The position numbers and the translations under genes were made by a program. A DNA stretch of 38,886 nt from an uncultured Bradyrhizobium sp. (lineage in GTDB: Bacteria > Pseudomonadota > Alphaproteobacteria > Rhizobiales > Xanthobacteraceae): contig NZ_CANSMR010000045.1 of assembly GCF_947648125.1 (NCBI RefSeq), positions 1-38,886 of the forward strand, written 5' to 3'. Within the stretch, counting starts at the first letter, position 1, and the number at the start of each line of letters is the position of its first letter. Shown in pieces: positions 1-38,886 of this stretch. The notes beneath the pieces are model-generated. The model saw nothing but the letters and a program-made list of their open reading frames with translations. It searched no databases and had not been told where the DNA came from.

Positions 1-48
1 GAGGAACAAGCCGAGAAGGCCCCTCACCCGGATTGCCGCACAATCCGA

Positions 49-74
49 CCTCTCCCCGTAAGAACGGGGAGAGG
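49..74. terminator. Hairpin upstream of serA
   Basis: An 11-bp perfect inverted repeat (49-59 and 64-74, CCTCTCCCCGT and its complement, 4-base loop) precedes serA. It resembles the GC-rich intergenic palindromes found between genes in Bradyrhizobium. It may end transcription of a gene to the left of the window. No clear T-run follows it, so Rho-independent activity is uncertain. Confidence 0.45.
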
Positions 75-144
75 GAGAAGTGATCAGAGACTTCACCACA
101 TTGGTCCATGAGACCCGCCCGCTGCAGGGCAGAGGAACAGTCAC

Positions 145-1734
145 ATGACAAAACCCAAAGTTCTGATTTCCGACGCGCTGTCTCCCGCTGCCGTACAGAT
201 CTTCAAGGATCGCGGCGTCGAGGTCGACTTCCAGCCCAACCTCGGCAAGGACAAGGAAAAGCTCGCCGAGATCATCGGCAACTATGACGGCCTTGCGATC
301 CGCTCGGCCACCAAGGCGACCGCCAAGATCATCGAGAAGGCGACCAAGCTCAAGGTGATCGGCCGCGCCGGCATCGGCGTCGACAATGTCGAGATTCCGG
401 CCGCGACCGCCAAGGGCATCATCGTGATGAACACGCCGTTCGGCAATTCGATCACGACCGCCGAGCACGCCATCACCTTGATGCTGGCGCTGGCACGCGA
501 GATCCCGCAGGCCGACGCCTCAACCCAGGCCGGCAAGTGGGAGAAGAACCGCTTCATGGGCGTCGAGATCACCGCCAAGACACTCGGGGTGATCGGCTGC
601 GGCAATATCGGCTCGATCGTCGCCGACCGCGCGCTCGGCCTGCGCATGAAGGTGATCGCATTCGACCCGTTCCTGTCGCCGGAGCGCGCCAAGGACATCG
701 GCGTCGAGAAGGTCGAGCTCGACGATTTGTTGAAGCGCGCCGATTTCATCACGCTGCACACGCCGCTGACCGAGAAGACCCGCAACGTGATCGATGCGGC
801 CGCGATCGCCAAGATGAAGAAGGGCGTGCGCATCATCAACTGCGCGCGCGGCGGCCTGGTCGACGAGCAGGCACTGGTCGATGCGCTGAATTCCAAGCAC
901 GTCGCCGGCGCCGCCTTCGACGTGTTCGTCGAGGAGCCGGCGACCTCGAACGTGCTGTTCGGCCATCCCAACGTGATCTGCACCCCGCATCTCGGCGCCT
1001 CCACCACCGAGGCGCAGGAGAACGTCGCGCTGCAGGTCGCCGAGCAGATGTCGGACTATCTGTTGTCGGGCGCGATCTCGAACGCGGTCAACTTCCCCTC
1101 GATAACAGCGGAGGAGGCGCCGAAGCTGAAGCCGTTCATCGAGCTCGCCGAGAAGCTCGGCTCGTTCGCCGGCCAGCTCACCGAAAGCGGCATCCTCAAG
1201 ACCACGATCACCTATGAGGGCCACGTCGCCGAGATGAAGATCAAGGCGATCACCTCGGCGGTGCTGTCCGGCCTGCTGCGGCCGATGCTGGGCGAGGTCA
1301 ACGTGGTGTCGGCGCCTGTCGTCGCCAAGGAGCGCGGCATGGTGGTGGACGAGGTCGTCCGCGCCGCGCAGAGCGACTATGAAAGCCTGATCACCGTCAC
1401 CGTCACCACCGAGCGCCAGGAGCGTTCGGTGTCCGGCACCGTCTATGCCGACGGCAAACCACGCCTCGTCGACATCAAGGGCATCCGCGTCGACGCCGAG
1501 TTCGGCAAGTCGATGATCTATGTCACCAACGAGGACAAGCCGGGCTTCATCGGCGCGTTCGCGAGCCTGCTCGGTGACGCCAAGATCAACATCGCGACCT
1601 TCCATCTCGGCCGCGTCAAGCAGGGCGGTGACGCCATCGCGCTGGTCGAGGTCGACGGCCCGGTGCCAGCGGAGCTGCTGGCCAGGGTGCAATCGCTGCC
1701 GCAGGTGAAGCAGGCCAAGGCGCTGACGTTCTAA
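145..1734 (+). CDS. serA: D-3-phosphoglycerate dehydrogenase
   Basis: Catalyses NAD-dependent oxidation of 3-phosphoglycerate to 3-phosphohydroxypyruvate, the first step of serine synthesis, in the cytosol. The 529 residues fit the long bacterial form: substrate and NAD-binding domains, an intervening (ASB) domain at about 320-450 and a C-terminal ACT domain from about 455. Visible motifs are GRAGIGVDNVE, the NAD-binding loop LGVIGCGNIG, the catalytic Arg in NCARGGLVDE, the Glu in FVEEPA and the His in TPHLGAS. The ATG at 145 has AGAGGAA at 131-137. The ACT domain suggests feedback control by serine, which is known for some family members but not shown here. serC often precedes serA in relatives and would lie left of the window. 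Confidence 0.97.
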   Translation: MTKPKVLISDALSPAAVQIFKDRGVEVDFQPNLGKDKEKLAEIIGNYDGLAIRSATKATAKIIEKATKLKVIGRAGIGVDNVEIPAATAKGIIVMNTPFGNSITTAEHAITLMLALAREIPQADASTQAGKWEKNRFMGVEITAKTLGVIGCGNIGSIVADRALGLRMKVIAFDPFLSPERAKDIGVEKVELDDLLKRADFITLHTPLTEKTRNVIDAAAIAKMKKGVRIINCARGGLVDEQALVDALNSKHVAGAAFDVFVEEPATSNVLFGHPNVICTPHLGASTTEAQENVALQVAEQMSDYLLSGAISNAVNFPSITAEEAPKLKPFIELAEKLGSFAGQLTESGILKTTITYEGHVAEMKIKAITSAVLSGLLRPMLGEVNVVSAPVVAKERGMVVDEVVRAAQSDYESLITVTVTTERQERSVSGTVYADGKPRLVDIKGIRVDAEFGKSMIYVTNEDKPGFIGAFASLLGDAKINIATFHLGRVKQGGDAIALVEVDGPVPAELLARVQSLPQVKQAKALTF

Positions 1735-1747
1735 CTGCTCTCTCCAT

Positions 1748-1835
1748 CGTCATGGCCGGGCTTGACCCGGCCATCCACGTCTTACTGTCACGTGGCGCAA
1801 AGACGTGGATACCCGGGTCAAGCCCGGGCATGACG
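1748..1835. repeat. Intergenic palindromic element (CGTCATGGCCGGG type)
   Basis: An imperfect inverted repeat of about 88 bp whose ends are CGTCAT and ATGACG. Inner arms GGCCGGG/CCCGGCC-like and ACGTGG/CACGT-like form nested hairpins. The same family is at 7479-7566, with relatives at 5863-5966 and 25803-25908. It lies downstream of serA and may act as its transcript end or 3' stabiliser. Confidence 0.8.
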
Positions 1836-2013
1836 AGCGGCGACAGCGTTCAAGCACGTCCAAATTCCGATCTGCGGAACATGACGCCGTCTCTGGCCCC
1901 GGAGGCGGTGTTTGCCGTTCCGGGGCGTCTGGTATTGCTGTTGCAGCGCCCAAAATATGTGTACGAAGGCGTCAAGACACGCCACTATCCGGCGATCTCA
2001 GAGGGAGAAAACA

Positions 2014-3186
2014 ATGCGTGAAGCCGTAATCGTTTCCTACGCGCGCACCGGCCTGGCGAAGTCCGGCCGTGGCGGATTCAACATCACCCCGCCGATGTCA
2101 TTGGCCGGGCACGCCATCAAGCACGCGGTCGAGCGCGCCGGCGTCGACAAGGACTATGTCGAGGATTGCTATCTCGGCAATTGCGCGCATGGCGCGCCGA
2201 ACATCGGCCGTCAGGCGGCACTGCTCGCCGGCCTGCCGAAGTCGACTGCGGGTGTTTCTGTGAACCGTTTCTGCTCGTCGGGCCTGCAGACCATCGCGAT
2301 GGCTGCGAACTCGATCCGTTCCGACGGCTCCGATTGCATCGTCGCCGGCGGCGTCGAGAGCATCTCGATTCCCGGCGGCGGCTCGCCGAAGGAATCGATC
2401 GATCCGGACCTGCTCAAGACCGCGCCCGCCATCTTCATGGCGATGATCGACACCGCCGACATCGTCGCCGAGCGCTACAAGGTCAGCCGTGAATACCAGG
2501 ACGAGTATTCGCTAGAGTCGCAGCGCCGCATGGCGGCCGCGCAGCAGGCCAACAAGTTCAAGGACGAAATCGTCCCGATGAAGACCAAGATGAAGGTGGT
2601 CGACAAGGCGACCAAGGCCGAGTCGATCGTCGACTACGTCGTCGACCGCGACGAGTGCAACCGCCCCGAGACCACGCTGGAAGGTCTTGCCAAGCTCGAG
2701 CCGGTCAAGGGGCCGGGCAAGTTCGTCACCGCCGGCAACGCCAGCCAGCTGTCCGACGGCGCTGCTGCCGTGGTGCTGATGGAAGCCAAGGACGCCGAGA
2801 AGCGCGGCCTCAATCCGCTCGGCCGCTTCGTGGCCTGGGCCTCGGCCGGCTGTGAGCCCGACGAGATGGGCATCGGTCCGGTGTTCGCCGTGCCGAAGTT
2901 GCTGAAGCGCCACGGCCTGAAGGTCGACGACATCGATCTCTGGGAGCTCAACGAGGCCTTCGCCAGCCAGTGCCTCTATTCGCGCGACCAGCTCGGCATC
3001 GATCCAGAGAAGTACAACGTCAACGGCGGCTCGATCGCGATCGGCCATCCCTTCGGCATGACCGGCGCCCGGCTCACCGGCCACCTGCTTCAGGAAGGCC
3101 GCCGCCGCAAGGCGAAGTGGGGCGTCGTGACCATGTGCATCGGCGGTGGTCAGGGCGGCGCAGGCCTGTTCGAGATCTACAGCTGA
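2014..3186 (+). CDS. Thiolase (acetyl-CoA C-acetyl/acyltransferase)
   Basis: A thiolase-family enzyme of 390 residues that either condenses two acyl-CoA units or cleaves 3-ketoacyl-CoA. The catalytic set is present: nucleophilic Cys87 in [15 protein letters not shown], His345 in [12 protein letters not shown] and Cys375 in [10 protein letters not shown]. The ATG at 2014 is chosen because GAGGGAGAAA (2001-2010) lies just upstream. An open frame extends further up to 1912, but that part crosses non-conserved intergenic DNA. The gene stands alone, without a beta-oxidation or PHB partner in the window, so its direction and substrate (fatty acids, acetoacetyl-CoA, aromatics) cannot be told. A strong terminator follows. 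Confidence 0.93.
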
Positions 3187-3222
3187 GCGTACGGCAGTCG
3201 GCTGACTGCTCAAGATTTTGCA

Positions 3223-3252
3223 GCACGGCGCCTCAGGGCGCCGTGCTTTTTT
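3223..3252 (+). terminator. Rho-independent terminator after thiolase
   Basis: Perfect 10-bp GC-rich stem GCACGGCGCC (3223-3232) with GGCGCCGTGC (3237-3246), a 4-base loop and a run of six T (3247-3252). It lies 36 bases past the thiolase stop and is the clearest intrinsic terminator in the window. Confidence 0.9.
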
Positions 3253-3458
3253 GTGCCGCCTTCCGTGCATTGATGGCAAAGGAGACCTCCCGACATCGCC
3301 GCGCCATCCGGCAGCCGCGAGCGCGCCATCGTCGCGCCGCAGGGAAACCTCAATCGAACCAGTCCCATCCTCGCCGCGTCTCACCACGAGAAACGGCGCG
3401 CCTTTGAGCCGGGCGTGCCGTCGGTCTCGCGCGATGCGATGTTTCCCGGAGGGATGTG

Positions 3459-5126
3459 ATGCGAAAGATTACGAATTGTCTTGTGACCACCAGCCTGGTG
3501 CTGGCGGGTGCGCTGGTTGCCGGGCCGCTCCACGCGGCCAATCTCGACACGGCGTCGCAGGTCGACGCCGTCACCGTCTATCCCGATGGCGCCAGCGTCA
3601 CCCGCGTCATCACGCTGGATCTGCCCGCCGGCGACAACACGCTGGTCGCGAAGGATTTCCCGATGGGGCTCGATCCGTCCTCGCTCCGCGTCGAGGGCGA
3701 GGCGGGCGGCCGGCTGACGATCGGCGCCATCGACGCGCGGCCGCCGCGCCCGGTGGAGCCGTCGAACCTGCCCGAGATCGACAAGCGGATCGAGGCGCTG
3801 CGAGATCAGCGCGAGGATCTGCAGGGGATCATCGCCTCGGCCGAGGCGCGGCGCAAATTCGCCGAACATTTCGCCGAGGCCTCGCCGGTCGGGATCGGCG
3901 AGAAGGGTGAGGCGCGTCCGGTCAGCGAGTGGCGCGCCGCGTTCTCCGCGGTCGGGGACGAAGTCGCGACCGCCGACACCGCGATCCGCGACGCCGCGCG
4001 CAAGCAGCGCGACATCGACCGCGAGATCGCGCGCCTTGAAGCCGATCGCGCCGCCAAGCCGCCGAGCAAGCTCGAGGTGCGGATCGAGCTTGCCTCCGCT
4101 GCCGCGACCCGCGCGACATTGCGGGTGACCTATGCGGTGCGCAACGCCCGCTGGATGCCGCTCTACGACGCCCGTCTCGATACCGGCGCCAAGGACCGCA
4201 AGCCGGCGATCGAGCTGGTGCGCCGCGCCGAGATCACCCAGTCGACCGGCGAGGATTGGTCGAACGTGGCGCTCGTCGTCTCCACCGTGCGTGTCGCCCG
4301 CGGCGGCAACGCGCCCGACCTTAATTCGCTGATCGTGCGATATCCGCAGCCGCCGCGGCCGACGATGTCGCTGCTACCTTCGGCGAGCATGCGGTCACGC
4401 GAGGCTTTGGCGCCCGCGCCTGCGGCCGACATGGCCGATGCATTCGCCGGCAAACATGCCGAGGAGCGCGACGCCGTCGCTGAGGTCAGCGCGTTCCAGG
4501 CCACCTTCAAAATTCCCGGCCGCGTCAGCGTCGCCGCCAACGAGGGCGTCAAGAGCCTGCGTATCTCGACGGCGACGATCACACCCGATCTCGCGGTGCG
4601 CGCCGTCCCGGTGATCGATCCGACCGCGTTCCTGGAAGCGAGCTTCGTGCAGGCCGACGAGGCGCCGCTGTTGCCGGGGCAGGTCGCGATCTATCGTGAT
4701 GGCATCTTTGTCGGCCGCAGCCGGATGGCGACCGCCGCCAAGGACGAGACGGTGCGGCTCGGCTTCGGCGCCGACGACAAGGTCAAGATCGAGCGCACGG
4801 TGGTGAAGCGCAATGAAGGCTCCGCCGGCCTGATCGTGACGACGTCGAAGACCGACGAGCGCGCCTTCAAGACCACGGTGCGCAACGGCCACGACTTCCC
4901 GATCAAGGTCGCGATCCAGGATCAGCTCCCGGTCAGCGAGAACGACGATATCGTGGTCGAGATGCTGCCGTCGTCGACGCCGGCAACGACAACCAACCTG
5001 CGCGACAAGCGCGGGGTGCTGGAATGGGCGTTCGAGGCCAAGGCCGGCGAAGTCCGTGACATCAATTTCGCCTGGCGGATGCGCTGGCCCAAGGACAAGG
5101 GCGTCGTGATGGTCCCGGCGGGTTGA
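3459..5126 (+). CDS. Mucoidy inhibitor MuiA family protein (DUF4139)
   Basis: A secreted protein of 555 residues with an N-terminal signal peptide (MRKITNCLVTT..., hydrophobic stretch, probable cleavage after LHA near residue 27). The N-terminal DUF4140-like part (about 30-130) contains VDAVTVYPDGASVTRVITLDLPAG. A charged helical, coiled-coil-like stretch follows (about 105-195), then a DUF4139 beta-rich region (about 205-555) ending ...FAWRMRWPKDKGVVMVPAG. The ATG at 3459 is preferred over the overlapping GTG at 3456 because GGAGGG (3448-3453) is better spaced. The family name comes from an effect on mucoid phenotype in enteric bacteria. The biochemical role is unknown. Probably periplasmic. 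Confidence 0.85.
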   Translation: MRKITNCLVTTSLVLAGALVAGPLHAANLDTASQVDAVTVYPDGASVTRVITLDLPAGDNTLVAKDFPMGLDPSSLRVEGEAGGRLTIGAIDARPPRPVEPSNLPEIDKRIEALRDQREDLQGIIASAEARRKFAEHFAEASPVGIGEKGEARPVSEWRAAFSAVGDEVATADTAIRDAARKQRDIDREIARLEADRAAKPPSKLEVRIELASAAATRATLRVTYAVRNARWMPLYDARLDTGAKDRKPAIELVRRAEITQSTGEDWSNVALVVSTVRVARGGNAPDLNSLIVRYPQPPRPTMSLLPSASMRSREALAPAPAADMADAFAGKHAEERDAVAEVSAFQATFKIPGRVSVAANEGVKSLRISTATITPDLAVRAVPVIDPTAFLEASFVQADEAPLLPGQVAIYRDGIFVGRSRMATAAKDETVRLGFGADDKVKIERTVVKRNEGSAGLIVTTSKTDERAFKTTVRNGHDFPIKVAIQDQLPVSENDDIVVEMLPSSTPATTTNLRDKRGVLEWAFEAKAGEVRDINFAWRMRWPKDKGVVMVPAG

Positions 5127-5207
5127 TCTGCATCGGGTGTACGACGCGACGTTCGCGAAAATTGTCGCACGAAGAAGGAGTGACGCTCCGCGGGAGGACG
5201 CCGGCAA

Positions 5208-5310
5208 GAGCATGATCCGGAAAAGCGTGTAGCAGTTTTCCGAAAAGATCATGCTCAAAACAAAGAGATAGAGCGGGATGATGATTCGAAGAAAAAGTCA
5301 TCCCGCTCTA
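5208..5310. repeat. Composite palindromic element (GAGCATGATC / TAGAGC type)
   Basis: Two adjacent hairpins: GAGCATGATC (5208) with GATCATGCTC (5247-5256), then TAGAGCGGGATGA (5269-5281) with TCATCCCGCTCTA (5298-5310). Related copies are at 30045-30175 and 36175-36274, with a decayed one near 32212. The outer end of the second hairpin provides the TAG stop of the minus-strand gene beginning at 5751. Confidence 0.85.
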
Positions 5311-5751
5311 GAAGCCCGCGTCCTCCTCCAGCCACTGCTGATTGTCCCAGCGCGCGCGGCGGCCAACGACATATTCGCGAACATCGTCCATGAAGCGCAC
5401 CTTGCTGGCGAGTGCTCCGATGAAAGCCGCCAGCGCCGCGATCCAGGGCCATAGATGCATCAGCAACGAGGCGGGTATTTGATTGGCGAATCCCGCCTGC
5501 AGCGCGCCCGCGACCAGGTAAGCCAACACGCCCCAGGCAGCGGCCAGGATCGTCGCCACGACCTCATAACTGTTTTGATGAAATCTCACCAACCGTCGCA
5601 TCAAGCATAGGTAGGCAACGTAGACGATCGTGCCGAGAAGCAAGGCGGCGATTGGAGGCGGAAGCCCCCAGCTCTGGTCCCAGCCCAGGTACGCAACGAA
5701 GCCCGCGGCGATGAATGCCTCAATGTAGGTCAGGCTGGATTTTTCTCGCAT
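5308..5751 (-). CDS. Small integral membrane protein, function unknown
   Basis: 147 residues from the ATG at 5751 (MREKSSLTYIEAF...), with GGGG upstream as a possible ribosome-binding site. The frame stays open to 5889, but that stretch runs into a palindromic repeat, so the shorter start is preferred. At least three hydrophobic segments are visible: IEAFIAAGFVAYLGW, PIAALLLGTIVYVAYLCLM, VVATILAAAWGVLAYLVAGAL, and probably HLWPWIAALAAFIGALA. The C-terminal tail is hydrophilic and ends WDNQQWLEEDAGF. I do not recognise a family. The TAG stop lies in the outer arm of the neighbouring repeat. Confidence 0.6.
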   Translation of the reverse strand: MREKSSLTYIEAFIAAGFVAYLGWDQSWGLPPPIAALLLGTIVYVAYLCLMRRLVRFHQNSYEVVATILAAAWGVLAYLVAGALQAGFANQIPASLLMHLWPWIAALAAFIGALASKVRFMDDVREYVVGRRARWDNQQWLEEDAGF

Positions 5752-5862
5752 GATTTGCCCCAAAGCGATTCCAGTATCGGCCGAGGCTATCATCATTGAG
5801 CGCTTCGGTAGAAGGGCAATTGCAAGACAACCTTGGGGATGGGTTGGCTTCCACAAATTCAC

Positions 5863-5966
5863 TGTCATGCCCCGCCTTGAGCGGGGCATCCAGTACGCCG
5901 CGGCTTATCCGTTGAACTCAGACGCCTCTGGAATACTGGGTCGCCCGGTCGAGCCGGGCGACGACG
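5863..5966. repeat. Intergenic palindromic element (TGTCATGCCCCGC type)
   Basis: A pair of hairpins, TGCCCCGCC...GGGGCA and CGCCCGG(TCGAG)CCGGGCG, joined by a spacer in which CCAGTA matches TACTGG. Related to 25803-25908, which shares the CCAGTA/TACTGG inner arms. It lies between the esterase stop and the start of the small membrane protein gene. Confidence 0.75.
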
Positions 5967-5992
5967 CTGTTGTTGACGGCGAGAGCAACCGC

Positions 5993-7345
5993 TCACTTCG
6001 CCTTCAGGAAGTCGCCGACTTCGAGCAGCACGAACTCGTCGTCATCGGCCTTGTTCGGATCGCGGCTCGAGGAGAACGGCAGATTGTTGTCGTTGCCGAC
6101 GATGATGTGAGTCTCGTCGACCCGATCGACGTTCTCGATGGTGAAGAACGGGAAGGTGTAGACACCGTCGTTGAGCGGCTTGCGGGCCTTCTTGTTCGGA
6201 TCGCGGATCTTCATCAGGTCGATATAGGCGATCTTGCGCACCGGCTTGCCGACATTGGCGTCCGAGAGCTCGATCTTGTAGACGCGCTTGAATTTGGCCA
6301 GATCTGGGAAGCAGTTCTCGCCGCGCTGGCCTTGCGGGCAAGCCTTGTCGGCGGTGCCTTCGCCATTGTCGCGCTCGATCACGAGGCCCTGGGTCGGATC
6401 GATCATGTTGAAGTCGCCGATCGCGTTGCCGTTTTGCTCGAACACATATTGCCAATAGCGACCGGTGAACTTCTCCGCCGCGACGTCGAATTCGAGGATG
6501 CGCGAGGCTTCCTTGCCGTCGACCTTCTCCCAGTCCTTCTTGTCGGCATCCCACAGCGGCCCTTCGAGCAGGCCGTAGAGGAACTTGCCGTCCTTGGAGG
6601 AGGCAAAGCCTTCATAGCCCTTGGAGCGGCGCAGATTGACGTTGGTGTAGGAGGCGCCGGGCGCGCCGGGTGACTGCACGGCCCAGTGATCCGGCGAGCG
6701 TACCGGCTTGCCGTCGGCGACCGTCTCGAACACGGCGAGGATCTTGCCGGTCTTGTCGGCCTTGAGGATGTAGGGCCCGAACTCGTCGCCGATCCAGAAA
6801 ATGTCGTTGATGATCTGGAAGCCTTCGGTGTCGAAGTCGGCACCGGTGAGATAACGCTTGGCGGTGTCCTCGTGCACGATGCGGAACGGCACCTTCTTGT
6901 CGGGATCGTGCAGGAACACGGTCTCCTGACGCTCGATCTTGCCGTTCGCCCAGTCCATCTTGTAGCGGTTCAGGTACAGCATCGAGTCCGCCGAGTTGTA
7001 GCGCGAGCCCATGCCGTTGTCGGTGATCACCCAGAACGAGCCGTCCGGCATCGCCTTGATGCCGGAATGGCCTTGCAGCGGCTGGCCCTTGAACGGCAGC
7101 GACACGCCGGTCGGCCGCTCATAGGACTTGCCCATCACGGTGCCGATGGCGTCGACGCGCTTGCCGGTCGTGTATTTGCCGGAGGTTTTCAGATCATTCG
7201 GGGCGTCGGCGGGAGCGTCGATGAAGCTCTCGGCCGGCATCACGGCGTGTCCTGCCAGCGTCGCCGGGAATTCGCCCTCGCTCTGCGCGAACGCCGGCGT
7301 GGCGAGCAGGATTGAGGCGACAGAGCACAGCAGTGACAGGCGCAT
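5993..7345 (-). CDS. Secreted esterase-like activity of phytase family protein
   Basis: 450 residues with a clear Sec signal peptide (MRLSLLCSVASILLATPAFA, cleavage before QSEGEF). The mature part fits the phytase-like esterase beta-propeller family (PF13449): PFKGQPLQGHSGIKAMPDGSFWVITDNGMGSRYNSADSMLYL, FDTEGFQIINDIFWIGDEFGPYILKAD, and later DNGEGTADKACPQGQRGENCFPDL with a probable disulfide pair. Members are thought to hydrolyse phospho- or carboxyl esters, but the exact substrate is rarely known. Periplasmic or extracellular. It lies on the same strand downstream of hmuV, separated by 242 bases holding a palindromic element, so co-transcription is possible but doubtful. Confidence 0.85.
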   Translation of the reverse strand: MRLSLLCSVASILLATPAFAQSEGEFPATLAGHAVMPAESFIDAPADAPNDLKTSGKYTTGKRVDAIGTVMGKSYERPTGVSLPFKGQPLQGHSGIKAMPDGSFWVITDNGMGSRYNSADSMLYLNRYKMDWANGKIERQETVFLHDPDKKVPFRIVHEDTAKRYLTGADFDTEGFQIINDIFWIGDEFGPYILKADKTGKILAVFETVADGKPVRSPDHWAVQSPGAPGASYTNVNLRRSKGYEGFASSKDGKFLYGLLEGPLWDADKKDWEKVDGKEASRILEFDVAAEKFTGRYWQYVFEQNGNAIGDFNMIDPTQGLVIERDNGEGTADKACPQGQRGENCFPDLAKFKRVYKIELSDANVGKPVRKIAYIDLMKIRDPNKKARKPLNDGVYTFPFFTIENVDRVDETHIIVGNDNNLPFSSSRDPNKADDDEFVLLEVGDFLKAK

Positions 7346-7478
7346 GGTTGATCTCCCAAGGGATAAACGATGCGGTGTTCTCCGAGGCGCCTGTTACAGC
7401 CGGCTGACAGTTTTGTGAATCGCGGGTGTTGCGATGGGATAAGCCTTGCGGCGTTACGTCGCCTTGGCTGGTTGGCTC

Positions 7479-7566
7479 GTCATGCCCGGCCTTGTGCCGG
7501 GCATCCACGTTCTTGATCTTGCACATAGAAAGACGTGGATGGCCGGGACGAGCCCGGCCATGACGG
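7479..7566. repeat. Intergenic palindromic element (CGTCATGCCCGG type)
   Basis: An imperfect inverted repeat with ends CGTCATGCCCGG and CCGGCCATGACG, and internal arms CCACGTTCTT/AAGACGTGG. Same family as 1748-1835. It fills most of the gap between hmuV and the esterase gene and may end the hmu transcript. Confidence 0.8.
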
Positions 7567-7587
7567 AATGCGGCCAATTGCGGTGGG

Positions 7588-8379
7588 CTAGATCGGCCGC
7601 ATCGTCTGCGGCAGCAGGAAGGGCACGCCACCTCCAGTGTAGTCGATCGTGGCGTCGATCTCGAAGATCTTACGAAGCGTGTCGGCCTGCATCGCGGCGG
7701 CGCGGTCGCCGTCGACGGCAAGCCGGCCGCGATGCAGCAGCAGGATGCGGTCGGCGAACCGCATTGCGAGATTGAGGTCGTGCAGGATCGCGATCACGGC
7801 GGTGCCGCGCGCGGCGCGCCGCCGGGCGGTCTCGACCAGGTCGATCTGATGCCGCAGATCGAGGCTCGATGTCGGCTCGTCCAGCAGCAACAGCCCCGGC
7901 CCATGCAGCGCCTCACCGCAGGCGAGCTGCACCAGCACGCGGGCGAAATGCGCGCGTTGCTGCTCGCCGCCGGACAGTGTCGGCAATTGCCTGAGCCGGA
8001 AATGCGACAGCCCGACCTCGTCCAGCGCGGCAGTGACCTGCGCCCGCGTCACCGCGCGCGGGCTTTCGCCGGCGCCCATGCTGACGATTTCCTCGACCGT
8101 GAACGGGAAGGTGACGTTGACGTGCTGCGACAGCATCGCGCGGTGCTGTGCCAGCTCGCGCGGACCGTAGGCGTTGAGGTCGCGCTGCCTGAGCCGGATC
8201 GCCCCGCGCGACGGACGGAGATCGCCCGACAGCATCCGGAGCAAGGTCGATTTGCCGGCGCCGTTCGGACCCACGATCGCGACCAACTCGCCGGCGCCGA
8301 TCCGCAGCGAGACCGTATCGACCAGCGCGGCGCCGCCGACCGTTATCGATACCGACTGCGCCTCGATCAACGCGCTCAC
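7588..8379 (-). CDS. hmuV: Haem ABC transporter ATP-binding protein HmuV
   Basis: The ATPase subunit that drives haem import through HmuU. In its 263 residues the Walker A GPNGAGKS is at 37-44, the Q-loop region near LSQHVNVTFPF, the signature LSGGEQQR at 135-142, Walker B LLLLDEP at 163-169 and the switch His at 200 in AILHD. Translation starts at a GTG (8379-8377) that overlaps the TGA of hmuU (GTGA), indicating coupled translation. Last gene of the leftward hmuPTUV transcript. Related ATPases serve siderophores or B12, but the surrounding haem genes decide the call. Confidence 0.95.
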   Translation of the reverse strand: MSALIEAQSVSITVGGAALVDTVSLRIGAGELVAIVGPNGAGKSTLLRMLSGDLRPSRGAIRLRQRDLNAYGPRELAQHRAMLSQHVNVTFPFTVEEIVSMGAGESPRAVTRAQVTAALDEVGLSHFRLRQLPTLSGGEQQRAHFARVLVQLACGEALHGPGLLLLDEPTSSLDLRHQIDLVETARRRAARGTAVIAILHDLNLAMRFADRILLLHRGRLAVDGDRAAAMQADTLRKIFEIDATIDYTGGGVPFLLPQTMRPI

Positions 8380-9476
8380 AGCGACACCAGCCCACGCTGG
8401 CGCAGCAGCATGGCAAGGAAGAACGGCGCGCCGATCGCCGCGGTCAGGATACCGATCGGCATTTCAGCGGGGGCGACGATGGTGCGCGCCACGGTGTCGG
8501 CGCCGACCAGCAGGATCGCACCGAGCAATGCGGAGGCCGGCAGCAGCAGGCGATGTCCGGGCCCGATCACCAGCCGCAACAGATGCGGCACGACGATGCC
8601 GACGAAGCCGACCACGCCGCAGACCGAGACCGCGACCCCGGTCATCGCCGACACCAGCACGATCGAGATCCGCTTCAGCCGTTCGACATCGACGCCGCTG
8701 TGGAATGCCTCGGCTTCGCCGAGCACCAGCACGTCGAGCCCGCGCGCGATCGAGAGGCAGGCAATCAGGGCAATGGCCAGCACCGGCGCCAGTGCCGTGA
8801 GCTTGGTCCAGGTCGCGCCGCTTAGCGAACCCAGCATCCAGAAGGTGATGTCGCGCAGCTGGCGGTCATCGGCGACGAAGACCAGGAGCCCGATGCCGGC
8901 ATTGGCGATCGCGGCAATCGCAAGCCCGGCGAGCAGGAAGATCGCAATCGAGGTCCGGCCGCCGCGGCTGGCAATGCCATACAGCACGATGGTGGTGATC
9001 AGCGAACCGGCGAAGGCCGCGATCGGCAGCAATTGATGTTGCAGGAAGCGCAGACTGTCGCCGAGATGGCTGTCGGTGAACACGATCGCTACTGCGGCGG
9101 CAAACGCGCCGCCGGAGGAGACGCCGACCAGCGCGGGGTCGGCGAGGGGGTTGCGGAACAGGCCCTGCATGATGGTGCCTGATACGGCAAGGAGTCCGCC
9201 GACCATGGCGGCCGCTGCGATCCGCGGGATCCGGATCGACCACACCACGAGCTGGTCGCGCGCGAGCAGCGGGCTGGCCGCGCCGTCGGCCCACAGCCCG
9301 AGCGCGGCGGGAAGCCGTGCCAGTGGAATGCCGGCAGCCCCGACCGTTAGGGCGGCAAGTGCGGTCCCTGTAAGCGCTGCAAGCAGGCAGAGGAGGGTGA
9401 GTGTCGCTGCCGGCCGCAGCGACATGCCGGCGCGCCGTTGCTTCGCACGCGTGCGGCGTTCGGCCAGCACACTCAT
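8376..9476 (-). CDS. hmuU: Haem ABC transporter permease HmuU
   Basis: A FecCD-family inner-membrane permease of 366 residues, many of them hydrophobic, consistent with about ten membrane segments. Family hallmarks are visible: GGLLAVSGTIMQGLFRNPLADPALVGVSSGGAFAAA, and near the C-terminus GFVGIVVPHLLRLVIGPGHRLLLPASALLGAILLVGADTVAR, which contacts the ATPase. The ATG at 9476 shares an ATGA overlap with the hmuT stop. The frame is open for another 480 bases upstream, but that part is a shadow of hmuT. It works with HmuT (periplasm) and HmuV (cytosol). Confidence 0.95.
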   Translation of the reverse strand: MSVLAERRTRAKQRRAGMSLRPAATLTLLCLLAALTGTALAALTVGAAGIPLARLPAALGLWADGAASPLLARDQLVVWSIRIPRIAAAAMVGGLLAVSGTIMQGLFRNPLADPALVGVSSGGAFAAAVAIVFTDSHLGDSLRFLQHQLLPIAAFAGSLITTIVLYGIASRGGRTSIAIFLLAGLAIAAIANAGIGLLVFVADDRQLRDITFWMLGSLSGATWTKLTALAPVLAIALIACLSIARGLDVLVLGEAEAFHSGVDVERLKRISIVLVSAMTGVAVSVCGVVGFVGIVVPHLLRLVIGPGHRLLLPASALLGAILLVGADTVARTIVAPAEMPIGILTAAIGAPFFLAMLLRQRGLVSL

Positions 9477-10435
9477 TGCCGGCAGTTCGCGGTCAGCGCC
9501 GCCGGCTTGAAGCTGGCGGCCTCCGGCGCCAGCGCCGGATAGAGCTTGACCGCGAGGTCGCGTGCCGCGGCCGCGGTGCGCGGTCCGAAGCCGAGCAAAT
9601 AAAGCCCCTCCATCGAGATGAAGGCTTTGTTGGTCGCAACCGGCGTCAGTGCGAAGGCCGGATGCGCGAACACGGCATCCGACGTCAGCGAGTCCTTGCC
9701 GCGATCGATCGACAGGACGACGTCGGGTTTGGCGGCCACGATGGCCTCGTCGTTGACCGGCTTGTAGCCGTCGTAACCGTCGATCGCGTTGACGCCGCCG
9801 GCGAGCTGGATGATCTCGTCCGCGGCGGTCTTGTGACCCGCAGCCAACGCCCGACCGTTCAGGAGCGACATCACGAACATCACGCGCACCGGTTTTGTCA
9901 CTTTGGCGCGCAGTGTGCGCAGTTGTGCGAGGTCGCTCTCCACCGCCGTGGCGAGGCAAGTGGCGCGCGGATCGGCGCCCATGGCGTGGCCCACCAGCCT
10001 GATCTTCTCCACCAGCCCGGCCTCTGAGAACGTCTCCGGCACCAGCACCAGCGGCACCTTGGCCGCTTCCAGCACGTCCATGGTCTCCTTCGGCCCGGAG
10101 CCTTGTACCGCAAGCACCAGCGACGGATGCAGGCCGAGCACGCCCTCCGGCGACAGCTGGCGCATATAGCCGACATCGGGCTTCTCACGCAGCACAGACG
10201 GCGGGTAGAGACTGGTCGCATCGACGCCGGCGATGCGGTCCTCGAAGCCGAGCGCGTAGAGGATCTCGGTGATCGCGCCGCCGATGGAGACGATCCGCGT
10301 GGGATCGTCGATCACGACGTCGCGGTCGCGCGCGTCGTGCACGGTAATGCCCTCGGCCGCCGCTGCGCCGATCGGCAGCAGACAGGAGAGCGCGAGCAGA
10401 GCGAGCGTGCGACAAATTGTCATCGGGACGGTCAT
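9473..10435 (-). CDS. hmuT: Periplasmic haem-binding protein HmuT
   Basis: A class III (BtuF/FhuD-like) binding protein of 320 residues with an N-terminal signal peptide (MTICRTLALLALSCLLPIGAAAAEG). Typical features are VVIDDPTRIVSIGGAITEILYALGFEDRIAGVDATSLYPP, the hinge helix region, and NAIDGYDGYKPVNDEAIVAAKPDVVL. It hands haem from the outer-membrane receptor to HmuU. The ATG at 10435 overlaps the hmuP stop (ATGA). An in-frame ATG at 10423 would give a slightly shorter signal peptide. Confidence 0.95.
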   Translation of the reverse strand: MTVPMTICRTLALLALSCLLPIGAAAAEGITVHDARDRDVVIDDPTRIVSIGGAITEILYALGFEDRIAGVDATSLYPPSVLREKPDVGYMRQLSPEGVLGLHPSLVLAVQGSGPKETMDVLEAAKVPLVLVPETFSEAGLVEKIRLVGHAMGADPRATCLATAVESDLAQLRTLRAKVTKPVRVMFVMSLLNGRALAAGHKTAADEIIQLAGGVNAIDGYDGYKPVNDEAIVAAKPDVVLSIDRGKDSLTSDAVFAHPAFALTPVATNKAFISMEGLYLLGFGPRTAAAARDLAVKLYPALAPEAASFKPAALTANCRQ

Positions 10436-10638
10436 TTGGTCAGGATCAGCTTGTTCTGCGAGGTCAGCCGCAAGCGGTAATGCTCTTCGCCATGCACGAT
10501 GATGATCTCGCGCTCGGCCGAGAACAGGTCGCGGCTGTCGAGGCGATTCCCGTGCATGATGAGCGTTCTGGCCGCGTCAGACGCTGATACGGCCGGCTTT
10601 CCTGCCGCGCCGATGTTGTCTCCGGAAGTTGCCGACAT
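10432..10638 (-). CDS. hmuP: Haemin uptake protein HmuP
   Basis: 68 residues with the conserved core LDSRDLFSAEREIIIVHGEEHYRLRLTSQNKLILTK typical of HmuP. In Bradyrhizobium japonicum HmuP is reported to act with Irr as a co-activator of haem-utilisation genes, binding the hmuR promoter. That role is from family knowledge and not visible here. It is the first gene of the leftward operon, overlaps hmuT by ATGA and faces hmuR across a 251-base regulatory gap. The ATG at 10638 has no strong ribosome-binding site, and an internal ATG before HGNRLDSRD would give a core-only protein. Confidence 0.92.
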   Translation of the reverse strand: MSATSGDNIGAAGKPAVSASDAARTLIMHGNRLDSRDLFSAEREIIIVHGEEHYRLRLTSQNKLILTK

Positions 10639-10718
10639 GCTCGTGGTGCTGCGCCTACGAAATCTTCAAATGATGCTTGCTTGTATAAGCGGGCGAAGGC
10701 GCATTCCAACGGCTGCAC

Positions 10719-10735
10719 TTTACAATCGATGTAAA
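10719..10735. promoter_or_regulatory. Candidate iron-control (Irr/ICE-like) operator of the hmu divergent promoter
   Basis: A 17-bp inverted repeat TTTACA-N5-TGTAAA lies between hmuP and hmuR. Irr-regulated genes in Bradyrhizobium carry A/T-rich ICE motifs with TTTA...TAAA arms, and the hmuR promoter is a known Irr/HmuP target. The spacing and the C/G inside the arms differ from the usual form, so the assignment is inferred from position and symmetry. Confidence 0.5.
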
Positions 10736-10790
10736 CAGCGCCGCCGCGTTCTTGACCGTTTTGTTGCCGGCTCGTAACCAATCATCACAC

Positions 10791-10813
10791 GATGCAAGCT
10801 TGTGGCTTGCATC
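10791..10813. promoter_or_regulatory. Perfect 9-bp inverted repeat upstream of hmuR
   Basis: GATGCAAGC (10791-10799), a 5-base gap, then GCTTGCATC (10805-10813). It lies 76 bases before the hmuR start and 55 bases past the ICE-like site. It could be a second operator, such as a HmuP site, or a hairpin in the hmuR 5' leader. Confidence 0.45.
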
Positions 10814-10889
10814 GCAACGTAGCCAGCAAGCCGCTCAGCGGAGCGCACGCCAGCCAAACCAGAGAAGCGATGATCGGGCTGGGGCTAGA

Positions 10890-13238
10890 ATGGCTGACGG
10901 GGCTAGGGTTTCGCGCGCCTTGATGTTGGGTGCGTCGGTGTTTTCATTTTCGGCAGTGCTGCCGGCAAGCGGTTTGGCGCAAACCGCCGATGCTTCGGCT
11001 GCGCGTCCCGCGACCGAGCGGCCGAAGCAGGCCCAACGCAAGCCAAGGCCCGCGGCCGAACCGCAGGCGGCGGCGTCGCCTGCGATGAATGCGCGCGCGC
11101 AGATCGGCGCGGTGCCGGTGCAATCGCTCGACACCATCACGGCTGTCGCATCCAAGACCGAAGAGCGCGCGATCGACGCGCTTGCGCCGGTCAGCTCCGT
11201 CACGCTGGAGAAGATTCAGGGCCTGCAGCCGAACCGGGTCTCCGACATCTTCTATAACGTGCCCGGTGTCTCGTTCCAGGAGCGTGGCGACGATCCGGCG
11301 ACCGTCGTCAACATCCGTGGTCTGCAGGACTTCGGCCGCGTCGCTGTCGTGGTCGATGGCGCGCGGCAGAACTATCAGCGCACCGGCCATAACGCCAACG
11401 GCTCGTTCTTCCTCGATCCCGAATTGATCGGCGGCGTCGATGTGGTGCGCGGCCCGACCGCGAATATCTACGGCTCCGGTGCGATCGGTGGCGTGGTCTC
11501 GTTCCGCACCAAGGATATCGACGATGTGGTGCGTCCCGGCGAACGCTGGGGCGTCGACATGTCGGGTTCCTACGGCAGCAACAAGGATCGCGGCATGGGG
11601 TCGGTGTTCGGCGGCGTGCGCGCCGATCCGAATGTCGATGTGTTCGGCGGCGCGGTCTACCGCACCCAGAGCAACTACAAGGACGGCGCGGGCACCGAGA
11701 TCGGCAACACCGGCAACGATATCGCGGCCGGCCTGATGAAAGTGACGATCCGCCCGGCCGAAGGCCACGAGTTCAAGATCGGCGGCGTCTTCCAGGACTA
11801 CCAGTACAATATCGGTCAGCCGAACCGCGGTCCGACCACGACGGCGGCGCCGCTGGCGGCGATCGCCGGCTCCTCGGTGTACACCTCCGATGCAAGGAAC
11901 TACACGGGTACGCTGAGCTGGCGATATTCCAAGCCCGACGACATGCTGTTCGACTGGAACATCTCGGTCTACGGCAACCGCACCGACAACGACCAGGTCA
12001 AGACCTACAACAATCGCATCACCACCGGCGGCGGCGTCTGCACGCTCGCCAATCCCGGCAACAACATCTCCGGCTGCGTCGGCGACAAGCGCGGCTACTC
12101 GCTCGACACCGTCGGCCTCGACGTCAACAATACCTCGCGCTTCAACTTCGGCGACTGGCGCAACGCCGTGACCTACGGCTTCGACGCCTTCCGCGACGAC
12201 GTCGAGACCTTCGATTCGCGCGGCAACTCCAACATCACGACGCCCGGCGGCCAGCGCACGGTGTCCGGCGGCTTCGTGCAGTTGAAGCAGAACTATTCGA
12301 GCTGGCTCGAGCTCGTCAGTGCGGTCCGCTACGATCGCTACGAGCTCACCTCGATCAACACCACGACCAGCGGCGACCGGCTGTCGCCGAAGGTCACGGT
12401 CGGCGTCACCCCGGTGGCCGGCTTCACGCCCTATGTGAGCTATGCCGAAGGCTATCGCGCGCCGTCGATCACCGAGACCCTGATCGCGGGCGGCCACGCC
12501 ACCGGCGGCGGGCCGGCGCTGTTCAGCTGCCCCGACGGCACCAGCGGCCTGTTCTGCTTCCTGCCCAATGCGGCGCTGCGGCCCGAAGTCGGCAAGAACA
12601 AGGAAGCCGGCATCAACCTGAAGTATGACGGCATCTTCACCGCGAGCGACTCGTTCCGCGGCAAGATCAACGTGTTCCACAATGATGTCGACGGCTATAT
12701 CGACCTTGTCGCGTCGACGCCGACCACGACGCCGTTCGGACGCTTCAGCCAGTTCTACCAGTACCAGAACATCGCCCACGCCCGCATCGAGGGTTTTGAG
12801 CTCGAGACGATGTATGACGCGGGCGACTGGTTCGTGGGTGTCGCCGGCCATCTGATGCGCGGCCGGAACACCGCGACCAATGTCGGGCTCGCCACCATTA
12901 CGCCGCGCAAGGTGACGACGACGGGCGGCGTCCGCCTGCTCGACCGCACGCTGATCATTGCCGCGCAATGGTCCTCGTTCGGCGCCAACAACGATTTGCC
13001 GGCGGGCTATCTGCCCTCGACCGGCTACGAGCTGGTCAACCTCTATCTGACCTGGAACGCCACCAAGGACATCACCTTCACGGCGTCGGTCGACAATCTT
13101 TTGAACCAGTACTACCGGCCCTATGCGATCCCGGGCTCCTCGAGCGATGGCACGACGCAGAACGACGTGCTGTTCTCGAGCCCCGGTCCGGGCACCGTCT
13201 ACAAGGCCGGGCTGAAGATTCACCTAGGTGGAGCGTAA
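10890..13238 (+). CDS. hmuR: TonB-dependent haem receptor HmuR
   Basis: A 782-residue outer-membrane receptor of the haemoglobin/haem type. The signal peptide (MADGARVSRALMLGASVFSFSAVLPASGLAQT) is followed by a plug domain (VSDIFYNVPGVSFQERGDDPATVVNIRGLQDFGRVAVVVDGARQN; VDVVRGPTANIYGSGAIGGVVSF). A 22-strand beta-barrel ends in ...VYKAGLKIHLGGA. The haem-receptor FRAP/NPNL box appears as YRAPS...NAALRPE, with a nearby His in IAGGHATGGG. Disulfide-capable Cys pairs (CTLANPGNNISGC; CPDGTSGLFC) sit in loops. The ATG at 10890 is preferred because an in-frame TTG further up would add residues encoded by the regulatory region. Drives haem uptake using TonB-ExbBD. Confidence 0.95.
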   Translation: MADGARVSRALMLGASVFSFSAVLPASGLAQTADASAARPATERPKQAQRKPRPAAEPQAAASPAMNARAQIGAVPVQSLDTITAVASKTEERAIDALAPVSSVTLEKIQGLQPNRVSDIFYNVPGVSFQERGDDPATVVNIRGLQDFGRVAVVVDGARQNYQRTGHNANGSFFLDPELIGGVDVVRGPTANIYGSGAIGGVVSFRTKDIDDVVRPGERWGVDMSGSYGSNKDRGMGSVFGGVRADPNVDVFGGAVYRTQSNYKDGAGTEIGNTGNDIAAGLMKVTIRPAEGHEFKIGGVFQDYQYNIGQPNRGPTTTAAPLAAIAGSSVYTSDARNYTGTLSWRYSKPDDMLFDWNISVYGNRTDNDQVKTYNNRITTGGGVCTLANPGNNISGCVGDKRGYSLDTVGLDVNNTSRFNFGDWRNAVTYGFDAFRDDVETFDSRGNSNITTPGGQRTVSGGFVQLKQNYSSWLELVSAVRYDRYELTSINTTTSGDRLSPKVTVGVTPVAGFTPYVSYAEGYRAPSITETLIAGGHATGGGPALFSCPDGTSGLFCFLPNAALRPEVGKNKEAGINLKYDGIFTASDSFRGKINVFHNDVDGYIDLVASTPTTTPFGRFSQFYQYQNIAHARIEGFELETMYDAGDWFVGVAGHLMRGRNTATNVGLATITPRKVTTTGGVRLLDRTLIIAAQWSSFGANNDLPAGYLPSTGYELVNLYLTWNATKDITFTASVDNLLNQYYRPYAIPGSSSDGTTQNDVLFSSPGPGTVYKAGLKIHLGGA

Positions 13239-13272
13239 CGCGACGGGCCGATCATTCCATCCAGGTTGCTCC

Positions 13273-13299
13273 GGCCGCGCTGGTGCCCCCAGCGCGGCC
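13273..13299 (+). terminator. Strong hairpin between hmuR and hmuQ
   Basis: A perfect 11-bp stem GGCCGCGCTGG (13273-13283) with CCAGCGCGGCC (13289-13299), loop TGCCC, 34 bases after the hmuR stop. No run of T follows, so it may be a partial terminator or a 3' stabiliser that sets receptor and downstream genes at different levels. Confidence 0.5.
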
Positions 13300-13378
13300 T
13301 TGGCCTATTCATGATATCAACGAGATCAACCGGCAGGATCGCCCGCGGGCATCCGCCGTACAACAGGAGAAGGCTTTC

Positions 13379-13711
13379 ATGTTCATCGCAATGAACCGGT
13401 TTCAGGTGATCAAGGGCAAGGAACAGGCGTTCGAGACGGTCTGGAAGACCCGCGAATCCTACCTCGGCGATCTGCCTGGATTCATCGAGTTTCACTTGGT
13501 GAAAGGCCCCGAGGCCGAGGACCACACGCTCTATGCGACCCACACCGTGTGGGCCAGCAAGGCGGCGTTCGAGGACTGGACCAAGTCCGATGCATTCCGT
13601 CGCGCCCATTCCCGCGCCGGCAACGAGACCGGCGGCAGCCTCTATCTCGGCCATCCCAGATTCGAAGGTTTTGAGGTGCTGATCACCGAGCGCGCCAAGA
13701 GCCCGGCGTGA
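13379..13711 (+). CDS. hmuQ: Haem-degrading monooxygenase HmuQ (IsdG family)
   Basis: A 110-residue ABM-fold enzyme that opens the haem ring and releases iron in the cytosol. The three residues known as catalytic or haem-binding in IsdG (Asn7, Trp67, His77) correspond to Asn6 (MFIAMNRF), Trp67 (FEDWTKSDAF) and His77 (RRAHSRAG). In B. japonicum two paralogues, hmuQ and hmuD, were described, and hmuQ is the one clustered with haem transport, hence the symbol. The ATG at 13379 follows AGGAGAAGG at 13365-13373. The stop overlaps a possible GTG start of the next gene. Confidence 0.9.
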   Translation: MFIAMNRFQVIKGKEQAFETVWKTRESYLGDLPGFIEFHLVKGPEAEDHTLYATHTVWASKAAFEDWTKSDAFRRAHSRAGNETGGSLYLGHPRFEGFEVLITERAKSPA

Positions 13712-13722
13712 CGGAGGCGACC

Positions 13723-14232
13723 GTGCAGAATGCGGGGCTTGCCGGGTTGAAGGCCTACATGGCCGACAATCCGGGCGCTGTGATCGAGGACGTCGCGCGC
13801 GAGCGCAACGTCACACCGCGTGCGGTGCTCGAGGCGTTACCCGACAGCATGGTGCGGATCGGGGCCGGCGAGTTCGCCGCCGCGATGCAGGACATCGCGG
13901 AATGGGGCGAGGTGACGCTGATCGTCCACACCGATGATGCGATCTTCGAATTCACCGGCGCCATTCCTAAAGGCGAAGTGGGCCGCGGCTATTTCAACCT
14001 GATGCAGCCGAAGGGTCTGCACGGCCACCTCAGGCATGAGCGCTGTGCGGCGATCACGTTCGTCGAGCGGCCCTTCATGGGCAAGGTGTCGGCCTTCATT
14101 GCCTTCATCAATCTCGACGGCGGCATCATGTTCAAGGTGTTCGTCGGCCGCGACGAGACGCGCGCGCTGCACGGCGATCAGCTGGCGCGCTTCCATGCGC
14201 TGGCGGACCGCCTCACACCGAAAGCAGGCTGA
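13723..14232 (+). CDS. hutX: Haem utilisation cytosolic carrier HutX
   Basis: 169 residues of the HutX/HugX (ChuX-like) family, which carry or store haem in the cytosol. Typical stretches are LKAYMADNPGAVIEDVARERNVTPRAVLEALP, WGEVTLIVHTDDAIFEFTGAIPKGEVGRGYFNLM, LHGHLRHERCAAITFVERPFMGKVSAFIAFINLDGGIMFKVFVGRDE. Two starts are possible: a GTG at 13708 overlapping the hmuQ stop with no ribosome-binding site, or the GTG at 13723 with GGAGG at 13713-13717. I chose the latter. It probably passes imported haem to HmuQ. Confidence 0.9.
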   Translation: MQNAGLAGLKAYMADNPGAVIEDVARERNVTPRAVLEALPDSMVRIGAGEFAAAMQDIAEWGEVTLIVHTDDAIFEFTGAIPKGEVGRGYFNLMQPKGLHGHLRHERCAAITFVERPFMGKVSAFIAFINLDGGIMFKVFVGRDETRALHGDQLARFHALADRLTPKAG

Positions 14233-14257
14233 GACCGACGAAGGACGGGAGGCGACC

Positions 14258-15043
14258 ATGTCGCATCGCTGGTTTGGGCGAAGCATCTGGATGGCGGCAT
14301 CTGCCGCGCTCGGCATGCTGCCGGGCGCGAGCTGTGCCGCGGCCGACGCCGCGCTGCTGCCGCGCAATCTCTCGCCTTGGGGCATGTTCGAGAGCGCCGA
14401 CATCGTCGTGAAGGCGGTGATGATTGGGCTCGCCTTCGCCTCGCTCGTCACCTGGACGGTCTGGCTCGCCAAGACCATCGAGATCCGCCGCAAGACGACG
14501 CTAGCAAGGCAGCGGATCGGGCTGCTGGAGCGCGACACGCAGCTTGCCGAGGTCGAGCAGGCCAGCCGCGACGGCAGCGATGCCGTTGCACAGATCGTGC
14601 AGTCGGCCTCGCGCGAGGCCGCGCTGTCCGGCGGCATGTTCGACGACGGCTTCAAGGAGCGCATCGCGCTGCGGCTGGAGCGGGTCGAGGCGGCGATGTC
14701 GCGGCAGATCGCGCGCGGCACCGGCGTGCTCGCCACCATCGGTGCCACCGCGCCGTTCGTCGGCCTGTTCGGCACGGTGTGGGGCATCATGAATGCCTTC
14801 ATCGGCATCTCCGAGGCCCACACCACCAATCTCGCGGTGGTCGCGCCGGGTATTGCAGAGGCACTGCTTGCGACCGCGCTCGGCCTGGTGGCCGCCATCC
14901 CGGCGGTCGTGATCTACAATCATTTGACCCGTTCGATCGCGGCCTACCGTGCGCTGCTTGGCGACGCCTCCGTCATGGTGATGCTGCTGGTCAGCCGCGA
15001 GGGCGATCGCAGCCTGTTCCGGCTGGCGCGCGCCGCGGAGTAG
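14258..15043 (+). CDS. exbB: TonB-system energiser ExbB
   Basis: A 261-residue MotA/TolQ/ExbB-family inner-membrane proton channel subunit. An N-terminal hydrophobic signal-like segment (SIWMAASAALGMLPGASCAAADA) precedes the first core membrane helix (VVKAVMIGLAFASLVTWTVWLAKT). A cytoplasmic domain follows, then two further helices (LATIGATAPFVGLFGTVWGIMNAFIGI; GIAEALLATALGLVAAIPAVVIYN) that hold the conserved ExbB proton-path region. The ATG at 14258 has GGGAGG at 14247-14252. With ExbD and TonB it powers HmuR. Confidence 0.95.
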   Translation: MSHRWFGRSIWMAASAALGMLPGASCAAADAALLPRNLSPWGMFESADIVVKAVMIGLAFASLVTWTVWLAKTIEIRRKTTLARQRIGLLERDTQLAEVEQASRDGSDAVAQIVQSASREAALSGGMFDDGFKERIALRLERVEAAMSRQIARGTGVLATIGATAPFVGLFGTVWGIMNAFIGISEAHTTNLAVVAPGIAEALLATALGLVAAIPAVVIYNHLTRSIAAYRALLGDASVMVMLLVSREGDRSLFRLARAAE

Positions 15044-15046
15044 GCG

Positions 15047-15493
15047 ATGGGTGCGAAGCTTGGCACTGGCGGCGCGTTCGGCGGCCGGCGTCGCAGCGAC
15101 GACGACCTAGTCGAGGCGCATGAGATCAACGTCACGCCGTTTATCGACGTCATGTTGGTGCTGCTGATCATCTTCATGGTGGCGGCGCCGCTCGCGACCG
15201 TCGATCTCGGCGTCGACCTGCCGGCCTCGACCGCCGAGCCGCAGCCGCGGCCCGACAAGCCGGTGTTCGTCACGGTGAAGCCCGACCTCTCGGTCGCCGT
15301 CGGCGAGGATGTGGTCGCGCGTGATGTGCTGGCCGCGACCCTCGATGGCGCGACGCAAGGCAAGAAGGACGAACGCATCTTTCTGCGCGCCGACAAGGCC
15401 GTCAGCTATGGCGACCTGATGGAGGTGATGAACCTGTTGCGCAATGCCGGCTATCTCAAGATCGCGCTGGTCGGCCTCGACGGACGCAGCTGA
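15047..15493 (+). CDS. exbD: TonB-system transport protein ExbD
   Basis: 148 residues of the ExbD/TolR family with a single N-terminal membrane helix (INVTPFIDVMLVLLIIFMVAAPLATVDLGVDLP) containing the essential Asp in FIDVMLVLL. The periplasmic domain ends ...ISYGDLMEVMNLLRNAGY-like (here VSYGDLMEVMNLLRNAGYLKIALVGLDGRS). It starts three bases after the exbB stop and five bases before tonB, so the three genes are one transcript. Confidence 0.95.
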   Translation: MGAKLGTGGAFGGRRRSDDDLVEAHEINVTPFIDVMLVLLIIFMVAAPLATVDLGVDLPASTAEPQPRPDKPVFVTVKPDLSVAVGEDVVARDVLAATLDGATQGKKDERIFLRADKAVSYGDLMEVMNLLRNAGYLKIALVGLDGRS

Positions 15494-15498
15494 TTTCG

Positions 15499-16320
15499 AT
15501 GAACGTGTATGCGCTCCATGATGCGGGCGACGATATCAAGCTGAGGCGTTGGGGCCTGGCGGCGGCGGCGATCCTGGCCGCGCATGCGGCGCTGCTGGCG
15601 CTCGGCATCACCTGGGTCTCGACACCGCCGCCGGGTGTCGCGGTGCCGGCCGTGCTGGTCGACCTGACGCCGATCACCTCGGCGCCGGCGATTTCCGAGA
15701 CCGAGCTGCCGCCGGGCCCGGCGATGCAGGAGGCCGACGCCTCGCCGCCGGAGCCTGCCGCCGCGCAGGCTGTGCAACAGGAGATCGCGCCGACGCCGCT
15801 GCAGGAGAAGCCCGAGGTGACAGCGCCGCCGGAGCAGAAGCAGCAGGCTACGCCGCCGAAGCCCGAGCCCACAGAGGTCGTTCCGGAGCGGAAGCCCGAA
15901 CCCATCAAGCCGAAGGTAGTTCGCCGGGAAGCAAAGAAGCCGTCCGAGGCGACACCGGCACCGCGCACCAGCGCGCCGAGCCGGGCCGAGCGTCAGGCGC
16001 CGGCGGCATCCGCGATCAGCGCTGGCGCAGCAGCGTCGGCGATCGCGGCCTACAATTCACGCGTTCGCGCGCATCTGCTGCGCTTCCACTCCTATCCGGC
16101 CGGCGGCAACGGCCAGCGCGGCGTGGTCCGCCTGGTGTTCACGCTCGGCCGCGGCGGGCAGGTGCTGTCGAGCCATCTCGGCGGCTCCTCCGGCAATCCG
16201 ACCTTCGACGCGCGAGCGCTGGCGATGGTGCGCCAGGCCCAGCCGTTTCCGGCGTTTCCACCCGAGATGCCGCAGGGCTCGATGGGATTTAGCGTGCCGG
16301 TCGCGTTCGTGCCAAGGTAG
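15499..16320 (+). CDS. tonB: Energy transducer TonB
   Basis: A 273-residue TonB: N-terminal membrane anchor (WGLAAAAILAAHAALLALGITWVS, about 17-40), a Pro/Glu/Lys-rich periplasm-spanning region (about 65-165) and a C-terminal TonB domain (about 185-273) with SRVRAHLLRFHSYPAG, GVVRLVFTLGRGGQVLSSHLGGSSGNPTFDARALAMVRQAQPFPAFP. It transmits proton-motive force from ExbBD to HmuR. Being last in the haem operon suggests it is a dedicated TonB and not the only one in the cell. A palindromic element follows it. Confidence 0.95.
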   Translation: MNVYALHDAGDDIKLRRWGLAAAAILAAHAALLALGITWVSTPPPGVAVPAVLVDLTPITSAPAISETELPPGPAMQEADASPPEPAAAQAVQQEIAPTPLQEKPEVTAPPEQKQQATPPKPEPTEVVPERKPEPIKPKVVRREAKKPSEATPAPRTSAPSRAERQAPAASAISAGAAASAIAAYNSRVRAHLLRFHSYPAGGNGQRGVVRLVFTLGRGGQVLSSHLGGSSGNPTFDARALAMVRQAQPFPAFPPEMPQGSMGFSVPVAFVPR

Positions 16321-16355
16321 TACCAAGCCTCATTGACCTAGGCCGCACTTCTTTT

Positions 16356-16465
16356 CCCGTCATCCTGAGGTGCGAGCGGAGCGAGCCTCGAAGGATGAAT
16401 CGGCCACAGTGGGGCTGTGCATCCTTCGAGGCTCGCCGAAGAGGCTCGCACCTCAGGATGATGGG
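16356..16465. repeat. Intergenic palindromic element (CCCGTCATCCTGAGGTGCGAG type)
   Basis: A roughly 110-bp near-perfect inverted repeat. The outer arms match CCCGTCATCCTGAGG...CCTCAGGATGATGGG and the inner arms GAGCCTCGAAGGATG...CATCCTTCGAGGCTC. It sits between the convergent tonB and permease genes and may serve as a two-way terminator. This element type is widespread in rhizobial genomes. Confidence 0.85.
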
Positions 16466-16502
16466 AAGAGATTGAGTGCGCTTCCATACGCCGGAAGCCC
16501 TG

Positions 16503-17393
16503 CTACTCCTTCACCGCCCCGGTCAGCGACGACACGTAGTAGTCGACGAACAGTGAGTAGAACAGCGCGACCGGCAGCGAGCCGAGCAGGGAGCCGGCCA
16601 TCAGCGCGCCCCACTGGTAGACGTCGCCGGTGATGAGCTCGGTCAGGATCGCGACCGGCACGGTCTTGTTGGCGCCGCTCTGGATGAAGGCGAGCGCGTA
16701 GATGAACTCGTTCCAGGACAGCGTGAAGGAGAAGATGCCGGCCGAGATCAGGCCAGGCACCGCGAGCGGCAAGGTGATCCGCCACAGGATCTGCAGCCGC
16801 GTCGCACCGTCGACCAGCGCGCATTCCTCGAGCTCATAGGGGATCGACTTGAAATAGCCGATCAGCAGCCAGGTGCAGAACGGCACCAGGAAGGTCGGAT
16901 AGACCAGGATCAGCGCCAAGGGTGAATCGAACAGGCCGAACTGCACGATCACGGTGGCGAGCGGAATGAACAGGATCGACGGCGGCACCAGATAGGCGAG
17001 GTAGATGCCGAGCCCGACATAGGGGCTGCCGCGGAAGCGCAGCCGCTCGATCGCGTAGGCCGCGAGCGTCGAAGCAAACAGCGACAGGAAGGTCGAGCCG
17101 ATCGCGACCAGCATGGTGGTCTTCAGCCAGCGCGGATACGAGGTGTCGAACAACAGATGCTTGACATGCGCGAGCGTCGGCGAGGTGATCCAGAACGGAT
17201 TGTGCTCCTTGTAATTCAGCAGCTCCGCATTCGGTTTGAACGACGTGATCGCCATCCAGTAGAACGGGAACAGCAGGATCAGGATGAAGCAGGCGAGCGG
17301 CAGATAGATCATCACCACGCGCCGGGCGCCGGAGTCCCACGACATCGGGTCCGGTGCGGCGCGCGCGACGTTCGAGGCTGCGACGTCAGTCAT
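16503..17393 (-). CDS. Carbohydrate ABC transporter permease (MalG type)
   Basis: 296 residues of the binding-protein-dependent inner-membrane permease family, with about six membrane helices. The EAA loop that docks the ATPase is visible as YELEECALVDGATRLQILWRITLPLAVPGLIS. The C-terminus is typical of MalG partners (...GSLPVALFYSLFVDYYVSSLTGAVKE). The start overlaps the MalF-type gene by 8 bases. It is the last gene of a leftward group (dehydrogenase, binding protein, MalF, MalG). No ATPase gene follows. The sugar is unknown. Confidence 0.9.
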   Translation of the reverse strand: MTDVAASNVARAAPDPMSWDSGARRVVMIYLPLACFILILLFPFYWMAITSFKPNAELLNYKEHNPFWITSPTLAHVKHLLFDTSYPRWLKTTMLVAIGSTFLSLFASTLAAYAIERLRFRGSPYVGLGIYLAYLVPPSILFIPLATVIVQFGLFDSPLALILVYPTFLVPFCTWLLIGYFKSIPYELEECALVDGATRLQILWRITLPLAVPGLISAGIFSFTLSWNEFIYALAFIQSGANKTVPVAILTELITGDVYQWGALMAGSLLGSLPVALFYSLFVDYYVSSLTGAVKE

Positions 17394-18342
17394 TGGCTTC
17401 TCCCTGCTGCCATTTGCGCCGCGCGAGGCCGAAATAGCTGAATAACGTCGCGAACACGAGGAACGGGATCATCGAGACCGCGATCGCAGCGCCCTCGCCG
17501 AGTTCGCCGCCGGCGATGCCGCGCTGGAACGCCAGCGTCGCGAGCAAATGGGTCGAGTTGACCGGGCCGCCGCGGGTGATGGCGTAAACGAGCTGGAAAT
17601 CGGTGAAGGTGAAGATGATCGAGAACGTCATCACGATCGCCAGAATCGGCATCATCATCGGGAAGGTGATGTAGCGGAAGCGCTGCCAGGAGGTCGCGCC
17701 ATCGAGCATCGCCGCCTCATAGAGCGAGGGCGAGATGGTCTGCAGGCCGGCCAGGAGCGAGATCGCGACGAACGGGATGCCGCGCCAGATGTTCGCCGCG
17801 ATCAGCGAGAACCGCGCCGGCCAGGGCGAGCCGAGGAAGTCGACATTGCTGTCGCGCAGGTGCAGCACGTCGACCAGGAGATAGGAGATGATCGAGAATT
17901 GCGGATCGTAGATCCACCAGAAGGCCAGTGCGGAGAGCACCGTCGGCACGATCCACGGCAGCAGCACGATCGCGCGGATCAGGCTCTTGAACGGAAAATG
18001 GTTGTTGAGCAGCAGCGCCAGCCAGAAGCCGAGCGCGAACTTTCCGAAGGTCGCGACCGCGGTATAGAAGATCGAATAGAACACCGCGTTCCACCACAGC
18101 GGGTCCTTGAGCAGGTACTGGAAGTTCTCGAGCCCGATATAGATGCCGCGCTGGCCGATCGTGGTGTCGGTGAAGGCGAGCCAGATGCCGAGGCCGAGCG
18201 GATAGGTGAGGAACACCAGCAGCAGGCCGATCGCGGGCGCCAGGCACATCACGATCAGGAACGGCTTGTAGTCGAACACCTGCGCGAGCCAGCCCGGCTG
18301 GCGCAGCGCTTGTCCGCGTGGAGGGAGTGTCGTTACAGACAT
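17386..18342 (-). CDS. Sugar ABC transporter permease (MalF type)
   Basis: 318 residues from the ATG at 18342 (MSVTTLPPRGQALRQPGW). The longer upstream frame runs into a palindromic repeat and is rejected. Six or more membrane segments are visible, starting with FLIVMCLAPAIGLLLVFLTYPLGLGIWLAF. The EAA motif is SLYEAAMLDGATSWQRFRYITFPMMMPI. It pairs with the MalG-type permease downstream (8-base overlap) to form the membrane channel. Confidence 0.9.
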   Translation of the reverse strand: MSVTTLPPRGQALRQPGWLAQVFDYKPFLIVMCLAPAIGLLLVFLTYPLGLGIWLAFTDTTIGQRGIYIGLENFQYLLKDPLWWNAVFYSIFYTAVATFGKFALGFWLALLLNNHFPFKSLIRAIVLLPWIVPTVLSALAFWWIYDPQFSIISYLLVDVLHLRDSNVDFLGSPWPARFSLIAANIWRGIPFVAISLLAGLQTISPSLYEAAMLDGATSWQRFRYITFPMMMPILAIVMTFSIIFTFTDFQLVYAITRGGPVNSTHLLATLAFQRGIAGGELGEGAAIAVSMIPFLVFATLFSYFGLARRKWQQGEAND

Positions 18343-18359
18343 TGAATGCTCGTCCGCTG

Positions 18360-18442
18360 CCGTCATTGCGAGGAGCGAAGCGACGAAGCAATCCATTCCC
18401 CTCGTGGTGCTATGGATTGCTTCGCTTCGCTCGCAATGACGG
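18360..18442. repeat. Intergenic palindromic element (CCGTCATTGCGAGGAGCGAAG type)
   Basis: An inverted repeat of 83 bp: CCGTCATTGCGAG... and ...CTCGCAATGACGG outside, GAAGCAATCCAT and ATGGATTGCTTC inside. A second copy is at 27388-27476. It lies inside the ABC transporter group between the binding-protein and MalF-type genes, where an mRNA hairpin could lower permease levels relative to the binding protein. Confidence 0.85.
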
Positions 18443-18473
18443 TTGGTCCAGATCTACGGTTCAATGCCCGCCG

Positions 18474-19820
18474 TTACCGATTCTGCCGCCGGAAGTACCG
18501 CTTCGCCCGCTGCTCGGCTTCCGCGGCGGCGGCTTCCGGCGTTGCCGCATCGGTCGCGACCGAGGCGCACATCTGCACCAGCACATAGTCGGCAGTGACG
18601 GCGCCGGTCGCGGTAGAGATCGGCCCTTTGTAGCCGTTGTAATAGGGGCTCTTCATCGTGTTCCTGAAGATCGCGACCTTGGGATCGCCTGACCACACTG
18701 CCGCGTCGGCGTAGGCCGCGAGCGGCTGCGACCAGTAGCCGGAGTTGGCGTTGAGCCAGGGCTCGTACTGCTCCTTCTCCAGCATGAATTGCAGGAACGC
18801 CTTCGCCGCGTTGGGATAGGGGCTGTGCTTGAACACCATCGCATTCAGGGTCAGGCCCGACATCGGCGAGGTCGATGCCAGTCCCTTGGGCAGCAACTGA
18901 TGTTCGGTATCGTCGGCGATCGCCTTGGTCGCTGGATCGTTCTTCAGCGAGAAGTACAGCGAGACGCCGTTGGCCGTGAGGCCTATCTCCTGCGAGGAGT
19001 AGGCGCGGTTGTTGGAGACGTCGTTCCAGGATGGCGTGCCGGCGATGAAGGTCGGATAGAGCTCCTTTAGATATTTCAGCGCGGCGATCGTCTCCTTGCT
19101 GTTGACAATGATGTTGCCTTCCTCATCCAGCAGCGCGGCGTTGTGCGACCACAACAGCCAGTTGGCGAAGCCGTTGCCGTCGCCAACGGCGTTGCCGAGC
19201 GCAAAGCCCGCCGGCTTGCCGGCCGCCTTCAGCTTCTTGCAGAGTTCGAGGATGCCGGCGTGGTCCTCCGGCACCTTGTCGTAGCCGGCGGCATTGACCA
19301 GCGACTTGCGGTAGACTAGCGGGCCGCCCGAGGCGCCGAACGGCAGGCCGATCCAGCTCTTCGACTTCGAGCGCATGCCGTAGCGCTGTGCGAGCGCCAG
19401 CCATCCGCCGTAGCGCTTGTCGAGATAGTCGGCGACGTCGGTCAGTTCGATCAGCTTGTCGATATAGATGTGCGGCGCGTCGCCGAAGCCGATGATGATG
19501 TCGGGGCCGGCGCCGGAGTTCGAGGTCACCGCGGTCTGCTGATTGATGTCTTCCCAGCCGACGAAGTCGACTTTGACCTCGACGCCGGTCTTGTCGGTAA
19601 AGCGCTTGGCATTGGCGCGGAACACGTCTTCGTCGGCCTGGACGAAGCGCACCGGCCGCAGCATGCGCAAGGTCGCGCCCTTTTCGATCGGCAGTGACGG
19701 CGCTGCCACGTCGGCAGCCTTGACCTTCGACGCTTCCTGCGCCGGAGCGCCAGTGACTGCCAGTGCCGCCGCGGAAGCTCCCAGCGCCAGCGCGTCGCGA
19801 CGCGTGACCTCGTACTTCAT
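18474..19820 (-). CDS. ABC transporter sugar-binding protein, Tat-type signal
   Basis: A 448-residue extracellular solute-binding protein (family 1, MalE/UgpB-like). The N-terminus MKYEVTRRDALALGASAAALAVTGAPAQEA looks like a twin-arginine signal. The body has typical features: LRMLRPVRFVQADEDVFRANAKRFTDKTGVEVKVDFVGWEDINQQTA, GPDIIIGFGDAPHIYIDKLIELTDVADYLDKRYGG and WIGLPFGASGGPLVYRKSLVNAAGYDKVPE. The ATG at 19820 has AGGGAG ten bases upstream. First subunit gene of the importer, 136 bases downstream of the dehydrogenase gene. Ligand not predictable from sequence. Confidence 0.9.
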   Translation of the reverse strand: MKYEVTRRDALALGASAAALAVTGAPAQEASKVKAADVAAPSLPIEKGATLRMLRPVRFVQADEDVFRANAKRFTDKTGVEVKVDFVGWEDINQQTAVTSNSGAGPDIIIGFGDAPHIYIDKLIELTDVADYLDKRYGGWLALAQRYGMRSKSKSWIGLPFGASGGPLVYRKSLVNAAGYDKVPEDHAGILELCKKLKAAGKPAGFALGNAVGDGNGFANWLLWSHNAALLDEEGNIIVNSKETIAALKYLKELYPTFIAGTPSWNDVSNNRAYSSQEIGLTANGVSLYFSLKNDPATKAIADDTEHQLLPKGLASTSPMSGLTLNAMVFKHSPYPNAAKAFLQFMLEKEQYEPWLNANSGYWSQPLAAYADAAVWSGDPKVAIFRNTMKSPYYNGYKGPISTATGAVTADYVLVQMCASVATDAATPEAAAAEAEQRAKRYFRRQNR

Positions 19821-19956
19821 GTCGTTCGCACTCCCTGCTTTTATTGTTCCTTCCCGGCGTTGGCCGCCGGTGAAGGGCCTTGTTGTCACGACGCCTACCG
19901 CGCGAACGGCTCGAATCGTCGGTGAGGCGAGCCTTCGCGCGAAGCGCGTCGCCCGC

Positions 19957-21000
19957 CTAGCTGTTCGGACCGCGATCCATGCTGACGGGCTGCCAGCGGC
20001 GCAGCGCGGTGTCTTGCAGCACCGACGGGTTGACACAGCTTACCGGCCACATGCCTTGTAGCACTAGTGACAATTCGTAGCCGACCCGGCGCTTGCGCGC
20101 CTCGTCAAAACGTGCCGATGCCGAGGCGACATGGGCGGTCAAGGTAACATTGTCCATCCCGAGCATCGGATTGTTGTGCGACGGCGGCTCCTTCTCCAGC
20201 ACGTCGAGCGCGGCGTGGGCGATCCAGCCCTCCTGCAACGCCTTGATCAGCGCTTCCTCGTCCACCGTGGCGCCGCGCCCGGTGTTGATGAAGACAGCCG
20301 ACTTTTTCATCTGGCGAAAGTGCTTCTCGGTCAGCATGTGATGCACCTCGGGCCGCGCCGGTGCATGCATCGAGACGAAATCCGACTGCGACAGCACCTC
20401 CGACAAGGTCGAGGGAATCACGCCGTGGTCGTACATCAGCGTTTCCTGGATGAAGGGATCGTAGGCCACCATCCGGAGGCCGAACGGCGCGGCGCGCTTG
20501 GCCACCGCGCGGGCGACGCGGCCGAACGAGATGAAGCCGAGCGTCTGGCCCATCAGCCGCGGAATCTTCAAGAGCGCCGGGCGACCCTCGGCCCAGCGGC
20601 CGCTGCGCACCATCTTGTCCTGCTCGATCAGGCGGCGGAAGCCTGCGAGCAGCAGCATCATGGCGTGGTCGGCGACCTCCTCGATGAAGGTGTCCGGGAT
20701 GTTGGTGACGGGGATGCCGCGGGCGGTCGCGGCCTTGACGTCGACCGAGTCGACGCCGACGCTGCCGAGCGTGATCACCTTGCAGTTCTCCAGCGCATCG
20801 ATCACCGCTTTGGTGATCGGCATGCCCTTGGCGTAGATCGCGTCCGCGGTGCGTGCGGCGGCGATGAATTCGGCTTCGTTGGCCGGCGCCTCGACGATCT
20901 CGGCGCCGATCGGATCGAGCGCCTCGCGCTCATAATCGTAGCCGCCGCCGGCGACCGTGAAGCTCGCGCCCTTCGGCGTCACCACCCTGAATTTCGACAT
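19957..21000 (-). CDS. D-2-hydroxyacid dehydrogenase with atypical NAD-binding loop
   Basis: 347 residues of the D-isomer specific 2-hydroxyacid dehydrogenase family (PGDH/CtBP-like). Catalytic Arg242 (NTGRGATVDE), Glu269 (DVLEKEP) and His290 (TLTAHVASAS) are present. The dinucleotide loop reads GFISFGRVA (155-163) where GxxGxGxxG is usual, so the first and last Gly of GxGxxG are Ser158 and Ala163. Asp181 (AYDPF) suggests NAD over NADP. The ATG at 21000 is used because the upstream open frame is low-complexity. It is placed before a sugar-type ABC importer, suggesting it oxidises or reduces the imported compound or a product of it. Confidence 0.85.
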   Translation of the reverse strand: MSKFRVVTPKGASFTVAGGGYDYEREALDPIGAEIVEAPANEAEFIAAARTADAIYAKGMPITKAVIDALENCKVITLGSVGVDSVDVKAATARGIPVTNIPDTFIEEVADHAMMLLLAGFRRLIEQDKMVRSGRWAEGRPALLKIPRLMGQTLGFISFGRVARAVAKRAAPFGLRMVAYDPFIQETLMYDHGVIPSTLSEVLSQSDFVSMHAPARPEVHHMLTEKHFRQMKKSAVFINTGRGATVDEEALIKALQEGWIAHAALDVLEKEPPSHNNPMLGMDNVTLTAHVASASARFDEARKRRVGYELSLVLQGMWPVSCVNPSVLQDTALRRWQPVSMDRGPNS

Positions 21001-21270
21001 TGTCTGCTCCCGATGTGAGGTCTTCTGTTCTTGCTTCTTGCTAGGTTGCTTCTTGATGTTCTTGTTTCCCGGAGCGCGGCTTGCATCGCCGCTGTCCCTA
21101 CTTCTACGCGAGCGGCGCTGTTCTCTCCACAATTGCCGGTTGGTCCGCTGCCCGATTCTCCGGGCTTCTACGGGGAACCTCCGTAACCATCAGGTAAAGG
21201 GTCTCACATTACGGTGAGCGGAATCAATCCGCCAATCGCGTCGCGTTCCCCGCCTCTTCTGGAGATCCCC

Positions 21271-22956
21271 GTGAAGCTGTCAAATCTGAAGATCACCCCC
21301 AAGCTCGGCATTCTGGTGGGGGTGACCCTCCTTGGTCTGTGCACGGCCGGCATCCTCGCCGGTCACTTGATGCAGCGTGAGATGACAAATGCTCGCATCG
21401 ACCAGGCCAAGGCCATCGTCGAGATGGCGAAGAACATGGCGGCGGGCCTGAAGAAGGAAGTCGACGCCGGCAAGATGACCAAGGAGGCCGCGCTGGCCGA
21501 GTTCGGCAAGCGCGCCAACGCCATGACCTACGACAACGGCGCCGGCTATCTGTTCGGCACCGACTACAACGGCATCACGGTGCTGGCGCCCGATCCGAAG
21601 CAGGTCGGAACCAATCGCATGGATGTCGTGACCAATGGTCGCAAGCTCTCGCAGGAACTGATGGACGGCGTGAAGGCCAAGGGCGAGATCCTGCTGTTCT
21701 ATGATTATGTGAAGCCCGGCCAGGAGACGCCGATCCACAAGCTCGGCTATGCCGTCGCGGTCCCCGGCTTCGACATGTATCTCGGCACCGGCGCCTATCT
21801 CGAGGACATCGACGCCAAGATGCGGCCGATCGCGTGGCTGCTCGGCCTTGCGATCCTCGGCATCGGCATCATCTCCGGCTCGGTCGCCTGGCTGATCGGC
21901 CGCAGCATCTCCCGGCCGCTCAACCTGCTGGGCTCCCGCATGCGCGACATCGCCGACGGCAAACTCGACGGCGACATCCCGGGCGTCGGCCGCGGCGACG
22001 AGGTCGGCGGCATGGCGGCGACCGTGCAGATCTTCAAGGATAATGCAATCCGTATCCGTGGCCTCGAACAGGCCGAGGCCGAGACGCAGGCGCGCGCCAC
22101 CGCCGAGCGCCGCAGCGCGATGCAAGGCCTTGCCAGCGATTTCGAGCGCAGCGTGAACGGCATCGTCCGCACGGTGGCCTCCGCCGCCGCCGGTATGCAG
22201 ACCACGGCGCAGTCGATGACCGCAACCGCCAGCGACGCCAGCGCGCGGGCCGCCACCGTGGGTGCTGCCTCCGACTCTGCCTCCAACAATGTCGGCACCG
22301 TCGCCGCAGCGGCCGAAGAGCTCTCGAGCTCAGTTGCGGAGATCTCCCGCCAGGTGGCTCGCTCCAGCGAGGTCGCAAGCAAGGCGGTGGCCGATGCCGA
22401 GCGCACCAACGCGACCGTGCAGGCACTCTCTACCGGCGCCGAGAAGATCGGCGAGGTGGTCAAGCTGATCCACTCGATCGCCGCCCAGACCAACCTGCTG
22501 GCGCTCAACGCCACCATCGAGGCAGCGCGCGCCGGCGAATCCGGCCGCGGCTTCGCGGTGGTCGCCTCCGAGGTGAAGGCGCTGGCCAACCAGACCGCGA
22601 AGGCGACCGAGGAGATCTCGGCGCAGGTCGCTGCGATGCAGGCCTCCACCGGCGAGGCGGTGACCTCGATCGGCGGTATCACCGCAACCATCGCGCAGAT
22701 GAGCGAGATCACGGCCTCGATCTCGACCGCAATCGACCAGCAGGGCGATGCGACGCGGGAAATTGCGCGCAACATTCAGCAGGTCGCGGCCGGCTCCAGC
22801 GAGATCTCCGCCCATATCGGCGGCGTCACCACCGCGGCCGCCGCCACCGGTACCGCGGCGGGCGACGTGCTGTCGAATGCGCGCGAGCTCGACACCCAAT
22901 CGGGCATGTTGCGCAACGCGGTCGACGAGTTCCTGCAGAAGGTGCGTGCGGCGTAA
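21271..22956 (+). CDS. Methyl-accepting chemotaxis protein with Cache sensor
   Basis: 561 residues from the GTG at 21271, chosen because GGAGA (21261-21265) lies just upstream. A GTG at 21214 would add 19 residues. Domain order: membrane helix ([23 protein letters not shown]), periplasmic sCache domain (about 40-185; [33 protein letters not shown]), second helix ([21 protein letters not shown]), HAMP (about 210-265) and the cytoplasmic signalling domain with hairpin tip [37 protein letters not shown]. No CheR-docking pentapeptide at the C-terminus. Stand-alone chemoreceptor. Ligand unknown, though sCache members often sense small organic acids. Confidence 0.93.
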
Positions 22957-22967
22957 CGGATCGCGTA

Positions 22968-22999
22968 GGGTGGGTTAGCTAGCGAAGCGCAACCCACCC
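22968..22999. repeat. Short inverted repeat after chemoreceptor gene
   Basis: GGGTGGGTT (22968-22976) and AACCCACCC (22991-22999), 14-base loop with GCGAAGCGC. A common intergenic palindrome type in Bradyrhizobium. Lies 12 bases past the chemoreceptor stop. Confidence 0.75.
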
Positions 23000-23022
23000 A
23001 GCGCATTCCACGTCTGTGCACC

Positions 23023-23067
23023 CCGTCATCCCCGCGCAAAGGCGAAGCCTTTGCGCGGGGATGACGG
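23023..23067. terminator. 21-bp perfect hairpin, likely transcript end
   Basis: Perfect 21-bp arms (23023-23043 and 23047-23067; outer part CCGTCATCCCCGCGC, inner AAAGGC) with a GAA loop. Between the convergent chemoreceptor and SnoaL-like genes. No T-run, so it may be a stabiliser or a mobile palindrome and not an intrinsic terminator. Confidence 0.6.
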
Positions 23068-23223
23068 AATTAGCAGGCTTCGCAGGGGCGCACTGCCAAA
23101 ATATCGAAAACAACCCCATGCAAAGTAGCTGGTCGCGGCCGGCGCGCTCGACCAGGCAACTTGACACGTCGGGCAAATCCGTGTCACATTTCTAATATTC
23201 CGAAAAGACGGTCGTGGGGGACG

Positions 23224-23607
23224 CTACGATCCCGCCGGAAAGACCTGCGCGACGTGAAACGCCTTGGTGGTGATGAGCCACCGGCCGTCGATCCGATGAA
23301 ACACGAGATGGTCGATGAAGCCGGTTTGGCCGGCCCTGACGCGCACCTTGGCGATGGCGAGATCAGACCCGGTCTGCTCGATGCTGATGATGGCCTCCTC
23401 GCGCGGCGATTTCATCGACGCCGGCGAGGGACGGCTGCGGATGAAGTCGCGGAATTCCGCAGCCGACCGCACCGTGTGCTTGCCGTCCCGGATGCCGTGC
23501 ACGATGCAGGCATCGGAGAAGACGTCGGCGAACCGACTATCGTCGACGTCATACATCAGCTTGAAATATCCATCGATCGCGGATGCGATGGCCTGGATGT
23601 CGCTCAT
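23224..23607 (-). CDS. SnoaL/NTF2-like protein
   Basis: 127 residues of the nuclear transport factor 2-like superfamily (SnoaL-like): an N-terminal helix pair (IQAIASAIDGYFKLMYDVDDSRFADVFSDACIVHGIRDGKHTVRSAAEFRDFI) and a curved sheet (AIAKVRVRAGQTGFIDHLVFHRIDGRWLITTKAFHV). The fold hosts varied enzymes and binding proteins, so substrate is open. It is divergent from a LysR-type regulator across 135 bases that contain a palindrome, so it is a likely target of that regulator. Confidence 0.8.
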   Translation of the reverse strand: MSDIQAIASAIDGYFKLMYDVDDSRFADVFSDACIVHGIRDGKHTVRSAAEFRDFIRSRPSPASMKSPREEAIISIEQTGSDLAIAKVRVRAGQTGFIDHLVFHRIDGRWLITTKAFHVAQVFPAGS

Positions 23608-23643
23608 TGCAAAATCTCCGTAGCGGATGATGTGGCGGTGGTC

Positions 23644-23663
23644 TCACCGGATCGAACCGGTGA
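23644..23663. promoter_or_regulatory. Candidate LysR-type operator
   Basis: TCACCGG (23644-23650) and CCGGTGA (23657-23663) flank a 6-base centre ATCGAA that is itself nearly symmetric. It lies 36 bases upstream of the SnoaL-like start and 79 bases upstream of the LysR start, where an autoregulatory operator is usual. Confidence 0.5.
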
Positions 23664-23742
23664 TCTGCGCCGACAGTGGCCGATATGGTGGCGGAGTGCT
23701 ACGACTGGGCGGTCATCTCTTGGATGACTGAGAGGCATCGGC

Positions 23743-24699
23743 ATGGACGAAGTTGACGGTCGGCTGGTTGGCGGCCTGGTGGTCCTCGCGGCGCTGGCGG
23801 ATGCGCGCAGTTTTGGCCGGGCCGCCGAACGGCTCGGCATGACGCAATCCGGGGTCAGCAAGGCGATCGCCAAGCTCGAGGCGCGCCTCGATGCCAGGTT
23901 GGTTCACCGCACGAGCCGCGCCGTCGAGCTCACCGAGGAAGGACGCGCGCTGGTCGAGCGGGTTGCGGCGCATCTGGCCGGGATCGGCGAGGCGGCGGCG
24001 GAGACCTCGAAATCGCGCGATGCGGTCCGCGGCAGGCTGCGGGTCAATGTCGACCCGCTGTTCTCCCGCATGGTGCTGTCGCCGAAGCTGAGCGAGTTCC
24101 TGCTGCAGAATCCGGGCATGGAGCTGCGTATCGAGACCCGCGACCGGATCGCGGATCTGGTCAGCGACGGTTTTGATCTGGCGGTGCGCTTCGGCGAGCC
24201 GTCGCCGTCGGCGCTGATTGCGCGCCGCGTACTCGATGCGCGCGTGCTCACCGTAGCCTCGCCGATCTATCTCGAACGACACGGCCGGCCGCTTGATCCG
24301 CGGGAGCTGGCGAGCCGCGACCATCAGTGCATCCAGGCAATCGACGCGGCCACGGGACGTCCCTTCGATTGGGAGTTTTGGCGCGGCGGCGAGGTCGTGC
24401 CGGTCGCGGTCAACGGGCGGCTCACCGTGACCGATTCAGGAACCAAGCTCGGCGCTTGCCTGGCCGGCTTCGGCATCGCGCAGGTGATCGATCTCGGCCT
24501 CGACGATCATCTGCGGAGCGGCGCGCTGATCGAGCTGTTTCCGGACTGGCCCGACGAGCGTTTTCCGCTCTACGTCTATTACGCCTCGCGTAACCACGTG
24601 CCGGCCAAGGTGAGGCGGTTTATCGACTTCATCACGGAAACGCTGGCGGCAAAGCCCCGTTCGCCACGCAAATCCGCCGGCTTGCGCAAGGTGGGCTAG
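23743..24699 (+). CDS. LysR-family transcriptional regulator
   Basis: 318 residues. N-terminal winged HTH (about 10-70): LAALADARSFGRAAERLGMTQSGVSKAIAKLEARLDARLVHRTSRAVELTEEGR. The C-terminal type 2 periplasmic-binding-like effector domain (about 92-305) has GRLRVNVDPLFSRMVLSPKLSEFLLQNPGMELRIETRDRIADLVSDGFDLAVRFGEP, which matches the CrgA-like subgroup. Divergent from the SnoaL-like gene, and its stop lies 14 bases from the convergent EamA gene. The effector is unknown. Confidence 0.92.
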   Translation: MDEVDGRLVGGLVVLAALADARSFGRAAERLGMTQSGVSKAIAKLEARLDARLVHRTSRAVELTEEGRALVERVAAHLAGIGEAAAETSKSRDAVRGRLRVNVDPLFSRMVLSPKLSEFLLQNPGMELRIETRDRIADLVSDGFDLAVRFGEPSPSALIARRVLDARVLTVASPIYLERHGRPLDPRELASRDHQCIQAIDAATGRPFDWEFWRGGEVVPVAVNGRLTVTDSGTKLGACLAGFGIAQVIDLGLDDHLRSGALIELFPDWPDERFPLYVYYASRNHVPAKVRRFIDFITETLAAKPRSPRKSAGLRKVG

Positions 24700-24713
24700 C
24701 CATGTCCTCGGCG

Positions 24714-25670
24714 TCAGCTAGGCTTCGCCGAGCCCTTCGCGGACCCTTGCCGTGAGGCGATGATGACGCCGGCGAGCACCAGCGCGTAGCCGATCAGATG
24801 GAACGGCGCGAGCGTCTCGCCGAGCAGCAGGATCGCCATCGCCGAGCCGAACACCGGCACCAGATGGAAGAACGGCGCCGCGCGATTCGGGCCGATCAAT
24901 GCGACGCCGCGGTTGAAGAACAGATAGGCGAGCGTGGACGGGAAGATCAGCGTGTAGCCCAGCGTTGCGAAAGTCAGAACGTCGAGCTTCAGCGTCACGC
25001 CGTTGGCGAATTCCCAGATAGCCACCGGCAACAGCATCAGCGCTCCGCAGCAGGTGGTGAAGGAGATCAGCGAGAGCTGATGGATTTTCGGCCGCCGCGG
25101 GATCAGCGCCGAGTACAGTCCGAAAGACACCAGCGAGGCGCCGAACATGATGTCACCGCGGTTGAAGCTGATGCTGGCGAGCGCCGAGAAGTCGCCGCGC
25201 AGGATGATGGTCAGCACGCCGGCCAGCGAGATCGCGATGCCGGCAAGCTGCGCCGGGGTTAGCCGGACGCCGAACAGGATCAGCGACCACAGCGCCACGA
25301 ACAGCGGCCCCGCCGACTGGATCAGCAGCGCGTTCAACGCCTCGGTAAATTGCATCGCCCAGTAGGAGATCGCGTTGTTGAACGCGAAGCCGACCGCGGA
25401 CAACAGCAGCATCAGCGGCAGCGCCCTGCGCAGCTTCGGCCAGTCCTCCTTGAGATGCGGCCAGGCGAACGGCAACAGGATCAGGAACACGCCGAACCAG
25501 CGGATCGTGGTCAGCGTGACCGGCGGCACATGGCTGCCGACATGCCGAGCCAGCACGATATTGGCAGCCCAGAACAGCGACGTCAGGCTGAGCAGCAGAT
25601 AAGGCTGGTTGTTGAGCCAGTGCAGCGGCTGATAGCGCGGGGTTGTGGCAGGTGCGGGCAAGGCGGTCAT
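24714..25670 (-). CDS. EamA/DMT-family transporter (copy 1)
   Basis: 318 residues with two EamA repeats and about ten membrane helices (YLLLSLTSLFWAANIVLARHVG, IRWFGVFLILLPFAW, AGIAISLAGVLTIIL, then a second repeat from DIMFGASLVSFGLYSALI). The ATG at 25670 (MTALPAPATTPRYQPLHW) is used because the upstream open frame enters non-coding repeat DNA. A paralogue lies at 31063-31989 with the same NQPYLLL start, PPVTL and RLT.AQL motifs. The family exports or imports amino acids, nucleosides and other metabolites, but its substrate here is unknown. Confidence 0.88.
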   Translation of the reverse strand: MTALPAPATTPRYQPLHWLNNQPYLLLSLTSLFWAANIVLARHVGSHVPPVTLTTIRWFGVFLILLPFAWPHLKEDWPKLRRALPLMLLLSAVGFAFNNAISYWAMQFTEALNALLIQSAGPLFVALWSLILFGVRLTPAQLAGIAISLAGVLTIILRGDFSALASISFNRGDIMFGASLVSFGLYSALIPRRPKIHQLSLISFTTCCGALMLLPVAIWEFANGVTLKLDVLTFATLGYTLIFPSTLAYLFFNRGVALIGPNRAAPFFHLVPVFGSAMAILLLGETLAPFHLIGYALVLAGVIIASRQGSAKGSAKPS

Positions 25671-25802
25671 TATCTGGCGGATGTTGTGCCCGAATCCGTC
25701 GCCGCCACAAGACGAAAGAGCGGATTGGAGCCATGCGTGGCCGAACTCGACGTCACGTACCGCGCTCCTCAGGGTGACGGGGTGATTGCTCAGCTTGCTC
25801 AG

Positions 25803-25908
25803 TGTCATCACCCGCGCGCATGCGGGTGATCCAGTATCCCAGAGACCGCGGTGCTTGAGCCGAGAGGTCGCGGCGTACTGGATCGCCCGGTCAAGCCGGG
25901 CGATGACA
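25803..25908. repeat. Intergenic palindromic element (TGTCATCACCCGC type)
   Basis: Within the 316-base gap between the EamA gene and the HD-domain gene. Hairpins CACCCGC(GCGCAT)GCGGGTG and CGCCCGG(TCAAG)CCGGGCG, flanked by CCAGTA/TACTGG arms and TGTCAT/ATGACA ends. Related to 5863-5966. I see nothing else identifiable in this gap. Confidence 0.8.
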
Positions 25909-25986
25909 GCGGTGGACGAGGATATAGCCTCACATCCTCTCAGGGTGACGACGATAGTTCGTGCGTGCGGCCTGCGCGTTCCCCGT

Positions 25987-26832
25987 CTACTTCTGCGGCC
26001 CCGATAGCGAGATGTCGCGCTCGGCGCGAAACACGTTGCCGTAGAGATTGGCGATCCATTGCCGTCCGCTGGAGGTGATGTTGAGGTGGCGGATCGCTTT
26101 CTGCACATGCGGCGCGACGCTGTCCCAGTAGAAGCGCGGATAGAGGTCGACGAGATCGGCCGGCGAATCGTAGCCGAGCTGGCGGTTCAGTCCGGCCTCC
26201 TCGAATTCGAGGTACAGCGCGTTGGCCTTGCGGATGTAATGGGGATCGCCGAGCTGGCCGATCAGGTCCGCGGCCCGCAGCAGGATGGCCTCCTCGCCGA
26301 ACTCCTCATTGCCATCCGGCGCACTTTGCGGAAAGCGGGTGCCCTCGATGGCGCGCGCGATGCGCTCCTTATCGAGGAGGGCGACGCCCTTGAGCCGCTC
26401 CATCACGAAGATCTTGGAGCGGTCGACGTGATAGGACATCAGCGCCGCATCCGACGAGCCGCGCGGCAGGATCACCTTGCGGCCGTCGGCGGCGACCAGA
26501 TAGCCGTCCTGGTCGTCGGCATCGAACAGCCCGCGTACATAGCCGATGTCATGGGTGAGGCAGGCGACGATGACATGCGCGTAGTCCTCGGCGCTCATGT
26601 GCGAGTGCAGCGCGCGGCCGCGCAGGATGGCGTGGCCGGCCAGGGTCACAAGCATGGTGTGCTCGACATTGTGATAGAGCGCGTCGCTGTTGCCGATACA
26701 TTCGATCGCGATCCGCGCGATCGAGGGCACCATCTCGACCAACTGGGTCTGTGAGCTGCCGAACCGGCGCTGCATGTATTCGCCGAGGAATTTGCCGAGC
26801 GCGTCGGCCGCAAGTTCGGGAAGGGTCATCAC
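25987..26832 (-). CDS. HD-domain protein
   Basis: 281 residues with the metal-binding HD phosphohydrolase pattern: His in LYHNVEHTMLVTLAGHAI, the His-Asp pair in VACLTHDIGYVRGLFDADDQDG and later acidic residues (EEAILLRAADLIGQLGDPHY). HD proteins hydrolyse nucleotides, cyclic nucleotides or other phosphoesters, and the substrate cannot be assigned. GGAGG lies 8 bases before a GTG (26832) that is directly followed by ATG (26829), so either could be the start. Monocistronic. Divergent from the DUF1330 gene. Confidence 0.8.
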   Translation of the reverse strand: MMTLPELAADALGKFLGEYMQRRFGSSQTQLVEMVPSIARIAIECIGNSDALYHNVEHTMLVTLAGHAILRGRALHSHMSAEDYAHVIVACLTHDIGYVRGLFDADDQDGYLVAADGRKVILPRGSSDAALMSYHVDRSKIFVMERLKGVALLDKERIARAIEGTRFPQSAPDGNEEFGEEAILLRAADLIGQLGDPHYIRKANALYLEFEEAGLNRQLGYDSPADLVDLYPRFYWDSVAPHVQKAIRHLNITSSGRQWIANLYGNVFRAERDISLSGPQK

Positions 26833-26965
26833 GGCACTGACCTCCGAGATTGGGCGGTGAGCTTACGGCCTGCCAGCATTTCAGGGTAGTCCCGCGATGT
26901 GACATAATCGTTGCGGCCGGACCGACCCGGCCCGGACTGATGCGACTTTGGGGAGGAGCTGGTGG

Positions 26966-27367
26966 ATGGGTGTCGATCTCTTGAACGTCAAAGGCTTGAG
27001 CGAGCTGGATCAAGAGGCTCCGGTCGTGATGGTCAATCTGATGCGATTTCGCCAGCGGTCGCTCGATGGCGACGGCTCGGGCTGGGATGCCTATCTGCGC
27101 TACAGCGCGCTCACCGTCCCCATGATCAAGGCGCGCGGCGGCACGCTGCTCTGGACCGGCAGCGCCGAGACGGTCGCGCTGGGTGAGCCGGCCGGCCAGC
27201 GCTGGGATTACCTCGCGCTGGTCTATTACCCGAGCGTCGCTGATTTCCTCGACATGATGACCTCGGCCGATTACGAGACCCGCTGCGACCCGCATCGCCG
27301 CAACGGCTGCGAGGAGCACGTCATCATCGCGACGCGCGAGGCCTACAGCAAGTTTAGGGTTGGGTAG
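26966..27367 (+). CDS. DUF1330 domain protein
   Basis: 133 residues from the ATG at 26966, preceded by GGGAGGAG (26951-26958). Two half-barrels of the dimeric alpha/beta (ferredoxin-like) fold fit the pattern PVVMVNLMRFR...YLRYSALTVPMIKARGGTLLWTGSAETVALGEP...RWDYLALVYYPSVADFLDMMTSADYE. The family has no settled biochemical function. The gene is divergent from the HD-domain gene and followed by a palindromic element. Confidence 0.8.
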   Translation: MGVDLLNVKGLSELDQEAPVVMVNLMRFRQRSLDGDGSGWDAYLRYSALTVPMIKARGGTLLWTGSAETVALGEPAGQRWDYLALVYYPSVADFLDMMTSADYETRCDPHRRNGCEEHVIIATREAYSKFRVG

Positions 27368-27387
27368 CCGACGAATCGTGCTTCCAT

Positions 27388-27476
27388 CCGTCATTGCGAG
27401 CGGAGCGAAGCAATCCATTGCACCGCGTATGTGGAACGATGGATTGCTTCGTCGCTATCGCTCCTCGCAATGACGG
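27388..27476. repeat. Intergenic palindromic element (second CCGTCATTGCGAG copy)
   Basis: Same family as 18360-18442: outer arms CCGTCATTGCGAG and CTCGCAATGACGG-like, inner arms GAAGCAATCCAT and ATGGATTGCTTC. Between the convergent DUF1330 and TetR genes. Confidence 0.85.
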
Positions 27477-27493
27477 TTGACGGTCAGCGACCC

Positions 27494-28111
27494 TCAGGAT
27501 GACGGGTCTGACAGATTAGCAAGCGCCGCGTGGCAGGCCCTCTGCACCAGTCGGCAGACCTCATCCCTCGACCGCCCGGCGCTCAGCGAGGCGAAGGTCG
27601 GATAGCTCGTCAGCGCGAAGACCAGGTCGACGGCATCCTTGCGGGCCAGCGGCGACACGCCCTTGCCCGCGATGCGGTCGATCAATGCGGTGACGCCGCG
27701 GCGGCGGCGTTCGTTGCGCTCGCGCACGGCTTCGGCGAATTCGGGATCGGTCGCCATCGCGTCGTGCAGGCGGCCGACCGCGGAATCGCGGCTCCAGAAG
27801 CCGCAGAAGATCTCGACCATGCGGTCGAGCGCGGCGCGCGGATCGGCCATCGCCATGGCGTCGGCGAGCTGATGCAGCCCGCCATGGCGTGCGATCTCGT
27901 CGAATACGGCTTCGAGCAGCCCGCGCCGCGAGCCGAACTGGTTATAGACCGTCAGCCGCGTCACGCCGGCGGCCTTCGCCACCGTATCCAGCGAGAAGCG
28001 CGCAATGCTCTCGCCTTCGCGCAGCGTGCGCGAGGCGGCCTCGATCACGCGCTCGCGGGTCTCGGCGGCAGCGGCGCTGCGCGCCGGGCTCACATAGCTG
28101 CGCGGCGGCAT
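27494..28111 (-). CDS. TetR-family transcriptional regulator
   Basis: 205 residues with an N-terminal TetR HTH (about 18-65): TRERVIEAASRTLREGESIARFSLDTVAKAAGVTRLTVYNQFGSRRGLLEAVFDEIARHGG. The C-terminal ligand domain is helical and unassignable. It is divergent from a small membrane protein gene, and the gap holds a perfect TATACAT/ATGTATA palindrome 28 bases from its start. It therefore probably represses itself and the membrane protein. Confidence 0.92.
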   Translation of the reverse strand: MPPRSYVSPARSAAAAETRERVIEAASRTLREGESIARFSLDTVAKAAGVTRLTVYNQFGSRRGLLEAVFDEIARHGGLHQLADAMAMADPRAALDRMVEIFCGFWSRDSAVGRLHDAMATDPEFAEAVRERNERRRRGVTALIDRIAGKGVSPLARKDAVDLVFALTSYPTFASLSAGRSRDEVCRLVQRACHAALANLSDPSS

Positions 28112-28139
28112 CGGCTTGCCTTGCTTTCGTCGGATTGAC

Positions 28140-28154
28140 TATACATTATGTATA
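28140..28154. promoter_or_regulatory. Likely TetR operator
   Basis: TATACAT (28140-28146), one central T, ATGTATA (28148-28154): a perfect 7-bp inverted repeat, A/T-rich in GC-rich DNA. It sits in the 74-base gap of the divergent TetR and membrane-protein genes, 31 bases before the latter's ATG. Confidence 0.75.
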
Positions 28155-28185
28155 TCTAATTTCCAATGCCCATTGGAGCGACATC

Positions 28186-28590
28186 ATGCAGACCGCCCTC
28201 ATCATAGCCCTGTCCCTTCACGTCCTGTCATCGGTGTTTTGGGCCGGCTCCAGCTTCACTTTGGCGCGCACCGGCGGCCTGGGTGGCGAAAAGCTGTTGG
28301 CTCCGCAAATCGGCGCCGCGACGGTTGCGATCGTCACCGGCGCCACGCTGTGGCGCCTAGTCCATGAAGGTTCGTTCGCGCTGTCGGAGCAGATCCTGGC
28401 GGGCGGCGCGCTCGCCGCGCTCGCGGCCATTGCGGTGCAGATCATCGTCGGCGGCGGCGCGGTCCGGCAGCTGCGCAGTGGTGCAGCCGATGCATCAGCT
28501 GCACGTTCGCGGCTTGCGGTCGCCCAGCGCATCGCAGCCGGACTGCTCGCGATCACCGCACTCTGCATGGGCGCGGCGCGCTACGCCTGA
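28186..28590 (+). CDS. Small integral membrane protein controlled by TetR neighbour
   Basis: 134 residues with four hydrophobic segments: ALIIALSLHVLSSVFWAGSSFTLA, IGAATVAIVTGATLWRLV, ILAGGALAALAAIAVQIIVGG and IAAGLLAITALCMGAARYA. The pattern with HVLSSVFWAGS resembles CopD-like or DUF2269-like membrane proteins, but I do not assign a function. The ATG at 28186 follows TGGAGCG at 28174-28180. An upstream in-frame extension would cross the operator and is rejected. Confidence 0.75.
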   Translation: MQTALIIALSLHVLSSVFWAGSSFTLARTGGLGGEKLLAPQIGAATVAIVTGATLWRLVHEGSFALSEQILAGGALAALAAIAVQIIVGGGAVRQLRSGAADASAARSRLAVAQRIAAGLLAITALCMGAARYA

Positions 28591-28600
28591 TGATTTCTTA

Positions 28601-28749
28601 CCTCTCCCGCTTGCGGGGTCGAGACGAGCGAAGCTCGCTCTTAGGTCGCTGTGCCCGAAGGGCGCAGCGGGTGGGGGCTCTCGCCACACAACGACTCTCT
28701 CGCAAGCAGAGATACCCCCACCCTAACCCTCCCCCGCAAGCGGGAGAGG
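28601..28749. repeat. Intergenic palindromic element (CCTCTCCCGCTTGCGGGG type)
   Basis: Arms 28601-28618 and 28732-28749 are perfect 18-bp complements. Inside, AGCGAAGCT-like and GCCCGAAGGGC hairpins and a CTCTCTCGCAAGCAGAGA hairpin are seen. Between convergent genes. Related to the short hairpin at 49-74. Confidence 0.85.
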
Positions 28750-28780
28750 GGACCGCAGTCCCGTTGCGGATGCAATCGTC

Positions 28781-29998
28781 TCAGAACTTCCGCACCAGGT
28801 CCGGGGTGATCTCTTTGATGCTGCGGATGCCGAGCAGCGCGAGGTCGCGGTCGATCTCGGCGTGCAGCAGCGAGATCGCGCGCGCAACGCCGGCTTCGCC
28901 CGCGACCACGGCGCCATAGAGGAACGGACGTCCGATCCAGACGAAGTCTGCACCGAGTGCGAGCGCCTTGATCACGTCGGTGCCGCGGCGGATGCCGCCG
29001 TCCATCATCACGGTCATGCTGCCCTTCAGCGCCGCGATCTCCGGCAGCGTGCGCAAGCCCGAGACGGTGTAGTCGAGCTGGCGGCCGCCATGGTTGGAAA
29101 CCATCACGCCGTCGCAGCCATGCTCGCGCGCCAGCCGCGCGTCCTCCGGCGAGATCAGCCCCTTGACCACGAGCTTGCCGCGCCAGCGCTTGCGGATCAG
29201 TTCGACATGCTTCCAGGCAAGCTGGTCGCGGCTGCCGATGTTGCGCATCAAATTCTTGGCCAACACCGGCGGGCCTCGCTTGGCGTCCATGTTCTCGAAA
29301 TGCGGCATGCCGTGATTGAACACGGTGCGCGCCCAGGTGTTCAGCAGCCAGTCCGGATGGGTGATGGTGTCCCAAAACACCCGCGGCGTGATCTCGAGCG
29401 GCACCTGGAAGCCGTTGCGGATGTTGTTCTCGCGGTTGGGCGGCACCGGCACGTCGGCGGTGACGACGAAGGTGTCGTAGCCGGCCGCCGCGACGCGATC
29501 GACCAGCGGCTCGATGCGCTCGGGGAGGCCGGCGAGATAGGCCTGGTACCAGGCCTGCTGGTTGGCGGCGCGGACGTCCTCCAGCGTGATCAGCGAGGAG
29601 GCCGAGAGGATCATCGGGACATTGGCCGCGGCCGCGGCGCGCGCCAGCACGATGTCGCCGCGATAGGCGCACAGCGCGGACGAGCCCATCGGCGGGATCC
29701 CGAACGGCGAGGCGTAGCTCTTGCCGAACAGCGTCGTGGTCTGGTCGCGGCCGGAGACGTCCTTCAGCACGCGCGGCACGAAGCCGTATTCGTCGAAGGC
29801 CCGGCGATTGTCTGACCGCGCCGCGTCGGTCTCGGCGCCGCCGGAGATGTAGCCGTAGAGAAATTTCGGCAACAGCCGCCGCGCCTGCGGCTCGAAATCG
29901 TCGAGCGTGAGATAGCGCCGCAAATGCCGGGGCACGGCGCTCGCCGCGCGGTTGACGGTTGCGGGAGGCGGGGAGGGCGTTGCGGTTCGGTCGTGCAC
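28781..29998 (-). CDS. FMN-dependent L-2-hydroxyacid dehydrogenase (LldD-like)
   Basis: 405 residues of the alpha-hydroxyacid oxidase/L-lactate dehydrogenase family, a TIM-barrel flavoprotein. Seen: RHLRRYLTLDDFEPQARRLLPKFLYGYISGGAETDAARSDNRRAF at the N-terminus, SPFGIPPMGSSALCAYRGD, ILSASSLITLEDV, the catalytic His-Arg in GVMVSNHGGRQLDYTVSGL and the FMN phosphate site MMDGGIRRGTDVIKALALGADFVWIGRP. Oxidises L-lactate, glycolate, mandelate or similar, with electrons going to quinone or oxygen. The start is a GTG at 29998 with GGAAA upstream. The frame further up runs into a repeat. No lactate permease or lldR beside it. Confidence 0.92.
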   Translation of the reverse strand: MHDRTATPSPPPATVNRAASAVPRHLRRYLTLDDFEPQARRLLPKFLYGYISGGAETDAARSDNRRAFDEYGFVPRVLKDVSGRDQTTTLFGKSYASPFGIPPMGSSALCAYRGDIVLARAAAAANVPMILSASSLITLEDVRAANQQAWYQAYLAGLPERIEPLVDRVAAAGYDTFVVTADVPVPPNRENNIRNGFQVPLEITPRVFWDTITHPDWLLNTWARTVFNHGMPHFENMDAKRGPPVLAKNLMRNIGSRDQLAWKHVELIRKRWRGKLVVKGLISPEDARLAREHGCDGVMVSNHGGRQLDYTVSGLRTLPEIAALKGSMTVMMDGGIRRGTDVIKALALGADFVWIGRPFLYGAVVAGEAGVARAISLLHAEIDRDLALLGIRSIKEITPDLVRKF

Positions 29999-30044
29999 GT
30001 TCGGCGTTTCCGTTGTTCTTGGTTCTTGGTTGGGGCTGCAGGTT

Positions 30045-30175
30045 AGAGCATGATCCGGAAAAGTGTGAAGCGGTTTTCCCTCGCGACAAACGCGGAACGC
30101 GTTTGCGCGGAGATCATGCTCAAACGAAGAGCTAAAGCGCAATGATGATTCAACCCAATCTCATTGCGCTTTAGC
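30045..30175. repeat. Composite palindromic element, long form
   Basis: GAGCATGATC (30046-30055) pairs with GATCATGCTC (30112-30121), with AAACGCG/CGCGTTT inside. GCTAAAGCGCAATGA (30131-30145) pairs with TCATTGCGCTTTAGC (30161-30175). Same architecture as 5208-5310. The second hairpin supplies the TAA stop of the MlaD-type gene. Confidence 0.88.
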
Positions 30176-30980
30176 GCCTGCCGCCGCGCCCGACAATTTT
30201 CTCGTTGAACTGGTTGACGGACTGGCTGACGTCGCTGAGCGTCCTGCGGGTCTCGGCGATCATGGTGCCGGATTTCTTGTCAAAACTCTGGATCAGCTCG
30301 CGGAGCGAGATCACGGTCGGCAGCAGCTCGCCGCCGTATTTGTCGCTGCCGAAGCTCTTCAGGAACTTGTCGGCGGACGTCAACTTGGCGTCGACCGCAT
30401 TGACGCCGTCCTCGGCGGCATCGATGAAGCCCGCGATCAGCTCGCCATTGCCGGACAGCGAGTTGGTGAAGTTCTCGAGCCCGAGCAGCGAGTCCTTGAT
30501 GTCGGCCTCGTTCTCGGTGATGACACGATCGACATTGCGCAGCGCGACCCGCAGCTTCTCCTGGATGCCCATGGTGCCTTCGGGGTCGGCGGTCAGTTCG
30601 GGAATGCCGTCGGCGCCGAGCGGCGGCGGCGGGGCGTCGTCGGTGCCGCCGGTGAAGGAGATCGCGGCGATCCCGGTGAGGCCCTGGAATTCGAGGCCGA
30701 CCTGGGTGTCCTTCTTGATCGGGGCGTTGCCCTCGATCCGCGTCATCGCAACCACGCGGTGACGGTCGAGCCTGATCGAGACGACCTCGCCGATCCGCAC
30801 GCCGGCGAAGTTGACGCTGCCGCCGCGGCGCAGGCCGGAGGCCGAGCCCTCGAACACGACCCGGAAGGGCACCATCCGCTTGATGCCGGCATAGCGCTGA
30901 TAGCCCAGCCAGCCGCCGAGCGAGCCGGCGATCAGGGCCAGCGTCAGGGTGCCGATCACGAGATTGCTGGCGCGCGCCAT
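30171..30980 (-). CDS. MlaD-family (MCE domain) lipid-transport substrate-binding protein
   Basis: 269 residues. The N-terminal membrane anchor (NLVIGTLTLALIAGSLGGWLGY, about 6-27) is followed by one MCE/MlaD domain (about 37-115; VPFRVVFEGSASGLRRGGSVNFAGVRIGEVVSIRLD) and a helical C-terminal region (about 145-260). MlaD proteins form hexameric rings in the periplasm that carry phospholipids between membranes with MlaE permease and MlaF ATPase. Neither partner is nearby. The gene lies 82 bases downstream of the second EamA gene. The ATG at 30980 is the first that fits. The TAA stop lies in the palindromic element. Confidence 0.88.
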   Translation of the reverse strand: MARASNLVIGTLTLALIAGSLGGWLGYQRYAGIKRMVPFRVVFEGSASGLRRGGSVNFAGVRIGEVVSIRLDRHRVVAMTRIEGNAPIKKDTQVGLEFQGLTGIAAISFTGGTDDAPPPPLGADGIPELTADPEGTMGIQEKLRVALRNVDRVITENEADIKDSLLGLENFTNSLSGNGELIAGFIDAAEDGVNAVDAKLTSADKFLKSFGSDKYGGELLPTVISLRELIQSFDKKSGTMIAETRRTLSDVSQSVNQFNEKIVGRGGRR

Positions 30981-31062
30981 GCGTTTGGGACCTGTCCGCG
31001 AAGCAGACGTCAAGAGATAGCGGATTTGCCGCCGATAGTCACCGCGCCTCCGGCGGGCGAGT

Positions 31063-31989
31063 TCAGGCCGACTGCCTCCGCGACGCCGCGAAGACGCCGG
31101 CCAGCACCAGCGCGAAGCCGATGAAATGGAAGGCCTGCGGATGCTCGCCGATGAACACGATCGACATGACGGTGCCGAACACCGGAACCATGTGGAAGAA
31201 CGGCGCGGCGCGGTTGGCGCCAATCAGCTGCACACCGCGGTTGAAGCACAGATAGGCCACCGTCGAGGGGAAGACTGCGACATAGAACAGCGACAGCAGA
31301 TTGCTGGTCGTGAGCTGCATCACCGGACGCGTGCCGAGTTCCCAGATCAGGAATGGGATCAGGAACAGCGCGCCGCAGCCGAAGGTGAAAGCCGCGACCG
31401 ACAGCCCGTGGATCCTGGGCCGCTTCAGGGTCAGCACCGAGTACAGCGCGAAGATCACCAGCGCGGCGATGAAGATCAGGTCGCCCTTGTTGAACTCGAT
31501 CTTCGACAGCGTCGTGAGGTCGCCGTGCAGCAGGATCACCAGCACGCCGGCGAGCGACAGCAGGACGCCGCAGAGCTGCGCCAGCGTCAGCCGCGCGCCG
31601 AGCAGGATCAGCGACCACAGCGCAACCATCAGCGGCACGGAGGATTGCAGCAGCAGCGTGTTGAGCGCCTGGGTGTGCTCGAGCGCCCAGTATTGCAGCG
31701 TGTTGAAGGCGCTGATGCCAGTCATCGACAGCAGCATCATGATGCCGAGATTCTTGCGGATCGCAGGCCAGTCGCGGGCGAGGTGCTTCCAGGCAAACGG
31801 CAGGATGATCAGGAACGCCACGAACCAGCGCAGGAACGACAGCGTCACCGGCGGAATGTGGCCCGCGGCGAGCCGGCCGACGATGGCATTGCCGGCCCAG
31901 CACATCGCGGTGATGCACAGCAGCAGATATGGCTGGTTGGCGATCCAGGAGCCGGACGCAGGCGCTGTGGTGGAATCGGTGGCAGACAT
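31063..31989 (-). CDS. EamA/DMT-family transporter (copy 2)
   Basis: 308 residues with two EamA repeats and about ten membrane helices (YLLLCITAMCWAGNAIVGRLAAG, FLRWFVAFLIILPFAW, LCGVLLSLAGVLVILLHGD, then LIFIAALVIFALYSVLTL). Paralogue of 24714-25670. The ATG at 31989 must be near the true start because an in-frame TGA lies six codons upstream. Yet it has no ribosome-binding site: it directly follows a hairpin with a run of T, pointing to control in the leader RNA. Substrate unknown. Confidence 0.88.
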   Translation of the reverse strand: MSATDSTTAPASGSWIANQPYLLLCITAMCWAGNAIVGRLAAGHIPPVTLSFLRWFVAFLIILPFAWKHLARDWPAIRKNLGIMMLLSMTGISAFNTLQYWALEHTQALNTLLLQSSVPLMVALWSLILLGARLTLAQLCGVLLSLAGVLVILLHGDLTTLSKIEFNKGDLIFIAALVIFALYSVLTLKRPRIHGLSVAAFTFGCGALFLIPFLIWELGTRPVMQLTTSNLLSLFYVAVFPSTVAYLCFNRGVQLIGANRAAPFFHMVPVFGTVMSIVFIGEHPQAFHFIGFALVLAGVFAASRRQSA

Positions 31990-31990
31990 G

Positions 31991-32090
31991 AAAAAGGCCC
32001 GGGTTCACGGCGCCGCGGGCCGCCCAGCTGGCGTCGCCGGGCCGGTATGGATCTCCCCGGCGCCCCGTCACAGACACGGATTCCGCCATT
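31991..32090 (-). promoter_or_regulatory. Riboswitch-like leader with terminator stem before EamA copy 2
   Basis: On the minus strand GGCCCG (32021-32016) pairs with CGGGCC (32001-31996) and is followed by five T (31995-31991), one base before the ATG: an intrinsic-terminator shape placed directly at the start codon. Upstream lie GTGAC (32071-32067), CCGGGGAG (32060-32053) and a CGCC-AGCTG-GGCG hairpin (32033-32021). These three blocks recall conserved parts of the ZMP/ZTP (pfl) riboswitch, but I cannot see its closing stem or P2 helix. An unknown attenuator is equally possible. Confidence 0.4.
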
Positions 32091-32211
32091 CGATCAATGG
32101 GGATCGACGCATCGCGACCATGCGCGAAGGCCCCTTACGGAAGGTGCGATGGCGCTCTGCCAGGCCGGTCCGGTCCGCAGGCAGCACACGCCGATCGGCA
32201 CGAGCGTCTTG

Positions 32212-32268
32212 TTTGAGCACGATCTCCGCGCAAACGCTCCAGCGTTTGCAGCGAGGGATCAGCCTCTA
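32212..32268. repeat. Decayed copy of the GAGCATGATC element
   Basis: TTGAGCACGATCTCCGCGCAAACG followed by CCAGCGTTTGCAGCGAGGG resembles, in reverse orientation, the first hairpin region at 30061-30121, with several mismatches. It ends at the TAG stop of the small HTH gene, as intact copies do for other genes. Confidence 0.6.
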
Positions 32269-32652
32269 GCCGGTCTCCGGCGGCGTGGTCTGGCGCTTGA
32301 CGATCTGCTCGGCGAGCTCGATCAGGATCCGCTTGGTGTCGGGGTCCTTGACGTCGCGGAACACCCGCAGCATGCGCAGCTCGAGCAGGGATTGCAGCGA
32401 TTCCGACGACTGGCCGCCCTGTGTCTGCGCGGTGGTGGCGGGCCGGCGATTGAGCATGTCGGCGGCGATCCCGAGCATCTCGGCAACGGTCGCCAGGCGG
32501 CCGGTCTCGATTTTGACGGTGCCGTCCACGCCGTTCTTGTGCAGGGAGGCGCCAGCGCAGAGGATCTCGGCGAGATCTGCCTGCGACAGCCCGATTTCGC
32601 GCCAGCGCGCCTGCACCAGTTGATCGATCTGGTCGTCCTGCGATGTGCTCAT
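32266..32652 (-). CDS. Small helix-turn-helix (XRE-like) protein
   Basis: 128 residues with an N-terminal region reading LVQARWREIGLSQADLAEILCAGASLHKNGVDGTVKIETGRLATVAEMLGIAADML, which fits a Cro/CI-type HTH. A Gln/Ser-rich linker and a C-terminal helix (LRVFRDVKDPDTKRILIELAEQIVKRQ) follow. It may be a transcription factor, but the insertion around AGASLHKNGVDG between helices is unusual for XRE domains. Codes leftward from the 420-base gap beside luxR. No close partner gene. Confidence 0.7.
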   Translation of the reverse strand: MSTSQDDQIDQLVQARWREIGLSQADLAEILCAGASLHKNGVDGTVKIETGRLATVAEMLGIAADMLNRRPATTAQTQGGQSSESLQSLLELRMLRVFRDVKDPDTKRILIELAEQIVKRQTTPPETG

Positions 32653-33072
32653 GGTGCGCCTGGGCGATCTCCAGCTACGTCCGTCGACAGCATGTCCGCG
32701 ACGATGATTGGTAGCAAATGGAACAGTGGTTCGTCGTGACGGGACTTCTACGGATCAGCCGGACCGGCAATCGGTCCCGGCGCACCGGGCGACGTGCGGG
32801 ACGATCCGTGCTTTCACGACGGCTCGGCGGTCGCGCCGGGCGGGCACTGCAATACGCACCCATGGTCTGAAATCCCTGTCATCAGGCCGCAGCCTTATTA
32901 TCAAGATCGTATCCGAATGCAATCTGGGGGTGATCGTCGAGGCGAACCCAACCCGGGTGTGTGACCTTGCCACAGTTCGCGGCGTTGCCGCCGAGCGCGG
33001 CGATACCGGGCGCACGGAAGCAGCGCGCACGGAAGCAGCCCTCGGAGCGCCGCGACGGCTGCGCGGCGCCGC
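32653..33072. other. 420-base gap between luxR and the HTH gene
   Basis: No convincing gene on either strand: the open frames here are short, Arg/Ser-rich and shadow-like. It holds the promoter region of the HTH gene and the 3' side of luxR. A 13-base direct repeat CGCACGGAAGCAG occurs twice with a 15-base period (33011-33023 and 33026-33038). No recognisable RNA gene or terminator is seen. Confidence 0.5.
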
Positions 33073-33846
33073 TCACAGGTCGATGATCCCGAGCGCGATG
33101 CTCTTCGCCACCCCGTGCGTCTTGTTGGAGGCCTCGAGCTTGCGCAGCGCCTGCTTGATGAAGCCTTCAACCGTCTCCGGCGAAATACCGAGGATCTGCG
33201 CGGTGTCGGCCACGGTCTTGCCGCGCGCCGCCCAGGCGATCACTTCCTTCTCCCGACCCGTGAGCTTGATGGTCTCGGCGGCGTCGGCGGGCTTCAGGAT
33301 GGTCGGCGCGTTGCGCTGGTCGCGGTTGACGATGTCCATCGCCCGTTGCACCCAGTAGATCATCAACAGATGCAGTTCATGGCGATGGCAGATGAACAGC
33401 TTGTCGAAGTCGCGCCGTTCGTCTTCCCAGAAGAACACCGTCGAGCTCGAATGCACGGCGCCGAGCCGGTCGCGATAGTGGAACGGCACCACGAAGCCGT
33501 CCTCGAAGCCGAACTCCCGGGCGGCATCCATCGTCTTGACCTCGGGCGCCCGCTTGTGTCCGCTTCGCTCCGGCAGCTTCAGGCTGCTCCAGCTGAATGG
33601 CGTGTTGGTGCGTCGCGATCGCGCCAACGCTGGATCGGCATGGACGAACTCGTTCTGCACATACGCCCGCTTCCAGGCGTCGGGATAGGTGCCGACATGG
33701 TAGGGCAGATCAAGGTCGGGCCGGCCGGCATCGACAAAGGCGAAGCCCGAGAAGCCATAGTTTTGGACAATACGGTGCAATGACGAGCTGAGCTCGTCGA
33801 TGGTATCCGACGCCTCGATGGTCGAAATCGCGTCTACCAGGCCCAT
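33073..33846 (-). CDS. LuxR-type quorum-sensing regulator
   Basis: 257 residues with an N-terminal autoinducer-binding domain and a C-terminal LuxR HTH. Conserved ligand-pocket residues are present: Trp and Tyr in DAWKRAYV, Asp-Pro in VHADPALARS, Trp in TPFSW and the Gly in FEDGFVVPF. The HTH is LTGREKEVIAWAARGKTVADTAQILGISPETVEGFIKQALRKLEASNKTHGVAKSIALG. It is divergent from luxI with 79 bases between starts, so the two form a cognate pair. The ATG at 33846 has GGGGG as ribosome-binding site, and this lies inside the lux-box-like palindrome, which suggests self-regulation. Signal identity unknown. Confidence 0.93.
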   Translation of the reverse strand: MGLVDAISTIEASDTIDELSSSLHRIVQNYGFSGFAFVDAGRPDLDLPYHVGTYPDAWKRAYVQNEFVHADPALARSRRTNTPFSWSSLKLPERSGHKRAPEVKTMDAAREFGFEDGFVVPFHYRDRLGAVHSSSTVFFWEDERRDFDKLFICHRHELHLLMIYWVQRAMDIVNRDQRNAPTILKPADAAETIKLTGREKEVIAWAARGKTVADTAQILGISPETVEGFIKQALRKLEASNKTHGVAKSIALGIIDL

Positions 33847-33854
33847 TGACTAAA

Positions 33855-33873
33855 ACCCCCGGTTTCCGGGGGT
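33855..33873. promoter_or_regulatory. lux-box-like palindrome between luxR and luxI
   Basis: ACCCCCGG (33855-33862), TTT, CCGGGGGT (33866-33873): a perfect 8-bp inverted repeat of 19 bp, the size of a lux box. It is 52 bases upstream of the luxI ATG and 8 bases upstream of the luxR ATG. On the minus strand its GGGGG half is the only ribosome-binding site for luxR. As RNA the luxR leader could fold into this hairpin and hide that site. Confidence 0.7.
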
Positions 33874-33925
33874 ACCACAGTTAACCCCTTTCGTTCCAGA
33901 TGTTCCGCATTTGGAGGAAAGGATA

Positions 33926-34582
33926 ATGCCGCATTCATTGGACGGATATCATGCACTCATCACTCGCGAAGAGCTTGATCCGACGCATGTCGGGGCGATG
34001 TTGCGGCTGCGCAAGCGCCTGTTCGTCGACCATTGCGGCTGGCTTCTGAGCACGACCGGCGACGTCGAACGCGATCAGTTCGACTGCTGGTACACCGAGC
34101 ACTGCCTGTTGTTCTCAGGCGTCGAGCTGGTTGGCGGCTTCCGTGCGATCCGCACCGACTATCCCTATCTGACCAAGTCGGTGTTCCCGCAGCTTGCGGT
34201 GCGCCGCTTTCCGAGCCGCCGTGACGCCTGGGAAATCAGCCGTTTCGGCGTGCTGCCGTGCGGCGCGAGGTCGCGGACGGCACGCGTGAACTACGCGCTG
34301 ATGTTCCGCTTCGCCGAGCTGCGCGGGGCGGCGGCGCTCGTGGCGCTCGCCGACCTTTCCTACGAACGTTTTCTCACCCGCATGGAGATCCGCACCCGCC
34401 GCTACGGCCCGCCGCAGGTGATCGGAAATGATCGCATGGGCCGCCCGCTGACGGCGCTCGCCGGAGAAATCCCGCTGGGTCTCGCCGACAATCCCGGCCT
34501 GACCAAATTCCTCGACCTTGGACGGCAATTGGAGATTCACGATGCCACACATGTTCTCGGACGTTCGAGCATTCCAGCGTGA
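33926..34582 (+). CDS. LuxI-type N-acyl-homoserine lactone synthase
   Basis: 218 residues. All family-invariant positions are seen with the right spacing: Arg29, Phe33, Trp39 (LRLRKRLFVDHCGW), Asp50 and Asp53 (ERDQFD), Arg73 (GGFRAI), Glu103 and Arg106 (WEISRF). It joins S-adenosylmethionine to an acyl (or aryl) group from ACP or CoA to make a homoserine lactone signal. The C-terminal half does not look like the RpaI/BjaI CoA-dependent group as I recall it, so the acyl group is open. The ATG at 33926 has GGAGG at 33913-33917. The 3' end overlaps the P450 gene by 41 bases. Confidence 0.93.
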   Translation: MPHSLDGYHALITREELDPTHVGAMLRLRKRLFVDHCGWLLSTTGDVERDQFDCWYTEHCLLFSGVELVGGFRAIRTDYPYLTKSVFPQLAVRRFPSRRDAWEISRFGVLPCGARSRTARVNYALMFRFAELRGAAALVALADLSYERFLTRMEIRTRRYGPPQVIGNDRMGRPLTALAGEIPLGLADNPGLTKFLDLGRQLEIHDATHVLGRSSIPA

Positions 34583-35906
34583 CCCGCTGCGTCTGTTGCT
34601 GACGCGCGGCAACGAGGCCGAGTTGGGGCTCGTGCCCCTGCGGCTCGGTCCTGCGCCTGTGTTTCTGGTGAACGATCCCGATCTGCTGCGCCCGATCCTC
34701 AAGGCGCCGGAGACCGACATCGGAAAGGGCAAACTGATCAAGAAGCTGACGCCGGTGCTCGGCCGCAGCTCGCTGATGCTGAGCGGCGAGGAGCACAAGC
34801 GGCGGCGGACGGTGCTGCAGAAGCACATGGCCAAGGGCAGCGTCGAGAAATTCCTGCCGCATATGTGCGCCGAGATCCGTGCGGTCGGCGCCAGCCTGGC
34901 GCGGCTCGGATCGTTCGATCCGCACCATGTCACCGCGATGCTGGCGTTGCGGACCATCTGCGTCGCGATCTTCGGCTCACAGGTGATGTCGTCGGGCGAC
35001 GAGGAAGCGCTGGTTCAGGCCGTCGGCGTGATCGAGGACGATCTGGCCGAGGAGATGTTCCGCGCGTTGCCGTTCGGTCCGGTGGCTTGGTACCGGCGCC
35101 GGCAGAACCGGGTCTGCGCCAAGCTTGCCATGTCGACGGTGGTGCAACGCCTGCGCCGCAAGGCGGGCTCGAGCAGCGCGCTGCGGGATCTCGAGGCGCT
35201 CGGCCTGAGCGATCGCGATCTCGAGGACGAGATCCTGACACTGCTGCTGGCCGGCCACCACACCACGGGTTCGACGGCAGCGTGGATGTTCTACCAGATG
35301 GCCGCCGATCCCGCCCTGATGGACGACATTGCCGACGAGGCAGCAGAGTGCATCGGCGACGACGGCGAGCTGCGGCTTGACGCGGTGAAGCACGCCAATC
35401 TGAGTACGACGTTTGTCAAGGAGGTTTGCCGGCTCTATCCCAGCGCCTGGTGGTTCTCGCGCGAGGTGATGCAGCCGGTGACGATCGGCGGGCGCGACCT
35501 CAAGGTCGGCACCTCGCTATTGATCTGTCCCTGGCAATTGCAGCGCGATCCCAGGCAATTCCCCGATCCCGACCGCTTCCTGATGACGCGGCGCTACAAC
35601 ACCGACGCCTACATTCCGTTCGGTGCCGGCCCGCGCGCCTGCGTCGGGATGGGGGTTGCGATGCTCGAGTTGCAATTGCTCGCGCTCGAGATCGCAGCCG
35701 CCTATCGCTTCACCGCCGTCAGCCCGAATCCGGCGCCCTGGCCGAAAGCCTCGGTGACGCTGATTCCGCCGCCGATGACGATCGACATCGAAGTCCGCGA
35801 GATGCCATCGCGCATCCTTCATCTCGGCGAGGAAGCCGAGCGGCTGCCCTACATTCCATCCGCCAGCGCGGCGTCCATCAGCACATTACAATCGGTATCC
35901 CAATGA
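34542..35906 (+). CDS. Cytochrome P450 co-transcribed with luxI
   Basis: 454 residues, a bacterial P450 of usual length. Seen: the I-helix oxygen-binding motif AGHHTT (237-242), the K-helix ExxR at Glu294-Arg297 (KEVCRLYP), and the haem loop FGAGPRACVG with the axial Cys at about 367. Inserts an oxygen atom into an organic substrate using an external reductase. No ferredoxin or reductase gene is adjacent. The ATG at 34542 has GGAGA at 34531-34535 and lies inside the luxI frame, so translation is probably coupled. A likely substrate is the acyl precursor or the homoserine lactone itself, which is inference from gene order. CYP102-like fusion is excluded by length. Confidence 0.93.
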   Translation: MPHMFSDVRAFQRDPLRLLLTRGNEAELGLVPLRLGPAPVFLVNDPDLLRPILKAPETDIGKGKLIKKLTPVLGRSSLMLSGEEHKRRRTVLQKHMAKGSVEKFLPHMCAEIRAVGASLARLGSFDPHHVTAMLALRTICVAIFGSQVMSSGDEEALVQAVGVIEDDLAEEMFRALPFGPVAWYRRRQNRVCAKLAMSTVVQRLRRKAGSSSALRDLEALGLSDRDLEDEILTLLLAGHHTTGSTAAWMFYQMAADPALMDDIADEAAECIGDDGELRLDAVKHANLSTTFVKEVCRLYPSAWWFSREVMQPVTIGGRDLKVGTSLLICPWQLQRDPRQFPDPDRFLMTRRYNTDAYIPFGAGPRACVGMGVAMLELQLLALEIAAAYRFTAVSPNPAPWPKASVTLIPPPMTIDIEVREMPSRILHLGEEAERLPYIPSASAASISTLQSVSQ

Positions 35907-36163
35907 CAACACACATCACGACGGCCAGCATCGGGCAAAGGGCCATGGATCAAGTGCAAATGCGCAGCTTGCGCGACGTCATCGCGGTGTTGATCGAGCA
36001 ACGCAGCATCGTGACGGCGGCCGGCGCGACCTTCGCCGCACATCTGCTCGACCTCGCGATCATGCAGCTCAGGCTCAACGTCAACGATATTTCGGCGGAG
36101 GAATTGTCCGGCCTGTCCGACTACGTTGGCGCGGAGTTCACCAGGGACAAGTCATCGCACTAA
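35903..36163 (+). CDS. 86-residue unknown protein at end of luxI-P450 operon
   Basis: Starts at an ATG overlapping the P450 stop (ATGA, 35903-35906) with no ribosome-binding site of its own, so it depends on coupled translation. Sequence features: QVQMRSLRDVIAVLIEQRSIVTAAGATFAAHLLDLAIMQLRLNVNDISAEELSGLSDYVGAEF, mostly helical and soluble, with no Cys or metal motif. I recognise no family. Its fixed position suggests a role in the same pathway, for example as a partner or regulator of the P450 or synthase. Confidence 0.7.
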   Translation: MTTHITTASIGQRAMDQVQMRSLRDVIAVLIEQRSIVTAAGATFAAHLLDLAIMQLRLNVNDISAEELSGLSDYVGAEFTRDKSSH

Positions 36164-36174
36164 TCGCGCAGAGT

Positions 36175-36274
36175 GTTTTCGTGCGAAGCGGGCACCGGTT
36201 CGCGTGAAGAAAACGCATCAACACAACAAACTAGAGCTTCGGTTCTGATTCTATCAGAACCGAAGCTGCTCTAG
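36175..36274. repeat. Composite palindromic element (GTTTTCGTGCGAAG / CTAGAGC type)
   Basis: First hairpin GTTTTC (36175-36180) with GAAAAC (36209-36214) and an inner CACCGGTTCGCG block. Second hairpin AGCTTCGGTTCTGAT (36235-36249) with its exact complement at 36253-36267, framed by CTAGAG/CTCTAG. Probably ends the luxI-P450 transcript and supplies the TAG stop of ybaK on the other strand. Confidence 0.85.
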
Positions 36275-36753
36275 TCCTGCGTCGCCACCAGCGCCTTCAT
36301 CGTGGCGCCGGCGGCGAGCGCGGCGTCGTTCGGATCGATCTCGATCTGCAGGCCGCGCTGGCCGCCATTGACGAACACGGTGACATGGGTGAGCGCGGTC
36401 TCGTCGATCGCGGTCGGCACCTTCTTTTTCTGGCCGAACGGGCTGATGCCGCCGACATGGTAGCCGGTCAGCCGCTCGGCATCGGCCGGGCGCATCATCC
36501 TGGCCGACTTGCCGCCGAGGGCTGCGGCGAGCTTCTTCATGCTGACCTCGCAGTCGGACGGCACCACGGCGCAGACCGGCTTGCCGTCGACCTCCGCCAT
36601 CAGCGTCTTGAGCATGCGGTTCGGGTCGACGCCGAGCGCCTCCGCCGCCTGCAGCCCGATGCTCTCGGCGCTGGAATCGTAGACATAGGTGTGGAGCTTG
36701 AAGGCAATGCCTAGCTTGCGCAGCGCCATCGTCGCTTGTGTCGAATTGGGCAT
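36271..36753 (-). CDS. ybaK: Cys-tRNA(Pro) deacylase YbaK/EbsC family
   Basis: 160 residues of the YbaK fold: MPNSTQATMALRKLGIAFKLHTYVYD, GLQAAEALGVDPNRMLKTLMAEVDGKPVCAVVPSDCEVSMKKLAAALGGKSARMMRPADAERLTGYHVGGISPFGQKKKVPTAIDETAL. The Lys in LKTLM and the GGISPFG loop are family hallmarks. Removes Cys wrongly attached to tRNA-Pro, aiding translation fidelity. The ATG at 36753 gives the usual length, and an upstream in-frame ATG at 36807 would add 18 residues that do not look conserved. The TAG stop is inside the palindromic element. Confidence 0.92.
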   Translation of the reverse strand: MPNSTQATMALRKLGIAFKLHTYVYDSSAESIGLQAAEALGVDPNRMLKTLMAEVDGKPVCAVVPSDCEVSMKKLAAALGGKSARMMRPADAERLTGYHVGGISPFGQKKKVPTAIDETALTHVTVFVNGGQRGLQIEIDPNDAALAAGATMKALVATQD

Positions 36754-37102
36754 GGTCCGGGCCGGTTGATACGGCCGAATGATCGCCGCAATGGGCCCGG
36801 CGATCAATCGGCCGTACGGTCAGCGTCAGACCACCCCAACATTAAATTCCCGCCAGCCCGGCCCGGCCGGGCGCGGCATGGAATTTTCAGGGGATATCAA
36901 AGGCTTGTCGCTCGTCTAAAAGGCGTAAACGACCCCCTTCTTGCTTGCGCAGCCGACCCGCTTCCGTTATCCGGTAGGCGCCTTGCGTGCGCGCGGCCGG
37001 GCGCCGCGATTTGGGCTGGGCATATCATGCATGGTCGCTGTGGGCGAACGCGTTTTCGCCGCGATCATGGTCTCTGAAACACCTGAAGGGAACATCTTCG
37101 CA
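36754..37102. other. 349-base divergent gap between ybaK and purA
   Basis: Holds the promoters of ybaK and purA. No small gene is convincing. A short GC palindrome near 36860-36880 (CCCGGCCCGGCCGGGC) is seen. No clear riboswitch or operator could be picked out by eye. Confidence 0.4.
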
Positions 37103-38395
37103 ATGGCCAATGTTGTCGTCGTCGGCGCCCAGTGGGGTGACGAGGGGAAGGGCAAGATCGTCGACTGGCTGTCGGAACAGGCCGACATCGTCGTGCGCTT
37201 CCAGGGCGGCCACAATGCCGGCCATACGCTCGTGATCAATGGCGAGACCTACAAGCTGGCGCTGCTGCCCTCTGGCGTGCTGCGGCCGAACAAGCTCGCG
37301 GTGATCGGCAATGGCGTGGTGTTCGATCCGCAGGCCTTCCTCGACGAGGTCGCCAAGCTGAAGGGGCAGGGCGTTGCGGTCGGACCGGACAATCTGCGGA
37401 TCGCCGAGAACGTCACGCTGATCCTGCCGCTGCATCGCGAGCTCGACTCGCTGCGCGAATCCTCCAATGCCGTCACCTCGATCGGCACCACGCGCCGCGG
37501 CATCGGCCCGGCCTATGAGGACAAGGTCGGTCGTCGCGCCATCCGCCTGATGGATCTCGCCGATCTCGATACGCTGCCGCACAAGATCGAACGCCTGCTG
37601 GCGCACCACAATGCGCTGCGCCGCGGCAACAATCTGGAGGAGATCGACGGCAAGGGTATCCTGGCCGAGCTGACGGCGCTGGCGCCGAAGCTTCTGCCCT
37701 ATGCCGAGACGGTGTGGCGGCTGCTCGACCTCAAGCGCCGCGAGGGCAAGCGCATTCTGTTCGAGGGCGCGCAGGGCGCGCTGCTCGACGTCGACCACGG
37801 CACCTATCCCTATGTGACGTCGTCCAACACGGTGGCGGCGCAGGCCGCGACCGGCACCGGCATGGGTCCGGGTGCGGTCGGCTATGTGCTCGGCATCTGC
37901 AAGGCCTACACCACCCGGGTCGGCCAGGGTCCGTTCCCGACCGAGCTGAATGACGAGATCGGCGAGGAAATCGGCCGCCGCGGCAAGGAATTCGGCGTCA
38001 ACACCGGGCGCAAGCGCCGGGTCGGCTGGTTCGACGCCATGCTGGTGCGGCAGACCGTCCGGACCTGCGGAATTGCCGGGCTGGCGCTGACCAAGCTCGA
38101 TATTCTCGACGGGTTCGACAGCATCAAGGTCTGCATCGGCTACAAGCTCGACGGCAAGGAGATCGACCATCTGCCGGCGGGTGAGGGCGCGCAGGCCCGC
38201 ATTGAGCCGATCTATGAGATCATCGAGGGCTGGAAGCAGCCGACCGCCAATGCGCGATCCTGGGCGGACCTGCCGGCCCAGGCCATCAAGTATGTCCGCC
38301 GGGTCGAGGAACTGGTGGGGTGTCCGGTCACCCTGCTTTCCACTAGCCCGGAACGTGAAGATACTATTCTGGTACAGAATCCGTTCGAGGCTTAA
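37103..38395 (+). CDS. purA: Adenylosuccinate synthetase
   Basis: 430 residues, the standard length. GTP-dependent ligation of IMP and aspartate to adenylosuccinate, the first committed step to AMP. Seen: [44 protein letters not shown] (P-loop and catalytic Asp/His), [65 protein letters not shown] and [14 protein letters not shown]. The ATG at 37103 matches the family start. The frame is open upstream but starts in non-conserved DNA. AAGGG at 37086-37090 is a modest ribosome-binding site. Confidence 0.97.
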
Positions 38396-38430
38396 CGGGA
38401 TATTACCTATGTCCCACCAATTGTGTGGAA

Positions 38431-38886
38431 ATGGCTGACTACTACCCGCTGATCGCCCGTGCCATCGCCGGACTGGACCCCAACGCTCCCGGCGAAGCCC
38501 GCCGCGCGCTGTATGCGCGGGCGCGGACGGCGTTGATCCAGCAACTCCGCGGCGTGCAGCCGCCGCTCTCCGAGTCCGAGATCACCCGCGAGCGGCTGTC
38601 GCTGGAAGAGGCGGTGCGCAAGGTCGAGTCCGAGGCCGCGCAGCGCGCCCGGGAGGCCTCGCGCCCGGGCGGCGGGGCGGCCCGCAGCAGCGATCCGCTG
38701 CGCCGCGCCAATCCGCGGCCGCCCGAGGCCAATTCCACCGATAATGCCGCGCGCCCGCGGCCACCGGCCGAACCGCGCCCGCCGCGCAATTTGCGCCCCG
38801 ATGCGCCGCCGCCGGCCCCGCCGCGGCCGCAGAACCCGCAGGCCCCTGCCGGCCCGGATACCCAGTCTCATATAAAAAAAAACCAG
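38431..38886 (+). CDS. Proline/arginine-rich protein, 3' end beyond window
   Basis: Open from the ATG at 38431 to the window end (152 codons, no stop), 35 bases after purA. N-terminal about 75 residues are helical and charged: ADYYPLIARAIAGLDPNAPGEARRALYARARTALIQQLRGVQPPLSESEITRERLSLEEAVRKVESEAAQRAREA. Then a Pro/Arg/Ala-rich, disordered stretch (about 75-145). A run of nine A (38874-38882) encodes Lys residues just before the window edge. I recognise a type seen next to purA in Bradyrhizobium relatives but know no function. A membrane or C-terminal domain may follow outside. Confidence 0.7.
   Translation, partial: MADYYPLIARAIAGLDPNAPGEARRALYARARTALIQQLRGVQPPLSESEITRERLSLEEAVRKVESEAAQRAREASRPGGGAARSSDPLRRANPRPPEANSTDNAARPRPPAEPRPPRNLRPDAPPPAPPRPQNPQAPAGPDTQSHIKKNQ

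Follow-up and report, generated by a model that had tools for sequence, protein, structure and literature searches.

A quorum-sensing synthase gene of the luxI type that overlaps a cytochrome P450 gene raises the question of whether the P450 takes part in making the signal or merely lies next to its synthase. We address this question for a locus in a soil bacterium, an uncultured Bradyrhizobium sp., located in a window (the whole stretch of DNA analysed, 38,886 nucleotides) of contig NZ_CANSMR010000045.1. The features of the locus are as follows.

33073-33846, minus strand: luxR, ATG at 33846, stop at 33073, 257 aa
33855-33873, no strand assigned: perfect 19-bp palindrome ACCCCCGGTTTCCGGGGGT between luxR and luxI, a candidate lux box
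33896-33914, plus strand: possible hairpin CCAGATG-N5-CATTTGG, conserved, abutting the luxI Shine-Dalgarno sequence
33926-34582, plus strand: luxI, ATG at 33926, stop at 34582, 218 aa
34531-34534, plus strand: GGAG, likely Shine-Dalgarno sequence of the P450 gene, inside luxI codons (GGAG in 13 of the 15 loci printed)
34542-35906, plus strand: P450 gene, ATG at 34542, stop at 35906, 454 aa, its opening 41 bp within luxI
35903-36163, plus strand: small ORF, ATG at 35903, stop at 36163, 86 aa, overlapping the P450 stop by ATGA
36230-36274, no strand assigned: strong inverted repeat 3' of the small gene (z-score -6.3), overlapping the stop of a convergent YbaK-like gene

Gene content of the locus

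The first-pass annotation described intact luxR, luxI, P450 and 86-aa genes in this order; all coordinates were confirmed, and both the 41-base and the ATGA overlaps are present in the sequence. An alternative P450 start at TTG 34518 would extend the former overlap to 65 bp, but we prefer ATG 34542, as this start is conserved and is preceded by GGAG. The Pfam domains and motifs agree with the description of LuxI and P450 as complete and of LuxR as full-length. LuxR contains Autoind_bind (3.2e-24) and GerE (2.5e-12) domains together with the AHL-pocket residues of LuxR-type receptors: Y62, D71, W86 and G117, which we take to form the homoserine-lactone pocket by TraR/LasR numbering, are invariant in 21 aligned sequences, and W58, equivalent to TraR W57, is mostly kept without being invariant. 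LuxI belongs to its family both by its Autoind_synth match (PF00765, 5e-13, 49.4 bits versus a cut-off of 24) and by its conserved core of R29, F33, W39, D50, D53, R73, E103 and R106, invariant in an 8-sequence alignment, which we equate with the textbook catalytic set. The P450 (PF00067, 1.7e-53) has the family's heme cysteine motif (FGAGPRACVG), ExxR (EVCR) and I-helix threonine (AGHHTT). In the I-helix, histidine replaces the Asp/Glu before the threonine.

Conservation of the LuxI-P450 pair

LuxI and P450 orthologues occur in the identical 28 of 242 same-genus genomes (thresholds E<=1e-20 for LuxI, E<=1e-70 for P450 and E<=1e-40 for LuxR), and in a draw of 89 of the 242 LuxR was present in the same 12 genomes as the other two. 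The order of P450, luxI and LuxR-type gene is present in all 28 LuxI-positive genus loci and also beyond the genus. At the order level, LuxI was found in 11 of 397 genomes; the same 11 carry the P450, as does one more, G372, where the match stops 4 bases short of the contig end. The P450 adjoins the luxI 3' end in 35 of 35 order-level and named-contig loci (LuxI identity at least 41%; some of these loci were retrieved twice), and a divergent LuxR is present in 34, the 35th (L056) reaching the contig end. Among four more distant LuxI matches at the class level the P450 lies directly downstream in three; L122 is a class-level LuxI without P450. A further P450 without luxI, on a Methylosinus plasmid, is an incomplete copy next to an IS66 element, and L034 contains a LuxR orthologue without LuxI and P450. 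The genome searches scored part of the first-pass candidates per genome; the named-contig scan, made with strict patterns, gave at least 25 positive loci and is not exhaustive; other LuxIs were judged to lack a nearby P450 by two P450 queries in flanks of up to 5 kb; and of the 23 loci that have the P450 gene in common with a plasmid or genome match, none was excluded on account of its result.

The overlap itself is nearly constant. Among 46 distinct loci (condensed from 64; L110, L122 and L125 had no LuxI-P450 pair, and the tally omits the re-fetched L111-L119 and the class-level L120, L121 and L123) it measures 41 bp in 35, 62 bp in 10 and 140 bp in 1, counted from the position aligned with query residue 1, where the codon in L056 is CTG rather than ATG. 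The 41-bp overlap persists to about 40% identity, and the LuxI stop mostly falls within P450 codons 13-14 among the loci printed. In the class-level relatives the overlaps are 1, 80 and 4 bp and the genes are nevertheless adjacent.

On two related metagenome-bin contigs the two enzymes form a single P450::LuxI fusion protein, with the P450 first, opposite to the operon order. The contigs are 87.7% identical in DNA, the frame is open on both, dN/dS is 0.045, and the 30-residue linker has no amino-acid change between them. The fusions fall outside the P450-linked clade in the LuxI tree, where 32 of 34 P450-linked LuxIs form one group (L100 was too short for inclusion). In the P450 tree, which omits five near-duplicates and L120 and covers 11 of 12 own-genome paralogues (L140 was not extracted), the core P450s form one clade at 100, which the fusions join with a support of just 73. 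The correlation of LuxI and P450 distances is 0.95, or 0.79 without the four most distant representatives (33 rows, 25 representatives; L056 left out as it has no LuxR); physical linkage alone would give correlated trees.

The earlier idea of a tight linkage thus holds in other genomes (28 of 28 in the genus, 11 of 11 testable in the order, with the near-constant overlap and the fusion), and the pattern that would speak against it, most relatives having the P450 without luxI, was not seen in the genus and order genomes. The P450 as a stray neighbour was rejected on co-occurrence and fusion. The arrangement is not due to chance: the order recurs within and beyond the genus, and purifying selection acts on the small gene, with dN/dS of 0.035-0.284 in all 7 loci that were compared. 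As expected of a three-component R-I-enzyme circuit, the third gene runs in the direction of luxI and is retained alongside it in different genera. Judged from sequence comparison, the LuxI-P450 partnership is old and tightly kept among related bacteria, and the evidence strongly supports that the P450 is functionally locked to the AHL synthase.

Proposed circuit and its alternatives

The synthase appears to be of the acyl-ACP type. Its basic residues R148, R152 and R159 are those of this type; the first two align with LasI K150 and R154 and are invariant in 8 sequences, whereas the corresponding loop (LasI 146-173) in the BjaI/RpaI clade has no conserved basic residues according to the cited part of PMC4234381. 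The BjaI/RpaI acyl-CoA-type synthases belong to the same LuxI family but differ in tree position, as judged by L002, the one RpaI/BjaI-like paralogue encoded in the same genome, which falls outside the P450-linked group (support 86) in a tree without BjaI, BraI, RpaI and MrtI themselves. The best solved-structure relatives are likewise synthases other than the BjaI/RpaI type. The kinship with these synthases that the first-pass annotation had put up for checking was therefore not found, and the acyl-CoA type was rejected on tree position and ACP-loop residues.

Our preferred reading, to which we give a probability of about 0.6, is a quorum circuit in which a dedicated P450 oxidises the signal, or its precursor, on the acyl chain. 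LuxI would join a medium- or long-chain acyl-ACP and S-adenosylmethionine into an acyl-homoserine lactone (AHL); the P450, made from the same mRNA through translational coupling, would oxidise the acyl chain on either the acyl-ACP precursor or the finished lactone, most likely by hydroxylation away from the carboxyl end. The oxidised lactone would bind LuxR, which would use the palindrome at 33855-33873 to activate the luxI-P450-small operon; the 86-aa protein would be a coupled accessory that more probably serves the enzymes than LuxR. We infer the action of the P450 on the signal, the kind and position of the oxidation and the chain length, and likewise co-transcription, LuxR specificity, autoinduction and the role of the small protein. 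The broader proposition, that such loci represent an old, widespread class of alphaproteobacterial quorum sensing in which a P450 locked to or fused with the synthase oxidises the AHL and the small protein is an accessory, we consider slightly better than an even bet.

Quorum sensing often controls secondary metabolism, and the P450 might convert a host metabolite into a separate product under quorum control, which would make the operon a minimal quorum-regulated biosynthetic unit. The best NCBIfam scores of the P450 are to terpene-oxidising models, though at 137 and 113 bits they lie far under the cut-offs of 700 and 800 bits. This explanation is nonetheless improbable: no further gene family is common to more than 4 of the 19 loci compared (904 ORFs with a length of 90 aa or more, a limit that places the small gene outside the scope of this search; LuxR, LuxI, P450 and antisense ORFs were set aside), the P450 occurs without luxI only at a contig end and as the IS-adjacent partial copy in the samples searched, and in one lineage it is fused to LuxI. 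Far less probable still is hitch-hiking, in which an old operon tied by its overlap keeps luxI and P450 together without a common pathway; overlapping genes are hard to separate, and the LuxI stop usually lies inside the P450 coding region in the loci printed, yet the class-level overlaps vary while the genes remain adjacent, and the fusion has the reverse order.

Alternatively, the P450 could tune or end the signal: its oxidation of the AHL would yield an inactive form and thereby negative feedback within the operon. Such feedback is compatible with co-transcription, CYP102A1 is a P450 that oxidises AHLs at omega-1 to omega-3 (PMC3355433, in the part cited), and a signal-degrading enzyme in a quorum-sensing locus has a precedent in the MupX amidase of an RXI arrangement (PMC3386692, likewise in part). 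We consider it unlikely, as a fixed overlap and a fusion with the synthase would consume the signal during its synthesis, which is an odd design, and no LuxI orthologue without P450 was found in the 242 genomes at the thresholds used.

Our literature searches found no report of a LuxI-P450 pairing; the comparisons in this paragraph refer to the cited portions of the papers named. The closest precedent for the preferred signal-oxidising circuit is the R1-I1-crotonase circuit of Mesorhizobium japonicum, where a luxI-linked gene is required for the signal (PMC10470506). It likewise has luxR, luxI and a co-directed enzyme gene and occurs in further Alphaproteobacteria genera, but its third gene, of the crotonase superfamily, lies 8 bp downstream instead of overlapping and its LuxI clusters with the acyl-CoA type, whereas the P450-linked LuxI has acyl-ACP-type residues. 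In Novosphingobium novR-novI-phyH, too, an oxygenase gene stands beside luxI (phytanoyl-CoA dioxygenase, 4 of 5 loci), although PhyH, an oxygenase that depends on iron(II), is not related to P450 and its quorum regulation is hypothetical (PMC3704786). Rhodobacteraceae strain MOLA 401 makes AHLs whose acyl chain bears several hydroxyls, and the authors propose that a P450 introduces them; that P450 was noted in the genome, its linkage to luxI is not stated in the portion cited, and the proposal is made there without experiment (PMC5479921). CYP102A1 hydroxylates AHL acyl chains near their end, showing what a P450 can do, but it is a Bacillus enzyme discussed in a review as signal modification outside any AHL circuit (PMC3355433).

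If the signal-oxidising circuit is correct, the signal would be an AHL class hydroxylated in mid- or end-chain, or further oxidised, and read by its cognate LuxR alone; P450 chemistry would join the dedicated bacterial routes for diversifying homoserine-lactone signals and would hint at how private signals arise among rhizobia and their kin in crowded soil communities. The enzyme pair, natural fusion included, would be ready for making and sensing oxidised AHLs, and LuxI-P450 pairs would give a genome-based handle on polyhydroxylated AHLs such as those for which a P450 was proposed (PMC5479921, in the part cited).

Putative regulatory sites and the small protein

Among 28 other loci inspected, those of the Bradyrhizobium core clade retain the palindrome at 33855-33873 in slightly altered form and three other lineages have a similar 20-bp dyad in its place; no palindrome is evident in 8 of the 28 (L053, L054, L058, L080, L082-L085), so that an autoregulation common to the family is not established. 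In its own genome the palindrome is single-copy at up to 2 mismatches, and a reversed-pattern control also gives 1 match per strand. A regulon deduced from it was dropped, as the window copy stands alone at this setting and the control is equally frequent. The possible hairpin at 33896-33914, with a two-sided change in 1 of 13 predicted pairs among 11 sequences, may tentatively be read as an RNA structure. The inverted repeat at 36230-36274 is a probable terminator; terminator prediction called it on the minus strand only, and gave 2 terminator-like sites versus 1.3 expected.

For the 86-aa protein, the Pfam, NCBIfam and PDB profile searches gave nothing convincing, and the plasmid collection no match. 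As to whether the small gene is always third, it has this position in 25 of the 28 genus loci but not in the other 3, which have a diverged homologue (20-31% identity) about 160-230 bp downstream of the P450. A LysR/GNAT/isochorismatase/MFS cassette that occupies the same chromosomal site also contains relatives of the protein, which is therefore more likely to assist enzymes than LuxR. The GNAT of that cassette was considered as a LuxI-like synthase and rejected, its FeeM match being weak (E 0.029). Small ORFs also lie 3' of the P450 outside Bradyrhizobium; as profile comparison gave no significant match (best E 0.52), we do not count them as homologues of the 86-aa protein, which they resemble in size and apparent helical pattern.

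Layout of the cassette and the luxI-P450 overlap

The quorum-sensing cassette lies on contig C45 of an 8.57-Mb genome whose close relatives bear the name Bradyrhizobium. The luxI, P450 and 86-aa genes are co-directional in this order and luxR is divergent:

33073-33846, minus strand, luxR
33926-34582, plus strand, luxI
34542-35906, plus strand, cytochrome P450
35903-36163, plus strand, 86-aa small protein

Domain searches confirmed the LuxR, LuxI and P450 identities; AGHHTT (I-helix), ExxR and heme-Cys motifs are all present in the P450. At I-helix residues 237-242, a His replaces the acid of the acid-alcohol pair (GHHT) in all order-level loci with the pattern, which was not found in the P450s of loci L055 and L060; class-level relatives and P450::LuxI fusions have Glu at the acid position (GHET or GFET).

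In the window, luxI and the P450 gene overlap by 41 bp and the P450 and small genes by ATGA. Among 64 loci, reduced to 46 distinct in sequence, the luxI/P450 overlap is 41 bp in 35, 62 bp in 10 and 140 bp in one, and outside the core clade it is 41 bp in 17 of 18 distinct loci; at the aligned P450 start codon, L056 has CTG. In the printed sequences the luxI stop usually spans P450 codons 13 and 14 (CGT GAC and similar), and in 13 of 15 printed loci a GGAG able to serve the P450 sits inside luxI codons. In L069 and L076 the first of these two P450 codons is changed and the luxI stop is displaced 21 bases downstream. Read from sequence, these features suggest that the luxI stop within P450 codons and the embedded GGAG may explain the constancy of the 41-bp overlap.

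Co-occurrence and history of LuxI, P450 and LuxR

In a sample of 242 genomes of the genus, LuxI (E<=1e-20) was found in 28 and P450 (E<=1e-70) in the identical 28, and all 28 loci have a divergent luxR and a P450 across the luxI 3' end. A LuxR orthologue (E<=1e-40) occurs in 12 genomes from a draw of 89 of the 242, the same ones as LuxI and P450, and in at least one genome outside the draw (G191) without either. At order level (397 genomes), 11 have LuxI (E<=1e-15) and the same 11 plus G372 have P450 (E<=1e-45); the P450 match in G372 stops 4 bases short of the contig end. A scan of contigs from named species gave 48 LuxI loci; all 25 with at least 42% identity carry the cassette (hosts include Bradyrhizobium, Methyloligella, Aureimonas and a Xanthobacteraceae bin), and among the remaining 23 (28-38% identity) the fetched flanks hold a P450 only in two fusions. 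The P450 alignment of a Bradyrhizobium viridifuturi contig (L064:5531-6891, L009) falls into two pieces in different frames, broken near residue 403, which is a frameshift or sequencing error.

In a class-level sample of 385 genomes, LuxI (E<=1e-15) was found in four genomes beyond the window's own. Three of these loci (L120, L121, L123) have a P450 directly 3' of LuxI (27-39% identity), with overlaps by longest ORFs of 1, 80 and 4 bp, respectively; L122 has no P450 at the locus. The L120 P450 ORF ends at 333 aa, ahead of the heme motif and 38 bases from the contig end, and is therefore cut or frameshifted. In a plasmid collection P450 (E<=1e-30) was found in two records, and a Bradyrhizobium japonicum plasmid holds a complete luxR-luxI-P450 set. 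This plasmid, conjugative and 573 kb in size, comes from a soybean strain and carries the cassette in a divergent form (L124, NZ_CP066352.1 253236-266519). On a Methylosinus plasmid (L125, NZ_AP022334.1 123948-136880) a partial P450 (match residues 22-332 only) adjoins an IS66 element, with no luxI annotated within the 12.9-kb stretch, and is probably a decayed cassette.

The two genes are also joined in single ORFs of 686 aa on contigs of two metagenome bins, which are 87.7% identical across 9.2 kb and have luxR upstream and divergent:

L101:3549-5609, P450::LuxI fusion, P450 domain 30-457, AHL-synthase domain 481-628
L103:2614-4674, P450::LuxI fusion, same length and domains

Selection on the fusion ORF is strong (dN/dS = 0.045), and residues 456-485 show 10 synonymous changes but no change of amino acid. 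Since ATG and GTG lie in frame at codons 459 and 477, an additional internal start is possible. The contigs are labelled Anaerolineae and Alphaproteobacteria; mis-binning may account for one of these labels, possibly Anaerolineae.

A LuxI tree of 58 rows, built by a quick method, places 32 of 34 P450-linked rows in a single group (support 86; inner core of 29 rows, 99), outside which fall the own-genome paralogues L001, L002 (RpaI/BjaI-like) and L004; the fusions lie across the same branch from this group, with no further resolution. The P450 tree unites the 24 core rows in one clade (100), apart from 11 P450s of the own genome, and a branch with support 73 has every one of the 28 luxI-linked rows on one side. 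LuxI and P450 distances correlate at 0.95 (n=25 representatives, reached in 0 of 2000 permutations) and at 0.79 after dropping the four most distant representatives, and much of this would be expected from physical linkage alone.

Predicted signal type and proposed role of the P450

The best solved relatives of LuxI are 3p2f and LasI (1ro5), followed by the 5w8 series and the 4-coumaroyl-HSL synthase 6wn0; we take 3p2f to be TofI and the 5w8 series to be BjaI. LuxR residues Y62, D71, W86 and G117, whose roles we presume from TraR/LasR work, are kept in 21 aligned sequences (fusion loci not included), which is consistent with a ligand still bearing the homoserine-lactone amide. The ACP-binding loop of LasI is defined, and acyl-CoA-type enzymes have no conserved exposed basic residues there (PMC4234381, in excerpt). 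LasI K150 and R154 correspond, as counted on the alignment, to R148 and R152 of the window LuxI, which are invariant among eight aligned sequences; because these basic residues are kept, in contrast to acyl-CoA-type synthases, an acyl-ACP donor is predicted.

The first-pass annotation had proposed that the P450 modifies the signal or its acyl precursor, or makes a quorum-controlled product. We put the probability that it oxidises the signal's acyl chain, or that of the acyl-ACP precursor, at roughly 60%. Excerpts of published work describe AHLs as able to serve as P450 substrates (PMC3355433) and polyhydroxylated AHLs for which a P450 was suggested as maker (PMC5479921), as well as an unrelated oxygenase gene adjoining luxI in Novosphingobium (PMC3704786). 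Inactivation of the signal by the P450 is unlikely, and synthesis of a separate quorum-controlled product is improbable to the same degree. Neutral linkage of the two genes is very improbable.

Among published systems, the Mesorhizobium R1-I1-crotonase circuit comes nearest in logic: normal signal production there requires a gene located 8 bp 3' of luxI (PMC10470506, in excerpt). The third gene of that circuit encodes a crotonase, whereas that of the window encodes a P450. We class the window cassette as a variant of the three-component AHL circuit, distinct from the crotonase type. By title and start of abstract, the open-licence literature (subscription journals being mostly outside it) gave no report of a luxI-P450 operon or fusion among the matches listed.

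The small protein, regulatory elements and neighbours

Domain searches found no family for the 86-aa protein. Its dN/dS of 0.035 to 0.284 against seven relatives indicates a real gene, which takes third place at 25 of the 28 loci of the genus; the remaining loci form another clade with diverged homologues 3' of the P450. On the B. japonicum plasmid an IS1380-like element separates the P450 from the small-protein homologue. Relatives (46-61% identity) were found in another 22 genomes, all lacking a LuxI orthologue, and at a second site in G041. Gene calls on 12 of these 23 stretches revealed LysR-like, 400-aa GNAT-like, isochorismatase-like and MFS-like genes in eight (L033-L036, L040, L042-L044), flanked by EamA/XRE and YbaK/PurA genes, the position of the window's quorum genes; the isochorismatase was not called in L041, and L037-L039 have parts of this alternative cassette only. 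Domain names are from Pfam for L034 only and elsewhere from the look of the sequence, with GNAT from a seven-sequence alignment. L033-L036 and L040-L044, from other Bradyrhizobium genomes, thus carry an alternative module at the chromosomal site that the quorum cassette occupies in the window, and each of the two modules comprises an acyltransferase-fold enzyme and the small protein. Since the protein is common to an alternative cassette mostly without LuxR, we infer that it is unlikely to be a LuxR anti-activator. In L034 (2731-3537), where both LuxI and P450 are missing, a LuxR orthologue (81%) remains open and evolves under purifying selection (dN/dS relative to the window's luxR, 0.19); it is possibly an eavesdropping receptor.

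The luxR-luxI intergenic space of the window contains a 19-bp perfect palindrome. Among 28 other loci inspected, it recurs with small changes in Bradyrhizobium core clade loci, 20-bp dyads of similar sequence occur in Methyloligella and kin (L079/L051, L052), L081 and L060, and no palindrome is evident in L053, L054, L058, L080 and L082-L085. With up to two mismatches the copy is unique in its own genome, and a control search gave an equal count. A possible conserved hairpin abuts the luxI ribosome-binding site, and a strong inverted repeat lies 3' of the small gene. A search of 33700-36400 for sigma-70-type promoters gave no match.

We compared 904 ORFs (90 aa or longer) at 19 loci representing different lineages. 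Only LuxI/P450, LuxR and their antisense ORFs recur as families at all or most of these loci, and no further family occurs at more than four. One family at four loci is by the look of its sequence a small XRE-type regulator:

L081:7147-7590
L083:6480-6893
L101:5483-6265
L119

In the window an XRE-like 128-aa protein (32266-32652, minus strand; no match in a Pfam search) adjoins luxR and is conserved at this place whether the quorum genes are present or absent. A regulator similar to the four-locus family also adjoins the L122 LuxI.
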